This document shows positions 1 through 49,267 of a stretch of 49,267 nt of DNA, piece by piece. Position 1 is the stretch's first letter. Every line of letters begins with the position of its first letter. The stretch comes from Puniceicoccaceae bacterium (GTDB lineage: Bacteria; Verrucomicrobiota; Verrucomicrobiia; Opitutales; Opitutaceae), in assembly GCA_007695295.1 (NCBI GenBank), contig REEB01000117.1, forward strand, positions 1 through 49,267, given 5' to 3'. The notes under the pieces were generated by a model, which saw nothing but the letters and a program-made list of their open reading frames with translations, was not told the DNA's origin and ran no database searches. The position numbers and the translations under genes are program-made.

Positions 1-2
1 CC

Positions 3-2348
3 CCCGGGCTGGTCCTCAACGACCTCGAATACTTGGAAATGCCCGGACTCAACGTCATGCTCGCGCACGACTACTACCCGGAGAGCCACCAAGGTGGCGT
101 CGGGATCATCCAGAACGGACTGCGGGTGGCGACGAACGGCGACCTCCGCCTCGACCGCACCCCGGGGCAGTGGTCGCCGGTGCCCAAGCCCGGCACCCGG
201 GAAGTTGACCGCGCCACCGGCGAGATCCGGGTGCGGATGGCCTATCCTGATCCGGAGAAAAACCGGCGCGGATTCAACCCGATCGATTATCCCGACCTCG
301 ACTTTGCCTACACCATCCGGGTGCGGCCGGAAGGCGCGGCCGTGCGCATCCGGGTCGATCTGGAAACGCCCCTGCCGGCGGAGTGGGGTGGGCGGGTCGG
401 CTTCATCCTGGAGCTGTTTCCCGGCTACCTCTTCGGCAAAACCTTTCTCATGGACGGGGCCGCGGGACTGTTTCCCCGCCAAGCCAACGGCCCCGGCCGT
501 CTCGATGCCGAAGGGCATTACCAGATCGAGCCGCTCGCCACCGGCCGGAAGCTGGTGGTGGCCCCGGAGAGCGAACGGCAGCGGATGGTGATCGAAGATC
601 ACACCGGTGGCGGGCTGGAGCTGATCGACGGCCGCGGCCAGCACGACAACGGCTGGTTCATCGTGCGCACCCCCGTGGCCGCGGGGGTGACGAAGGGGGC
701 GGTTGACTGGCTGGTGCAGCCCCACGCCATCCCGGATTGGCGATCGGCGCCGGTGGTGCAGGTTTCGCAGGTTGGCTATCATCCGCGCCAGCCGAAGTAT
801 GCCATCGTGGAGCTGGACGCCGCGGACCCGGAGCGGCATCCGGTGGAAGTGCGGCGGGTGGACGAGGACGGAGTCTGGCACACCGCGGTGGAGGCATCGC
901 CGCCGGAGTGGGGCCGCTTCCTACGCTACCGCTACCTGCGGCTGGACTTTTCCGAAGTGGCCGAGCCCGGGGTTTACCGGGTGCGCTACGGGCGCGTGGA
1001 GTCGGCGCCGTTCCGGATTGGCGCGGATGTCTTCCGCCGGCATGTCTGGCAGCCCACCCTGGAAACCTTTCTGCCCGTACAGATGTGCCACCTGCGGATC
1101 AACGACCGCTACCGTGTGTGGCACGGCGCCTGCCACCGGGCGACGGCGCGAATGGCGCCGGTCAACTTCAACCACATCGACGGTTATCTGCAGGGGCCGG
1201 AAACGCTCTGCCGGTTTCAGCCGGATGAAGAAATTCCCGGCATCGAAAAGGGTGGCTGGCATGATGCCGGCGACCATGACCTGCGGGTGGAATCGCAGAC
1301 CGCCACCATCCACGGCCTTGCCCTCGCCTACGAAGAGTTCGGCCTCGATTACGACAATACCACCGTCGACCAGAGCCGCGGCGTGGTGGAACTGCACCGG
1401 CCCGACGGGGAGCCGGACGCGCTCCAGCAGGTCGAGCATGGAGTTTTGTCGGTGGTGGGCGGATACAAAATCCTCGGGCGACTCTATCGCGGGCTGATCG
1501 GCCCGGAACTGCGCGATTACGTGCTGCTCGGTGACCCGGTGCACGAGGAGCGGCCGCGCTGGGTGTTCACAGAGGATAATCCGCGCCGCGAACTGGCCGC
1601 GGCGGCGGGGATCGCGGCGGCAGCCCGGGTGCTGCGGGGTTTTCGGGATGGGTTGGCCGCGGATTGCCTCGGAGCCGCGGTGGAGCTGTGGGAGCGCACC
1701 CGGGTGGAGCGGCCGGGCGAACGGGTGGCCCTGGATGTGGAGCTTTTCCTGACCACCGGAGAGGGCCGTTTTGCGGATTCCCTCCGGGATCGGCGCGAGG
1801 CGATCGTGGCGGGTTTTGACCGCCACGGCTGGATCGTGGGCCGGGCGCTGGAGGCGCTGAAGGACGTGGACTTCGCGGAGGCGATGGAGGAGGCGGCCCG
1901 CCGGCACCGGGCCGAGGTCGACCGCCTGGAGGCCAAGACCCCCTACGGCGTGCCTTATGAGCCGAACATCTGGGGGGCGGGGTGGGGCATCCAGAACTTC
2001 GGCATGCGCCAGTATTTCCTCCACCGGACCTTTCCGGAGATTTTCCCGGCCCGGTTTTTTCTCCACGCCCTCAACTTTATCCTGGGTTGTCATCCAGGAG
2101 TGAATACAGCCTCCTTTGTCTCCGGGGTCGGGTCGGAGTCGCTCGAAGTCGCCTACGGCTTCAACCGGGCCGACTGGTCCTACATCCCCGGCGGGAGCGC
2201 CTCCGGCACCGCCCTCATCCGGCCGGACTTTCCCGAACTGCTGACGTGGCCGTTCCTCTGGCAGCAGACCGAGTACGTGCTCGGCGGAGGCACCACCGAC
2301 TACCTCATCCTCGCGCTCGCCGCCGACCGGATCTTCAATCCGGACTGA
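3..2348 (+). CDS. Glycoside hydrolase family 9 protein (5' end missing)
   Basis: Probable endoglucanase or exo-glucosidase of family GH9, acting on beta-glucans. The frame is open to the left edge (reading ...LNDLEYLEMPGLNVML), so the true start lies outside. Counting from a TTG at 33, residues 1-240 form an N-terminal beta-rich domain, residues about 245-335 look like the CelD_N immunoglobulin-like domain (VSQVGYHPRQPKYAIVEL), and the rest is the (alpha/alpha)6 catalytic domain. The GH9 motif GGWHDAGDHD gives the Asp pair D411/D414 that positions the water. LGCHPGVNTASFVSGVG matches the family's His-containing substrate loop, and E747 in TEYVLGGGTTDYL is the likely acid. The only downstream neighbour on this strand is the dehydrogenase 41 bases later. 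Substrate cannot be decided from sequence alone. Confidence 0.85.
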   Translation, partial: PGLVLNDLEYLEMPGLNVMLAHDYYPESHQGGVGIIQNGLRVATNGDLRLDRTPGQWSPVPKPGTREVDRATGEIRVRMAYPDPEKNRRGFNPIDYPDLDFAYTIRVRPEGAAVRIRVDLETPLPAEWGGRVGFILELFPGYLFGKTFLMDGAAGLFPRQANGPGRLDAEGHYQIEPLATGRKLVVAPESERQRMVIEDHTGGGLELIDGRGQHDNGWFIVRTPVAAGVTKGAVDWLVQPHAIPDWRSAPVVQVSQVGYHPRQPKYAIVELDAADPERHPVEVRRVDEDGVWHTAVEASPPEWGRFLRYRYLRLDFSEVAEPGVYRVRYGRVESAPFRIGADVFRRHVWQPTLETFLPVQMCHLRINDRYRVWHGACHRATARMAPVNFNHIDGYLQGPETLCRFQPDEEIPGIEKGGWHDAGDHDLRVESQTATIHGLALAYEEFGLDYDNTTVDQSRGVVELHRPDGEPDALQQVEHGVLSVVGGYKILGRLYRGLIGPELRDYVLLGDPVHEERPRWVFTEDNPRRELAAAAGIAAAARVLRGFRDGLAADCLGAAVELWERTRVERPGERVALDVELFLTTGEGRFADSLRDRREAIVAGFDRHGWIVGRALEALKDVDFAEAMEEAARRHRAEVDRLEAKTPYGVPYEPNIWGAGWGIQNFGMRQYFLHRTFPEIFPARFFLHALNFILGCHPGVNTASFVSGVGSESLEVAYGFNRADWSYIPGGSASGTALIRPDFPELLTWPFLWQQTEYVLGGGTTDYLILALAADRIFNPD

Positions 2349-2354
2349 GTGAGG

Positions 2355-2389
2355 CCCATTCTTTTAGTATCCAATTTATAAATACAAAC
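2355..2389 (+). promoter_or_regulatory. AT-rich leader, possible promoter
   Basis: The 35 bases between the GH9 stop and the dehydrogenase start are strikingly AT-rich against a GC-rich background. They include TAGTAT (2365-2370) and TATAAA (2377-2382), either of which could act as a -10 element. No matching -35 is visible and there is no Shine-Dalgarno. The next gene may therefore have its own promoter. Confidence 0.3.
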
Positions 2390-3391
2390 ATGCAACGAAC
2401 CGTCCTTGAATTCACCGGCGCCCGCGAGCTTCGCTGGACCGAAGAGCCCATCCCCTCGCTTCAACCCGGCGAGGTTCTTGTACGCACCACCCGCACACTC
2501 ATCAGCACCGGGACGGAGAGCATCTGTTATACCCGCAACTTCGCCCCCGGCACCCACTTCGACAACTGGGTGCGCTACCCTTTCCGTTCCGGGTACCTGC
2601 AGGCCGGGGTGGTCGAGGCGGTTGGCGATGGCGTCGAAAGTCTGGCAGTCGGCGATCGGGTGGCGACCCGCGGCGGCCATGCCAGCCATGTGGTTTGCCC
2701 GGCGCTGCGGGCCTGGAAGATCCCGGAGGGGGTGAGCGATGAAGCCGCCGCCTGGACCGGCTTGGGAAAAATCACCCAGGTCGGCATAAGAGCCGCCGAG
2801 CACCGGCTCGGCGACGCCGTGGTCGTGATCGGCCTCGGGTTGCTCGGCCAGTTGGTGGTCCAGTATGCGGTCCTCGGCGGAGCACGGCTGGTGGTGGCGG
2901 TCGATCCCGCGCCGGAGCGGCTGGAGTGGATCCGTTCGCCCCGGGTGACGAAGCTCGCCCTGGGCGTCGATGAGGCCGCGGCCGAAATCGCCGCTCTCAC
3001 CGCCGGCCGCATGGCCGACGTCGTGTATGACGTTACCGGCCACCATGCGGTCTTCGCGAAAGCATTGCCGCTGGCGCGCGACTTCGGCACCGTCGTGGTA
3101 CTCGGCGACACGGGGCAGCCCCACCTCCAGACCCTTTCCCCGGATGTGATCCGTCGGGGACTCCGAATCGTTGGCGCCCACGACAACCATGCGCCCCAGC
3201 AGGAAATCAACCCCGGCATCTGGACGGACCGCCGGATGTGCGAGCTGTTTCTCCACTACTTGGCGACCGGGCAGATCGAGGTGGAGCCACTCATCACCCA
3301 CCGGGTCCCACCCGCCCGGGCGAAGGAGATTTTCGACTACCTCCAGACCGACCGGGAGAAGGTCATGGGGGTGGTTTTCGAGTGGTCGTGA
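2390..3391 (+). CDS. Zinc-type medium-chain dehydrogenase (MDR family)
   Basis: NAD(P)-dependent oxidoreductase of the medium-chain dehydrogenase superfamily, 333 residues, cytoplasmic. The N-terminal GroES-like domain starts MQRTVLEFTGARELRW. The nucleotide-binding Rossmann fold is marked by VVVIGLGLLGQLVVQYAVLGG, followed by the acidic end of beta-2 (VVAVDPAPERL). In place of the usual GxCxTDxH zinc site there is LISTGTESICY, as in the subgroup related to bacteriochlorophyllide/threonine-type dehydrogenases, so catalytic zinc binding is doubtful. The ATG at 2390 fits the family N-terminus; the longer frame upstream only overlaps the GH9 gene. Substrate unknown; an oxidation of a sugar or polyol fits the neighbourhood but is inference. 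Confidence 0.85.
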   Translation: MQRTVLEFTGARELRWTEEPIPSLQPGEVLVRTTRTLISTGTESICYTRNFAPGTHFDNWVRYPFRSGYLQAGVVEAVGDGVESLAVGDRVATRGGHASHVVCPALRAWKIPEGVSDEAAAWTGLGKITQVGIRAAEHRLGDAVVVIGLGLLGQLVVQYAVLGGARLVVAVDPAPERLEWIRSPRVTKLALGVDEAAAEIAALTAGRMADVVYDVTGHHAVFAKALPLARDFGTVVVLGDTGQPHLQTLSPDVIRRGLRIVGAHDNHAPQQEINPGIWTDRRMCELFLHYLATGQIEVEPLITHRVPPARAKEIFDYLQTDREKVMGVVFEWS

Positions 3392-3392
3392 G

Positions 3393-3419
3393 AAAAAAAG
3401 GCGGCCGCTGCGGCCGCCT
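3393..3419 (-). terminator. Rho-independent terminator for the TlpA-like gene
   Basis: A perfect inverted repeat (AGGCGGCCGC, one central base, GCGGCCGCCT; 3399-3419) lies between two convergent genes. Read on the minus strand, the hairpin is followed directly by seven T residues (3393-3399), the classic intrinsic-terminator form. On the plus strand the hairpin has no T tract but could still slow read-through from the dehydrogenase. Confidence 0.85.
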
Positions 3420-3442
3420 GAATGAAAACTTGGTGGAAAAGC

Positions 3443-4642
3443 TCAGCTCCCGGGTGAGCCTCGGCGCGGGGGTGAAAGGGGCATAGGAGCTTCGCGGACC
3501 GGGCGCTCTTCGCGGATAGGCTCCTCGGCCAGCAGCTCGGCAACCCGTCGCGAAACATCGTCACCGCGAAGGTTGGTAAAGCGGGGCGTGCCGGTGCGGT
3601 CGAGTAGCACGGTGGCGGGGATGGCGCTGATGTTGTTCATCACCGCCGCCTCGGCCTGCCAGCCGCGGCCATCGTAAATCTGCGGCCAGTCCATTTCATA
3701 TTGCTGCATGACCTGCCGGATGCGGTCGTGGGCGTTGGCGCGATCGAGGGAAACACCGAGCACCTCGAAGCCTTGGTCCCGGTATTTCTGGTGGGCGGCC
3801 ACCACATGCGGCATCTCGGCGAGGCAGGGGGCGCACCACGTGGCCCAGAAGTCGATCAGGAGCACCTTGCCCTGAAAGTCGCTGACCGCGATCGTTTCAC
3901 CATCCAGGCCCGGACCTTCGAAGGTAACAAAGGGGATGCGCGAGGTGCCGTCGGCCATGGTGCCGCTTTGGCCGGGTTCGCCGTAAATATAGCGCATCAA
4001 ATTCTGGCGGGCGGCGGCGTCGAGCCGCGGATCGGTCATGGCCCGGGCGAGCAGTTGGTGAAAGACGGCGGCCGCGCCGGGGGCGTCCCGGGTGGCCAGC
4101 TCATGGCCGTAGTAGGTGTAAATCGAATACGGATTGGAGCTGTGGTCGGCGGCGATGGGGATGGCCTTGGCGAGTAGCTCAAAATCCTCCGCGCGCAAGG
4201 CCTCACCGGCGACGAGGGGGAAAATCCGTTCGCCGAAAAAGCCGATTACAGCCGGATTGGCGGCATGAGCGGTGACACCGCCATGCTCTTGGATATGCTC
4301 GGCGGCCCACCGCACCGCCTCGACCCGACCCTCGGAGCCTCCGAGAAAGTAACGGGGGGCGGCGGCCAGGTACGCCTTTTCCCCGAGGTCGATCCCGCTG
4401 GCCTCGTATTTTTCCCACCAGGCGGCGATGGCGGCCCGGCGCTGACGGGCGATCTCGGGGCTGGCCCGCAGATCGACGCCCTCGGGGATGGCGAGGGCCG
4501 TCATCAACTCTTCAACGGCGGCTTCAGGGGTCCAATCCGCTGCGGAGGCCGGGACGGCCAGCAGAAGGCAGGAGAAGCTCACGAGGAGGCACGGGAGCCG
4601 GCGGGCGGGCCGCGATGGGGCGGTGGCACGTGGTTCGGTCAT
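3443..4642 (-). CDS. Exported TlpA/ResA-like thioredoxin-fold protein
   Basis: Periplasmic thiol-disulfide oxidoreductase, 399 residues. The start at 4642 (MTEPRATAPSRPARRLPC) gives a signal peptide with hydrophobic core LLVSFSCLLLAVPASA. Residues about 35-225 are an alpha-helical region I do not recognise. The C-terminal third is an AhpC/TSA-Redoxin domain: VLLIDFWATWCAPCLAEMP with active-site cysteines C270 and C273, and IPATVLLDRTG carrying the cis-proline. The last 40 residues are Pro/Arg-rich and probably disordered. It is divergent from mraZ and convergent with the dehydrogenase, so it is likely a single-gene unit ending at the strong terminator next to it. A role in reducing exported apocytochromes or other thiol proteins is family-based inference. 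No Shine-Dalgarno is visible. Confidence 0.85.
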   Translation of the reverse strand: MTEPRATAPSRPARRLPCLLVSFSCLLLAVPASAADWTPEAAVEELMTALAIPEGVDLRASPEIARQRRAAIAAWWEKYEASGIDLGEKAYLAAAPRYFLGGSEGRVEAVRWAAEHIQEHGGVTAHAANPAVIGFFGERIFPLVAGEALRAEDFELLAKAIPIAADHSSNPYSIYTYYGHELATRDAPGAAAVFHQLLARAMTDPRLDAAARQNLMRYIYGEPGQSGTMADGTSRIPFVTFEGPGLDGETIAVSDFQGKVLLIDFWATWCAPCLAEMPHVVAAHQKYRDQGFEVLGVSLDRANAHDRIRQVMQQYEMDWPQIYDGRGWQAEAAVMNNISAIPATVLLDRTGTPRFTNLRGDDVSRRVAELLAEEPIREERPVREAPMPLSPPRRGSPGS

Positions 4643-4693
4643 AGGGAAACAGGGTAGTCCCGGGCGAGCCGGACGCAAGCGACCATGTTTAGT

Positions 4694-4719
4694 CCGGTGG
4701 GCCTAAGTGGGGCCACCGG
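4694..4719 (+). promoter_or_regulatory. Hairpin containing two TGGG repeats upstream of mraZ
   Basis: CCGGTGG (4694-4700) and CCACCGG (4713-4719) can pair as a 7-bp stem. The same stretch holds TGGGC at 4698 and TGGGG at 4708, exactly 10 bases apart, the spacing of MraZ boxes. Whether it acts as an RNA hairpin or an extra MraZ half-site is open; it lies about 160 bases before the mraZ start. Confidence 0.3.
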
Positions 4720-4756
4720 GAGTCCGGCATCTGTCAAGAGCGTGTAAAAAGCGGTT

Positions 4757-4776
4757 TGTGGATAACCTGTGGACAA
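4757..4776 (+). promoter_or_regulatory. Two tandem DnaA-box-like sites upstream of mraZ
   Basis: TGTGGATAA (4757-4765) is the exact complement of the consensus DnaA box TTATCCACA. TGTGGACAA (4768-4776) is the same box with one change. They lie in the same orientation 11 bases apart, one helical turn, about 100 bases before mraZ. No dnaA, dnaN or AT-rich unwinding region is present, so a regulatory role seems more likely than a replication origin. Confidence 0.55.
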
Positions 4777-4810
4777 GATTTCGGGCCAAAGGCGGCCTCA
4801 AAACCTTGAC

Positions 4811-4850
4811 TGGTGGGGCAAAGTGTCATGAAGTGGGGCATTGTGGGGCG
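4811..4850 (+). promoter_or_regulatory. Candidate MraZ operator: four 10-bp direct repeats
   Basis: Four consecutive decamers align: TGGTGGGGCA, AAGTGTCATG, AAGTGGGGCA and TTGTGGGGCG, giving TGGGG at 4814, 4834 and 4844 and a degenerate unit at 4824. Escherichia coli MraZ binds TGGGN repeats separated by 5 bases (10-base period) in its own promoter, which is the pattern seen here. A TTGACT (4806-4811) could be a -35, but no good -10 is visible and the repeats would overlap it, as expected for repression. The last unit ends 20 bases before the mraZ start codon. Confidence 0.7.
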
Positions 4851-4870
4851 GATTGCTACCCCCCTCTGTC

Positions 4871-5323
4871 ATGACCACCCAGGCAAAACCGTTTTTCGTC
4901 GGCTCGTACCGGCACAACCTCGACGCCAAGAATCGGCTCACGATTCCGTCGAAGTGGCGGTTTGCGGGGGACGAGGAGATGGATTCGCTGGGAATACCGC
5001 ATCCCGGAGGCTATATTTCGATTTTGCCGCCGGCGGAAGTGGAAAAGCTGTATGAGCGGGCCTCGGAGAAGGCACTGAGCGACGACGAAGGCCAGGCGCT
5101 GCTTCAGAAGCTGTTTTCGCAGGCCCACCCGGTCCGTTGCGACAAGCAAGGCCGGATCAATCTTTCCGAAACGCTGCTGGCTCATGCCGGCATTGAGCGT
5201 GAGACGGTGCTGGTGGGCACGATGAACAAATTCGCCATCTACAGTCCCGAGCGCTGGGCGCCGGTTGATCCGGCGGCCAGCGGGGAAAACCTCGGTTCGC
5301 TGATGAAGAAAGTCGGTCTCTGA
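4871..5323 (+). CDS. mraZ: Transcriptional regulator / dcw cluster protein MraZ
   Basis: DNA-binding AbrB-fold regulator of the division and cell-wall cluster, 150 residues, usual length for the family. It contains two SpoVT/AbrB-like repeats: the first around DAKNRLTIPSKWR (residues 18-30), the second around DKQGRINLSETLL, then the family-typical VLVGTMNKFAIYSPERW. The ATG at 4871 is chosen because FVGSYRHNLDAKNRL then falls at the expected distance from the N-terminus; the longer GTG frame starting at 4841 would run through the operator repeats. First gene of the cluster and probably autoregulated through the TGGGG repeats just upstream. No Shine-Dalgarno is present. Confidence 0.93.
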   Translation: MTTQAKPFFVGSYRHNLDAKNRLTIPSKWRFAGDEEMDSLGIPHPGGYISILPPAEVEKLYERASEKALSDDEGQALLQKLFSQAHPVRCDKQGRINLSETLLAHAGIERETVLVGTMNKFAIYSPERWAPVDPAASGENLGSLMKKVGL

Positions 5324-5647
5324 TGCACACCGTCTATCAGCTGTTACTTATCCTGAGAAGCTGCCTGCTGCGGAGCCGGCGGCTGGCGGAGACCCGGCGG
5401 CACCGGCCCTTGGCGATCCGGGGCGCCGGCGAGTTCCACCTCATCGGGGTTTGCGGAACCTTGGGGCGGCCGCGCATCCGGCATTGCTCCCAGTGGGATC
5501 TGGAGCCGCGGCCCCGTTACCGTCCCGATCGATTTCTCTCGCCCGTGGTCCGTGCGGAAAACCGCCGCCACGCTTCCCATTCCAGTGGTGAAACCCCGAC
5601 CCGCCATGCCCACGGCCTGGATTAACCCGCTTGGGCTGCTTCCATTG
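5324..5647 (+). other. Unexplained 324-base gap between mraZ and rsmH
   Basis: This is the one large gap in an otherwise tightly packed cluster. A 100-codon frame (5323-5625) starts at an ATG sharing a base with the mraZ stop (TGATG), which would allow coupled translation. Its product is Arg-rich, begins [20 protein letters not shown] and matches nothing I recognise, so it may be chance. The stretch does not show the conserved cores of RNase P RNA or tmRNA, and I see no tRNA or strong terminator. It could be an mRNA leader for rsmH, an internal promoter region or a decayed gene. Confidence 0.3.
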
Positions 5648-6580
5648 ATGAGCCGCCACCTGCCCGTCCTGCTCGAGGAAGTGCTGGCCGCCCTCGCTCC
5701 GCGCGAAGGCGGGCACTATCTGGACTGCACCTTTGGCGGAGGCGGACACACCGCCGCGCTCCTCGAGCGCACCCCCGGTTCGCGGGTGACCGCCCTGGAC
5801 CGCGATCCCGCCGCCCGCGGGCGGGCCGCCGACGCGGCCGGGAAATTCCCCGGAAGACTGACCTTTGCGCCCCTGGACTTTCGTCGCCTCGGGGAGGCCG
5901 GGCCCGGTCCCTACGACGGCATCCTCTTCGATCTCGGGGTGTCTTCCTTCCAGCTCGATACCCCGGAGCGCGGGTTTTCCTTTCAGGCGGACGCTCCCCT
6001 GGACATGCGGATGGATCCGACCGTCGGTCAGTCGGCCGCCGACTGGCTGCGGCAGGCCAGCCGGGCGGACCTTGTCCGCGCCATCCGCGATTACGGTGAG
6101 GAACCGCGCTGGCGTCGGATCGTCGATGCCCTGCTCCAGGTCCGCGAGGCGCAACTGCCGGCAACCACCGGGGCCTTGGCCGAGCTGATCGAGCGGGTCA
6201 ACCCCCGGCGGCCCGGTCCCGCGGGTCGCCTGCATCCCGCGACGCGGACCTTCATGGGCTTGCGCATCGCGGTCAACGACGAGCTCGGTGCGCTCGAAGA
6301 TGCGCTTCCGCAGGCCATGGAGCGTCTCGCCCCCGGCGGGGTGCTGGCCGTGATCAGTTTTCATTCGTTGGAAGACCGCTTGGTGAAGCGCCGTTTCCGC
6401 GAGTGGGCCGGTCAACCCGTCGACCGTTCCGACGCCCGTCCCCGCCAGTCCGTCACCCCGGTGGCGGAGCTGCTATCCAACCGGCCGATCCGGCCGACCC
6501 CCGCCGAAGAGGCGTACAATCCGCGCAGCCGGTCCGCCCGGCTCCGCGCTCTGCGCAAACTCCCGAACCGATCCCGCTGA
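5648..6580 (+). CDS. rsmH: 16S rRNA (cytosine(1402)-N(4))-methyltransferase RsmH
   Basis: S-adenosylmethionine-dependent methyltransferase that modifies C1402 of 16S rRNA; old name mraW. 310 residues from the ATG at 5648 ([16 protein letters not shown]), which matches the family start HxPVLLxEV; in-frame ATG at 5606 would add an unconserved extension. SAM-binding motifs: [24 protein letters not shown], and [15 protein letters not shown]. The family C-terminal signatures follow: [15 protein letters not shown] and [20 protein letters not shown], then an Arg-rich tail [13 protein letters not shown]. Its stop overlaps the start of the next small ORF (TGATG). Confidence 0.95.
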
Positions 6581-6759
6581 TGACTGCAACCGACCTACTC
6601 GATACCGTTCTCGACCGCCTGCTTCTGGATGAAGACCTCTACGCGAGTTTTCGCCGTGAAGCCGGACTCGATCCCGAAGAAACCGCCGCCGAGGTGGTGC
6701 CGTTCCCGGCCGAAGCCCCGGCGACCGAACCGGAGCTGCCCCTGCGGCAGGTCGTCTGA
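6580..6759 (+). CDS. Small acidic protein between rsmH and ftsL, unknown
   Basis: 59-residue frame starting [21 protein letters not shown] and ending ELPLRQVV. It overlaps rsmH by one base at its start and the ftsL-like gene by one base at its end (TGATG at both junctions), the coupling pattern of real genes in this cluster, which is the main reason to accept it. The product is strongly acidic (Asp/Glu-rich, with a Pro/Glu/Ala tail), has no signal peptide or membrane segment, and the first 30 residues could form one amphipathic helix. No known family recognised. It may act with FtsL or simply bridge translation; both are guesses. Confidence 0.6.
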   Translation: MTATDLLDTVLDRLLLDEDLYASFRREAGLDPEETAAEVVPFPAEAPATEPELPLRQVV

Positions 6760-7145
6760 TGATGGCCCGCGACCGCCAGACTCACCGCCTGCTCAACCGA
6801 ATCCTCGGCCTGTCACTGCTCGTTCTGCTTCTGGCCGGCGCCTCCGGCCTGGGCATCGTCTGGCTGCGCCAGCAGATCGGCGTCTCCGCCGCTGAAACCC
6901 AGCAAGCGCGGGCCTCGATCGAGGCGCTCGCCTGGAAGCTCCGCAGTGTTGAGGCCGAGATCGCGGCCTGCACCAAGTACGAGTTCCTGATGGCGCAAAA
7001 CCGTGCCTTTCAGCTCGGATTGGTCCCGCCAAAGGAGGACCAGATTGTCCGGGTGATGCCCGGGTTGGCCGAGCGCTTTGCCGACAAGCGGTATCAGGAC
7101 TACAACATTGTCTTTGTTTCTGCACCCGAGGAGGGGGCGCGCTGA
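6759..7145 (+). CDS. ftsL: FtsL-like bitopic division protein
   Basis: Predicted single-pass inner-membrane protein of 128 residues in the position where ftsL sits in dcw clusters (between rsmH and ftsI). A short basic cytoplasmic N-terminus (MARDRQTHRLLNR) is followed by one membrane segment (ILGLSLLVLLLAGASGLGIVWL, residues about 15-36) and a helical, probably coiled-coil region to about residue 72 (ETQQARASIEALAWKLRSVEAEIA). FtsL sequences are poorly conserved, so the name rests on topology, size and position. Two adjacent ATGs (6759, 6762) could serve. In the divisome it would pair with FtsQ and activate FtsW/FtsI. Confidence 0.65.
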   Translation: MMARDRQTHRLLNRILGLSLLVLLLAGASGLGIVWLRQQIGVSAAETQQARASIEALAWKLRSVEAEIAACTKYEFLMAQNRAFQLGLVPPKEDQIVRVMPGLAERFADKRYQDYNIVFVSAPEEGAR

Positions 7146-7190
7146 CCCGCCCTTTGCGGCCGTTGCCGGAAGCAGCAGCCTTTTCCTCCC

Positions 7191-8957
7191 ATGAACCGGA
7201 GCCGATTTGCCTGCGGATACCGTCACTGGCTGGTTTTCCTGACCGTCCTGGTGGGCTTTGTCGGGGTCGGTTACCGGCTGGTGCATCTGCAGGTGGTCCA
7301 GGGAGAACAATTGCGTCTGCAGGCGGAGTCCCTCCGGGAGCAGCACCAGACCTATGCGGCCCGGCGGGGGAATATCCGTGATTCCGCGGGGCAACTGCTG
7401 GCCACCAGCAGCATCCTGCATGATTACGGCGTCGACCAGACCAGGCTCCATCCCGCCGATCGCCGCAAACTTCCCGAACTCGCCGAACTCCTGCAGATCC
7501 CTCTGCCCGAGTTGGAGCGGCTGATCTATGGCTTCGAAATCCCGCGGCAGTGGCTGAGGTTGAAGCGCGGGGTGGACGACGACACTCACCGGCGGATCAG
7601 CGCCCTCGACTTCAAAGGGGTGTATGGAAACCGCTACTACGAGCGGGTCTATCCCGGGCGTTCCATGGCCGCCCATGTCATCGGTTATCTCAATCGCGAA
7701 AGCACCCCGGTGACCGGGGTGGAGCGGCATTTCGACTTTTACCTGCGGGGGCAGAACGGCTGGGGTCGCACCATTCTTGACGGACGGAGAAACGAGCAGT
7801 CCCGCTTCCGCGATGTGGCGGTGGCGCCCCGGGACGGACTGGATGTGATTCTGTCGCTGGACCGGGTGGTCCAGCACCATATCGAAGAACAGATAACCGC
7901 TCTCGTGGACGGCTTTCGTCCCGACGGCGTGACCGTGATCGTTTCCCGGCCCGCGGATGGTTTCATCCTCGGGCTGGGAAATTATCCCACCTTCGATCTC
8001 AACCACTTCAACCGCGCTCCCCTCGAACATCAGCGCAATCGTGCCGTCACCGACGTGTTCGAACCCGGTTCGACCTTTAAGATCGTGCCCACGGCCGCGG
8101 CCCTCGAGCTGGGCCTGGTGAATGAGAGGACCCTGATCGACTGCAGTTTGCGGTCTCTGGATTATCGTGGCCGGCGGGTCGGCCTGCCCTCCGATGTGCG
8201 TTCCTACGGCACGCTCTCCCTTCCCGAAGTCGTGGCCAAGTCCAGCAACAGCGGCACCGCCCAGATCGGCCTGCTCCTCGGGCGGCAAGCGCTCCATGAC
8301 TATGCCTCCGCCTTTGGATTCGGCGAACCGACCGGTTATCCGTTGGGCGGGGAAGTGCGCGGCATTCTCCACCCGGTTTCCGCCTGGGACGGTCTCACCA
8401 TCACCCGCTTGCCCATCGGCCACGCCGTCAGCGCAACCCCGCTGCAAGTGCACTTTGCCATGTGCGCCATCGCCAATGGAGGGCTGCTCATGCAGCCGCA
8501 GGTGGTCCGGCGGATCGAGGACGGGGAGGGCCGCATCGTGCTCGAGGTCGAGCCGGTCTTTCGCCGCCGGGTGGTTTCTCGGGAAACGGCCCAGCGGATG
8601 AGCCGCCTGCTCGCCGGTGCGGTTTCGACGGAAGGGACCGCCTCCCGGGCGGCGCTGCCGAACCACCATGTCGCCGGCAAGACCGGCACCACCCAGAAGA
8701 TCGTCGACGGCCGCTATTCCCGCAGCCAGCACATCGCAACCTTCAGCGGTTTCTTCCCCGCCGAACGTCCCGAGGTGGCGATCACCGTGGTGGTGGACAA
8801 TCCCCGCCATGCCGGCACCGGCTACGGCGGTCTGGTCGCAGCGCCCGCCTTCCGCGATCTGGCCCTGGCCCTGATCAATCATCTCAACATCCCGCCCTCC
8901 GACCTGAGAAACACCTATGTCGCTTTTGAACGGAACCCAGCTGATCGGCTACCTTGA
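7191..8957 (+). CDS. ftsI: Septal peptidoglycan transpeptidase FtsI (PBP3)
   Basis: Class B penicillin-binding protein, 588 residues, that cross-links septal peptidoglycan. One N-terminal membrane anchor (WLVFLTVLVGFVGVGYRLV, residues 13-31), then the PBP dimerisation/pedestal domain (RRGNIRDSAGQLLATS) and the transpeptidase domain with all three active-site motifs: S294TFK, S351SN and K497TG. No PASTA domains. Ends NPADRLP. The leader is pyrimidine-rich without a Shine-Dalgarno, 45 bases after the ftsL-like stop. It is placed directly before murE as in many dcw clusters and works with FtsW encoded downstream. Confidence 0.95.
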   Translation: MNRSRFACGYRHWLVFLTVLVGFVGVGYRLVHLQVVQGEQLRLQAESLREQHQTYAARRGNIRDSAGQLLATSSILHDYGVDQTRLHPADRRKLPELAELLQIPLPELERLIYGFEIPRQWLRLKRGVDDDTHRRISALDFKGVYGNRYYERVYPGRSMAAHVIGYLNRESTPVTGVERHFDFYLRGQNGWGRTILDGRRNEQSRFRDVAVAPRDGLDVILSLDRVVQHHIEEQITALVDGFRPDGVTVIVSRPADGFILGLGNYPTFDLNHFNRAPLEHQRNRAVTDVFEPGSTFKIVPTAAALELGLVNERTLIDCSLRSLDYRGRRVGLPSDVRSYGTLSLPEVVAKSSNSGTAQIGLLLGRQALHDYASAFGFGEPTGYPLGGEVRGILHPVSAWDGLTITRLPIGHAVSATPLQVHFAMCAIANGGLLMQPQVVRRIEDGEGRIVLEVEPVFRRRVVSRETAQRMSRLLAGAVSTEGTASRAALPNHHVAGKTGTTQKIVDGRYSRSQHIATFSGFFPAERPEVAITVVVDNPRHAGTGYGGLVAAPAFRDLALALINHLNIPPSDLRNTYVAFERNPADRLP

Positions 8958-9033
8958 ACGACCGCTTCCACCATCCCCATCCCGCCTGCCCGGAACGCGT
9001 TCCGGCCGGCGGGTGTCTCGTGTTCGTAAACTC

Positions 9034-10530
9034 ATGCCCACGGATCGCCATTTGAGCCGGCTCTTCGCCGGCATTCCCACGATTCATGCCAAAGGCCCTC
9101 CCGACCAGGAGATCCGGCAAATCGCCATCGACAGTCGGCGGGTTGTACCCGGTGGCCTCTTCTTCGCGCTCCCCGGCCAGCGCACCGATGGAACCGGCTT
9201 CATCGACGAGGCCATGCGGCGCGGCGCTGTCGCTGTGGTCTCCCCCCGGCCGCTCGCTTTTGTCCCCAAGGGCGTGACCCACCTCCAGGTGAGCGACCCC
9301 CGTGAAGCGCTGGCCGCCGTGGCCCGGCGATTCTACGCCCGGCCCGATGAAGCCCTGGAAGTGTTCGGCGTCACCGGCACCAACGGCAAAACCACTGTCG
9401 CCAGCCTGCTGCGGCATCTGTTGCGGGCCGCCGGCCATCAATGCGGCCTGCTCGGCACCATTCACTACGACCTCGGCGCCCGCACGGTTCCCTCCTTCCG
9501 CACCACTCCGGAAGCCCACGACACTTTCGGCATGCTGGCACAGATGAGGGATGCCGGCTGCACCGCCGCCGCCCTCGAAATCAGCTCCCACGGCCTCGAC
9601 CAGAGCCGGGTGCGCGGCATGCAGATCCAGGGAGCCGCTTTTCTCAATCTTACCCGCGACCACCTCGATTACCACGGCTCCATGGAGGCCTACTTCGAGG
9701 TCAAGGCCCGGCTTTTCACCGGTCAAAACGGCCCCTTGCCCAAGGTCGCGGCGATCAACCTCGACGATCCCTACGGCCTGCGCCTGCTCGAACGCATCCC
9801 GCAGGAGGTGCGGCTCGTCACCTTCGGACTCAACTCCTCCGCGGAACTTTGGGCCGACCAGCTCGAACTGGGCCTGGAAGGCAGCGCTTTCGTGGTCCAT
9901 GCCGCCGGCGAGCAATTCAAGGCCCGCACACCGCTGATCGGCGGTTACAATGTCAGCAACACCCTCGCCGCCCTCGCCTTGTTGCACGGCCGGGGGGTGC
10001 CCCTGGGGCCGCTGGTGGCGGCGCTGAAGGATTTTCCCGGCATCCCCGGGCGGATGGAGCGCATCACCCATGCCCACGGTTTCGGAGCCGTGGTCGACTA
10101 CGCCCACACCGACGATGCCCTCAGCAATGCCCTCGGCATGCTCCGGAGCATCACGCCCGGCCGCCTGCTGGTGGTCTTCGGTTGTGGTGGCAAGCGCGAC
10201 CGCTCCAAGCGCCCCACGATGACCCGTGCGGTCCAACGAGGCGCCGACCTCGCCTGGGCGACGGCTGACAACCCCCGCGGAGAACCGCTCGCCCGGATCT
10301 TCGAGGACATGAAGGAAGGGGTCGACGATCCCTCCACCATCCGCTGGGTCGAGGATCGGCGGCACGCGATTTCCCTCGCTCTTGATGAAGCCCGCCCCGG
10401 GGACTGCGTACTGGTGGCGGGCAAAGGGCATGAGACCTTCCAGGAATTTGCCGACACCGTGGTGCCCTTCGACGACCGCCAGGTGCTGCGCGAACTACTC
10501 TCCATACGCAGCATCAAAATGCCGATGTGA
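9034..10530 (+). CDS. murE: UDP-MurNAc-tripeptide synthetase MurE
   Basis: Cytoplasmic ATP-dependent ligase adding the third stem-peptide residue to UDP-MurNAc-L-Ala-D-Glu. 498 residues from ATG 9034 (MPTDRHLSRLFAGIPTIH); an earlier in-frame GTG-type start at 8917 would overlap ftsI and add 39 unconserved residues. Domains: N-terminal uridine-binding (IAIDSRRVVPGGLFFALPG), central ATPase with P-loop GVTGTNGKTTVASLL, substrate motif EISSHGLDQSRVRG, and the C-terminal ligase domain with DNPRGEP. The DNPR motif marks meso-diaminopimelate-adding MurE in characterised enzymes, so a meso-DAP peptidoglycan is inferred. Confidence 0.94.
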   Translation: MPTDRHLSRLFAGIPTIHAKGPPDQEIRQIAIDSRRVVPGGLFFALPGQRTDGTGFIDEAMRRGAVAVVSPRPLAFVPKGVTHLQVSDPREALAAVARRFYARPDEALEVFGVTGTNGKTTVASLLRHLLRAAGHQCGLLGTIHYDLGARTVPSFRTTPEAHDTFGMLAQMRDAGCTAAALEISSHGLDQSRVRGMQIQGAAFLNLTRDHLDYHGSMEAYFEVKARLFTGQNGPLPKVAAINLDDPYGLRLLERIPQEVRLVTFGLNSSAELWADQLELGLEGSAFVVHAAGEQFKARTPLIGGYNVSNTLAALALLHGRGVPLGPLVAALKDFPGIPGRMERITHAHGFGAVVDYAHTDDALSNALGMLRSITPGRLLVVFGCGGKRDRSKRPTMTRAVQRGADLAWATADNPRGEPLARIFEDMKEGVDDPSTIRWVEDRRHAISLALDEARPGDCVLVAGKGHETFQEFADTVVPFDDRQVLRELLSIRSIKMPM

Positions 10531-11942
10531 TGGCAGGGTATCTCCAGCCGGCCGAGCTACTCGCGGGAACAGGGGGGAGTTGGATCGGCGATCCACCCGC
10601 GGAACTGACGGGCGCATCCATCGACACCCGCACCCTCGCGCCCGGTGAGCTTTTCATAGCCCTGCGCGGGGCGGAGCGCGACGGCCATGCCTACCTCGCC
10701 GCCGCCGCCGCCGGCGGCGCCGCCGCCGCGGTCGTCTCCACCCCGGATCCCGGCCTGGCCATGCCCCAGCTGGTGGTGGACGACACCCTGGCCGCGCTCC
10801 ACCGGCTGGCCCGTGCCCGGCGGGCGGCCTTTGCGGGACCGGTCATCGGCTTGACCGGATCCTGCGGCAAGACTTCGACCAAGGATCTGCTCGCCCTGCT
10901 CCTCGGAGGCGACGAGGTGGTCGCCCGCACCCGGGGGAATTTTAATAACAGGATCGGCCTGCCCCTGACACTTCTGGGTGTGCGGCCGGGCCGGCATCAA
11001 TTTGCTGTGATCGAGGCTGGCATCAGCCTGCCCGGTGAGATGGACGAACTCGCCGCCCTGCTCGTCCCGGACCATGTGATCGTGACGCTGGTGGCGGAAG
11101 TTCATCTCGAAGGGCTCGGCAGCATCGAAGGCGTGGCGGAGCAAAAAGCCCGCCTTCCGGCCGCCCGCCGCGGCGGTGGTTGGGTGGTTTTTCCCGGGGA
11201 CTGCCTGCGGTTCGAGGCCTTTCGACGCCTGGCTGCTCCGGGTCTGATCGTGGGCCCGGCGGAGGCCGTGGTCCCGACGGGCTTCGGCGTGGTCCTGCCC
11301 GAGCTGAACTGGCGGGCCGATGGCGCCGTCAACCTGATTCTGCCCGATGGGGAAGCTCCCTCCGGCCGGGAACACTACCTGCTCACTGGGGCCGGCAGCG
11401 GCATGGCCCGCAATGCCGCTCTGGCATTGGTTCTCGCGCGCCGGCTCGGGATGCCGGCGGCGGTCCTGCGGGAGCGTTTGCTGCGCTGGAAACCGCCGCG
11501 CTGGCGGGGTGAGCTGCTGCGCCGCGGCCGGGCCCTCATCTGGGCGGACTGTTACAACGCCAGTCCGGTTTCCCTGGCCGACGCCCTCGAGACCTTCAAC
11601 CGCCGCTTCCCGGCCGAGCGGGAGCGGCTCTTCATCCTTGGCTCGATGCTGGAGCTGGGTTCCGCCGCCGCCGACTGGCACCGTAAGCTGGGCGCCGGGG
11701 CCGGATTCGGGCCGCACGACACGGTCTGGTATATTGGCGACCATGGCAAGGACTTCGCCGCCGGCGCGGCCGCGGCCGGCTGGCGCGGGCGGATTCGGTT
11801 TTTCTCCGATCCGGCGGAGCTTGCGCCGATGGTGCGTGACTTCGAAGGCCCCGTTCTGATCAAAGGCAGCCGCCGCTGGAAGCTGGAGACCTGCCTCCCG
11901 CCCGAAACCGCCGCCCCCTCGAACCGGGAGGTCCCATGCTGA
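10530..11942 (+). CDS. murF: UDP-MurNAc-pentapeptide synthetase MurF
   Basis: Adds D-Ala-D-Ala to the UDP-MurNAc tripeptide; 470 residues from ATG 10530, which shares one base with the murE stop (an alternative GTG lies one codon earlier). N-terminal domain: GASIDTRTLAPGELFIALRG. Central ATPase: P-loop IGLTGSCGKTSTKDLLALLL then TRGNFNNRIGLPLTLL. C-terminal Mur ligase domain: IWADCYNASPVSLADALETF, the family's YNANP-type motif, here with Ser in place of the second Asn. Its dipeptide substrate comes from Ddl, encoded 9 kb downstream in the same cluster. Confidence 0.94.
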   Translation: MAGYLQPAELLAGTGGSWIGDPPAELTGASIDTRTLAPGELFIALRGAERDGHAYLAAAAAGGAAAAVVSTPDPGLAMPQLVVDDTLAALHRLARARRAAFAGPVIGLTGSCGKTSTKDLLALLLGGDEVVARTRGNFNNRIGLPLTLLGVRPGRHQFAVIEAGISLPGEMDELAALLVPDHVIVTLVAEVHLEGLGSIEGVAEQKARLPAARRGGGWVVFPGDCLRFEAFRRLAAPGLIVGPAEAVVPTGFGVVLPELNWRADGAVNLILPDGEAPSGREHYLLTGAGSGMARNAALALVLARRLGMPAAVLRERLLRWKPPRWRGELLRRGRALIWADCYNASPVSLADALETFNRRFPAERERLFILGSMLELGSAAADWHRKLGAGAGFGPHDTVWYIGDHGKDFAAGAAAAGWRGRIRFFSDPAELAPMVRDFEGPVLIKGSRRWKLETCLPPETAAPSNREVPC

Positions 11943-13036
11943 GCTGGTTGGCCGAGTATGAAGCTGTTTTCGGACCGTTGCGGCTGCTGCGGTTCATCAC
12001 CTTTCGCACGCTCGCGGCCGCGGGCACCGCACTCCTCATCGGCTTCATCATCGGCCCGTGGCTCATCGCCACGCTCCGCCGCTTCAGCCTGCAGCAGAGC
12101 CTGCGTGGCAAAGAGGAAGTCGGCCGCCTGGCCGAGCTTCACGAGGGCAAGAAAAATACGCCCACCATGGGCGGGCTGATCATCTTCTGCGGCATCATGA
12201 TCAGCGCCCTGCTCTGGGCCCGGCCCAACATCTACGTCGGCGTCGCCCTCGCGGTCTACGCCAGTCTCACCGTGCTGGGATTTCTCGACGACTGGCTCAA
12301 AGTCTCCCGCCGCAACAGCCGCGGCCTGTCCTCCCGCCGCAAACTGGCCTGGCAGACGCTCACCGCCGCCGCCGCGCTCGCGCTCCTGCTCTGGCACCCG
12401 GAGAGCGCGGCCAAAATGCGGGAAATCTGGATTCCCTTTCTCAAGGATCCCGTGTTGACGGCGGCCCCGATCGCTCTGGTCTTCGGGCTCTTCTTTCTCG
12501 TCCTCGTGGGCTCCAGCAACGCCATCAACCTGACCGACGGCGTGGACGGCCTCGCCATCGGCTGCACCATCTCAGTGGGCTTGGTTTACGCCATCATGGC
12601 CTACGCCTCCGGCCACGCCATCATTGCAGATTACCTGCTCATCAGCAACGTGCCCGGTACCGGGGAGCTGACCGTGGTCTGCGGGGCGATGGTGGGGGCG
12701 GGGATGGCCTTTCTCTGGTTCAACAGCCACCCCGCCGAGGTGTTCATGGGGGACACCGGCTCACTTGCCCTCGGGGGGATGATCGGGGCGGTCGCCTTTA
12801 TGGTCCACCAGCCGTTGACCCTGGTGGTGGTGGGGGGTATCTTCGTGCTCGAAGCCCTTTCGGTCATTCTGCAGGTCGGATCCTACCGGCTGCGGGGCAA
12901 GCGGATATTCCGCATGGCCCCGCTGCACCACCACTTCGAGCTGGCCGGCTGGGCTGAAACCAAAGTTGTCATACGATTCTGGATACTCTCTTTGCTCTTC
13001 GCCCTCGCCGGGCTCGGCACCCTGAAACTCCGATGA
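11936..13036 (+). CDS. mraY: Phospho-MurNAc-pentapeptide transferase MraY
   Basis: Integral membrane enzyme that transfers phospho-MurNAc-pentapeptide to undecaprenyl phosphate (lipid I). 366 residues with about ten membrane segments. Family signatures in order: KKNTPTMGGLII, FLDDWLKV (catalytic Asp pair), SSNAINLTDGVDGLAIG, FNSHPAEVFMGDTGSLALGG and RMAPLHHHFELAGW (the HHH segment). It overlaps murF by seven bases, and a clear Shine-Dalgarno (GGGAGG) sits 4 bases before the ATG inside murF, one of the few strong ones in this cluster. Confidence 0.97.
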   Translation: MLSWLAEYEAVFGPLRLLRFITFRTLAAAGTALLIGFIIGPWLIATLRRFSLQQSLRGKEEVGRLAELHEGKKNTPTMGGLIIFCGIMISALLWARPNIYVGVALAVYASLTVLGFLDDWLKVSRRNSRGLSSRRKLAWQTLTAAAALALLLWHPESAAKMREIWIPFLKDPVLTAAPIALVFGLFFLVLVGSSNAINLTDGVDGLAIGCTISVGLVYAIMAYASGHAIIADYLLISNVPGTGELTVVCGAMVGAGMAFLWFNSHPAEVFMGDTGSLALGGMIGAVAFMVHQPLTLVVVGGIFVLEALSVILQVGSYRLRGKRIFRMAPLHHHFELAGWAETKVVIRFWILSLLFALAGLGTLKLR

Positions 13037-14364
13037 CCGCATCCTCCTTATTTCTGCCCCACTGGCTCAAGGACGCCCTCGCCGCCCCGGTGGCGGTGCT
13101 TGGGGCCGGACGCAGCGGCCTGGCCGCGGCCGCGCTCCTCCGCCGCCTCGGAGCGGAGCCAGTCCTCTACGACGAGGCTCGGATGGAAGGGGTCGAGCCG
13201 CTTGCCTTTGACCAAGCCCACGCCCGCCGCCACCGGCTGGTGGTGTACAGCCCGGGCTTTCCGCCCCGCCATCCCTGGCTGGAGGAGGCCCGCGGCGCGG
13301 GCTGCGAATGTGTCGGCGAGATGGACCTTGCCGGACTGCTGTGGCCGGGCCGGATCATCGCCGTCACCGGCACCAACGGCAAAACCACCATCACCGCCTT
13401 TCTCGCCGAGGCCCTGCGGGCCCTGGGGCTGGATGCGCGCGCCGCCGGCAACATCGGGCGGCCCTTCGCCTCACTCTTCACGGAATCGCCCGGTCCGGAG
13501 TCCATCGCGGTCTGCGAAGTCAGCTCCTTCCAAGCCGAAACGATGCGCTATTTCCGGGCCTGGGCGACGCTTTGGCCCAATTTTGCCGAGGACCATCTCG
13601 AGCGCCACCGGACGTTGGAAAAGTATTTCCACGCCAAATACAACCTTGTGAAACGCACCGAGGCCGACCGCGTTTTCTTCGGCCCGAGTGTCTTTGCCAC
13701 CGCCCGCTCCCTGCGCCTGGATCTGCCCGTCGGCAACCTCGTGCCGATGGAACACCTCGCCGTCGACCCCCGGCTGGAGGGGACGCCCTTTGCCCGCTTT
13801 CCCCAGCGCACCAACTACACTCTCGTGGAAACATTCTGGAAGCGGATGGGCTGGCCGGTGGAGAAACTCCTGGAAACGGCGCGGACCTTTCAATTGCCGC
13901 CCCACCGGCTCAACCTCGTGGCGACCCGCGACGGAGTCGAGTTCTGGAACGACTCCAAGGCAACCAACTACCATGCCGTGGAAGCGGCCTTGGACTGTTT
14001 CTCGGGTCCGGTGCGTTGGATCGCGGGCGGGCGGATGAAAGGCGGGGACCTGGCCGGCTTTGCGGGAAGGATCCACGCCCGCATCGAGGCCGCCTATTTC
14101 ATCGGTGAAGCCGCTTCGGGGCTGGCCCGGGCTTTCACCGACTGTGGCCATCCGGACTTCCAGATTTGCAGCAACCTCGAGGAGGCGGTCACCACCGCGG
14201 CCGCCGAGGCCCATCCTGGTGACACCGTCCTCTTCAGTCCGGCTTTTGCCAGCTATGATCAGTTCCGCGATTATGCCGACCGCGGCGAACGCTTCGAAAC
14301 CTGTGTGCGCGGGCTCCGCGCAGGCGTTTTTTTGTTAGCCACCTCCCGCCCCTCGAAACCATAA
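13033..14364 (+). CDS. murD: UDP-MurNAc-L-alanine:D-glutamate ligase MurD
   Basis: Cytoplasmic ligase that adds D-glutamate; 443 residues. Rossmann-like N-terminal domain (VAVLGAGRSGLAAAALLRRLGAE), central ATPase with P-loop IIAVTGTNGKTTITAFL, substrate signature EVSSFQAET and WPNFAEDHLERH, and C-terminal domain with WNDSKATNYHAVEAAL and the typical closing motif VLFSPAFASYDQFRDYADRG. Overlaps mraY by four bases (ATGA). Residues match the family well; nothing odd. Confidence 0.95.
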   Translation: MTASSLFLPHWLKDALAAPVAVLGAGRSGLAAAALLRRLGAEPVLYDEARMEGVEPLAFDQAHARRHRLVVYSPGFPPRHPWLEEARGAGCECVGEMDLAGLLWPGRIIAVTGTNGKTTITAFLAEALRALGLDARAAGNIGRPFASLFTESPGPESIAVCEVSSFQAETMRYFRAWATLWPNFAEDHLERHRTLEKYFHAKYNLVKRTEADRVFFGPSVFATARSLRLDLPVGNLVPMEHLAVDPRLEGTPFARFPQRTNYTLVETFWKRMGWPVEKLLETARTFQLPPHRLNLVATRDGVEFWNDSKATNYHAVEAALDCFSGPVRWIAGGRMKGGDLAGFAGRIHARIEAAYFIGEAASGLARAFTDCGHPDFQICSNLEEAVTTAAAEAHPGDTVLFSPAFASYDQFRDYADRGERFETCVRGLRAGVFLLATSRPSKP

Positions 14365-14371
14365 TCCCATC

Positions 14372-15472
14372 ATGAACACCCAGAAGATTTTCCTGATCGT
14401 CGCCGGGGCGCACCTCCTTGGGTTCGTCGTTTTTCTGACGGTCCAGGGTATCCGCTCCGCCGGCTCCGAGTCCGCCGCGGATGTCCACCAGCCTCCCGCC
14501 GTCGAAGCCGTTGAAGGCGAAACCGCCGAGGCCTGGACCGCCCGTCTGGCCCAGGCTGCTCCCCTGAGCGGGTCCACCCCCGCCGAGCGCGCCCGCCAGG
14601 CACCGACCCGCCCCGCGGATCCCCCCCGGCCCTCGCCCCGGGAGCGCGATGAACCACTCCTGCGCCCCCTCCCCCCCCCACCGCGCGACGCGGAAGCCCA
14701 ACGCCCCCCTTCCGGTCCTCCCCCCACCATCGACTACACCGTCCAGCGCGGTGACAGCCTTTGGGTGCTGGCCCGTCGCTTCGGCACTTCGGTGGACAAC
14801 TTGGTCGCCCTCAATCCGGATATCCAAGCCTCCAGCATCCAGGTGGGCCAAGTCATCAAAGTGCCGCGCCCGGGGACGGAGGAGCCCTCCACGGCCGAAG
14901 CCCGGACGGAAACGCGCCCTCCCGCGGAGGCGCGGCCGGAGCCCGACCGCGGGGCGCCCACCACCTACGTGGTGCAGCGGGGGGACTCGCTCTCCCGCAT
15001 CGCCGCCCGGCACAACGTAACCGTCTCCGCCCTGCGTGAAGCCAACAACATCCGCGGTGACCTCATCCAGGTCGGTCAGGAACTCACCATTCCCGGGACC
15101 GCGCCCGCCCGCCGTCCCTCCCACGATGTGCCCCGGGAGGAATTGGTGCGGGTAACCCTTGAGCCCGGCGACACCCTCGGTGCGATTGCCCAGCGCTTCG
15201 ATGTTTCCGTGCAGGAGTTGATGCGTGCCAACAACATCTCCGACCCACGGCGTGTTCGTGCCGGCCAGGAAATCGTCATTCCCGGTTTCCAAGCCGTCGA
15301 TCCCGCTCCCGCCCAGGAGCGCACTCCTTCCCCCCGACCGGCCCAGCCGCCCCAGCAGCAGCGCCGGGCCGATCCCGACCCCCGGACCTTGCCCGAGGAT
15401 CTCGATTCGCTCCTGCCCGATGACCTCGAGCCCGTTCCGGTCATTCCGATCCAGGAAGCGCCCCGCCGTTGA
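14372..15472 (+). CDS. Membrane-anchored protein with three LysM domains
   Basis: 366-residue protein with an N-terminal membrane anchor or uncleaved signal (IFLIVAGAHLLGFVVFLTVQG), a long Pro/Ala-rich linker (about residues 30-120), and three LysM peptidoglycan-binding domains: YTVQRGDSLWVLARRFGTS..., YVVQRGDSLSRIAARHNVT... and VTLEPGDTLGAIAQRFDVS..., each ending in QxIxIPG-like strands. A second Pro/Gln-rich stretch and an acidic C-terminus (LPEDLDSLLPDDLEPV) follow. It starts 7 bases after murD and precedes ftsW, so it is probably co-transcribed with the divisome. It has no recognisable hydrolase domain. A role as a septal peptidoglycan-binding or scaffold protein is inferred from position. 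Confidence 0.85.
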   Translation: MNTQKIFLIVAGAHLLGFVVFLTVQGIRSAGSESAADVHQPPAVEAVEGETAEAWTARLAQAAPLSGSTPAERARQAPTRPADPPRPSPRERDEPLLRPLPPPPRDAEAQRPPSGPPPTIDYTVQRGDSLWVLARRFGTSVDNLVALNPDIQASSIQVGQVIKVPRPGTEEPSTAEARTETRPPAEARPEPDRGAPTTYVVQRGDSLSRIAARHNVTVSALREANNIRGDLIQVGQELTIPGTAPARRPSHDVPREELVRVTLEPGDTLGAIAQRFDVSVQELMRANNISDPRRVRAGQEIVIPGFQAVDPAPAQERTPSPRPAQPPQQQRRADPDPRTLPEDLDSLLPDDLEPVPVIPIQEAPRR

Positions 15473-15571
15473 GAGATTCTTGATGCTGTCCGGCCGGCCC
15501 ATCCATGCATCCACCCGCGGGGGTCCTTTCCTGAGCCCGGGCGTCCGCGGCTTCCAGCCCTGCTGCGAGTG

Positions 15572-16732
15572 ATGGCCCGCCCGACCGCCATCTCCGCCTC
15601 CGCCGCCTCCGGCCATGGTCCGGTGGCGGTGCTGATGCTGGCCGCCGCCGCCCTCACGCTGTTGGGGCTGGCGATCATGTTCAGCGCCAGCGTCACCGCG
15701 CACTCCAATGCCCAGTATTTCATCCACCGGCAATTGATCTGGGTCTGCGTCGCTCTGGCCGCGATGGTGGTGGTTTGGCAGGTGCCGCTGGACTGGCTGC
15801 GCTCGCTGGCCTGGGTCTTGGGAGGGCTGGCACTGGCTTCGCTGGTGCTGGTGCTCATCCCCGGCATCGGACTGGAAATCAACGGCAGCCGCCGCTGGCT
15901 GGATCTCGGTCCGATGCGGGTTCAACCAAGTGAGTTTGCAAAACTCGCCCTCATCTTCTGCCTCGCCCATTACTGCGGATTGAACCAGAACGCCATCGGC
16001 GAGTTCTGGAAAGGCTTTGTCCTGCCCTGTGCCGGCATCGGAGTGGTCTTCGTCCTCCTCATGCTCGAGCCCGACTACGGCACCGCGGTCCTGACGGCTG
16101 GTCTCGGCGTGTTGCTGCTTTTCCTGGCCGGCGCCCGGCTGATCTACCTCGTGCCGAGCGGGGTGGCCGGTTTGGGATTGTTCACGATCGCGGTCATGGC
16201 CAATCCGGTCCGCCAGGCCCGCATCCTCGCCTTTCTCGATCCCGAAACAAGCAGGTCCGATGCCGGGTACCAGCTTTACCAGGCTAAGCTCGCCTTCGGC
16301 GTCGGCGGGACCACCGGGGTCGGCCTCGGCAATGGCAGCCAGCAGTTCGCCTACCTTCCGGAGGCGCACACCGACTTTATTTTTGCCATTGTGGGCGAGG
16401 AGCTGGGGCTGGTCGCCGCGCTCGGGGTGGTGATCCTCTATGCCACCGTGCTGGTGGCGGGGGTGCTGCACCTGCGGCGTGCGCCGACCCTGTTTCATTA
16501 CCTCCTGCTCGCGGGCTGCCTGCTCCTGCTCTCCCTGCAGTCTCTGATCAATCTGGGCGTCGTCACCGGCTGCTTGCCGACGAAAGGCATTGCCCTTCCG
16601 TTTATTAGCTACGGCGGCTCCAACCTGGTCTTGATGGGCATGATCCTCGGCCTCGTCCTCAACTCCCACCGCACGTGGTCCTCCCCGGTGCTGCGGGAGC
16701 GGCGGCGCACCCTGCGGGAGGTGTCGGTATGA
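15572..16732 (+). CDS. ftsW: Septal peptidoglycan glycosyltransferase FtsW (SEDS family)
   Basis: Polytopic SEDS-family protein that polymerises lipid II at the septum with FtsI as partner. 386 residues, about ten membrane segments. Diagnostic motifs: INGSRRWLDLGPMRVQPSEFAKL, LMLEPDYGTAVL, the extracellular LPEAHTDFIFAIVGEELG (holding the Asp essential in SEDS proteins) and GCLPTKGIALPFISYGGSNL. The ATG at 15572 is preferred over a GTG one codon earlier. The 99 bases between the LysM gene and ftsW hold nothing I can identify. Its stop overlaps the murG start. Confidence 0.95.
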   Translation: MARPTAISASAASGHGPVAVLMLAAAALTLLGLAIMFSASVTAHSNAQYFIHRQLIWVCVALAAMVVVWQVPLDWLRSLAWVLGGLALASLVLVLIPGIGLEINGSRRWLDLGPMRVQPSEFAKLALIFCLAHYCGLNQNAIGEFWKGFVLPCAGIGVVFVLLMLEPDYGTAVLTAGLGVLLLFLAGARLIYLVPSGVAGLGLFTIAVMANPVRQARILAFLDPETSRSDAGYQLYQAKLAFGVGGTTGVGLGNGSQQFAYLPEAHTDFIFAIVGEELGLVAALGVVILYATVLVAGVLHLRRAPTLFHYLLLAGCLLLLSLQSLINLGVVTGCLPTKGIALPFISYGGSNLVLMGMILGLVLNSHRTWSSPVLRERRRTLREVSV

Positions 16733-17859
16733 GCCGGGTCTTCATTGCCTGCGGAGGTACCGGCGGCCACCTCTCGCCCGGAATCGCGCTCGGCCAGGGC
16801 ATGCGGTCGCGGGACGACGAGCCCAAGCTGCTGATCAGCCAAAAGCGCATCGACGCCCGTCTCGCTTCCCGCTATCAGGACCTGGACTTTCAGCCGGTGC
16901 CGGGCCGTCCTTTCTCGGTCAACCCGCTGCGCTGGCCGGGCTTTGTCGGCGGGTTGGTCCGGGGCACTTGGTTTTCCTGGCAGATGATGCGCCGCCAGCG
17001 GCCCGATCTGGTGTTTGGCTTCGGTGGGTTTTCCAATGTTCCCGTGCTGATCGCTGCGACGCTGGCACGCATCCCGTTTGTGCTCCATGAGGCCAACCGC
17101 GTGCCCGGCCGCACCATCCGTCTTTTTGGTCCCGGTGCCCGGCGGGTTTATCTGCCTCCGGGCATTTTGATGGGCAAGCTGCGGCTCTCCCGGATCCGCC
17201 ATGCCGGCTACCCGCTGCGCCGCGAATTGCACCGGATCACCCGGGCCAAGGCGCGCGAGGAACTCGGGCTGAACCCCTCCCAGCCTGTTCTGGTCGTGCT
17301 CGGCGGCAGCCAGGGTGCCGAAGTGCTCAACCGTTGGGTGCGGCAGAATCTCGATGCTCTTGTCCGGGAGGGAGTGCAGATCTACTGTGTCACCGGCCCC
17401 GGCAAAGGTGCGGCCGGCTCTTTCGAGAATCGCTCCCGTCACGGCCAAAAGGTCAAGGCGATCTTCACCCCTTTCACCGACCGAATGGCGCACGTGCTTT
17501 CCGCCGGCGATCTCGCGGTCGCGCGAGCGGGGGCAGGGACACTGGCGGAGCTGATCCGCTGTCGGCTCCCCGCGATCCTCGTGCCGCTGCCGGGCTCGGC
17601 GGACAACCACCAGGAAGCCAATGCGCGCTTTTTCGAACGTCAGGGCGCAGGTCTGGTCGTGTCCGAGGCTTTTCTCGGTGACCTGCTCGCCGAGGTCCGC
17701 GACGTCGTTTTCAACGACTGGCTGCTGGGTTGTTTCCAAGCCAATCAAGAGCGTCTCGACCGCGAGGATGCGCTCAAAGTCATACTCGACGACCTTGCCG
17801 CCCTACTCCGCGAAAGGGAGAACCCTTCGACCCCGGCGGACCAGCCCGCCGTCGCCTGA
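16729..17859 (+). CDS. murG: Lipid II synthase MurG (GlcNAc transferase)
   Basis: Peripheral membrane glycosyltransferase (GT28) that adds GlcNAc to lipid I to make lipid II; 376 residues. The N-terminal glycine-rich loop FIACGGTGGHLSPGIALG is typical; FVLHEANRVPGRTIRLFG replaces the usual HEQN with HEAN. The C-terminal UDP-GlcNAc-binding domain shows VLVVLGGSQGAEVLNRW, ARAGAGTLAELIRCRLPAILVPLPGSADNHQEANA. ATG 16729 overlaps the ftsW stop (ATGA) and follows a strong Shine-Dalgarno (GGGAGG) about 7 bases upstream; longer frame starts would extend into ftsW without family support. Confidence 0.95.
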   Translation: MSRVFIACGGTGGHLSPGIALGQGMRSRDDEPKLLISQKRIDARLASRYQDLDFQPVPGRPFSVNPLRWPGFVGGLVRGTWFSWQMMRRQRPDLVFGFGGFSNVPVLIAATLARIPFVLHEANRVPGRTIRLFGPGARRVYLPPGILMGKLRLSRIRHAGYPLRRELHRITRAKAREELGLNPSQPVLVVLGGSQGAEVLNRWVRQNLDALVREGVQIYCVTGPGKGAAGSFENRSRHGQKVKAIFTPFTDRMAHVLSAGDLAVARAGAGTLAELIRCRLPAILVPLPGSADNHQEANARFFERQGAGLVVSEAFLGDLLAEVRDVVFNDWLLGCFQANQERLDREDALKVILDDLAALLRERENPSTPADQPAVA

Positions 17860-17862
17860 AGC

Positions 17863-20208
17863 ATGACCGCCGCCGCGACCCCATCCACCCGGACCGTTCC
17901 CGACTCCACCGCGCCCCCCATGCGCGGGCCGCACCACTTCGTTGGGGTGGCGGGGATGGGCATGGCTCCCCTGGCCCGCTACTTGGCGGCCGCCGGGGTC
18001 GCGGTCAGCGGCGAGGACGATTCCCTCTCCGGGGAAGCGGCCGGCGAGTTGGCGGCCGCGGGGGTGCGGGTCCTGCCTCCGGGGGTGCTGCCCGCGGAGG
18101 CGGAGCGGGTGGTCTTCAGCAGCGCGGTCCGCCCGGACCATCCCACGCTGCGGGCGGCCGAGGCGGCGGGCTTGGCTGTCCTGCGGCGCGGGGAGCTGCT
18201 GGCCGCGCTGGCCCGGCGGCATCGTTTCATCGCCGTGGCCGGATCACACGGGAAAACCAGCACCTGCGCCCTTCTCATTCACTTGCTCGATGAGTTGAAG
18301 GTGCCGTTTGGATACATACTTGGCGGGCGTTTCCGGGATCCCTTCCGGGCTCCGGGGCGTCTGGCGGAGGAGGGAGGCTGGCTTTTGGCCGAGGTCGATG
18401 AAAGCGACGGCACGATCGGCGGCTTCCGCCCTGAAATCACCGTCCTGGTCAATGTCGACTGGGATCACAGCGACCGTTATCCGACTCGCGAAGCGGCCGA
18501 AACCGCCTTCGCGGAATTGCTGGCGCGCACCAGCGGGACCGCGGTGGTCAACGCGGAGTGTGAAGCGACTGCCCGCCTGCTCTCGCGCGCAGGCTCGACG
18601 CGGGTCATCCGGTTCGGGTCCGGGGGCGAGGTCACGGTGGAGGATCGCCGCGACGAGCCGGACGGCCAGGCGCTGCGGATGCAGACCCCGCTCGGCCGGC
18701 CGGAGTTTTTCCTGCCCCTGCGCGGGGGCTTCAATGCTCTTAATGCCGCCGCCGCGCTCGCCGCCGCCCTGCGGCTTGCCAACGCCCTGCCCCCGGCCGC
18801 GGCCTGGAAGGCGTTTCCCGGCGTCCACCGCCGGCAGGCGCTGCTCCACGCAGGCCCCGGACCGCTCGTAATGGAAGACTACGCCCACCACCCCGGCGAG
18901 ATCGAAGCACTGCTGGAGTCGCTGGCGGTTGACCGGGCGAGTCGCCTGGTGGTGGTTTTTCAACCCCACCGCCACAGCCGCACCGAACGATTCGCGGCCG
19001 GATTTGCGGCCGCCCTGGCGAACGTCGGGCCCCTGATTCTCATGCCCGTCTATGGGGCGGGGGAGCCGGTGCCACCCAGCGGCGGCTTTGGTACTCTGCG
19101 GAAAGAGTTGGAGCGGGCGCGGGCCGGGCGGCCTTTCCTGGTCGCGGAAGACAGCACCACAGCACGCAACCACTTACGGAACACAACCGGGGAAGGTGAC
19201 CGGATTCTCTTTCTTGGGGCCGGTGATATTGCGGAAACCGCCCGCGCCTTCGTTGCCGAGCTTCGTGCCCGATTTGCCGGCGGGGACGGGGCCGCCGCCC
19301 CGGAGCTGTCCGCCGGAGCGGATTTCCGCGAGCGGGAGCCGCTCGGACCGAAGACCACGCTCAAAGTGGGCGGGCCGGCCCGCTTTTACGCGGAACCCGC
19401 CCACGCGGGCGATCTGGCCAGTCTGCTCCGCTGGGCGGCGGGATACGGCCTGCCGGTGCATCTGCTTGGCCGCGGCTCCAATCTGCTCGTCCCCGATGAT
19501 GGCATTGACGGCCTGGTGGTGCGGCTGGCGCGGCCCTGGTGGACGCGGCTGGTGGAGATGCCGCGCGGGCGGCTGTGGGCGGGCGCGGGGGTGCGGCTGG
19601 TGAAACTCGCCGGCTCCGCCTGCCTGCAGGGGTGGGGTGGCTATGAATTTCTCGAGGGCATCCCGGGCACGGTGGGCGGGGCGCTGAAGATGAATGCCGG
19701 GGCCATGGGCGGGTGGATATTCGATCTTGTGGAGGAAGTCCACGTGATGACGCCCGCCGGCGCCGTTCGCGTCCTGCCCCGGGAGCGCATCCACTTTGGC
19801 TACCGCCATTGTCTGGAGCTGGGCGAGTCGATCGCGCTCGGGGCAGTCTTGGGCCGTCCTCCCCGCGAGACGCCGGAGCGCATCCGCTCCGTTCTCCGCG
19901 ACTATCAGCGTCGCCGCCGGGAGACCCAGCCACGGGAGCCGAGCGCGGGCTGCATCTTCAAAAATCCTCCGGGCGACTCGGCCGGCCGGTTGATCGATGA
20001 GCTTGGGTTGAAGGGCGAACGCATTGGCGATGCCGAGGTCTCCCGGGTGCATGGCAATTTCATCGTCAATCGCGGCCGGGCCACCAGCGCCGAGGTCGTC
20101 GCCTTGGTTCGCCGCATCCGCGAGCAGGTGCGCGACCGGCGCGGCATCGAGCTTGAGCCGGAAGTCCTGCTCTATGGCCGTGAATGGAAGGAGGAGCTGG
20201 AGAAATGA
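17863..20208 (+). CDS. murC/murB: MurC-MurB fusion: UDP-MurNAc-L-Ala ligase and UDP-MurNAc reductase
   Basis: 781-residue bifunctional enzyme. Residues about 25-470 are MurC: nucleotide loop HHFVGVAGMGMAPLARYL, P-loop AVAGSHGKTSTCALLI, VDESDG, NVDWDHSDRYPT, EDYAHHPGEIEALL and VFQPHRHSRTERF. Residues about 485-781 are the FAD enzyme MurB: GPKTTLKVGGPARFY, LLGRGSNLLVPDDGIDG, EGIPGTVGGALKMNAGAMGG, SAGCIFKNPPGDSAGRLIDE and HGNFIVNRG. In MurB the catalytic proton donor usually Ser is Cys here (AGCIFKNP), a variant known in other phyla. The fusion couples UDP-MurNAc formation to L-Ala addition. It starts 4 bases after murG and its stop overlaps ddl. Confidence 0.95.
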   Translation: MTAAATPSTRTVPDSTAPPMRGPHHFVGVAGMGMAPLARYLAAAGVAVSGEDDSLSGEAAGELAAAGVRVLPPGVLPAEAERVVFSSAVRPDHPTLRAAEAAGLAVLRRGELLAALARRHRFIAVAGSHGKTSTCALLIHLLDELKVPFGYILGGRFRDPFRAPGRLAEEGGWLLAEVDESDGTIGGFRPEITVLVNVDWDHSDRYPTREAAETAFAELLARTSGTAVVNAECEATARLLSRAGSTRVIRFGSGGEVTVEDRRDEPDGQALRMQTPLGRPEFFLPLRGGFNALNAAAALAAALRLANALPPAAAWKAFPGVHRRQALLHAGPGPLVMEDYAHHPGEIEALLESLAVDRASRLVVVFQPHRHSRTERFAAGFAAALANVGPLILMPVYGAGEPVPPSGGFGTLRKELERARAGRPFLVAEDSTTARNHLRNTTGEGDRILFLGAGDIAETARAFVAELRARFAGGDGAAAPELSAGADFREREPLGPKTTLKVGGPARFYAEPAHAGDLASLLRWAAGYGLPVHLLGRGSNLLVPDDGIDGLVVRLARPWWTRLVEMPRGRLWAGAGVRLVKLAGSACLQGWGGYEFLEGIPGTVGGALKMNAGAMGGWIFDLVEEVHVMTPAGAVRVLPRERIHFGYRHCLELGESIALGAVLGRPPRETPERIRSVLRDYQRRRRETQPREPSAGCIFKNPPGDSAGRLIDELGLKGERIGDAEVSRVHGNFIVNRGRATSAEVVALVRRIREQVRDRRGIELEPEVLLYGREWKEELEK

Positions 20209-21140
20209 AGGCCCCGGTGGTGGCGGTTTTTGCGGGTGGCATCTCCGCCGAGAGGGAGGTTTCACTGGGCTCCGGCCGGGCCGCCTATGAAGCGTTGCGG
20301 CAGTTGGGTGAGGCGGCTTGGTTCGAGATCACCGAGGCGGCCCTGCCCGACGGTCTCGATCCCGACCGCCATGTCGTCTTCTCCACCCTGCACGGCCGTT
20401 TTGGCGAAGACGGCGGCATGCAGCGGCTGCTCGATGCCGCCGGGGTCGAGTATGCCGGTTGCGATGCCGCCGCCAGCGAACTTTGTTTCAACAAGTCCCG
20501 CACCAAAGCCGCCGCCGCCGCCGCCGGTATCCCGGTGGTGGAAGGTCTTGCGATCGATGCGGTTGATGCGCCCGCCACCGATGAAATCCTCGACCGGCTG
20601 GGCCCTTCCCTGGTTGCCAAGCCCGAAGCGGAGGGCAGCAGCGTGGGCCTCGCCATGCTCGAGGGGCCGGAGGCGCTGCGGGCATGGCTGGCCGAAAACT
20701 CCTCCGGCCGCTGGCTGCTGGAGCGGCGCCTGCGCGGCCGGGAGCTGACCGTCGGCGTTCTGGAGGGCCGGGCCATGGGGGTGGTGGAGGTGCGGCCGTT
20801 GTCGGGGGTTTTCGACTACGAACACAAGTACACCAAGGGCAAGACCGAGTTTCTTGCTCCCGCCCCCCTTCGCGACGAGACCGCCGCACGACTGCGCGGC
20901 CATGCCGAGACCGTCTGGTCCGCCTGCGGTTGCCGCGACTTCGCCCGTATCGATTTTTTCCTGACCGGCGAGGAAGCGGAAGCCTATCTGCTTGAAGTGA
21001 ACACGCTTCCGGGATTGAAAGAAACCAGTCTGCTGCCGATGAGCGCCTCCTGCTGCGGCCACGACTTTGCCTCCCTGGTACGGGCCATGATCGGCCCCGC
21101 CCTTGAACGCCACCGCCACCGCCACCGCCACCCCGAATGA
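20205..21140 (+). CDS. ddl: D-alanine--D-alanine ligase Ddl
   Basis: ATP-grasp ligase making the dipeptide used by MurF; 311 residues. N-terminal VVAVFAGGISAEREVSLGSG, HGRFGEDGGMQRLLDAAGVEYAG, ATP-binding PSLVAKPEAEGSSVGLAM, and the metal/ATP loop ARIDFFLTGEEAEAYLLEVNTLPGLKETSLLP. ATG 20205 overlaps the murC-murB stop (ATGA) and has purine-rich GGAGG/GGAGAA just upstream. The last residues are an odd His-Arg run (RHRHRHRHPE) encoded by four CACCGC-like hexamers, absent from typical Ddl, probably a recent repeat expansion in the tail. Confidence 0.94.
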   Translation: MKAPVVAVFAGGISAEREVSLGSGRAAYEALRQLGEAAWFEITEAALPDGLDPDRHVVFSTLHGRFGEDGGMQRLLDAAGVEYAGCDAAASELCFNKSRTKAAAAAAGIPVVEGLAIDAVDAPATDEILDRLGPSLVAKPEAEGSSVGLAMLEGPEALRAWLAENSSGRWLLERRLRGRELTVGVLEGRAMGVVEVRPLSGVFDYEHKYTKGKTEFLAPAPLRDETAARLRGHAETVWSACGCRDFARIDFFLTGEEAEAYLLEVNTLPGLKETSLLPMSASCCGHDFASLVRAMIGPALERHRHRHRHPE

Positions 21141-22084
21141 CCATGGCCCGTCGCAAAAAAACCACTACCAACGAACGCGTCCGCGGCTCCAGCTGGCGCT
21201 CCATCCCGCAGTCCGTCGGCGGGCAGGCCCGCACCGGCGAAGCCCGCCGCCGCCGCCGCCGGCACTGGCTGGGGCTGGCCGGAGCATTTGTCTGCGTGGC
21301 CGCGCTGGTCGCCGGCGCATTGTATGCCCTCGGCTCGGCGCAGGGCACCTTCAGTGGATTCGGCGGTTTGGTCCGGGGAGAGCCGCTGCGGGCGATCGAG
21401 CTGCGCACGGACGGCGTGCTCGACCAAGCCTGGATCGAGCGGGTGATGATGGTCGAGCAGGGGACGCCTCTGGTCAGGATCAACCTCGCCGCCGCCAAGG
21501 CCCGCCTTGAGCGCGAGGGGCAGGTGCGGCTGGCGGTGGTGTCCCGCCGATTTCCCGACACTCTCGTCGTGACCCTCGAGGAGCGCGTGCCTGTAGCGCG
21601 GATCCTGATTGCCGAGCCTCATTTGGCACCGGAGGTCCGGCTGGTGGCGCGGGACGGAGTGGTTTTCAACGGCCGGGGCCACGACCGTGAGATGCTCGAG
21701 CGGCTGCCGTTCCTGGAGGTGAGCCAACTCGTCCGGGATGGCGAGGGGATTGCCCCCATCGAAGGGATGGAGCGGGTGGCCGATTTTCTGGAGCGATCCC
21801 AGAACCTGGCCCCGGACATTCGCCGGTCCTGGCGGGTGGTCCAGCTCCGCGAGGACGGCCTCATCGGCGTGCGCGGCTCGGGTGGACCGGTGGTTATATT
21901 CGGCCAAGGGGAACTCCTGCCCCAGCTCCAGCGGCTCGACTACATTCTGGATTTCTACCGCACCCGGCCCCGGACACCGCCTCGGACGATCGATCTTTCC
22001 CTCCCCGGCCAGGTGCCGGTCGAGCACGCCACCACCCGGCAGGCCGGTCCCCGCGCCCGCGCCACCACCACCTTTTCCCGTTAG
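21137..22084 (+). CDS. ftsQ: Cell-division protein FtsQ/DivIB-like
   Basis: Bitopic membrane protein of the divisome, 315 residues. Basic cytoplasmic N-terminus (RRRRRRHW), one membrane segment (GLAGAFVCVAALVAGALYAL, about residues 46-66), then a periplasmic POTRA domain (LRAIELRTDGVLDQAWIERVMMVEQGTPLVRINLAAAKARLE) and the FtsQ beta domain (RFPDTLVVTLEERVPVARI...DLSLPGQVPVEH). The disordered tail is Arg/Thr-rich. Overlaps ddl by four bases; another ATG two codons in (21143) is possible. FtsQ is weakly conserved, so the call combines domain pattern and position before ftsA. Confidence 0.88.
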   Translation: MTMARRKKTTTNERVRGSSWRSIPQSVGGQARTGEARRRRRRHWLGLAGAFVCVAALVAGALYALGSAQGTFSGFGGLVRGEPLRAIELRTDGVLDQAWIERVMMVEQGTPLVRINLAAAKARLEREGQVRLAVVSRRFPDTLVVTLEERVPVARILIAEPHLAPEVRLVARDGVVFNGRGHDREMLERLPFLEVSQLVRDGEGIAPIEGMERVADFLERSQNLAPDIRRSWRVVQLREDGLIGVRGSGGPVVIFGQGELLPQLQRLDYILDFYRTRPRTPPRTIDLSLPGQVPVEHATTRQAGPRARATTTFSR

Positions 22085-22097
22085 CCGCCTCACCTGT

Positions 22098-23312
22098 ATG
22101 CGAAGCGCTTCCTCGATCATCATCGCACTCGAAATCGGAACCTCCAAAGTCGTCGCCACCGTCGGCGAACTGGACGGTCACTCGGTCAACATCATCGGCT
22201 TCGGCCGGACCACCTCGAAGGGTATCATGAAAGGCGAAGCGGTTGACATCCGCTCGGCCAGCGCCTGCGCCCATGCCGCCATCCAAGCGGCCGAGGACCA
22301 AGCCGGTGTGACCGGCGACCAAGTCTTTCTGGCCATTTCGGGCGGCCACGTCCGTGGAGAGCTTCATTCCCTCACCCATCAGGTGGGCCGCGCCGGCCGG
22401 CCGGTCTCGGACGAGGAGGTGGATTCCATCCGGACGTTGGCGGGCGACTGCCGGGTGTCCGAAGGGCGGACCATTATCCAGCAAACGCCACGGCCCTTCC
22501 TGCTTGACGGTCGCCTCGTGCGCGACCCCGTCCATCATGAAGGCAGGGCGCTCACCGCCGGTTATTGGATCCTGACCGGTGATCAGACCCAGGTCAGCGA
22601 GATGCTTCACTTGGTAAACAACTTCCGCCTCGAAGTGCGGGAAATCCTTCATGCCGGGCTTGCCTCGGGCATCATGGTGACCACGGCGGAGGAGCGCGAA
22701 AGCGGGGTCATGGTGCTCGACATCGGCCAGGGCACGACGGATTTCGCGGTCTACCGCCACGGCGCCTGCTACCTTGCCGGCACGCTGCCGGTTGGCGGCG
22801 ACCATTTGACCAATGATCTCAGCATCGGGCTGCGCCTGAACCGCGCCCAGGCGGAGAAGATCAAGCTCACCTACGGCCGTGCCCAAGCCGGACCGCGGGT
22901 CAAGGATGACCTCGTCTGGCTGGATGGCGACCTCTCCATCGGCGACCGCCGCCTGCCCCGTCACTCCATCGAAACCATCCTCGAGCTGCGGGTCGCGGAG
23001 TTGTTCTCCATCATCGGCAAGGAGGTTGGCGAGGAAGTGCCGCTCGGCCAGCTCGATGCCGGAGTCATTCTGACCGGCGGCAGCTCCCGGCTGCCCGGGA
23101 TCGAGGATGCCGCCTCTTCCGTATTTGGAATTCAAGCACGGCGGGGCCACAATTTCATGTATGACGGGGATTCGGAGCTTGGCTCCCCCGAGTTTTCCAC
23201 CGTCCTCGGCCTGCTTTACTATGGAGTCTCCACCCTTCCGGAAGAAACCGCCTCGCCGGGCCTTTTCGGCCGCATGAAACGCGCCTTCCGCGGTCTGCTC
23301 CCCGCATCCTGA
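22098..23312 (+). CDS. ftsA: Cell-division protein FtsA
   Basis: Actin-like ATPase that tethers FtsZ to the membrane; 404 residues. Phosphate-1 loop IIIALEIGTSKVVATVGEL, 1C domain around IRSASACAHAAIQAAEDQAG, phosphate-2 loop VMVLDIGQGTTDFAVYRHG, and adenosine loop GVILTGGSSRLPGIEDAA. The C-terminus SPGLFGRMKRAFRGLLPAS is an amphipathic membrane-targeting helix, as in other FtsA. Begins 13 bases after ftsQ and lies directly before ftsZ; leader without Shine-Dalgarno. Confidence 0.95.
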   Translation: MRSASSIIIALEIGTSKVVATVGELDGHSVNIIGFGRTTSKGIMKGEAVDIRSASACAHAAIQAAEDQAGVTGDQVFLAISGGHVRGELHSLTHQVGRAGRPVSDEEVDSIRTLAGDCRVSEGRTIIQQTPRPFLLDGRLVRDPVHHEGRALTAGYWILTGDQTQVSEMLHLVNNFRLEVREILHAGLASGIMVTTAEERESGVMVLDIGQGTTDFAVYRHGACYLAGTLPVGGDHLTNDLSIGLRLNRAQAEKIKLTYGRAQAGPRVKDDLVWLDGDLSIGDRRLPRHSIETILELRVAELFSIIGKEVGEEVPLGQLDAGVILTGGSSRLPGIEDAASSVFGIQARRGHNFMYDGDSELGSPEFSTVLGLLYYGVSTLPEETASPGLFGRMKRAFRGLLPAS

Positions 23313-23327
23313 ACCCCTTTCCCTGCC

Positions 23328-24620
23328 ATGGAACCAGACCAGCCCGAAGCCATCGCCAACCCGCCTGAAACCGTGAACCTGAAAATGATCGGCGTCGGTG
23401 GCGCCGGCACCAACGCGGTCGACCGGCTGAGGATGGAGAATCTGTCCAGCCTCAAAGTCGCCGCGGTCAACACCGATACGCAGGCCCTCGGCTCCTCCCC
23501 GGTGGAGGAACGGCTGCTGCTGGGGGCGGGAGTGACCCGCGGGCTCGGAGCCGGCGGTGATCCGGAGCGGGGGCGCCTTGCCGCCGAGGCCGACCGGGAT
23601 CGTCTCCGGGAGCTGGTCGAGGGGGTTGATCTCGCCGTGATCCTCGCCGGCATGGGCGGCGGCACCGGGAGCGGAGCCGCTCCGGTCCTAGCCGAAGTGG
23701 CCTCGGAAGCGGGCGCGCTGGTGATGGCCTTTGTCACCATGCCGTTCACTTTCGAAGGTGGCCGCCGGGCGCGGCAGGCCGAGGAGGGGCTCATCGCCCT
23801 GCGCTCAGCTTGCGACGCAGTCGTGCCGCTGCCCAATGACCTCCTCCTCCAGCAGAGCAGTGAAAAGGACGGCGTTCTCGAAGCCCTCGCCATGGGCGAC
23901 CGCTGGATCGACCGCGCCGTCACCTCCATCTGGGCGATGCTTTTCCGCACCGGCATGATCAACCTGGATTTTGCCTCCATCCGCAGTGTGTTTCCGACCC
24001 GGGGGGGCAAGACGCTTTTCGGGCTGGGCTACGGCGAGGGCGCCGATGCCGCCGACCTCGCCCTCGAGGATTTCCGGCTCTGCCCGCTGCTCCATACCCC
24101 GGATTTTCCCCGTAAATCCGACCGGCTGCTGGTCAACATCATTGGGGGTCCGGATCTCACCCTCGACGGGGTCAACCACCTCATGTCCAACGTGGCCGAA
24201 GAGTTTGGGCGCGATGCCCACGTCACCATGGGAGCGGTCATTGACGAGGACTGGGACGGCCGCGTCGAGCTGTGTGTGCTCGGAACCACCGACATGGATG
24301 GAGTCGGGACCCGCTCGGTTCGGAGGGTGGCGCGGCCGAAGCCCCGCGCCGCTTCCCAGCCGGCGAGCTTCGCCGGACGGGGCGCTCCCGAGGGCGAGCA
24401 GGCTCCGCGGGAAATCGACGGAGGGGACCACGCCGGGAGCGGGGCAGCCGCCCGCCAGCGGTCGCCCGCAGTCACCGCCACCAAGCCGCTCCAAGAGGAA
24501 TTCGCTTTCTCCGACGAGGCAGACCGGGGGTATTTCGAACCGACCGACCATACGCTCTACCACGGGGAGGATCTCGACCGGCCGACCTTTCTGCGCAGGG
24601 GTGTGCGGATTCCGCTTTAG
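23328..24620 (+). CDS. ftsZ: Tubulin-like division GTPase FtsZ
   Basis: Forms the Z ring; 430 residues. GTP-binding loops: IGVGGAGTNAVDRL, VNTDTQALG, LGAGGDPERG, tubulin signature GMGGGTGSGAAPVLAE, and LPNDLLLQ. The C-terminal linker (about residues 335-405) is Pro/Ala-rich and the end, DLDRPTFLRRGVRIPL, is the conserved C-terminal peptide that binds FtsA. Oddity: the T7 synergy loop reads INLDFASIR (N212, D214, S217). The position corresponding to the second catalytic Asp of the NxDxxD motif (D212 in E. coli) is Ser here (codon TCC, 23976-23978). Begins 15 bases after ftsA and ends the cluster; no terminator is evident behind it. Confidence 0.95.
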   Translation: MEPDQPEAIANPPETVNLKMIGVGGAGTNAVDRLRMENLSSLKVAAVNTDTQALGSSPVEERLLLGAGVTRGLGAGGDPERGRLAAEADRDRLRELVEGVDLAVILAGMGGGTGSGAAPVLAEVASEAGALVMAFVTMPFTFEGGRRARQAEEGLIALRSACDAVVPLPNDLLLQQSSEKDGVLEALAMGDRWIDRAVTSIWAMLFRTGMINLDFASIRSVFPTRGGKTLFGLGYGEGADAADLALEDFRLCPLLHTPDFPRKSDRLLVNIIGGPDLTLDGVNHLMSNVAEEFGRDAHVTMGAVIDEDWDGRVELCVLGTTDMDGVGTRSVRRVARPKPRAASQPASFAGRGAPEGEQAPREIDGGDHAGSGAAARQRSPAVTATKPLQEEFAFSDEADRGYFEPTDHTLYHGEDLDRPTFLRRGVRIPL

Positions 24621-24704
24621 GAGCATGCGCCCGGCCGGAAGAATGAAGGACGGTGCAGCGGCCATGCGTGTCGTGGCTTGCATGATACAACCCTTCCCTT
24701 CCCG

Positions 24705-25649
24705 ATGAGGGCGGCGGTGCTCGAACGCCTCGGCACTGCTGATGCCCTCCGGATCTCGGAACGGCCGGATCCGGTGCCGGTTGCGGGGGAGGTGCTGGTT
24801 CGAATCCGGGCGGCCTCGGTCAACCCGGTGGACTGGAAGATCGCCACGGGCAAGTTGAAGTTGATCTTTCCTGTAGTGATGCCGTGGATACCTGGCTGCG
24901 ACTTCAGCGGTGAGGTTGTCGCGGTGGCGTCGAAGGAGGGTCCGTTCCGGGTGGGTGACCGGGTGATCGGGATGGTGCCGCCAAACCGCGGCGGCGGTTG
25001 GGCCGAGTTGATGGCGGCGCCGGTTTCCTGCCTGGCGCCCATGCCTCCTGCGATGGACTGGGAGGAAGCGGCCGGCCTGCCTTTGGCGGGGCTGACCGCG
25101 CTGCAATCGCTGCGCACGCTCGGTCGCCTGCAGGAGGGGGAGTCGGTCCTGATCAATGGCGCGGCCGGCGGGGTGGGATGCCTGGCCCTGCAATTGGCGC
25201 AGGCACTTGGCGGGCGCGCCTGGGCGGTGGCCCGGGCCGAACAGGCCGACCGGCTCCACGACCTCGGGGCGGCCGAGGTCTGGGACTACCGGGAGGGACC
25301 GGTCTGGAGGCGGCCGGAGTTTTTCCACCTCGTCTTTGATGCGGCCGCGACACTGCCGGCACTGCGGGGTTTGCGGTTGCTGGTGCGGGGTGGGCGTTTC
25401 ATCACCACGCTGCCCTCGCCGACGTATCCGTTTGGCAAGATCGTGGCGCGGTTGCGGGGCGGTTACCTCAGGGTGGTCCGGGCGGCCCCGGTGGCGGAGG
25501 ACTTTGACTTTCTCGCCCGGCTGGTCGAGGCGGGTCGCCTGCGGGTGCCGGTCGAGCGGGTCTATCCGCTCGAGGAGACCGTCGAAGCCCAGCGGCAAAA
25601 CCGGGCCGGCGGCGGTTTCGGCAAGATCATTGTGCGGATGGACTGTTGA
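24705..25649 (+). CDS. NADPH:quinone-oxidoreductase-like dehydrogenase
   Basis: Zinc-free medium-chain dehydrogenase of the quinone oxidoreductase subgroup, 314 residues, cytoplasmic. The GroES-like half has ASVNPVDWKIATGKL and PGCDFSGEVVAV; the Rossmann half has VLINGAAGGVGCLALQLAQALGG, the Ala-Ala-Gly-Gly-Val-Gly loop typical of NADPH-binding members. ATG 24705 gives the family start MRAAVLERLG. The 84 bases after ftsZ hold no recognisable terminator, so it could read on from the dcw cluster, but its function is unrelated. It converges on the large minus-strand gene 13 bases later. Substrate unknown. Confidence 0.85.
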   Translation: MRAAVLERLGTADALRISERPDPVPVAGEVLVRIRAASVNPVDWKIATGKLKLIFPVVMPWIPGCDFSGEVVAVASKEGPFRVGDRVIGMVPPNRGGGWAELMAAPVSCLAPMPPAMDWEEAAGLPLAGLTALQSLRTLGRLQEGESVLINGAAGGVGCLALQLAQALGGRAWAVARAEQADRLHDLGAAEVWDYREGPVWRRPEFFHLVFDAAATLPALRGLRLLVRGGRFITTLPSPTYPFGKIVARLRGGYLRVVRAAPVAEDFDFLARLVEAGRLRVPVERVYPLEETVEAQRQNRAGGGFGKIIVRMDC

Positions 25650-25662
25650 TCCCGATGGGTGG

Positions 25663-28600
25663 TCAGGGCAGCGGGGTGTAGTCGCCGCCGAGGTTTGCCT
25701 CAATCCGCCGGATGGAGCCGTCGCGCGCAAACACGCGGGCACTGAATTCCGCGGGAAGCACGGAACCGGGAATCATGGCCGTATTCCCTTTTGCTTGGTC
25801 AACCAGGAGCGAGGCCGGTCCACTCCCGAGCCGGTAGATGACGGGCACGCTGCAGTAGGTGAATCCGAGGGAGGCGGGCGGGATTTCCATGGCACCGCTG
25901 GTTTCCCCGCGGCCGAAAACGGGGAAGGGGATCGCGTTCGGGCTGAACTCGGAGGCCCGCAGGAGGAAAGGGCGAAAGCCGAGGCATCCGTTTTCGATCC
26001 GAACCCCGAGTTCTCCAAAGCGGGTGAGGATTTCCTCCTTCACCTGCCCGGTCATGCCGGGTTGTTGGGCGCCGGCATGACCCGGAGTGTGCGAATAGGG
26101 ATCGGTGGGGAACGCTCCGTAGGCGGCGGGGCTTTTGTTGAAACCCAGCCCGGTGCGCACGTCATAATAGAGCTCGGTCAGACGCGGCACTTCCGGAGCG
26201 GCTTTGTCCGCTGCGGTGAAGAGCGACTCCTGGATGGCGAGCAGAAGTTTGGCCACCATGTGCCAATAGATGCAGCCGAGGCCTTCGAAACCGAACATGG
26301 AGCCCGAGCGGCCGGTGAAAGCGCGGTGACGGAAGACGGCTTCGTAGCAGGCCTGAACTTCCTCTCGGGAGGCATGGACCAAGTCGGCCCAACGCGGTTC
26401 GGCGGCCAACTCATCCAGCCGGGCCGCGAGGGCTTCGCCACTTACGAGATCGGGGTGGAAACGGTGGCAGCCGGCGGGATCTTGGACGATGAGGCGGTCG
26501 TCTCCCGCTTTGGCGAGGGCCGCGAGCAGAGCGCTGGCCGCCACGCGTTCGGCGGGGATGCGGTTGCGCTCCAGAAACCCCGGCAAGGTGCGGTCGGGGT
26601 AGAGAAGGTAGCTGTTCTGGTCGGCCCGGTGGAGCGGGCTGCGGCGCAGGCCTTCGAGCAGCGCGACGGTTTCGGCCGGAGTGAGCAACCCCGAGCTGAG
26701 GACGGCGACCTGGCCTTCCAGCATCAGCGGCAGGCGGTGCAGGGAAAGGCCCGGGGGCGTTTCGCTGAACTCTAGCTGGTTGTAGGCGTGGAAGAGATGA
26801 TCGGGGCGGCGGTTGGCCAGGAGGCTTTGATCGACGAAGTTGAGGGCGAGGTCGAGGAGGCGGATGACCTCGGCGGGATCAAGGTCGTCCGATTCCTCCA
26901 TGCCGCCGTCATAGACCCGGCTGCGGTAGCACTCGCCGGCGGTGGCGAGGGCGTCGACCAGCTCCCTGCGGCGGCCGGGGTCCGGATCCTTTGGATCGGC
27001 TTGGTCGAGCGTCCGGCGGGCCGTCCGCGCCAGTTCGGCCAGCGGCCCCGAGAGGCGAAGGGGAGGTGTGCCCAAGGCCGGAGCAAAGACCCGGCGCAGA
27101 TGGTCGAGGAAGCGACGAAGGTAGGCGAGGGTGACGACGGAGACGCCGTAGCCAACGAGGGCGTTGTTGGCGTCGTTCCACTCCGGCCGCTGGGTGTTCA
27201 TCCAGATGCCTCCGCCGGGAATGAAGTGGGTGAGCCGGTTCAGCACCAGCACGAGCAGCTTTTCGGCCAGACTGACGTGGAGAACCCGGCCTTCGCGATC
27301 GGCGAGGAGGCGGGCGTCGGCGCCGATGCCGGGCAGGCGCCGTCGGATGGCGTGGTCGAGTTCGCGGTCGAAGACGATGGTGGAGCGGGGATCGTTCCGC
27401 ATCGCCGCGTATCCGGTGATACGATACGGAACATTGGCATAGGCGTAACGGCGTTCGCGCAAAGTTCGCGGCAGCCCGTCGGGCCGGTGCCGGGAGGACC
27501 ACTCGAGGAGCTTGAGCAGGTAGATCACCTGGTGATCGCCCCAGTAGCCGATCGATGACCATGGATCGCCGGGGTCGGGGACCTCCCAGTCAATGCCTTC
27601 CTGCGAGATGCGGTAGGGATTGAAACCGTCGGCCGTGGAGGCGTTGAGAAACTTGGCGATGACAGCCTCAAAGAAAGCCGGGCAGCTCAGGCAAAGGGCT
27701 TCCCAATTCTGGAAAATGTCGCGCCAGTTGCCCTCATAAGCGAGCAGGCGGCGACCCCGGGAGTCGCGGAGGCGGATGGAGAACTGGTTCCACGGCCGGC
27801 TGGGGTCGCCATGACGACGGCTGAAGCGCAGGGGCAGGTATTCCGCGGCGATGCGGGCGAGGTCGGGATCGGCGAGCGCTTCGATCCGGGCGAGCAAGTC
27901 GTCGCGGTGGAGCGTTTCCGGCAGCGATTGGAGGGTCGGGGCGTGCCGGGCGGCCGCGGCGCGGTTGTGCCGGGCGGCATGGGCGGCGAAGTCCGCGCCG
28001 GGGATGTTCGGTCCGTCGAGAAACGCACCACCGCGGAGGACGTTGAAAAGGACATTGGCCCAATGGTGGGCGGCGACGGTTTCCTCCCCGCCCGCCTGCG
28101 CTCCGTCGGCAGCGCCAATCAGTGTGCGGAGCGCGGCGGTGGAGCGGCGGCAGGCGGCTTCGGGGTCGGTTGTATCCAGATTCTGGATCCGATGAAGAAC
28201 GCTCGTCTGGTCGAGGCCGGTATCGGCGACGATGAGCCAGGACTCGCGGCCGCCCGGGGCGAGGGCAATGGTGGCGGTGAGCAAGTAAGCGCCGCGGAGG
28301 CCGCGGCAGTGGGTTTCCGGGACGGGCTGCCGGCCCGCCCGCCAGTCCGGCACCTGGCGATCGGAGAGAAGGATGGTTGCGCCGGGCAGACCACGGGACC
28401 AGGCGATGGAGGCGCGGAGACTTTCCAGTGGTACGGGATGGTCGGTGATGCCGGCGGCGAGGGCATAGACCGCGAGGGTGCCCGGAGACTGGAGTTCGGA
28501 GGTTTTGTAAGCATCAGCGAGGTTGCTGCTGGCTGCCTCGATGCGTTGGGGGATGCCCGCGGGGAGGAGATTGCGGAGACCGTCGAGCACCCGAACGTTA

Positions 28601-29106
28601 AGCGTTTTTTCCCCCGTATTGGCCAGCTCGCAAGTGCGAACCCAGCCAAGGGCATCGGCCGAGGCCCATCCATAGCGGAAGGTCAGCCCGAGCCGGGTGT
28701 GGACTTCCTCGAACCAGAGGCGGTTTCCGGTGGTGCTTTTAGTCAACCGGCGGACAATGGCCGGATCGGAGGAGACATCGGCACTGAAGGGTTCCCAGAG
28801 GTATGCATCGGTGGGAGTGGCGACCTCCAGGAGGGTGAAAGGGCCGGCGTGGCCGATGCTGTCGTAAATCCGGTCGACGGTCTGGTAGGGGAAGAGAGCA
28901 CCTTCGGCACTGCCCCGCCCGGCGGTGAGGGCGCCATTGCTGGCGACAAACATCCAGAGATCGGATGCGGTGACCAAGTTGATCAGAAACGGCGGCAGCG
29001 CCTGGGTATGGTCGATTTGGTAGCAGCGTTCGTCGTCGATGGCGCACCAGGAGCCGGCGGGGGCGGGGCTGGCGTCCATGGGAGTGGGGGGTGTAACCAA
29101 AGGCAT
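25663..29106 (-). CDS. Very large GH94-like protein (putative glycoside phosphorylase)
   Basis: About 1147 residues, cytoplasmic (no signal peptide). It looks related to the (alpha/alpha)6-barrel glycoside phosphorylases of GH94-type clans. An N-terminal beta-rich half opens with CYQIDHTQALPPFLINLV and contains FRYGWASADALGWVRTCELAN. A central helical barrel follows with GNWRDIFQNWEALCLSCP, GYWGDHQVIYLLKLLEW and PEWNDANNALVGYG. The Asp of WND (about D645, codon at 27172-27174) aligns by motif with the general-acid Asp of GH94 (DWND). C-terminal GFEGLGCIYWHMVAKLLLA and YPYSHTPGHAG-like segments follow. The true family is uncertain; length is closer to the large beta-1,3-glucan phosphorylases than to standard GH94. 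Start could be 29106 or 29079; longer starts run into the candidate operator. Divergent from lacI. Confidence 0.6.
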   Translation of the reverse strand: MPLVTPPTPMDASPAPAGSWCAIDDERCYQIDHTQALPPFLINLVTASDLWMFVASNGALTAGRGSAEGALFPYQTVDRIYDSIGHAGPFTLLEVATPTDAYLWEPFSADVSSDPAIVRRLTKSTTGNRLWFEEVHTRLGLTFRYGWASADALGWVRTCELANTGEKTLNVRVLDGLRNLLPAGIPQRIEAASSNLADAYKTSELQSPGTLAVYALAAGITDHPVPLESLRASIAWSRGLPGATILLSDRQVPDWRAGRQPVPETHCRGLRGAYLLTATIALAPGGRESWLIVADTGLDQTSVLHRIQNLDTTDPEAACRRSTAALRTLIGAADGAQAGGEETVAAHHWANVLFNVLRGGAFLDGPNIPGADFAAHAARHNRAAAARHAPTLQSLPETLHRDDLLARIEALADPDLARIAAEYLPLRFSRRHGDPSRPWNQFSIRLRDSRGRRLLAYEGNWRDIFQNWEALCLSCPAFFEAVIAKFLNASTADGFNPYRISQEGIDWEVPDPGDPWSSIGYWGDHQVIYLLKLLEWSSRHRPDGLPRTLRERRYAYANVPYRITGYAAMRNDPRSTIVFDRELDHAIRRRLPGIGADARLLADREGRVLHVSLAEKLLVLVLNRLTHFIPGGGIWMNTQRPEWNDANNALVGYGVSVVTLAYLRRFLDHLRRVFAPALGTPPLRLSGPLAELARTARRTLDQADPKDPDPGRRRELVDALATAGECYRSRVYDGGMEESDDLDPAEVIRLLDLALNFVDQSLLANRRPDHLFHAYNQLEFSETPPGLSLHRLPLMLEGQVAVLSSGLLTPAETVALLEGLRRSPLHRADQNSYLLYPDRTLPGFLERNRIPAERVAASALLAALAKAGDDRLIVQDPAGCHRFHPDLVSGEALAARLDELAAEPRWADLVHASREEVQACYEAVFRHRAFTGRSGSMFGFEGLGCIYWHMVAKLLLAIQESLFTAADKAAPEVPRLTELYYDVRTGLGFNKSPAAYGAFPTDPYSHTPGHAGAQQPGMTGQVKEEILTRFGELGVRIENGCLGFRPFLLRASEFSPNAIPFPVFGRGETSGAMEIPPASLGFTYCSVPVIYRLGSGPASLLVDQAKGNTAMIPGSVLPAEFSARVFARDGSIRRIEANLGGDYTPLP

Positions 29107-29189
29107 GATGCAAGAACGGGGTTTCGTGCCGGGTACCATTCCCGGTCCGCGAAATGACACCAGGATGAACCGCCGAGGCAAAAGCAGCT

Positions 29190-29209
29190 TTACTGGCACC
29201 GTTCAACAG
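29190..29209. promoter_or_regulatory. Candidate LacI-family operator (copy 1)
   Basis: TTACTGGCACCGTTCAACAG lies in the divergent region between the GH94-like gene and lacI. It matches the complement of the site before the TonB receptor at 15 of 20 positions, including the cores TTACTG and CCGTTCA. It sits 84 bases before the GH94-like start and 110 before lacI, where it could control both. No other site in the remaining 213-base intergenic stretch stood out. Confidence 0.5.
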
Positions 29210-29319
29210 CCGGGCCAAAGCCGCTCGCAACACCTTCGCCGCCAACCTCCTTGCAGAGGATCCGTTCACTGCGGAACCCGTGCTTGCACCGGCGAGGTGG
29301 TGGCGGCAGATACGTGGAG

Positions 29320-30363
29320 ATGGCCAAAGTCCCGCCGACCATGCAGGATGTGGCGAAAGAGGCGGGAGTGGCACGCTCCACGGTATCGCTCGCGCTGCGC
29401 AATGACCGGAGCATTCCACCGGTCACCCGCAGCCGCATCTTCGCCGCTGCGGAAAAGCTCGGTTACAAAACCAATCCCCTGGTTTCCGCGCTGATGACGT
29501 CACTGCACTCCCGGCGGGCCCTGCAGCGCCATACCGTGCTGGCCTACGTGACCACGGATCCGGAGGTCGCGCCGTGGCGCAGTTACAGTATGTTCATCGA
29601 GATGCACGAAGGCGCACGCGCCCGGGCCGAGGATCTGGGATACCGGCTGGAGGAATTTGCGCTCCGTGCTCCGGGCATGACTCCAAAGCGTTACCGGCAG
29701 GTGCTGCAGGCCCGAGGAGTTCTCGGCATGCTGATCGCACCACTGCCGATGGGGGAGCATTCCATCGAACTCGACTTTGCGGACTTCGCCGTCGTGGGCA
29801 TCGACATGAGTGTGGCCAATCCGCCGATTGAGCGCGTTTCCAACGATCACTTCCAATCCGCCCTGCTTGCGATCCAGGAATGCCGGGCACTGGGCTACCG
29901 GCGGATTGGGTTCATCATCAGCCGGCAGTTGAGTGAGCGTCTTGGAGACCGCTGGATGGCGGCCTGCCATTTCGCCCAGGCCGGCCTGCCCGCCAAGGAC
30001 CGGGTCAAACCATTGATGCCCGAAAGCACGGACGACATCATGGCCGCGATCCCCGGATGGTTCCGGCGCGAAAAGCCCGATGTGGTCATCATGAGCGAGC
30101 TGAATCCCTTTGGCCATTACCCGCTGCCGCCATCGGTCGGGATGGTGAGTTTGTCGCTGGAGGAGCAGGCCCTCGGGGAAGTTGCGGGCATCTTCCAGGA
30201 CAACCGGCGGATGGGGGCGATCGCCATCGAGCACTTGGTGGCGCGGCTGGAGCGGTGCGAATTCGGCACCGATGAACGAGGTCGCCTCCACCTCCTGGCG
30301 GGCAAATGGGTTGCCGGACCGACCGCACCCGGGGCGGGCCGGGAACGCGGCCCCCTGCTCTGA
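29320..30363 (+). CDS. LacI-family transcriptional regulator
   Basis: 347-residue regulator. N-terminal LacI helix-turn-helix MQDVAKEAGVARSTVSLALR with hinge SRIFAAAEKLGYKTNPLVSALM, then a periplasmic-binding-like effector domain (VLAYVTTDPEVAPW..., GMLIAPLPMGEHSIELDFADFAVVGIDMS, ALGYRRIGFIISRQLSERLGDRW). ATG 29320 places the helix-turn-helix at residue 8; earlier starts add an unsupported extension. Effector-domain sequence resembles the substrate-binding family common in Opitutaceae sugar loci. Flanked by two similar 20-base sites, it probably controls the divergent GH94-like gene, itself and the TonB receptor downstream; effector unknown. Confidence 0.9.
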   Translation: MAKVPPTMQDVAKEAGVARSTVSLALRNDRSIPPVTRSRIFAAAEKLGYKTNPLVSALMTSLHSRRALQRHTVLAYVTTDPEVAPWRSYSMFIEMHEGARARAEDLGYRLEEFALRAPGMTPKRYRQVLQARGVLGMLIAPLPMGEHSIELDFADFAVVGIDMSVANPPIERVSNDHFQSALLAIQECRALGYRRIGFIISRQLSERLGDRWMAACHFAQAGLPAKDRVKPLMPESTDDIMAAIPGWFRREKPDVVIMSELNPFGHYPLPPSVGMVSLSLEEQALGEVAGIFQDNRRMGAIAIEHLVARLERCEFGTDERGRLHLLAGKWVAGPTAPGAGRERGPLL

Positions 30364-30368
30364 AGCGT

Positions 30369-30388
30369 TTACTGAACGGCGTCAGTAA
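30369..30388. promoter_or_regulatory. Candidate LacI-family operator (copy 2)
   Basis: TTACTGAACGGCGTCAGTAA is a 20-base near-palindrome (arms TTACTGA and TCAGTAA, 6-base centre) just after the lacI stop and about 80 bases before the TonB receptor start. Size and symmetry fit LacI-family operators. The related copy at 29190-29209 supports a real regulatory site. Between it and the receptor start there is also GTTGTC (30398-30403)/GACAAC (30433-30438), too weak to call. Confidence 0.55.
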
Positions 30389-30467
30389 CACTCCGGTTGT
30401 CTCACTCCGCGGTGAAGGCTTGATGGCCTGTGACAACGACCACCCAACAAACTCAACCCCGCACCCC

Positions 30468-33344
30468 ATGACTACTCCTTTGAGTAAGCCTTCTCTCCGT
30501 CTGCCTTGGATGCTTGCGTCCCTGCTGGCGTTATCCCCAGTCTTGGCCCAAACGCCTGCCCCCGCCGGGGATTCGGACGACGACATCTATATTCTCAGCC
30601 CCTTCGTTGTTTCAACCGAAGGAGACCGGGGCTACCGCGCCACCAACACGATCAGCGGTTCCCGCCTTAACACCGCAATCAAGGACATCCCCATGCCCAT
30701 CGAGGTCATCACCGAGGAGTTTATGCGGGATGTCGGGGCGAAGAATCTGCGCGATTCCTTGCGCTAAAGCGCCGGTATCATCCTGCGGTCGCAGAACGAC
30801 GCCGGGCAGGGCACCACCTTTGTCCATGCCGGCGGGGTGCACAGTACCGAAGGCGCCACGGCCAACAAAACCCAGACCACGGTGAAGCTCCGCGGCTTTA
30901 TCACCGACTCGGTGCTGCGCGATGGATTCCGCCGCCAGCACTCGACCGACTCCGCGAACATCGGCCGGATCGAGGTGGTGCGCGGCCCGGCGGCGTTGCT
31001 GTACGGCATCGGTAACTTCGGAGGAATTGTTAATTACCTGCCCAAGCGACCCTTGGGCGCGACGCGCGTGGAGGCGATTGTGGGCTTTGGCAGCCATGAC
31101 TATGTACGGGGATCATTTGATATTAACCTCGCCTTTGAAGATGCGCCACAACTGGGCTTCCGCATCAGCGGGGCGGCGGAATCCAAAGGTGACCATACGG
31201 AGTTGTTCAAAAACGAGCATTACTTTCTCGCCCCCGTGGTGGTTTACCGGCCTTTCAGCGGCACCGAGCTCACCTTTGATTTCGAGTATGGCGAGGATGA
31301 GCGCCGGGGCCTGGGCTTCCAGAGCGTCCGCGCCCGGGCCGATGTGCCTGCCGACCAGCAGGACCGCCTCGAGCGGGCCGGCTTCCTCGATTTCCCCGGC
31401 AAGGACCGGAGAACCTTCCGCTGGTCCGGCCCGGACACCCGGCTCGACACCAAGGCATACAATGTTTTGCTGAAACTGCAGCAACGTTTGGCCGAGGATC
31501 TCTATCTCAACCTCGGCTACAATGTGTCCATGGCCCGCTTCAGCGGCCTCGATGTGGGCGGAGCCCTCCAAGTCGGGGTGGGTCCGGCTTCACAGCGCGG
31601 CTCCGTCAACGTGGCTCCCCTGACGCCCGACGACGGTTCTTTTTCCGCCGGAACAATCGATGATGTCACCTTCCAGTACAACTGGACCGATTTCTACGAG
31701 AAGATCAACCGCGAGCAGGTCCGTGCCGAACTCACCTACTCTTTTGAAACCATGAGTGACAGCCGCTGGCTCGGCATGAGACACAGTATTTTGCTGGGAC
31801 GTTCGGAAGAGTATTCCGATAAAAAGATCCGCACCGACCGCACCCTGCCCGGCACCAGCAATTACAAGAATCCAACCGATGTGTCCCACATCCGTTTCGG
31901 CATTCAGGGCGACGGATCGCCCGACGTGCCCATGGGCCGGATCGCGAATGAGCGTAATGAAGCCTGGAACCAGGGCAGCTACGCCGTTTACCAGGGAACT
32001 TGGTTGGATAGCCGCCTGACCGTCGTGGGAGGGATACGCCGCGACCGCAATGACAATCATGTCGTGCGCATCGATGCCATCAACCCGGCCAACAGCAGCG
32101 ACATCAACCGGGAAGCCCAGACCAAGAACACCGGCCAGATCGGAGTGAGCTTTGAAATCACCCCGGAAGTGTCCGTCTTCGCCCTCCAGGCCGAAGGTAT
32201 TGTGCCCAATTTCGAAGGCTTGCGCGATGGTGAAGGCCGGCCGATCGACGCCACGGTGGCCAAAAGCCGCGAGTTTGGCATTAAAGTCGATCTCCTCGAA
32301 GGCCGGCTTTCCGGCACGATTTCCCGCTTCACCATCGACCGCACCGGCACCCCTTATTTCTACTGGTGGTCGCCTGCGCCCGCCAAAGGCCAGTTTGACC
32401 CGACCCGCCCCATTACCTACCTCGTGCAAGGCGCCAATCCCGAGCCCGGGCAGGCCGACTGGTCTCCAGCCCAGCTCAATGCGATTAACGAATGGAACGC
32501 GGCCAAGGATGCCGGCGCAGCCTATATCCTCGACGACAAGTGGTATCTCAACGCCTCCCATCCCGCCGGCGCGGCCTACATGGACAGAGTCTATGCCAAC
32601 GTTGCCACCGGCCAGGGCTGGCCCGGGTGGTTCTTTGATATCGAAGATCCCAACGTCAATATTGCCACCATGGACCGGGCTGCTCCCGACCGGGGCACTT
32701 ACCAAGCCTTCAACGTTGGCGACGACGAGTCGAAAGGCTGGGATCTGCAACTGCTTTGGGCACCCACCGACCAACTGCAGGTCTTTGGAACGTACTCCCG
32801 GCTGAAGCGCCAAACGCTCAATGTCGGCAAGTTTCCCCGTTACCCCTATCCAGAGGATCGTTGGGCCAATTGGTACTTTCCCGACGGCAGTTGGGGCCTG
32901 AGCGGCTTCGCCCTTGAGGAGGCCTACACCGACCCCACCGACACCTCCACCTGGACTGGCGCCGGCTACCTCGGCTCGGGCTCGGATGATGATACTCCCA
33001 AACACGCCGTGTCCTTGTGGAGCACCTACAGCTTTGTCGAAGACAGCCCATTGGGGGGCCTTACCATTGGACTCGGCGGGCAGTGGGAGTCTAAGCGCGA
33101 GTTCGTCAGTTCGCGCACCGATGGTTCCGGCCAACTCCAAGTTGATGCCGACGGCAATCCGCTTTCGCTCTTCACCAGCTCGCGATTGAACGTGGATGCA
33201 ATGGTCCGCTACAGCTTTCGCTGGCTCGACCGCGACAGCCGGGTGCAGCTGAATATCAACAACCTCTTCGACGATCGTGACCAATACGGGCTCGGTTTCG
33301 CACCCGGCATCTCCGCCCGGGTCGAATTCGGAATCGTATTCTGA
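30468..33344 (+). pseudogene. TonB-dependent receptor interrupted by one in-frame TAA
   Basis: Outer-membrane active-transport receptor, 958 residues if read through. ATG 30468 gives a signal peptide (WMLASLLALSPVLAQ), then the Opitutaceae-type N-terminus ILSPFVVSTEGDRGYRATNT and a plug domain (GSRLNTAIKDIPMPIEVITEEF... IEVVRGPAALLYGIGNFGGIVNYLPKRP). Codon 100 is TAA (30765-30767) within ...RDSLR-stop-SAGIILRSQN, where receptors usually have Tyr (LRYSAG), one base from TAT or TAC. The same frame then stays open for 858 residues through the 22-strand barrel to the C-terminal LGFAPGISARVEFGIVF. Either a very recent pseudogene, a sequencing error, or read-through. Substrate is probably a carbohydrate, judging from the LacI and GH94-like neighbours (inference). 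Confidence 0.9.
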
Positions 33345-33366
33345 CGGTGGCACCGCTCCGCCCCGG

Positions 33367-33398
33367 CCGGAGGCTGCCTGACTTCAGGCGGCAGCCGG
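33367..33398. terminator. Hairpin between convergent TonB receptor and glgB
   Basis: CCGG-A-GGCTGCC ... GGCAGCC-GG with inner TGA/TCA pairing forms a long GC stem in the 73-base convergent space. There is no T tract on either side, so it would be a hairpin-type rather than classic intrinsic terminator, usable in both directions. Confidence 0.5.
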
Positions 33399-33417
33399 AC
33401 GGGTGCCGGCGCCGGGG

Positions 33418-35622
33418 TCAGCCGACCCACTCGAGGATGGAAGTGGAGAGGGGCGGGAGCGAGAGGCTGAGAGAAAAGGGCAGTCCGTCGGCGGGGATGG
33501 CATCGGCCATGAGGCCGCCATGGTTGCCGGTATTGCCGCCACCGTAGAGGGCGGAGTCGGTGTTGATGGCCTCTTTCCAGAAACCGCCCCGGGGTACCCC
33601 GATGCGGTATCCGGTGCGGACCACGGGGGTGAAATGGCCGACGACGAGGAAGAAATCCTCCCGTTCCTCGTGCTGGCGGAGGTAGGCGACGATGCTTCCC
33701 TCGGCGTCCCAGCAGCTCACCCACTGGAAGCCTTTGGGTTCGAAATCGCCGGCGTGGAAGGCGGGCTGCTCGCGGTAGAGGCGGTTGAGGTCCTTGAGGA
33801 CGAGGCGAATGCCTTCGTGGTCGAGGTATTGGCAGAGGTGCCAGTCGAGGCTGGCGGCGTAGTTCCACTCGGCGGACTGGCCGAACTCCCCGCCCATGAA
33901 GAGCAGTTTTTTGCCCGGCCAGGCCCACATGTGGGCGTAGAGAGCGCGGAGGTTGCAAGCTTTGTCGTGGATCGACCACGACCCCATTTTCATCAACATG
34001 GAGCCTTTGCCATGGGTGACTTCGTCATGGGAAAAGACGGTGATGAAGCGCTCGGCGTACTGGTAGAGCATGCCGAAGGTGAGGTCGTTCTGATGCCAGC
34101 GGCGGTGGATGGGGTCCTTGGAGAAATAGCGGAGGGTGTCGTGCATCCAGCCCATGTTCCACTTGAGGTCGAAGCCAAGCCCGCCGAGAAAAGTGGGCTT
34201 GGTGACGCCGGGCCAGGAGGTGGACTCTTCGGCGGCCATGATGGTCCCGGGGTAGTACTCGTGGACGCGGTCGTTGACGGTGCGGAGAAAGTCGATCGCC
34301 TCGAGGTTTTCGCGACCGCCGTAGCGGTTGGGAATCCACTCGCCCTCCTTGCGCGAATAATCGAGGTAGAGCATGGAGGCGACCGCATCGACCCGCAGGC
34401 CGTCGATATGGTAGCGGTCCAACCATGAGAGGGCATTGGCGATGAGAAAGCAGCGGACCTCGTGGCGGCCGTAGTTGAAGATGAGAGTGCCCCAGTCCTG
34501 GTGGGCTCCGAGGCGGGGGTCTTCGTGCTCGTAGAGGTGGGTGCCGTCGAAATAGGACAGGGCAAAGCTGTCGCGCGGGAAGTGGGCTGGCACCCAGTCG
34601 AGGATCACGCCGACGCCGCGCTGGTGGAGGTGGTCGACGAAGTATTGGAAATCAGCCGGGCGGCCAAAGCGGTGAGTGGGGGCGAAAAAGCCGGTCACCT
34701 GGTAGCCCCAGGAGCCTTCGAACGGGTGTTCGGCCACCGGCATGAGCTCGACATGGGTGAAGCCCATCTCGGTGACATAGTCGCCGAGGGCGTGGGCGAG
34801 TTCGCGGTAGTTGAGCGGACGCTGGTTGTCCTCAAGGAGCCGGCGCCAGGAGCCGAGGTGCACCTCATAGACGGACATCGGCTGGTCGGCCTGGCCGCCC
34901 TCGGCGCGGCGGGCCATCCATTCGCCATCCTGCCACTGGTGTTTGCGGACATCGCAGACGATGGAGGCGTTGTTGGGCGGGGCTTCGAAGTAGGTGCCGT
35001 AGGGGTCGGTCTTGAGGTGGAGGTTTCCGTCGGCCCCGAGAATTTCGTATTTATAGAGGTCGCCTTCGGTGAGGCCGGGGATGAAAAGCTCCCAGACACC
35101 GGAGGACTCGAGGGCGCGCATCGGGTGGTAGCGGCCGTCCCATTGGTTGAAGTTGCCGACCACCGAGACCCGCCGGGCGTTGGGGGCCCAGACGGCAAAG
35201 GCGACGCCGGGCACGCCGTCGCGGGTGCGGGGATGGGCGCCGAGTTTTTCGTAGATGCGGTATTCGGTGCCTTCGTTGAAGAGATAGAGATCCTGGGGGC
35301 CGAGGCCGGGGGGGAAGGCGTAGGGATCGAAGAACTGGCGGACCTCGCGGGTATTGGTCTCGATCCGCAGGCGGTAGGTGAACGTCTCGGAACGCCCTGC
35401 GATGATGCCCTCGTAGAAGCCGTCTTCGGACAGTTTTTTCAGTGGATGGGTTTTGCGGCGGGGGGCATCGACTTCGACCACCTCGCAGGAGCGGGCGCCG
35501 GGGATGTAGGCGCGGGCCACGAGTTTGTTTTTCCCTTCCAACGGGTGCAGGCCGAGCAGATCGTGGGGGCGGGCGACCCGGGCTTCGCGGAAGGCGGTCA
35601 GTTCGGCTTTGGAAATCAGCAT
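33418..35622 (-). CDS. glgB: 1,4-alpha-glucan (glycogen) branching enzyme GlgB
   Basis: Introduces alpha-1,6 branches into glycogen; GH13 enzyme of 734 residues from the ATG at 35622 (MLISKAELTAFREAR). N-terminal GlgB domain (HDLLGLHPLEGKNKLVARAY), CBM48 (GVAFAVWAPNARRVSVVGNFNQWDGRYHPM), GH13 barrel with VYEVHLGSW, ILDWVPAHF, HIDGLRVDAVASMLYLDY (nucleophile Asp about 412), MAAEESTSWPGV (acid Glu about 465) and FSHDEVTHGK (stabilising Asp about 533), and a C-terminal beta domain. Full length for type 1 GlgB. Preceded by a good promoter candidate and followed by the hairpin shared with the receptor. No other glycogen genes are nearby. Confidence 0.97.
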   Translation of the reverse strand: MLISKAELTAFREARVARPHDLLGLHPLEGKNKLVARAYIPGARSCEVVEVDAPRRKTHPLKKLSEDGFYEGIIAGRSETFTYRLRIETNTREVRQFFDPYAFPPGLGPQDLYLFNEGTEYRIYEKLGAHPRTRDGVPGVAFAVWAPNARRVSVVGNFNQWDGRYHPMRALESSGVWELFIPGLTEGDLYKYEILGADGNLHLKTDPYGTYFEAPPNNASIVCDVRKHQWQDGEWMARRAEGGQADQPMSVYEVHLGSWRRLLEDNQRPLNYRELAHALGDYVTEMGFTHVELMPVAEHPFEGSWGYQVTGFFAPTHRFGRPADFQYFVDHLHQRGVGVILDWVPAHFPRDSFALSYFDGTHLYEHEDPRLGAHQDWGTLIFNYGRHEVRCFLIANALSWLDRYHIDGLRVDAVASMLYLDYSRKEGEWIPNRYGGRENLEAIDFLRTVNDRVHEYYPGTIMAAEESTSWPGVTKPTFLGGLGFDLKWNMGWMHDTLRYFSKDPIHRRWHQNDLTFGMLYQYAERFITVFSHDEVTHGKGSMLMKMGSWSIHDKACNLRALYAHMWAWPGKKLLFMGGEFGQSAEWNYAASLDWHLCQYLDHEGIRLVLKDLNRLYREQPAFHAGDFEPKGFQWVSCWDAEGSIVAYLRQHEEREDFFLVVGHFTPVVRTGYRIGVPRGGFWKEAINTDSALYGGGNTGNHGGLMADAIPADGLPFSLSLSLPPLSTSILEWVG

Positions 35623-35676
35623 CGGAGTCTGACTATAAGAGAGGCTCCGCAACCGGCACAAGCCTCGTGAGACGGG

Positions 35677-35704
35677 CTTAAAAAGCCGAATAAAGCGTTG
35701 TCAA
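35677..35704 (-). promoter_or_regulatory. Candidate sigma-70 type promoter for glgB
   Basis: On the minus strand a perfect TTGACA (35699-35704) is followed after 16 bases by TTTAAG (35677-35682, four of six matches to TATAAT), 54 bases before the glgB start. A small GGCTT/AAGCC stem overlaps the -10 area. Confidence 0.4.
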
Positions 35705-35734
35705 CCATGGTAAAGCTTCCCACGTTTCAGTCGA

Positions 35735-35759
35735 TGGTCCGGGGCGCGAACCCGGACCA
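35735..35759 (+). promoter_or_regulatory. Nine-bp hairpin in the ferredoxin leader
   Basis: TGGTCCGGG, a 7-base loop (GCGCGAA) and CCCGGACCA form a perfect 9-bp stem 39 bases before the ferredoxin start. It resembles a tRNA T-arm in size, but no tRNA body surrounds it. There is no T tract. It may be a 5' mRNA stabiliser, a transcription attenuator or a protein-binding site. Confidence 0.4.
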
Positions 35760-35798
35760 CCGATTCCGAAAACCAATCAGCAAACAGCCCAATCTGCA

Positions 35799-36101
35799 AT
35801 GGCCTACGTCGTCACCGACAACTGCATCGACTGTAAATATACGAGCTGCGCCGCCGTCTGCCCGGTGGAAGCCTTCCACGAAGCGGAGGACCGGCTCTAC
35901 ATCAACGCGGACACCTGCATCGACTGCAACGCGTGCGTGCCGGAGTGTCCGGTGGATGCGATCTTCGCGGACTATGAAGTGCCCGAACAGTGGCAGGCCT
36001 GCATTGAGCAAAACGCCAGCGAGGCGGAGAAGTTCCCCATCATCACTGAGGTGAAAGACGCCCTCAAGGGTCCGAAGTGCGTGGATCCGAACGCCGCTTA
36101 A
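35799..36101 (+). CDS. fdxA: 7Fe ferredoxin (FdxA-like)
   Basis: 100-residue electron carrier close to Azotobacter ferredoxin I: MAYVVTDNCIDCKYTSC with C9, C17 and C50 placed for the [3Fe-4S] cluster and C21, C40, C43 and C46 for the [4Fe-4S] cluster; C12 corresponds to the extra free Cys of that family. The C-terminal part (ADYEVPEQWQACIEQNASEAEKFPIITEVKDAL) is the usual extension. Own leader with a hairpin; divergent from glgB. Redox partner unknown. Confidence 0.95.
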   Translation: MAYVVTDNCIDCKYTSCAAVCPVEAFHEAEDRLYINADTCIDCNACVPECPVDAIFADYEVPEQWQACIEQNASEAEKFPIITEVKDALKGPKCVDPNAA

Positions 36102-36136
36102 GGCCGGGCCGCGGGGCGGAGGATCGGCGCACGAGT

Positions 36137-38227
36137 TTGGCCCCGGGCCGGTGGCTCGGGTGCCGGGCGCTGGCTGTGGCCATGGTGCTGGCGGCGCTCA
36201 CGCCAGCCAAGGCGGCGGAAACGGAGGGAGTGGAGCTGGTCTCCGAGTTTCCATTGGTCTATGACGACCGGACCCGGGAAGTCGTGGCCACCGGGGAGGC
36301 GCGGCTTTTTTATGGCGACTGGGTGCTGCGGGCGCAGGAGATCCGTTTCAACCAGGAGACCGGGCTGGCGACGGCTTCGGGCGGGGTGGTGGTTTCGCGC
36401 GACGATTTCCGGCTCGTCGGTGATCTGGGGCGTTTTTGGATCCGGGAGCGGCGGCTGGAGCTGGAAAACTTCACCGTGGGCGACGGGCGTTTCTACCTGC
36501 GGGGCCAGCGGGTTGAGGGGACCCTGGAGGAACTGACCTTTTCGCGGGCGGAACTATTCCGGGGCGAGCCGCACGGACTGGCTTTGAGCGCATCGGTGCG
36601 GGAGGCAGTGCTGATTCCCGGAGACCGGGTCCGGGCCCGCGGGGTGACCCTGCGGATCGGAGCGGTACCGTTTTTCCATGTGCCGTCACTGAACGAACCC
36701 TTGGACGGGCGGCCGCGGGTCTTCCGGGTGGGGGCGGGATTTCAGAGCGACTTGGGGGCAATCCTCACCGGAGAAATTCGCCTGCCGGTGGCTGAGGGTT
36801 TGGAAGCGGGCGGTGCGGTGGAGCTGATGACCAAGCGCGGTTTGTTGCTGGGGCCGCGGGTGGACTACGAACTGGAGTGGGGGGAAGGAGTCGAGGGGAC
36901 CCTGCAGGGTGGCTGGATCCGGGACCGCGGGGACCGGGGCGTTGATCTGCTCGGCCGGTCGGTGCCGCGGCAGCGCGGCTTTGTGGAGTGGCGGCATTGG
37001 CAGGACATTGGCGGCGGACTCGATCTGGCGGCTTCGCTCTCCTACTGGAGCGACTCCGCGGTGGTGCGCGATTTCCGGCGCTCGCGCTTCCGGGAGAACC
37101 AGGATCCGGAGAGCTTTGCGGAAGCGCGCTGGGCGACGGGACCTTGGGCGGTGACCCTCTTCACGCGGGTGGCGCCGGGGGACTTCCAGGTCGTGCCGGA
37201 GCGACTGCCCGAGTTGCGGGCGGATCTGCTCCCGACTCCGTTGGGTGGCGGACTGTGGCAGCAGGCGTACGCCTCGGCCGGCCGGTTGCGGGAGAAGCCC
37301 CCGGCCGGAGGAGCGGCGCTGCGGGCGGATCGTCTGGATTTCTATTATGGGCTCCAGCGTCCGTGGACGCCGGGTCCGGGCATCACCCTCATCCCGGTGG
37401 CGGGGACGCGGGTGATTCGGACGACCAGCGCCGGTCTTGGTGAAACCGGCACCCGCTGGCTCGGCGAGCTGGGGCTGGACGCGAGCCTGCGGGCGGAACG
37501 GATCTTCCCGGTGGAAAACGAACTCTGGCGGATCGACGGCATCCGGCACATCTTCGAGCCGCGGCTGGAATACCGTTATCAGCCGGAACTGCGGTCGGGG
37601 CCGGCGGGATGGCCGGCGATGGACCGGCCGGTTTTCCGCACCCACCTGGAGCCGCTCGGGCTTGATCGTATCCGGTCCATCGATACGCCCGGAGAGCTGC
37701 ACACCGCCCGTCTGGTGCTGGATAACCGCATCCAAACCCGCAGCCGCGATCATGGCTCGCGGGACCTGGCCCGGATCAGCCTCGGGGGGGACCTGCGGTT
37801 TTCCCCCCGCCCCGGGGAGCGGGATTTCTCCTGGCTGCACCTGCTCGGCGAGCTCTATCCGGCGGACTGGCTGACTCTGGAGGGCTTGTACCGCTACGAC
37901 CCCGAGGTGGGCGCTTTGCAGGAGGCGGCCGGCCGGGTGACGGTGCGCGACGGGGACCACTGGACGGCATCGCTGGGAGGTCAGTACCTGCGGCGGCAGC
38001 TGCAGCAGTATGATCTCTTCGTGGAGACGCGGATCACGGAAGTGCTCCGGGCCTTCGGCGGGGTGCGCTATGATGTGCGGGCGCGGCGCTTCAACGAGAC
38101 GGTGGTGGGGCTGCGACAGAACCTGCGCCAGCAGTGGCTCCTGTCCTACGAAGTGGGTTTCCTGGAAGGCCCGCGCCGGGAGGGGAGTTTCCAGTTCCGG
38201 ATCGGGGTGGACTTTCTGGGCTTTTGA
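36137..38227 (+). CDS. LptD-like outer-membrane LPS assembly protein
   Basis: Predicted outer-membrane beta-barrel of the LptD (OstA/Imp) family that inserts lipopolysaccharide. About 696 residues from a TTG at 36137, giving a signal peptide ending LAALTPAKA; an ATG at 36077 inside the ferredoxin gene or one at 36182 are alternatives. N-terminal OstA-like jellyroll repeat (TREVVATGEARLFYGDWVLRAQEIRFNQETGLATASGGVVV), then about 550 residues of alternating barrel strands, ending LRQQWLLSYEVGFLEGPRREGSFQFRIGVDFLGF. A GGAGG lies 13 bases before the TTG. I see no cysteine pattern like the disulfide-bonded E. coli LptD. The lipid-A export role is family inference. Confidence 0.75.
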   Translation: MAPGRWLGCRALAVAMVLAALTPAKAAETEGVELVSEFPLVYDDRTREVVATGEARLFYGDWVLRAQEIRFNQETGLATASGGVVVSRDDFRLVGDLGRFWIRERRLELENFTVGDGRFYLRGQRVEGTLEELTFSRAELFRGEPHGLALSASVREAVLIPGDRVRARGVTLRIGAVPFFHVPSLNEPLDGRPRVFRVGAGFQSDLGAILTGEIRLPVAEGLEAGGAVELMTKRGLLLGPRVDYELEWGEGVEGTLQGGWIRDRGDRGVDLLGRSVPRQRGFVEWRHWQDIGGGLDLAASLSYWSDSAVVRDFRRSRFRENQDPESFAEARWATGPWAVTLFTRVAPGDFQVVPERLPELRADLLPTPLGGGLWQQAYASAGRLREKPPAGGAALRADRLDFYYGLQRPWTPGPGITLIPVAGTRVIRTTSAGLGETGTRWLGELGLDASLRAERIFPVENELWRIDGIRHIFEPRLEYRYQPELRSGPAGWPAMDRPVFRTHLEPLGLDRIRSIDTPGELHTARLVLDNRIQTRSRDHGSRDLARISLGGDLRFSPRPGERDFSWLHLLGELYPADWLTLEGLYRYDPEVGALQEAAGRVTVRDGDHWTASLGGQYLRRQLQQYDLFVETRITEVLRAFGGVRYDVRARRFNETVVGLRQNLRQQWLLSYEVGFLEGPRREGSFQFRIGVDFLGF

Positions 38228-38259
38228 GGCCGCCGGGGTGATGGGGGCGGCGCCCTAAA

Positions 38260-38512
38260 GAGTAGACACATTTTCTGAAGCGCCAAAGGCGTGTTTATTC
38301 CATGGCCCAGTCCGCAGGGCTGGGTATCCTGACCATGAAACAAGCGGGCTGAAAGACCGCGATCCAGCCGACGCATCCGGGAGGTGCTCGCAAGGAGTAT
38401 GGCGGACTTTCAGTGCGCGATTTTCCACTCTTCGCACCCGGCCCTTCGAGCCGGGCTGTTGGATTTTGGCCTTTTGGGCCAGATTCCAGACCTTTGAAAA
38501 ATGTGTAGTCTC
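38260..38512. repeat. Hairpin-rich 253-bp element with imperfect terminal inverted repeats (MITE/REPIN-like)
   Basis: Ends GAGTAGACACATTTTCTGAAG (38260-38280) and the complement of GAGACTACACATTTTTCAAAG (38492-38512) match at 15 of 21 positions. Inside are nested inverted repeats: CGCC-AAA-GGCG (38281-38291), CCCAG/CTGGG (38306-38324), CTGAAAGACCGC/GCGGACTTTCAG (38349-38413), CCCGGC/GCCGGG (38437-38455) and a 13-bp stem with TTTT loop (38459-38489). No protein is encoded. The arrangement suggests a non-autonomous mobile repeat moved by an IS200/REP-associated transposase elsewhere in the genome, or a structured RNA. No second copy in the window and no clear target duplication. Confidence 0.5.
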
Positions 38513-38526
38513 GTCAGGTCGTCGCC

Positions 38527-39414
38527 TCAGGCGCCGCGCCGGCCTTTGAAGGTGAGTTCGGCGACTCCGCTCTTGTCGAGGTCGCCGAGACCGAGCTCCA
38601 CCATGCGCCGGTATTGGGCGAGGGTGGCTTCGGCGAGGGGGAGTTTGAGCCCCACATCCTTGGCGAGGTCGAGGGCGAGGCCGGAGTCCTTGGCGGCATG
38701 GGCGGCCGAGAAAAAGCAATCGTGGTCCCGGTTTTGCATGTCCTCCCCGTCGGTTTCGAGGACGCGGGAGTTGGCGCCGGTCTGGGAAAAGACCTCGCGA
38801 AGCATATCGAGGTCGAGCCCGAGGGCGCGCCCGAGGCCGAGGCCTTCGGCGAGGGCGGCGGTGTTGCAGTTCATGACCATGTTGACGAGGGCCTTGACCT
38901 TGGCGGCGGAGCCGGCCGGGCCGATGTAACGGCGACTGGAGCTGAGGTCCTTGAGCAGAGGTTCGAGCTGGTCGTAGACCTCCCGGCGCCCGGCGCACAT
39001 GAGGTGGAGCGAACCTTCGCGCGCTTGGGTGATGCTGGAAGCCATGCAGCCCTCCATGGTGTGGGCGGCGGCTGCGGCGGCTGCTTTTTCGATTTCAAGG
39101 TGGATGCCGGGTGAGACGGTGGCGCAGTTGAGAAAAAGGCGGCCGGCGGCGTCGACGAGGAGATTGTCCGCGGGGTCGAGAAAAATGCGGCGCATGGCCT
39201 CGTCATCGCTGACCACGGTGATGATGGTGGCGGCGGAGGCGGTGACTGCGGCCAAGGTTTCGGGGTTTTGGCTCTTAAGCTCGGCGGCGAGAGTGAGGGC
39301 GGCTTCGCGGCGGGCGTCGAAGACGGCGGCAATGGTCCATCCGGTATCCTTGAGGCGGCGGGCCATGTTGGCGCCCATGCGGCCGACTCCCACCACGGCG
39401 ACGTTTTTTTCCAT
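38527..39414 (-). CDS. 3-hydroxyisobutyrate dehydrogenase-like oxidoreductase
   Basis: NAD(P)-dependent beta-hydroxyacid dehydrogenase, 295 residues. N-terminal Rossmann loop VAVVGVGRMGANMARRLKD, the family signature region EGCMASSITQAREGSLHLMCAG (substrate-binding Ser), and the catalytic helix GPAGSAAKVKALVNMVMNCNTAALAEGLGLG with the essential Lys. C-terminal helical domain VFSQTGANSRVLETDGEDM and FFSAAHAAKDSGLALDLAKDVG. Start at 39414 gives the conserved MEKNVAVVG. Likely reduces or oxidises a small hydroxyacid (3-hydroxyisobutyrate, tartronate semialdehyde or succinic semialdehyde type); which one is not decidable. Confidence 0.88.
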   Translation of the reverse strand: MEKNVAVVGVGRMGANMARRLKDTGWTIAAVFDARREAALTLAAELKSQNPETLAAVTASAATIITVVSDDEAMRRIFLDPADNLLVDAAGRLFLNCATVSPGIHLEIEKAAAAAAAHTMEGCMASSITQAREGSLHLMCAGRREVYDQLEPLLKDLSSSRRYIGPAGSAAKVKALVNMVMNCNTAALAEGLGLGRALGLDLDMLREVFSQTGANSRVLETDGEDMQNRDHDCFFSAAHAAKDSGLALDLAKDVGLKLPLAEATLAQYRRMVELGLGDLDKSGVAELTFKGRRGA

Positions 39415-39542
39415 GGCTCCAGCAAAGCCGATTCGCTCCCGGAGACAAGCGCGGAGACCTCCAAAGCGCGGTCGGGGAGAGAAAAACCCGCGGCGGCGGG
39501 AACGCCTTGACAGTACCTCCGCGGCGCGGGTCTGGTGACGGC

Positions 39543-41459
39543 ATGCCCCACGATCAAGCCCTCTTCCCTTTTGATGACAACCGAGCTTGTAGCACCCGGA
39601 CGAATACGATTTTGCCGAGGCAAAGGCCGGGGAGCCGGCTCCTGAAGGCGCTGGCCATTGGGCTGGCGTCGGCGCCGGGCCTGGCGGCGGCGCTTCCATC
39701 CGGTGGGGTCAACGTGCTTCGCGAAGACGGTTTCCTTCGGGAGACGGTCTGGGGATTGGAGCGGACGCAGGCGACCGAAACCGTGGTGGCGGTGGAGGGG
39801 CAGGCGTTTGCAGAGGCCCGCCAGTTGCGGATCGGGGCCGGCGGCCAAGATTCCAATGCCACCCAGCTGATCCTGCGAACGACGGCTGCCGTTGAGCGGA
39901 GGGAGGCGTTGCTGGCGGAAATCTGGTTGCGCGGAGTGCAGGCCGGCGGAAATCCTGCGCGGGTGGAGATGCTCTTTGAACGGGCGGAGGATCCCTGGAC
40001 GAAGTCGGTTTCCCAAGTTTTGACCACGGCCTCGGATCCGCGGCAGTGGCGGCGGGCGCTGGTCCCGCTGGAGAGCGCGGAAAGCTATGCTCCCGGGGAA
40101 GCGATGGTGGCCCTGCGGCTGGCCTTTGGTCCCCAGACAGTGGAGATCGGTCCGGTGCGGCTTTGGTCTTTCGGCGGCCGTGAGAGCATGGATGATTTGA
40201 GCGAGCTGGCGGTGCGCCTGAGTCCGCTGGGCTTGGCCCGGGTGGATCTGCGGCCGGAGGTGCGGCGGCAGACTCTGCGGGGCATGGGCGGCAATTTCAC
40301 TCGTCCCCGCTATGGACGCACGGAAGCGATGGACGATGTCGGGCGCTGGAACCTGGAGCGGCTCCAGGTGGTGCATGCGCGGGTCGGCCTACCCCTTGAT
40401 CATTGGGCTCCCGAGCCCGGCGTTTACCGGCACGAAGGACCCGCGAAAGCGGGGCTGGAGGCAATCCGGCTGCTCGCGGCGAAGGATCTGCCGCTGGTGG
40501 TGTCGGTGTGGGAGGGGCCGCTCTGGATGCTGCCGGGCCGGAGAGAGCAGGGTGGCCGGGTGCTGCCGGAGGAGCACTACGATGCCTGCATCGAAGCGAT
40601 CGCCCAGTACCTGTTGACGGCCCGGGATGACTACGGCGTGGAGCCCGAGTATGTCTCCTTCAACGAGCCCGACATCGGGATCAACTTCCGCTTCACGCCG
40701 GAAGCGATGGGGGCATTTATCCGCCGGGCGGCCCGGCGTTTTTCGGAGCTGGGTTTGGAAACCCGCTGGATCGCGGGGGACACCGCCAACGGCCGCAACT
40801 TGGCCGCGTATGTCACTCCGCTGTTCGAAGATCCGGAGGTGGAGCCCCTGCTGGGGCCGATATCCTTTCACAGTTGGGATGCCCTCGGGGTGACCGATGC
40901 CGACTATGAAGCCATCGCGGAGGTGGGCCGGCGGTTTGGCCGCGAAATCTGGTGCCTGGAGGCGGGCCACGACGCCCAACTCTGGCAACGACCGCGCCCG
41001 TGGGGCCGGTGGGACAATGCCTTGCGCACGGCGCAGGCTTATGCCCGCACGGTGCGGTTGAGCGGCGCGACCCTGATGAGTTACTGGACCTACCAGGACG
41101 ACTATCCGCTCTGGGACAGGGATACCGGTGAGCCGTATCCAGTTTTCCATGTCATGGAGCAGATGGAACGGGTGCTGCGGCCCGGGGCGATGGTGGCGGA
41201 GGCACTCGTCGAAGCCGGCGATCTGGAAGCCGTTTTCACGGTGGGGCCGGAGGCCGGCAGGATGGCCTTGCTTTTGGTCAATCCCCTGGGCGAGGGCGCG
41301 GCGGCGATCCATGGATGGCCCCCCGGAGCCGAAGTCGAGGTGGTGCTTTCGGCGGGTGCGGCCACCCTGGAGAAACGGCCGCAGACCGTGGCGGCGGACG
41401 GAGTGCTGAGGGTGGACCTTCCACCGCTTTCGGTGGTCACCGTGGAGACGCGGCCCTGA
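39543..41459 (+). CDS. GH30-like secreted glycoside hydrolase
   Basis: Clan GH-A glycosidase, 638 residues from ATG 39543; a TTG at 39612 would give a cleaner signal peptide (LLKALAIGLASAPGLAA). Residues about 50-200 form a beta-sandwich resembling a carbohydrate-binding module (LREDGFLRETVWGLERTQATET...). The TIM barrel starts near RQTLRGMGGNFTRPRYG. The acid/base Glu is in YVSFNEPDIG (about E375) and the nucleophile in EIWCLEAGHDA (about E473), with ISFHSWDALG between. A C-terminal beta domain ends VDLPPLSVVTVETRP. The family (GH30 or a close relative) and substrate are not certain. The 128 bases upstream contain no convincing promoter. Confidence 0.75.
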   Translation: MPHDQALFPFDDNRACSTRTNTILPRQRPGSRLLKALAIGLASAPGLAAALPSGGVNVLREDGFLRETVWGLERTQATETVVAVEGQAFAEARQLRIGAGGQDSNATQLILRTTAAVERREALLAEIWLRGVQAGGNPARVEMLFERAEDPWTKSVSQVLTTASDPRQWRRALVPLESAESYAPGEAMVALRLAFGPQTVEIGPVRLWSFGGRESMDDLSELAVRLSPLGLARVDLRPEVRRQTLRGMGGNFTRPRYGRTEAMDDVGRWNLERLQVVHARVGLPLDHWAPEPGVYRHEGPAKAGLEAIRLLAAKDLPLVVSVWEGPLWMLPGRREQGGRVLPEEHYDACIEAIAQYLLTARDDYGVEPEYVSFNEPDIGINFRFTPEAMGAFIRRAARRFSELGLETRWIAGDTANGRNLAAYVTPLFEDPEVEPLLGPISFHSWDALGVTDADYEAIAEVGRRFGREIWCLEAGHDAQLWQRPRPWGRWDNALRTAQAYARTVRLSGATLMSYWTYQDDYPLWDRDTGEPYPVFHVMEQMERVLRPGAMVAEALVEAGDLEAVFTVGPEAGRMALLLVNPLGEGAAAIHGWPPGAEVEVVLSAGAATLEKRPQTVAADGVLRVDLPPLSVVTVETRP

Positions 41460-41656
41460 GGCTGCTGAGCGAAGGCGGAGGGCAAGGAGAACCGGCCGTG
41501 CGCAGGGTTGCGGCTTTTCTTTCCAATGCTTGCGGCGGACCGGAGGGTCTGCCATGGACAACCGCTTAAACTCACCATGCCTGCCAAGCCAAACCATCCC
41601 TCCATGAGCCAACCACCGCTGTCCTCGGGCCCGACCGTGGTCTCGTCGTTGCCGCG

Positions 41657-42367
41657 ATGAAAGTCACGATCGTGATACCCTGTTACAACGAGCGGGCCAC
41701 GGTCCGCAAAATCGTGGAGGCGGTGCGGGCCGCTCCGGTGGAAGATCCGGAAATCCTGGTGGTGGATGATTGTTCGACCGACGGCACGGTGGAGGTGCTG
41801 AAGCGGGAGGTGGAGCCGCTGGTGGCGCGGGTGCTCTACCATGATCGCAACCAAGGCAAGGGGGCGGCCCTGCGGACGGGCTTCGAGGCGGCCACGGGGG
41901 AGGTGGTGATCATTCAGGACGCCGACCTGGAGTATGATCCACAGGATTATCCGGTGCTGCTGGGGCCCATCCAGGACGGCAAGGCGGATGTGGTCTTCGG
42001 CTCACGCTTCCAGAGCGGCCGGCCCCACCGGGTGGTCTACTTCTGGCACATGGTCGGCAACCGCTTTCTCACCCTCGTCTCGAACATGTTCACCAACATC
42101 AACCTGACCGACATGGAGACGGGCTACAAAGTCTTCAAACGCGACGTGCTGCGGCGGCTGCGGGTGGAGGAGGACCGGTTTGGCTTCGAGCCGGAAATCA
42201 CCGCCAAGGTCGCCCGGCTGGGCTGCGTGATCTACGAAGTCGGCATCTCCTACTACGGGCGCACCTACGAAGAAGGGAAAAAGATCGGCTGGAAGGACGG
42301 CATCCGTGCTTTGTATGCAATTATCAAATACAATCTATTCCGCCGCGGTACCGGCTTGGCGAAGTAG
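41657..42367 (+). CDS. GT2 glycosyltransferase, dolichyl-phosphate-mannose synthase-like
   Basis: 236-residue family 2 glycosyltransferase of the DPM1/polyprenyl-phosphate sugar transferase type. [63 protein letters not shown] (metal-binding DAD) and [22 protein letters not shown] are characteristic; [20 protein letters not shown] closes the domain. No membrane segments, so a peripheral membrane enzyme charging a lipid carrier is likely. The 197 bases between the GH30-like gene and this gene hold nothing I can identify. Sugar donor unknown. Confidence 0.9.
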
Positions 42368-42391
42368 CCCGCGGCGGCGGGGCGGGCGGAA

Positions 42392-43327
42392 ATGAGCGAC
42401 GGCGAAGAGCGCAGGTGGGTCGTGCCGGAGGAGGTGGCTCCCGGGCGGGCGGACCGGCTGCTGGCGGCGGCTTTTCCCGAATACAGCCGGGCCGACCTGC
42501 AGCGGGCGTTGGGGGCTGGGCTGGTGCGCCGCGGTGAGCGGGAGCTGAACAAGTCGGACCGGCTGGCCCCGGGGGATGAAGTGGTTTTCCGGATGCCGGA
42601 GACGCAGCCGGCGACGGTGCGGGCGGTGGAGATCCCGCTGGCGGTGTGCTACGAGGATGAGGAGTTGCTGGTGATCGACAAGCCGGCGGGCATGGTGGTG
42701 CATCCCGGGGTGGGGACGGGGGAGGACACGCTCGTTCACGCCCTGCTCGCCCATTGCCGCGGGCAACTCAGCGGAATCGGCGGGGTGGAGCGGCCGGGCA
42801 TTGTGCACCGGCTGGACCGCGAGACGAGCGGCCTCCTGGTGGTGGCCAAAACGGACCGGGCCCACCGGGCGCTGGCGGCCGGGTTTCAGGAACGCACGGT
42901 GTACAAAGAATACCTTGCCGCGGTGGTGGGGGTGCCCCGGCTGCGCAGCGGAGTCATCGACCGGCCCATCCACCGCCACCCCGTGCACCGGCACCGGATG
43001 GCGGTGGCGGAGGAAGGGGGCCGCCCGGCGAAAACCGACTGGTGGCTGGAGCGGGCGGTCGGGACGCGGGCGACGCTGTTGCGGTGCCGTATCCACACTG
43101 GCAGGACACACCAGATCCGGGTGCACCTGAAGTGGCTGGGGCATCCCATCCTCGGGGACGCGGTTTATGGTGGGGGTGTGGGGCAGAGCCTGCCGGCGCC
43201 GCCGCGGCTGCTGCTGCACGCGGCACGGCTGGAGTTCGCCCATCCCGTGACGGGTGCGGCGGTGGCGCTGGCCGCCCCGTTGCCGGAGGATTTTGCCGGC
43301 TACCTTCGCGGTTTGGAAGAGGCGTGA
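42392..43327 (+). CDS. rluD: Large-subunit rRNA pseudouridine synthase (RluD family)
   Basis: 311 residues. N-terminal S4 RNA-binding domain (GRADRLLAAAFPEYSRADLQRALGAGLVRRG), catalytic domain with ELLVIDKPAGMVVHPG and GIVHRLDRETSGLLVVAK (catalytic Asp 142), and HTGRTHQIRVHLKWLGHPILGDAVYGG. Family members modify 23S rRNA, RluD at U1911/1915/1917; assignment within RluA/C/D is by overall length and the S4 domain. Begins 24 bases after the glycosyltransferase and converges on nagB. Confidence 0.88.
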   Translation: MSDGEERRWVVPEEVAPGRADRLLAAAFPEYSRADLQRALGAGLVRRGERELNKSDRLAPGDEVVFRMPETQPATVRAVEIPLAVCYEDEELLVIDKPAGMVVHPGVGTGEDTLVHALLAHCRGQLSGIGGVERPGIVHRLDRETSGLLVVAKTDRAHRALAAGFQERTVYKEYLAAVVGVPRLRSGVIDRPIHRHPVHRHRMAVAEEGGRPAKTDWWLERAVGTRATLLRCRIHTGRTHQIRVHLKWLGHPILGDAVYGGGVGQSLPAPPRLLLHAARLEFAHPVTGAAVALAAPLPEDFAGYLRGLEEA

Positions 43328-43340
43328 GCCGCGAGGCGGA

Positions 43341-45236
43341 TCAACGGCCGCGCCGGAATGCTTCGATGGCCTCGTATTCGGCGAGGCCGAGGCGGTCGTA
43401 GGCGAGGGCGAGTGCGCGGTTGCGGGCCTCGGCTTGCTGCCAAGCTTCGCGGAGGCGGTCCTCGCGGCCGGGGAGCTGGCGTTTCTGGCTCTGGTGCTGG
43501 TAGATGGCGAGGATCTTGAGGCTGAGCTCGTCGGGGCTGAGGGGGACGGCCATGTCGATTTCATCGGTCGCCCACTCCTGGTCGGAGCCGCGGTAGAGCC
43601 AGAGGTAGCAATCGCGCACCCAGCCGTCGGCGGGGGATTCGTCGAGGGCGCGGCGGACGAGGTCGGCGCAGATGCGGCGGGAGGAGGCGGGGTCGGAGAG
43701 GTCGCCGGCGGTATAGACTTGGTGGGGGCGGATGGCTTCGAGGACCTCGCGGACGCGGTCGAGGTCTTCGGGGCCGGCGAAAAACTGCCGGAGGCGGCCG
43801 TTTTCGTAGAACGGGAGGTCGAGAAAGCGCAGTTGGCCCTCGGGCACGCCGCAAATGCGGCAGGCGGAGCGGGCTTCCTCTCGGCGGATGAGGCTTTTGA
43901 TGCGGCGGATTTCCGGGGTGTCGGGAGCGCCCGGGCGGCGGGCGGCGAGTTGATCGAGGACGATGCGGCCGAGGCCGGAAGCGCCGCCGTCGCCGGTGGA
44001 AGCCTCGACATCGGCGAGAAAGGCGGCGTACTTGCGGGCTTCCTCGTCAGCGACGGCGAGATTGCCGGAAGTGAGGTACACGACATGGACCTCGTGGCCC
44101 TGGCGGACGAGACGGTTGAGGGTGCCGCCGAGGAAGCAGACGTCGTCGTGCGGCTCGGGGCTGAGGACGGCAACGCGCTTGGGGTGGGGGGTGGCGCGCT
44201 CGGGCCGGTGGGAGTCGTCGGCATTGGGTTTTCCGCCGGGCCAGCCGGTGATGGTGTGCTGGATCTGGTTGAAGACGCGGATGTTGATGTTGTAGGCGGG
44301 GCCTTCCTCGGTGAGGAGCTCGCCCATTCCGTGCTCGTTGTACTCCTCGTCGACGAGTTTGAGGACGGGCTTGCCGACGCGGTCGCTCAGCCAGACGACG
44401 GCCCGGCGGCTGAGGGCGGGAGTCCAGTCGCAGGGGCCGACGCGCCAGGGGAGCTTGCGCTGGGTGAGATCGGCGGCGGCGGAGTCGTCGAGGAGGAAGC
44501 GGGCGTTGCGATGCTCCTGGAGAAAACTGGCGGAGACGGCTTCGGAAATCTCGCCCTCGACGGCGCGGCGGACGATGGCGGCCTTGCCTTCGCCCCAGGC
44601 CATGAGGACGACGGCGCGCGCTTCCAGGATGGTGGCGACGCCCATGGTGATGGCGTAGCGGGGGACATTGGCCTCACCGAGAAAATCCTTTTCGGCGTCC
44701 TGGCGGGTGAGACGGTCGAGGGTGACGAGGCGGGTGCGGGAGTCGCGGCCCGAGCCGGGTTCGTTGAAGCCGATGTGGCCGGTGCGGCCGATGCCGAGGA
44801 TCTGCAGGTCGATGCCGCCGGCCTCCCGGATGGCCTCTTCGTAGGCGGCGCAGGCTTGGAAGACCTTCGTGCGCTCAATCGCGCCGGGCGGGATGTGGAT
44901 GTGGTCGTCCGGGATGTCGATGTGGTCGAAGAGCTGCTCGCGCATGAAGCGGTGGTAGCTCTGGGAGTGGTCGGGCTCGATGGGGTGGTACTCATCGAGA
45001 TTAAACGTGACGACATTGGCGAAGCTGAGCCCCTCCTCGCGGTGAAGGCGGATGAGCTCGCGGTAGAGGCGGACCGGAGTGGAGCCGGTCGCGAGGCCGA
45101 AGACGGCGCGGCGGTTTTCACCGGCCCGGCGGCGGATGAGGTCGGCCATCTCGGCGGCGAGTTCGGCGCAGGCCTGGTCGGCCGAGGGGTAAATCCGGGT
45201 GGGGATTTTCTCGAACTGTTCCTTCTCAGATTTCAT
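43341..45236 (-). CDS. nagB: Glucosamine-6-phosphate deaminase fused to a degenerate PIG-L domain
   Basis: 631 residues. Residues 1-330 are NagB: FGLATGSTPVRLYREL (46-61), NLDEYHPIEPDHSQSYHRF (79-97) and ILGIGRTGHIGFNEPGS (146-162), which convert glucosamine-6-phosphate to fructose-6-phosphate and ammonia. Residues about 353-580 are a PIG-L (LmbE-like deacetylase) domain, an arrangement seen in other phyla. Its metal motif, normally HPDD, reads EPHD (361-364), and the later GTH-type ligand segment reads DPASSR (515-520), so zinc binding looks lost. The deaminase half appears complete. Divergent from the ROK-like kinase and a complete PIG-L gene, pointing to amino-sugar use. Confidence 0.9.
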   Translation of the reverse strand: MKSEKEQFEKIPTRIYPSADQACAELAAEMADLIRRRAGENRRAVFGLATGSTPVRLYRELIRLHREEGLSFANVVTFNLDEYHPIEPDHSQSYHRFMREQLFDHIDIPDDHIHIPPGAIERTKVFQACAAYEEAIREAGGIDLQILGIGRTGHIGFNEPGSGRDSRTRLVTLDRLTRQDAEKDFLGEANVPRYAITMGVATILEARAVVLMAWGEGKAAIVRRAVEGEISEAVSASFLQEHRNARFLLDDSAAADLTQRKLPWRVGPCDWTPALSRRAVVWLSDRVGKPVLKLVDEEYNEHGMGELLTEEGPAYNINIRVFNQIQHTITGWPGGKPNADDSHRPERATPHPKRVAVLSPEPHDDVCFLGGTLNRLVRQGHEVHVVYLTSGNLAVADEEARKYAAFLADVEASTGDGGASGLGRIVLDQLAARRPGAPDTPEIRRIKSLIRREEARSACRICGVPEGQLRFLDLPFYENGRLRQFFAGPEDLDRVREVLEAIRPHQVYTAGDLSDPASSRRICADLVRRALDESPADGWVRDCYLWLYRGSDQEWATDEIDMAVPLSPDELSLKILAIYQHQSQKRQLPGREDRLREAWQQAEARNRALALAYDRLGLAEYEAIEAFRRGR

Positions 45237-45417
45237 GCGTGGAGGAAGGCGACGGGAGGGGTTTGGCGGGAGAGGCGGGGGTTGGGCAAGCCTACTTTGG
45301 AGTTGACCCGGAAGGATGTTTTCGGACAGGGTGGGCTCATCAATTGCGGGGCCCCGCGCTTTGGTGGTGGTCCGTTTGGTTCTCCCGGTATTTCATCGCC
45401 CCGAATTTCTAGCACCC

Positions 45418-46839
45418 ATGTTAACGACCAAAAAGCACAAATTTCTATCGGCACCGTTAATTTCCCCGCCGCTGGAGGCGGCGTTCCGGCCGTGGGTGTT
45501 GGAGGCGAGGGCCTACCGGAAAAAAGTGGAAGCCTCGGGGCAAGGGACGGTGCTGCTGCTGGGGCTGGAAGGGCCGGGGGGCCGGCTGCACGTTCACCGG
45601 ACGACCATTTTGGAGAGTGAAGGGGTGGAGGGTTACGGCTGGTATTTGGAACGCTTGGCGAAGTTCCTGCTCTGGCAGGTGGGGGGCAGCCGCCTGTTGG
45701 TGGCGGGCTCGGAAGCGGCGGCGGAACTCCTGAAGGCGGTGTTCCGCCCAGGTGGGGAGCGGGCCTTTGACGTGGAGTTGATGGGCAATGTCTACGGGCA
45801 GCCCTTCCGGGTGGAGGAGGCGGGGTTGGACGACGTGGCGGCGGGCGGTGCTGAGCCGGTGGCGCTGGGAGGTCACTTGGAGGGCTGCCGGCTGGGCTTT
45901 GATCTGGGCGCGAGCGACTTCAAACTGGCGGCGGTGCGGGATGGGGAGCTGGTTTATTCGACGGAGATCCGCTGGGATCCGCGCGTGGAGCCGGATCCGG
46001 AGTACCATTACCGGCAGCTCAATGAGGGATTAAAGCAGGCGGCCGCACATCTGCCGCGGGTGGATGCGATCGGCGGGAGTACCGCGGGGATCGTGCTGGA
46101 AAACGAGTTTCGGGTCTCTTCGCTCTTCCGGGCGGTTCCGGAAACGCTCTTTCAGAAGCAAGTGCGGGGAATCTTTCACCGCTTGCGGGAGGAGTGGGGC
46201 GTTCCGGTGGAAGTGGCCAACGACGGCGAAGTGACGGCCCTGGCGGGCGGTCTCTCGATGGGCCTGACCGGCATCCTGGGTCTGGCGATGGGCTCGAGCC
46301 TGGCGGCCGGTTACTATGACGCACAGGGCCGGATCACCGGCTGGTTGAACGAACTGGCCTTTGCACCCATCGATGTGCAGGCGAACGGACCAGTGGATGA
46401 ATGGTCGGGCGACCGCGGCTGCGGGGTGCAGTATTTCTCCCAGCAGGGGGTGGTGCGCCTGGCGCAGGTCGCCGGGATCAAACTGGCTCCGGGGCATCCC
46501 GCGGATCAGTTGATCGAAGTGCAGGAGCGGTTGGCCGGCGGCGATCCCGCGGCGCGACGGGTTTTTGAGACCATTGGCACCTGCCTGGGCTATGCGCTGG
46601 CCCAGTACCACGAATTCTACGGCTTCAAGTCGGTGCTGCTACTCGGGCGGGTGACGTCCGGAGCGGGTGGGGAGCTGATCGTCAGCGGCGCGCGGGCGGT
46701 GCTGGAGAAGGAGTTTCCTGATCTGTTCCGCGAGTGTGAGCTCCGGCTGCCCGACGAAGAATCCAAACGCGTTGGGCAAGCGGTGGCGGCGGCCAGCCTG
46801 CCGACCCTTGAATCCGCCCTCAAGGAAGTCGCACGGTGA
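45418..46839 (+). CDS. ROK/ASKHA-type sugar kinase-like protein
   Basis: 473 residues from ATG 45418 (MLTTKKHKFLSAPLISPP). Residues 1-145 are a helical extension I cannot assign. An actin-like ATPase follows: phosphate loop LGFDLGASDFKLAAVRDGE, VDAIGGSTAGIVL, VEVANDGEVTALAGG with the catalytic-type Asp of ROK proteins, and the second phosphate loop LGLAMGSSLAAGYYD. The CxCGxxGC zinc motif of typical ROK kinases is absent, so activity is plausible but not proven. Stop overlaps the start of the next gene (GTGA), implying an operon with the PIG-L deacetylase; a role in amino-sugar phosphorylation is inferred from nagB opposite. The 181-base space to nagB shows no clear promoter. Confidence 0.7.
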   Translation: MLTTKKHKFLSAPLISPPLEAAFRPWVLEARAYRKKVEASGQGTVLLLGLEGPGGRLHVHRTTILESEGVEGYGWYLERLAKFLLWQVGGSRLLVAGSEAAAELLKAVFRPGGERAFDVELMGNVYGQPFRVEEAGLDDVAAGGAEPVALGGHLEGCRLGFDLGASDFKLAAVRDGELVYSTEIRWDPRVEPDPEYHYRQLNEGLKQAAAHLPRVDAIGGSTAGIVLENEFRVSSLFRAVPETLFQKQVRGIFHRLREEWGVPVEVANDGEVTALAGGLSMGLTGILGLAMGSSLAAGYYDAQGRITGWLNELAFAPIDVQANGPVDEWSGDRGCGVQYFSQQGVVRLAQVAGIKLAPGHPADQLIEVQERLAGGDPAARRVFETIGTCLGYALAQYHEFYGFKSVLLLGRVTSGAGGELIVSGARAVLEKEFPDLFRECELRLPDEESKRVGQAVAAASLPTLESALKEVAR

Positions 46840-47681
46840 AAAAGCCCGAAGCCGATCTCTTCATCCCGGACGGAATGGCGGAAGCGGAAGCGCTGGCCCG
46901 GACCACCCATCTCGGGATCGGCGCCCACCAGGATGACCTCGAGTTCATGGCGGCGGCGGCGATTCTGGAGTGCCACCGGAAGCGGGAGTGGAAATTCGGG
47001 GGGATCACGGTGACGGACGGGCGCGGCAGTGCGCGGGCCGGTCCGTATCAGGATTTTGATGACGAGGAAATGCGGCGGATCCGCCGGCAGGAGCAGCGCA
47101 AGGCCGCCGTGGTGGGGGACTATGCCTTCATGGCCCAGCTCGACTATGCCAGCAGAGAAGTGAAACGGGCCGACCGGGAGGACCTGGTGGCCGACCTGGA
47201 GGAGCTGCTGCGCAAGTCCCGGCCCCGGGTGGTGCTGACCCACCAGCCGGCGGACAAGCACGACACGCACATCGGGGTCCTCCTCGGCGTGCTGGCGGCG
47301 CTCCGGCGGCTCCCGGCGGCCGAGCGGCCGGAAAAGCTGTACGGCTGCGAAGTCTGGCGCGGCCTCGACTGGCTGCCGGACGAAGACAAAACCGTCTTTC
47401 CCATCCGCGGGAGCGAGAACCTGCTCGCGGCCCTCATGGGGGTCTTCGACTCGCAGATCGCCGGGGGAAAAGGCTATGACAAAGCCACCGCCGGGCGCAA
47501 GCTGGCCAATGCCACCTACTTCGCCTCCCATGCCGTGGACGACGCCCCGATGCTGGAGATCGCGCTCGACCTGACCCCGCTGATGCACGATCCGGACCTT
47601 TCGCCGGCGTCGTTTATCGACGGATACATTGACCGTTTTCGTGCCGACGTGGCGGACCGGTTGCAACGGCTCGGGAGCTGA
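46836..47681 (+). CDS. PIG-L (LmbE-like) family deacetylase, intact metal site
   Basis: 281 residues from a GTG at 46836 that overlaps the ROK-like stop. The N-terminal Zn motif THLGIGAHQDDLEFMA supplies H31, D33 and D34 (HxDD), and KHDTH supplies H142/H145 near PRVVLTHQPADKHDTHIGVLLG. The family removes N-acetyl groups from GlcNAc-containing compounds, so this could supply glucosamine for the NagB protein encoded opposite. Ends LSPASFIDGYIDRFRADVADRLQRLGS. Substrate not identifiable from sequence. Confidence 0.88.
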   Translation: MKKPEADLFIPDGMAEAEALARTTHLGIGAHQDDLEFMAAAAILECHRKREWKFGGITVTDGRGSARAGPYQDFDDEEMRRIRRQEQRKAAVVGDYAFMAQLDYASREVKRADREDLVADLEELLRKSRPRVVLTHQPADKHDTHIGVLLGVLAALRRLPAAERPEKLYGCEVWRGLDWLPDEDKTVFPIRGSENLLAALMGVFDSQIAGGKGYDKATAGRKLANATYFASHAVDDAPMLEIALDLTPLMHDPDLSPASFIDGYIDRFRADVADRLQRLGS

Positions 47682-47696
47682 GCGGCGGGGCGGGCC

Positions 47697-49267
47697 TCAG
47701 CGCTCCCCCGGGGCGGTGATCCCGGCTCCGAGAGCGGGCAGGAGATCCGCGGCCGCTGCGGAGTCGTACTCAAAAATCATATACCCGCCGGTGCCGAGGC
47801 GGCGGGCGGCTTCGATCTGGGCGATGACCGGAAGGGCGGTGCCGGTGTCCCAAACGGAAAAACCGATCCCCGGGTAGAGGGGCCGGCCGGCGCTCCAGCC
47901 GAGCTGGCGGCGGGTCATGGCCTCGAAGCCGGCCACGCTGCGCTCGTAGTTCATGGGGGTGACAAAGTCGAGGTAGCCCTGCTCCAGCCAATGGCCCCAG
48001 TCCTGGCCGAGGACCTCGCGGTCGGACGGCCAGTGGCGGAAGACCGCGGCGGAAATCTTCACCTCCGGGCGGGAGTACCGGAGTCGCTCGCTGACGCCGC
48101 GGACGACCGCGGTGATCGCCTCGCGGCGGAAATCACCCCAAGAGGCAACCAGTTCCGGATCGTCCCGGACCGCCTGCGGCCAATCCCCGAGGGCGCGGCC
48201 GATCCGCGCCTCGAAGCGGCTGCGGCAGCCGGGGCAGAAACAGGCCTCGCGTCCCGGATAGCGGATGTAGTCAAAGTGGACGCCGTCGATGGCGTAGCGC
48301 TCGGCCACCTCGACCATGGACCGGATTTCCAGATCGCGGTTTTCGGGGTGGGTGGGGCAGAGCCAGTCTTCCCGCGGGGAGCCGTCGAAAAGCACCTGGG
48401 TGCGGCCGGCGGCGCGTAGTTCGCGGGCGAAAGCCGCGGGGGTGGCGCGGCCGAGGTTAAAATTGACCTTCCAGACATGCAGCTCGATCCCGTGGCGGCG
48501 GCAGGCCTCGAGGCAGGCCGCGAGGGGATCGTCGGCCGCGTCGAGGGCGGCGACGGGCAGAACCTCGCTGGGGTGGAAGGCCACCCCGCCCCAGAGGAAA
48601 TTGGGAAAAAACGCGGTGAACCCGTGGCGGGCGAGGCGGGCGACAGTCTCCTCCCAGTCGTGGCCGGGGAGCGGGGCGGCTTGATGGCGCCAGAGGCCGC
48701 GGAATTCGCCGTCGGTGGGGCGGCGGCTGCGGTAATAAGCGTCGAGGAGGGCGGCTTCGGCCTCGGCGGTTGCGTTCAGGGATTCGAGTGGCCGGCCCTC
48801 GGCGAGGAGCAGGCCGGCCCGGGAGCGGGCGTCGCCGGCGGCGGAGAGGAGGGGCTGGATTTCAGGGCCGGATGCGCCTTCCGTGATGGCAGCGCGGAGT
48901 TCATCCCAGGAGGGGAAGGGTTCGATCGCGCCGAGGGATTCCAGGCGCCGGGCGGCGGCGAGGGTGGCGACCGGAGGCGCCAGGCGGGAAGCGATCGAGA
49001 GCAGGGCGCGGGCCTTGGCGGCTTCGTCGCCATCGAGCAGGATGTGGGTCACGAGGGCGCCGCGGGGGGAAAGAAAGACGGCGGCCTCGCCAGTGGCCTT
49101 GCCATCCGCGTCAAGCCAGTGGGCGATGGCACGGGTTTCGTCGTGGATAATCTGATACGTCTGGATGTTCCAGGAGGACTGGCGGCGAGGGTGGCGATCG
49201 GAGGCGCCAGATGGGAAGCGATCGAGAGCAGGGCGCGGGCCTTGGCGGCTTCGTCGCCATCGAGCAG
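47697..49267 (-). CDS. GHL10-type (family-10-like) glycosylhydrolase, 5' end beyond window
   Basis: C-terminal glycosylhydrolase-like 10 domain: GLWRHQAAPLPGHDWEETVARLARHGFTAFFPNFLWGGVAFHPSE, IDGVHFDYIRYPGREACFCPGCRSRFEARIG (Asp/Tyr barrel motif with a Cys pair) and WGHWLEQGYLDFVTPMNYERSVAGFEA. N-terminal part about SSWNIQTYQIIHDETRAIAHWLDADG... SPRGALVTHILLDGD, upstream of a GTG at 49052, is open to the right edge, so the start is not in the window. The reading frame crosses a direct repeat at 49181-49267 that may be an assembly artefact. Likely a lysine/peptidoglycan- or glycan-related hydrolase; real substrate unknown. Confidence 0.75.
   Translation of the reverse strand, partial: ARWRRSRQGPRPALDRFPSGASDRHPRRQSSWNIQTYQIIHDETRAIAHWLDADGKATGEAAVFLSPRGALVTHILLDGDEAAKARALLSIASRLAPPVATLAAARRLESLGAIEPFPSWDELRAAITEGASGPEIQPLLSAAGDARSRAGLLLAEGRPLESLNATAEAEAALLDAYYRSRRPTDGEFRGLWRHQAAPLPGHDWEETVARLARHGFTAFFPNFLWGGVAFHPSEVLPVAALDAADDPLAACLEACRRHGIELHVWKVNFNLGRATPAAFARELRAAGRTQVLFDGSPREDWLCPTHPENRDLEIRSMVEVAERYAIDGVHFDYIRYPGREACFCPGCRSRFEARIGRALGDWPQAVRDDPELVASWGDFRREAITAVVRGVSERLRYSRPEVKISAAVFRHWPSDREVLGQDWGHWLEQGYLDFVTPMNYERSVAGFEAMTRRQLGWSAGRPLYPGIGFSVWDTGTALPVIAQIEAARRLGTGGYMIFEYDSAAAADLLPALGAGITAPGER
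48954..49040. repeat. Direct repeat, copy 1
   Basis: This 87-base stretch, inside the GHL10-type gene, recurs at 49181-49267 with three substitutions. Here it encodes the normal LLDGDEAAKARALLSIASRL segment in frame. Confidence 0.9.
49181..49267. repeat. Direct repeat, copy 2, at window edge
   Basis: Second copy, 227 bases from the first and ending exactly at the last base. The offset is not a multiple of three, so in the gene's frame it would encode a different peptide. It may continue beyond the window, or be a chimeric assembly end. Confidence 0.85.

Follow-up and report, generated by a model that had tools for sequence, protein, structure and literature searches.

MraZ is among the most widespread bacterial regulators, and the way in which it reads DNA is poorly known. 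The operator of E. coli MraZ, which Eraso et al. are said to have described in 2014, reportedly lies at the mraZ promoter and is composed of TGGGN repeats. For the Mollicutes, the PDB contains complexes of M. genitalium MraZ with its promoter (9r4j and 9sz7, compared here by title), the second of which is titled '4 box promoter'. As regards DnaA, its binding to the ftsL promoter of B. subtilis and to the ftsZ promoter of Caulobacter is described, and the DnaA boxes of E. coli ftsQA proved inactive (PMC8203912). Among the papers searched, none joins mraZ with DnaA boxes, and a paper on the dcw cluster of Verrucomicrobium contains no discussion of an mraZ operator.

The locus presented here belongs to a window of 49,267 nucleotides, by which we mean the whole stretch of DNA that was analysed. 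Four units of 10 bp precede mraZ in it, and the explanation that we hold with high confidence is that they would form an MraZ operator repressing mraZ and the dcw genes, with DnaA probably acting on the same promoter. Such an operator is an element of a known kind; its placement and its DnaA neighbour look new for this lineage. The more interesting result is the covariation of the operator letters with one residue of MraZ, residue 13.

Probable operator array and promoter upstream of mraZ

Positions 4800–4850 of the window read AAAACCTTGACTGGTGGGGCAAAGTGTCATGAAGTGGGGCATTGTGGGGCG. As the earlier note had correctly described, TGGGG starts at 4814, 4834 and 4844, a degenerate unit (GTGTCAT, 4823–4829) occupies the 4824 slot, and about 20 bases separate the last unit from the ATG of mraZ; taken as GTGGGG and GTGTCA, the units form a strict 10-bp ladder (Table 1). 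TGGGG with offsets 0/20/30 occurs a single time in the window, both strands counted. We defined an MraZ operator as at least three head-to-tail [AG]TGG units of 10-bp period, lying in the promoter region of an mraZ whose product has the D-x-K-x-R loop and conserved in orthologous promoters. The window has three TGGGG units and one GTGTC unit in register before a gene encoding D18-A-K20-N-R22, and the array is kept in the orthologous promoters described below. The same note had also proposed a possible extension by a second pair at 4698 and 4708; this pair is present but not conserved, and hence is not part of the array, TGGG pairs at 10 bp upstream of the −35 element numbering 4 in 69 same-family loci against 0.55 expected from shuffled sequences. 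The pair sits inside an inverted repeat, CCGGTGGGCC/GGGGCCACCGG. The repeat itself (4693–4719, CCGGTGGGCC-TAAGTG-GGGCCACCGG) lies between mraZ and the divergent upstream gene (3446–4642, minus strand), which encodes an AhpC-TSA/thioredoxin-like protein according to Pfam.

Table 1. Positions of the operator, promoter, DnaA and coding features in the window
Feature	Position	Strand	Basis
DnaA box TTATCCACA (TGTGGATAA on the plus strand)	4757..4765	-	Sole TTWTNCACA in the window; family-conserved
Imperfect DnaA-like box TTGTCCACA, oriented like the first and 11 bp away	4768..4776	-	Sequence
−35-like element TTGACT	4806..4811	+	TTGAC conserved 7–11 nt before the first unit
MraZ box 1, GTGGGG	4813..4818	+	Sequence, periodicity, family logo
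MraZ box 2, degenerate, GTGTCA	4823..4828	+	Sequence; TGTC units in register in relatives
Candidate −10 hexamer TGAAGT	4829..4834	+	Family logo GAAAT at the same place
MraZ box 3, GTGGGG	4833..4838	+	Sequence, periodicity, family logo
Putative transcription start, A after C	4840	+	Family logo, invariant purine after C
MraZ box 4, GTGGGG	4843..4848	+	Sequence, periodicity, family logo
mraZ, 150 aa	4871..5323	+	PF02381, MraZ fold, residue comparison
Lys20 codon	4928-4930	+	D-x-K-x-R loop of MraZ
Arg22 codon	4934-4936	+	D-x-K-x-R loop of MraZ
dcw genes presumed under the mraZ promoter	5552..16732	+	Pfam, ORFs

The array stands directly 5' of mraZ and the dcw cluster, in which mraZ is followed by rsmH, an ftsL-like ORF, ftsI, murE, murF, mraY, murD, a LysM ORF and ftsW; the ORF with LysM repeats, between murD and ftsW, covers 14372–15472. 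The encoded MraZ matches PF02381 twice, and its model (pLDDT 75) superposes with Z about 14 on 1n0e, 9r4j and 9sz7, the next fold reaching Z 4.6, so that both the two MraZ domains and the MraZ fold by which we recognise the family are found.

The layout of the promoter was deduced from the relatives. In most loci (C)TTGAC starts 7–11 nt ahead of the first unit, and the spacers of the same-family logo read AAA[AG] after unit 1, GAAA after unit 2 and C[AG]-T after unit 3. The GAAAT at units 2–3 would fit a weak −10 hexamer at 17–19 nt from the −35 element, and a start site would suit the place behind unit 3, where C precedes an invariant purine. The corresponding hexamer of the window, TGAAGT, stands 17 nt from TTGACT and has its final T in common with box 3; as a −10 element it is non-canonical, and a scan for consensus sigma-70 promoters or terminators gave no match. 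Repression by occlusion is likely since the array covers the candidate −10 and putative start site: MraZ, probably as a ring-shaped oligomer, would contact the four boxes, spaced by the helical repeat, from a single side of the helix, and, as the array starts right behind the −35 element, the bound protein would exclude RNA polymerase and so repress mraZ and the downstream dcw genes. Triple-TGGG matches in the window's genome are as numerous as in reversed controls (2 vs 2), so no other MraZ target is visible there. A structured leader RNA at mraZ is not supported either (z +1.4, no Rfam match).

Conservation of the 10-bp ladder

The upstream regions of mraZ were gathered from about 105–106 loci that belong to the family and order of the window, and the sampling was then widened by 98 further mraZ loci from the class and phylum and by about 100 additional ones. 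Among about 105 relatives, two TGGG words lie 10 bp apart 174 times where shuffled sequences give 0.8, 20 bp apart 110 times (0.6 expected) and 30 bp apart 47 times (0.7 expected), whereas a distance of 9 bp was seen once and one of 11 bp twice. The 10-base periodicity, for which the earlier note had proposed a comparison of relatives, is thus kept at about 200-fold above shuffles, and 63 of the 70 same-family loci repeat TGGG at 10 bp. A GC-rich genome and a simple motif might make one think of a G-rich repeat arisen by chance or slippage and devoid of function, but the excess of 10-bp pairs in relatives and their fixed place leave this origin with practically no probability, and we regard it as refuted by conservation. 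TGTC, TGGT and TGGA units share the 10-bp register in many relatives, so that the GTGTC unit of the window is a real variant. In a few loci (L298–L300, L076 and L093) the arrays upstream of mraZ consist mostly of GTGTC(A) units instead of GTGGG, and in three loci of family f30 (L210, L214 and L215) GTGTA-like words are found upstream of mraZ, a clear TGGG ladder being absent and MraZ diverged.

Operator letters and MraZ residue 13

In the class and phylum loci, some families show TAGG at the same 10-bp period. Residue 13, the lysine of LDxKxR (K13 in E. coli, K20 in the window), is K in 125 of 128 TGGG-type MraZ proteins and Q in all 16 of the TAGG type. A search for a motif of four units of 10 bp, with no unit assumed and the loci grouped by residue 13 alone, returned AAA[GA]TGGG for the K group (core RTGG), AAATAGG for the Q group (core TAGG) and TAATGGAA for the N group (core TGGA); on shuffled sequences it found no motif. 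When the grid was placed on GG only, the K-type loci had T as the base 5' of GG in 143 cases and A in 4, whereas the Q-type loci had A in 42 cases and T in 2. The exceptions are arrays that are weak or have slipped out of register by one base within a G-run. N-type units carry A after GG in 81%. Small groups hint at further letters, namely S with CGG (L431, L446) and V or A with TTTGG (L144, L200, L204). S-type MraZ proteins (DGSRR/DSSRR) are found at L431, L446, L447 (in the second mraZ) and L422, with CGG-like units in some, and L447 and L422 each hold two mraZ-like genes within one locus. Across these loci the operator letters change in step with residue 13; the relation is a correlation, and it ties MraZ to the array. 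It singles out one swappable residue for the reading of DNA by MraZ: Lys20, beside Arg22 in the D-x-K-x-R loop, probably helps to read the [GA]TGG core.

The same covariation bears on the proposal that the G-rich repeats are kept for a G-quadruplex controlling mraZ. A 2025 paper (PMC11796246) described such a structure in the mraZ promoter region of S. aureus, together with comparable motifs elsewhere among bacteria, and mraZ promoters are said to conserve it; four G-runs of 3 or more are indeed present in 52 of 169 K-type loci. They are found in only 3 of 47 Q-type and 0 of 28 N-type operators, however, in spite of the exact 10-bp ladder being kept, and, with GTGTC as box 2, the window region has no set of four G-runs of at least 3 whose loops are 12 or shorter. 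Since the letter before GG tracks a residue of MraZ, the repeats appear to be maintained on account of MraZ, and we consider a quadruplex very improbable as the conserved feature.

Hardly more probable is the binding of the array by another regulator, the correlation with residue 13 reflecting shared ancestry only. The independent changes at this position are few: the protein tree requires about three gains or losses of Q, about two independent changes from K to Q are resolved, and an independent-pairs test on this tree has 2 informative pairs with 2–3 changes to Q, so that significance is unreachable. Against this, binding to such boxes is established for the MraZ of E. coli and of Mollicutes, and residue 13 shifts identically in two separate Q lineages (Q in 47/47 and 31/31), being K in 193/193 and, among the order relatives of the second lineage, in 18/18. 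It is the sole column of the loop with an identical change in both; one column outside the loop, E. coli W53, converges too. The second lineage is family f54, within the window's own class, where TAGG ladders are present in some members (L503, L504) and weak in many. At least 118 stretches of four TAGG at 10 bp occur in 85,000 genomes; among the matches listed nearly all are unrelated, and one precedes mraZ, in a Lentisphaeria bacterium whose MraZ is of the Q type as predicted.

Genomes with a Q-type MraZ often carry a second MraZ, with N at residue 13 and a TGGA array. In each of the 15 genomes that hold both proteins, the units of the Q-type MraZ1 are richer in A before GG than those of MraZ2, each operator fitting the residue 13 of its own protein; as the difference is found within single genomes, base composition is not its cause. 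The second paralogue, with the motif DxNGR[IL]KLSP and its own TGGA 10-bp array, is seen in L263–L281 and several of L449–L473, and in several of them the second mraZ is followed 3' by a small membrane ORF, a protein made of the PBP dimerisation domain only and the start of FtsW/RodA. Such pairs would represent a natural specificity switch with insulation between the paralogues. As a wider reading, which we favour with some reserve, residue 13 would act as a code (K for [GA]TGG, Q for TAGG, N for TGGA, perhaps S for CGG and V or A for TTTGG), a duplicated MraZ in a Lentisphaeria-like clade would have used it to give two operators that do not cross, of which one would serve dcw and the other a second cell-wall operon, and the promoter of the window's family would be tied to DnaA. 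The autoregulation of mraZ through 10-bp boxes, as put forward in the earlier note, is strongly supported by the conservation throughout the lineage at a fixed distance from the −35 element and by this covariation.

DnaA boxes and comparison with known systems

Upstream of the −35 element the window contains its only TTWTNCACA match, where 0.6 are expected in 49 kb; the argument for DnaA thus rests on position and conservation, not on the count. Of the 70 same-family loci, 38 have the word TGTGNAWAA within 50 nt upstream of the −35 element; 4 more have a single copy in the following 50 nt, and elsewhere within about 1 kb the word is absent in that orientation. With up to one mismatch and in one orientation, TGTG[AG]ATAA is present at 57 of the 69 same-family loci, whereas a coding control has it in 1 of 69. 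Relative to flanks, it is enriched about 145-fold within the family and 28- to 57-fold within the class and phylum. A tandem TGTG at 11 bp accompanies 16 of 53 family boxes, and TGTGNAWAA-N15-45-TTGAC occurs once in the 4.6-Mb genome of the window. As marks of a DnaA-regulated promoter we took TTWTNCACA at a conserved place and orientation, which is found, and the same box variant at dnaA. Indeed, most relatives have TGTGAATAA upstream of dnaA, where it frequently shares the CTT extension as well; TTATNCACA occurs only 7 times in one complete genome of 6 Mb (G003), one copy being at mraZ and another immediately before dnaA, and only 9 times in another (G013), again including one at mraZ and one at dnaA. 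In the genome of the window itself, dnaA has only a DnaA-like box with one mismatch, and closely spaced exact DnaA boxes were not found there. Upstream of dnaA in L113, L119, L246, L253 and others, a conserved TATGC...TGTGAATAACTTGTCGGAAAGTT element was also seen about 280 bp from a second box; in it a DnaA box is joined to an inverted repeat, AACTT...AAAGTT, and the element is possibly part of oriC.

TGTGA is a CRP-type half-site too, and the conserved stretch runs on to CTT, so that TGTG[AG]ATAA might be the site of a factor other than DnaA. We consider this unlikely, though clearly less so than the alternatives discussed for the array: the word agrees exactly with the DnaA-box consensus, the 9-mer, partly together with CTT, recurs in the dnaA region of most relatives, and a conserved inverted partner half-site is missing. 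With DnaA as the preferred ligand, the tandem boxes would probably let DnaA act on the mraZ promoter and couple replication initiation to the division genes, a predicted and testable link for the Verrucomicrobiota.

Compared with E. coli, the locus has in common the head-to-tail TGGG units of 10-bp period beside an mraZ that heads dcw, and the MraZ loop with K13 and R15. The view that the site logic is the same therefore holds for the units and not for their placement: in E. coli the boxes follow a recognisable −10 (TTGACA-17-TAAACT), whereas those of the window begin right behind the −35-like element and lie over the candidate −10 and start. Moreover, the stretch examined at E. coli mraZ has no DnaA box. 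The boxes of Mollicute MraZ, AAAGTG[T/G], are fitted by the window unit AAAGTGTCAT, and four boxes with an AAAGTG core are common to both, although the Mollicute protein is about 20% identical to that of the window and its dcw context is different. As at B. subtilis ftsL and Caulobacter ftsZ, DnaA boxes, here predicted ones, stand beside the promoter of a division gene; unlike in those systems, they are placed directly upstream of an MraZ operator, at mraZ and in the Verrucomicrobiota.
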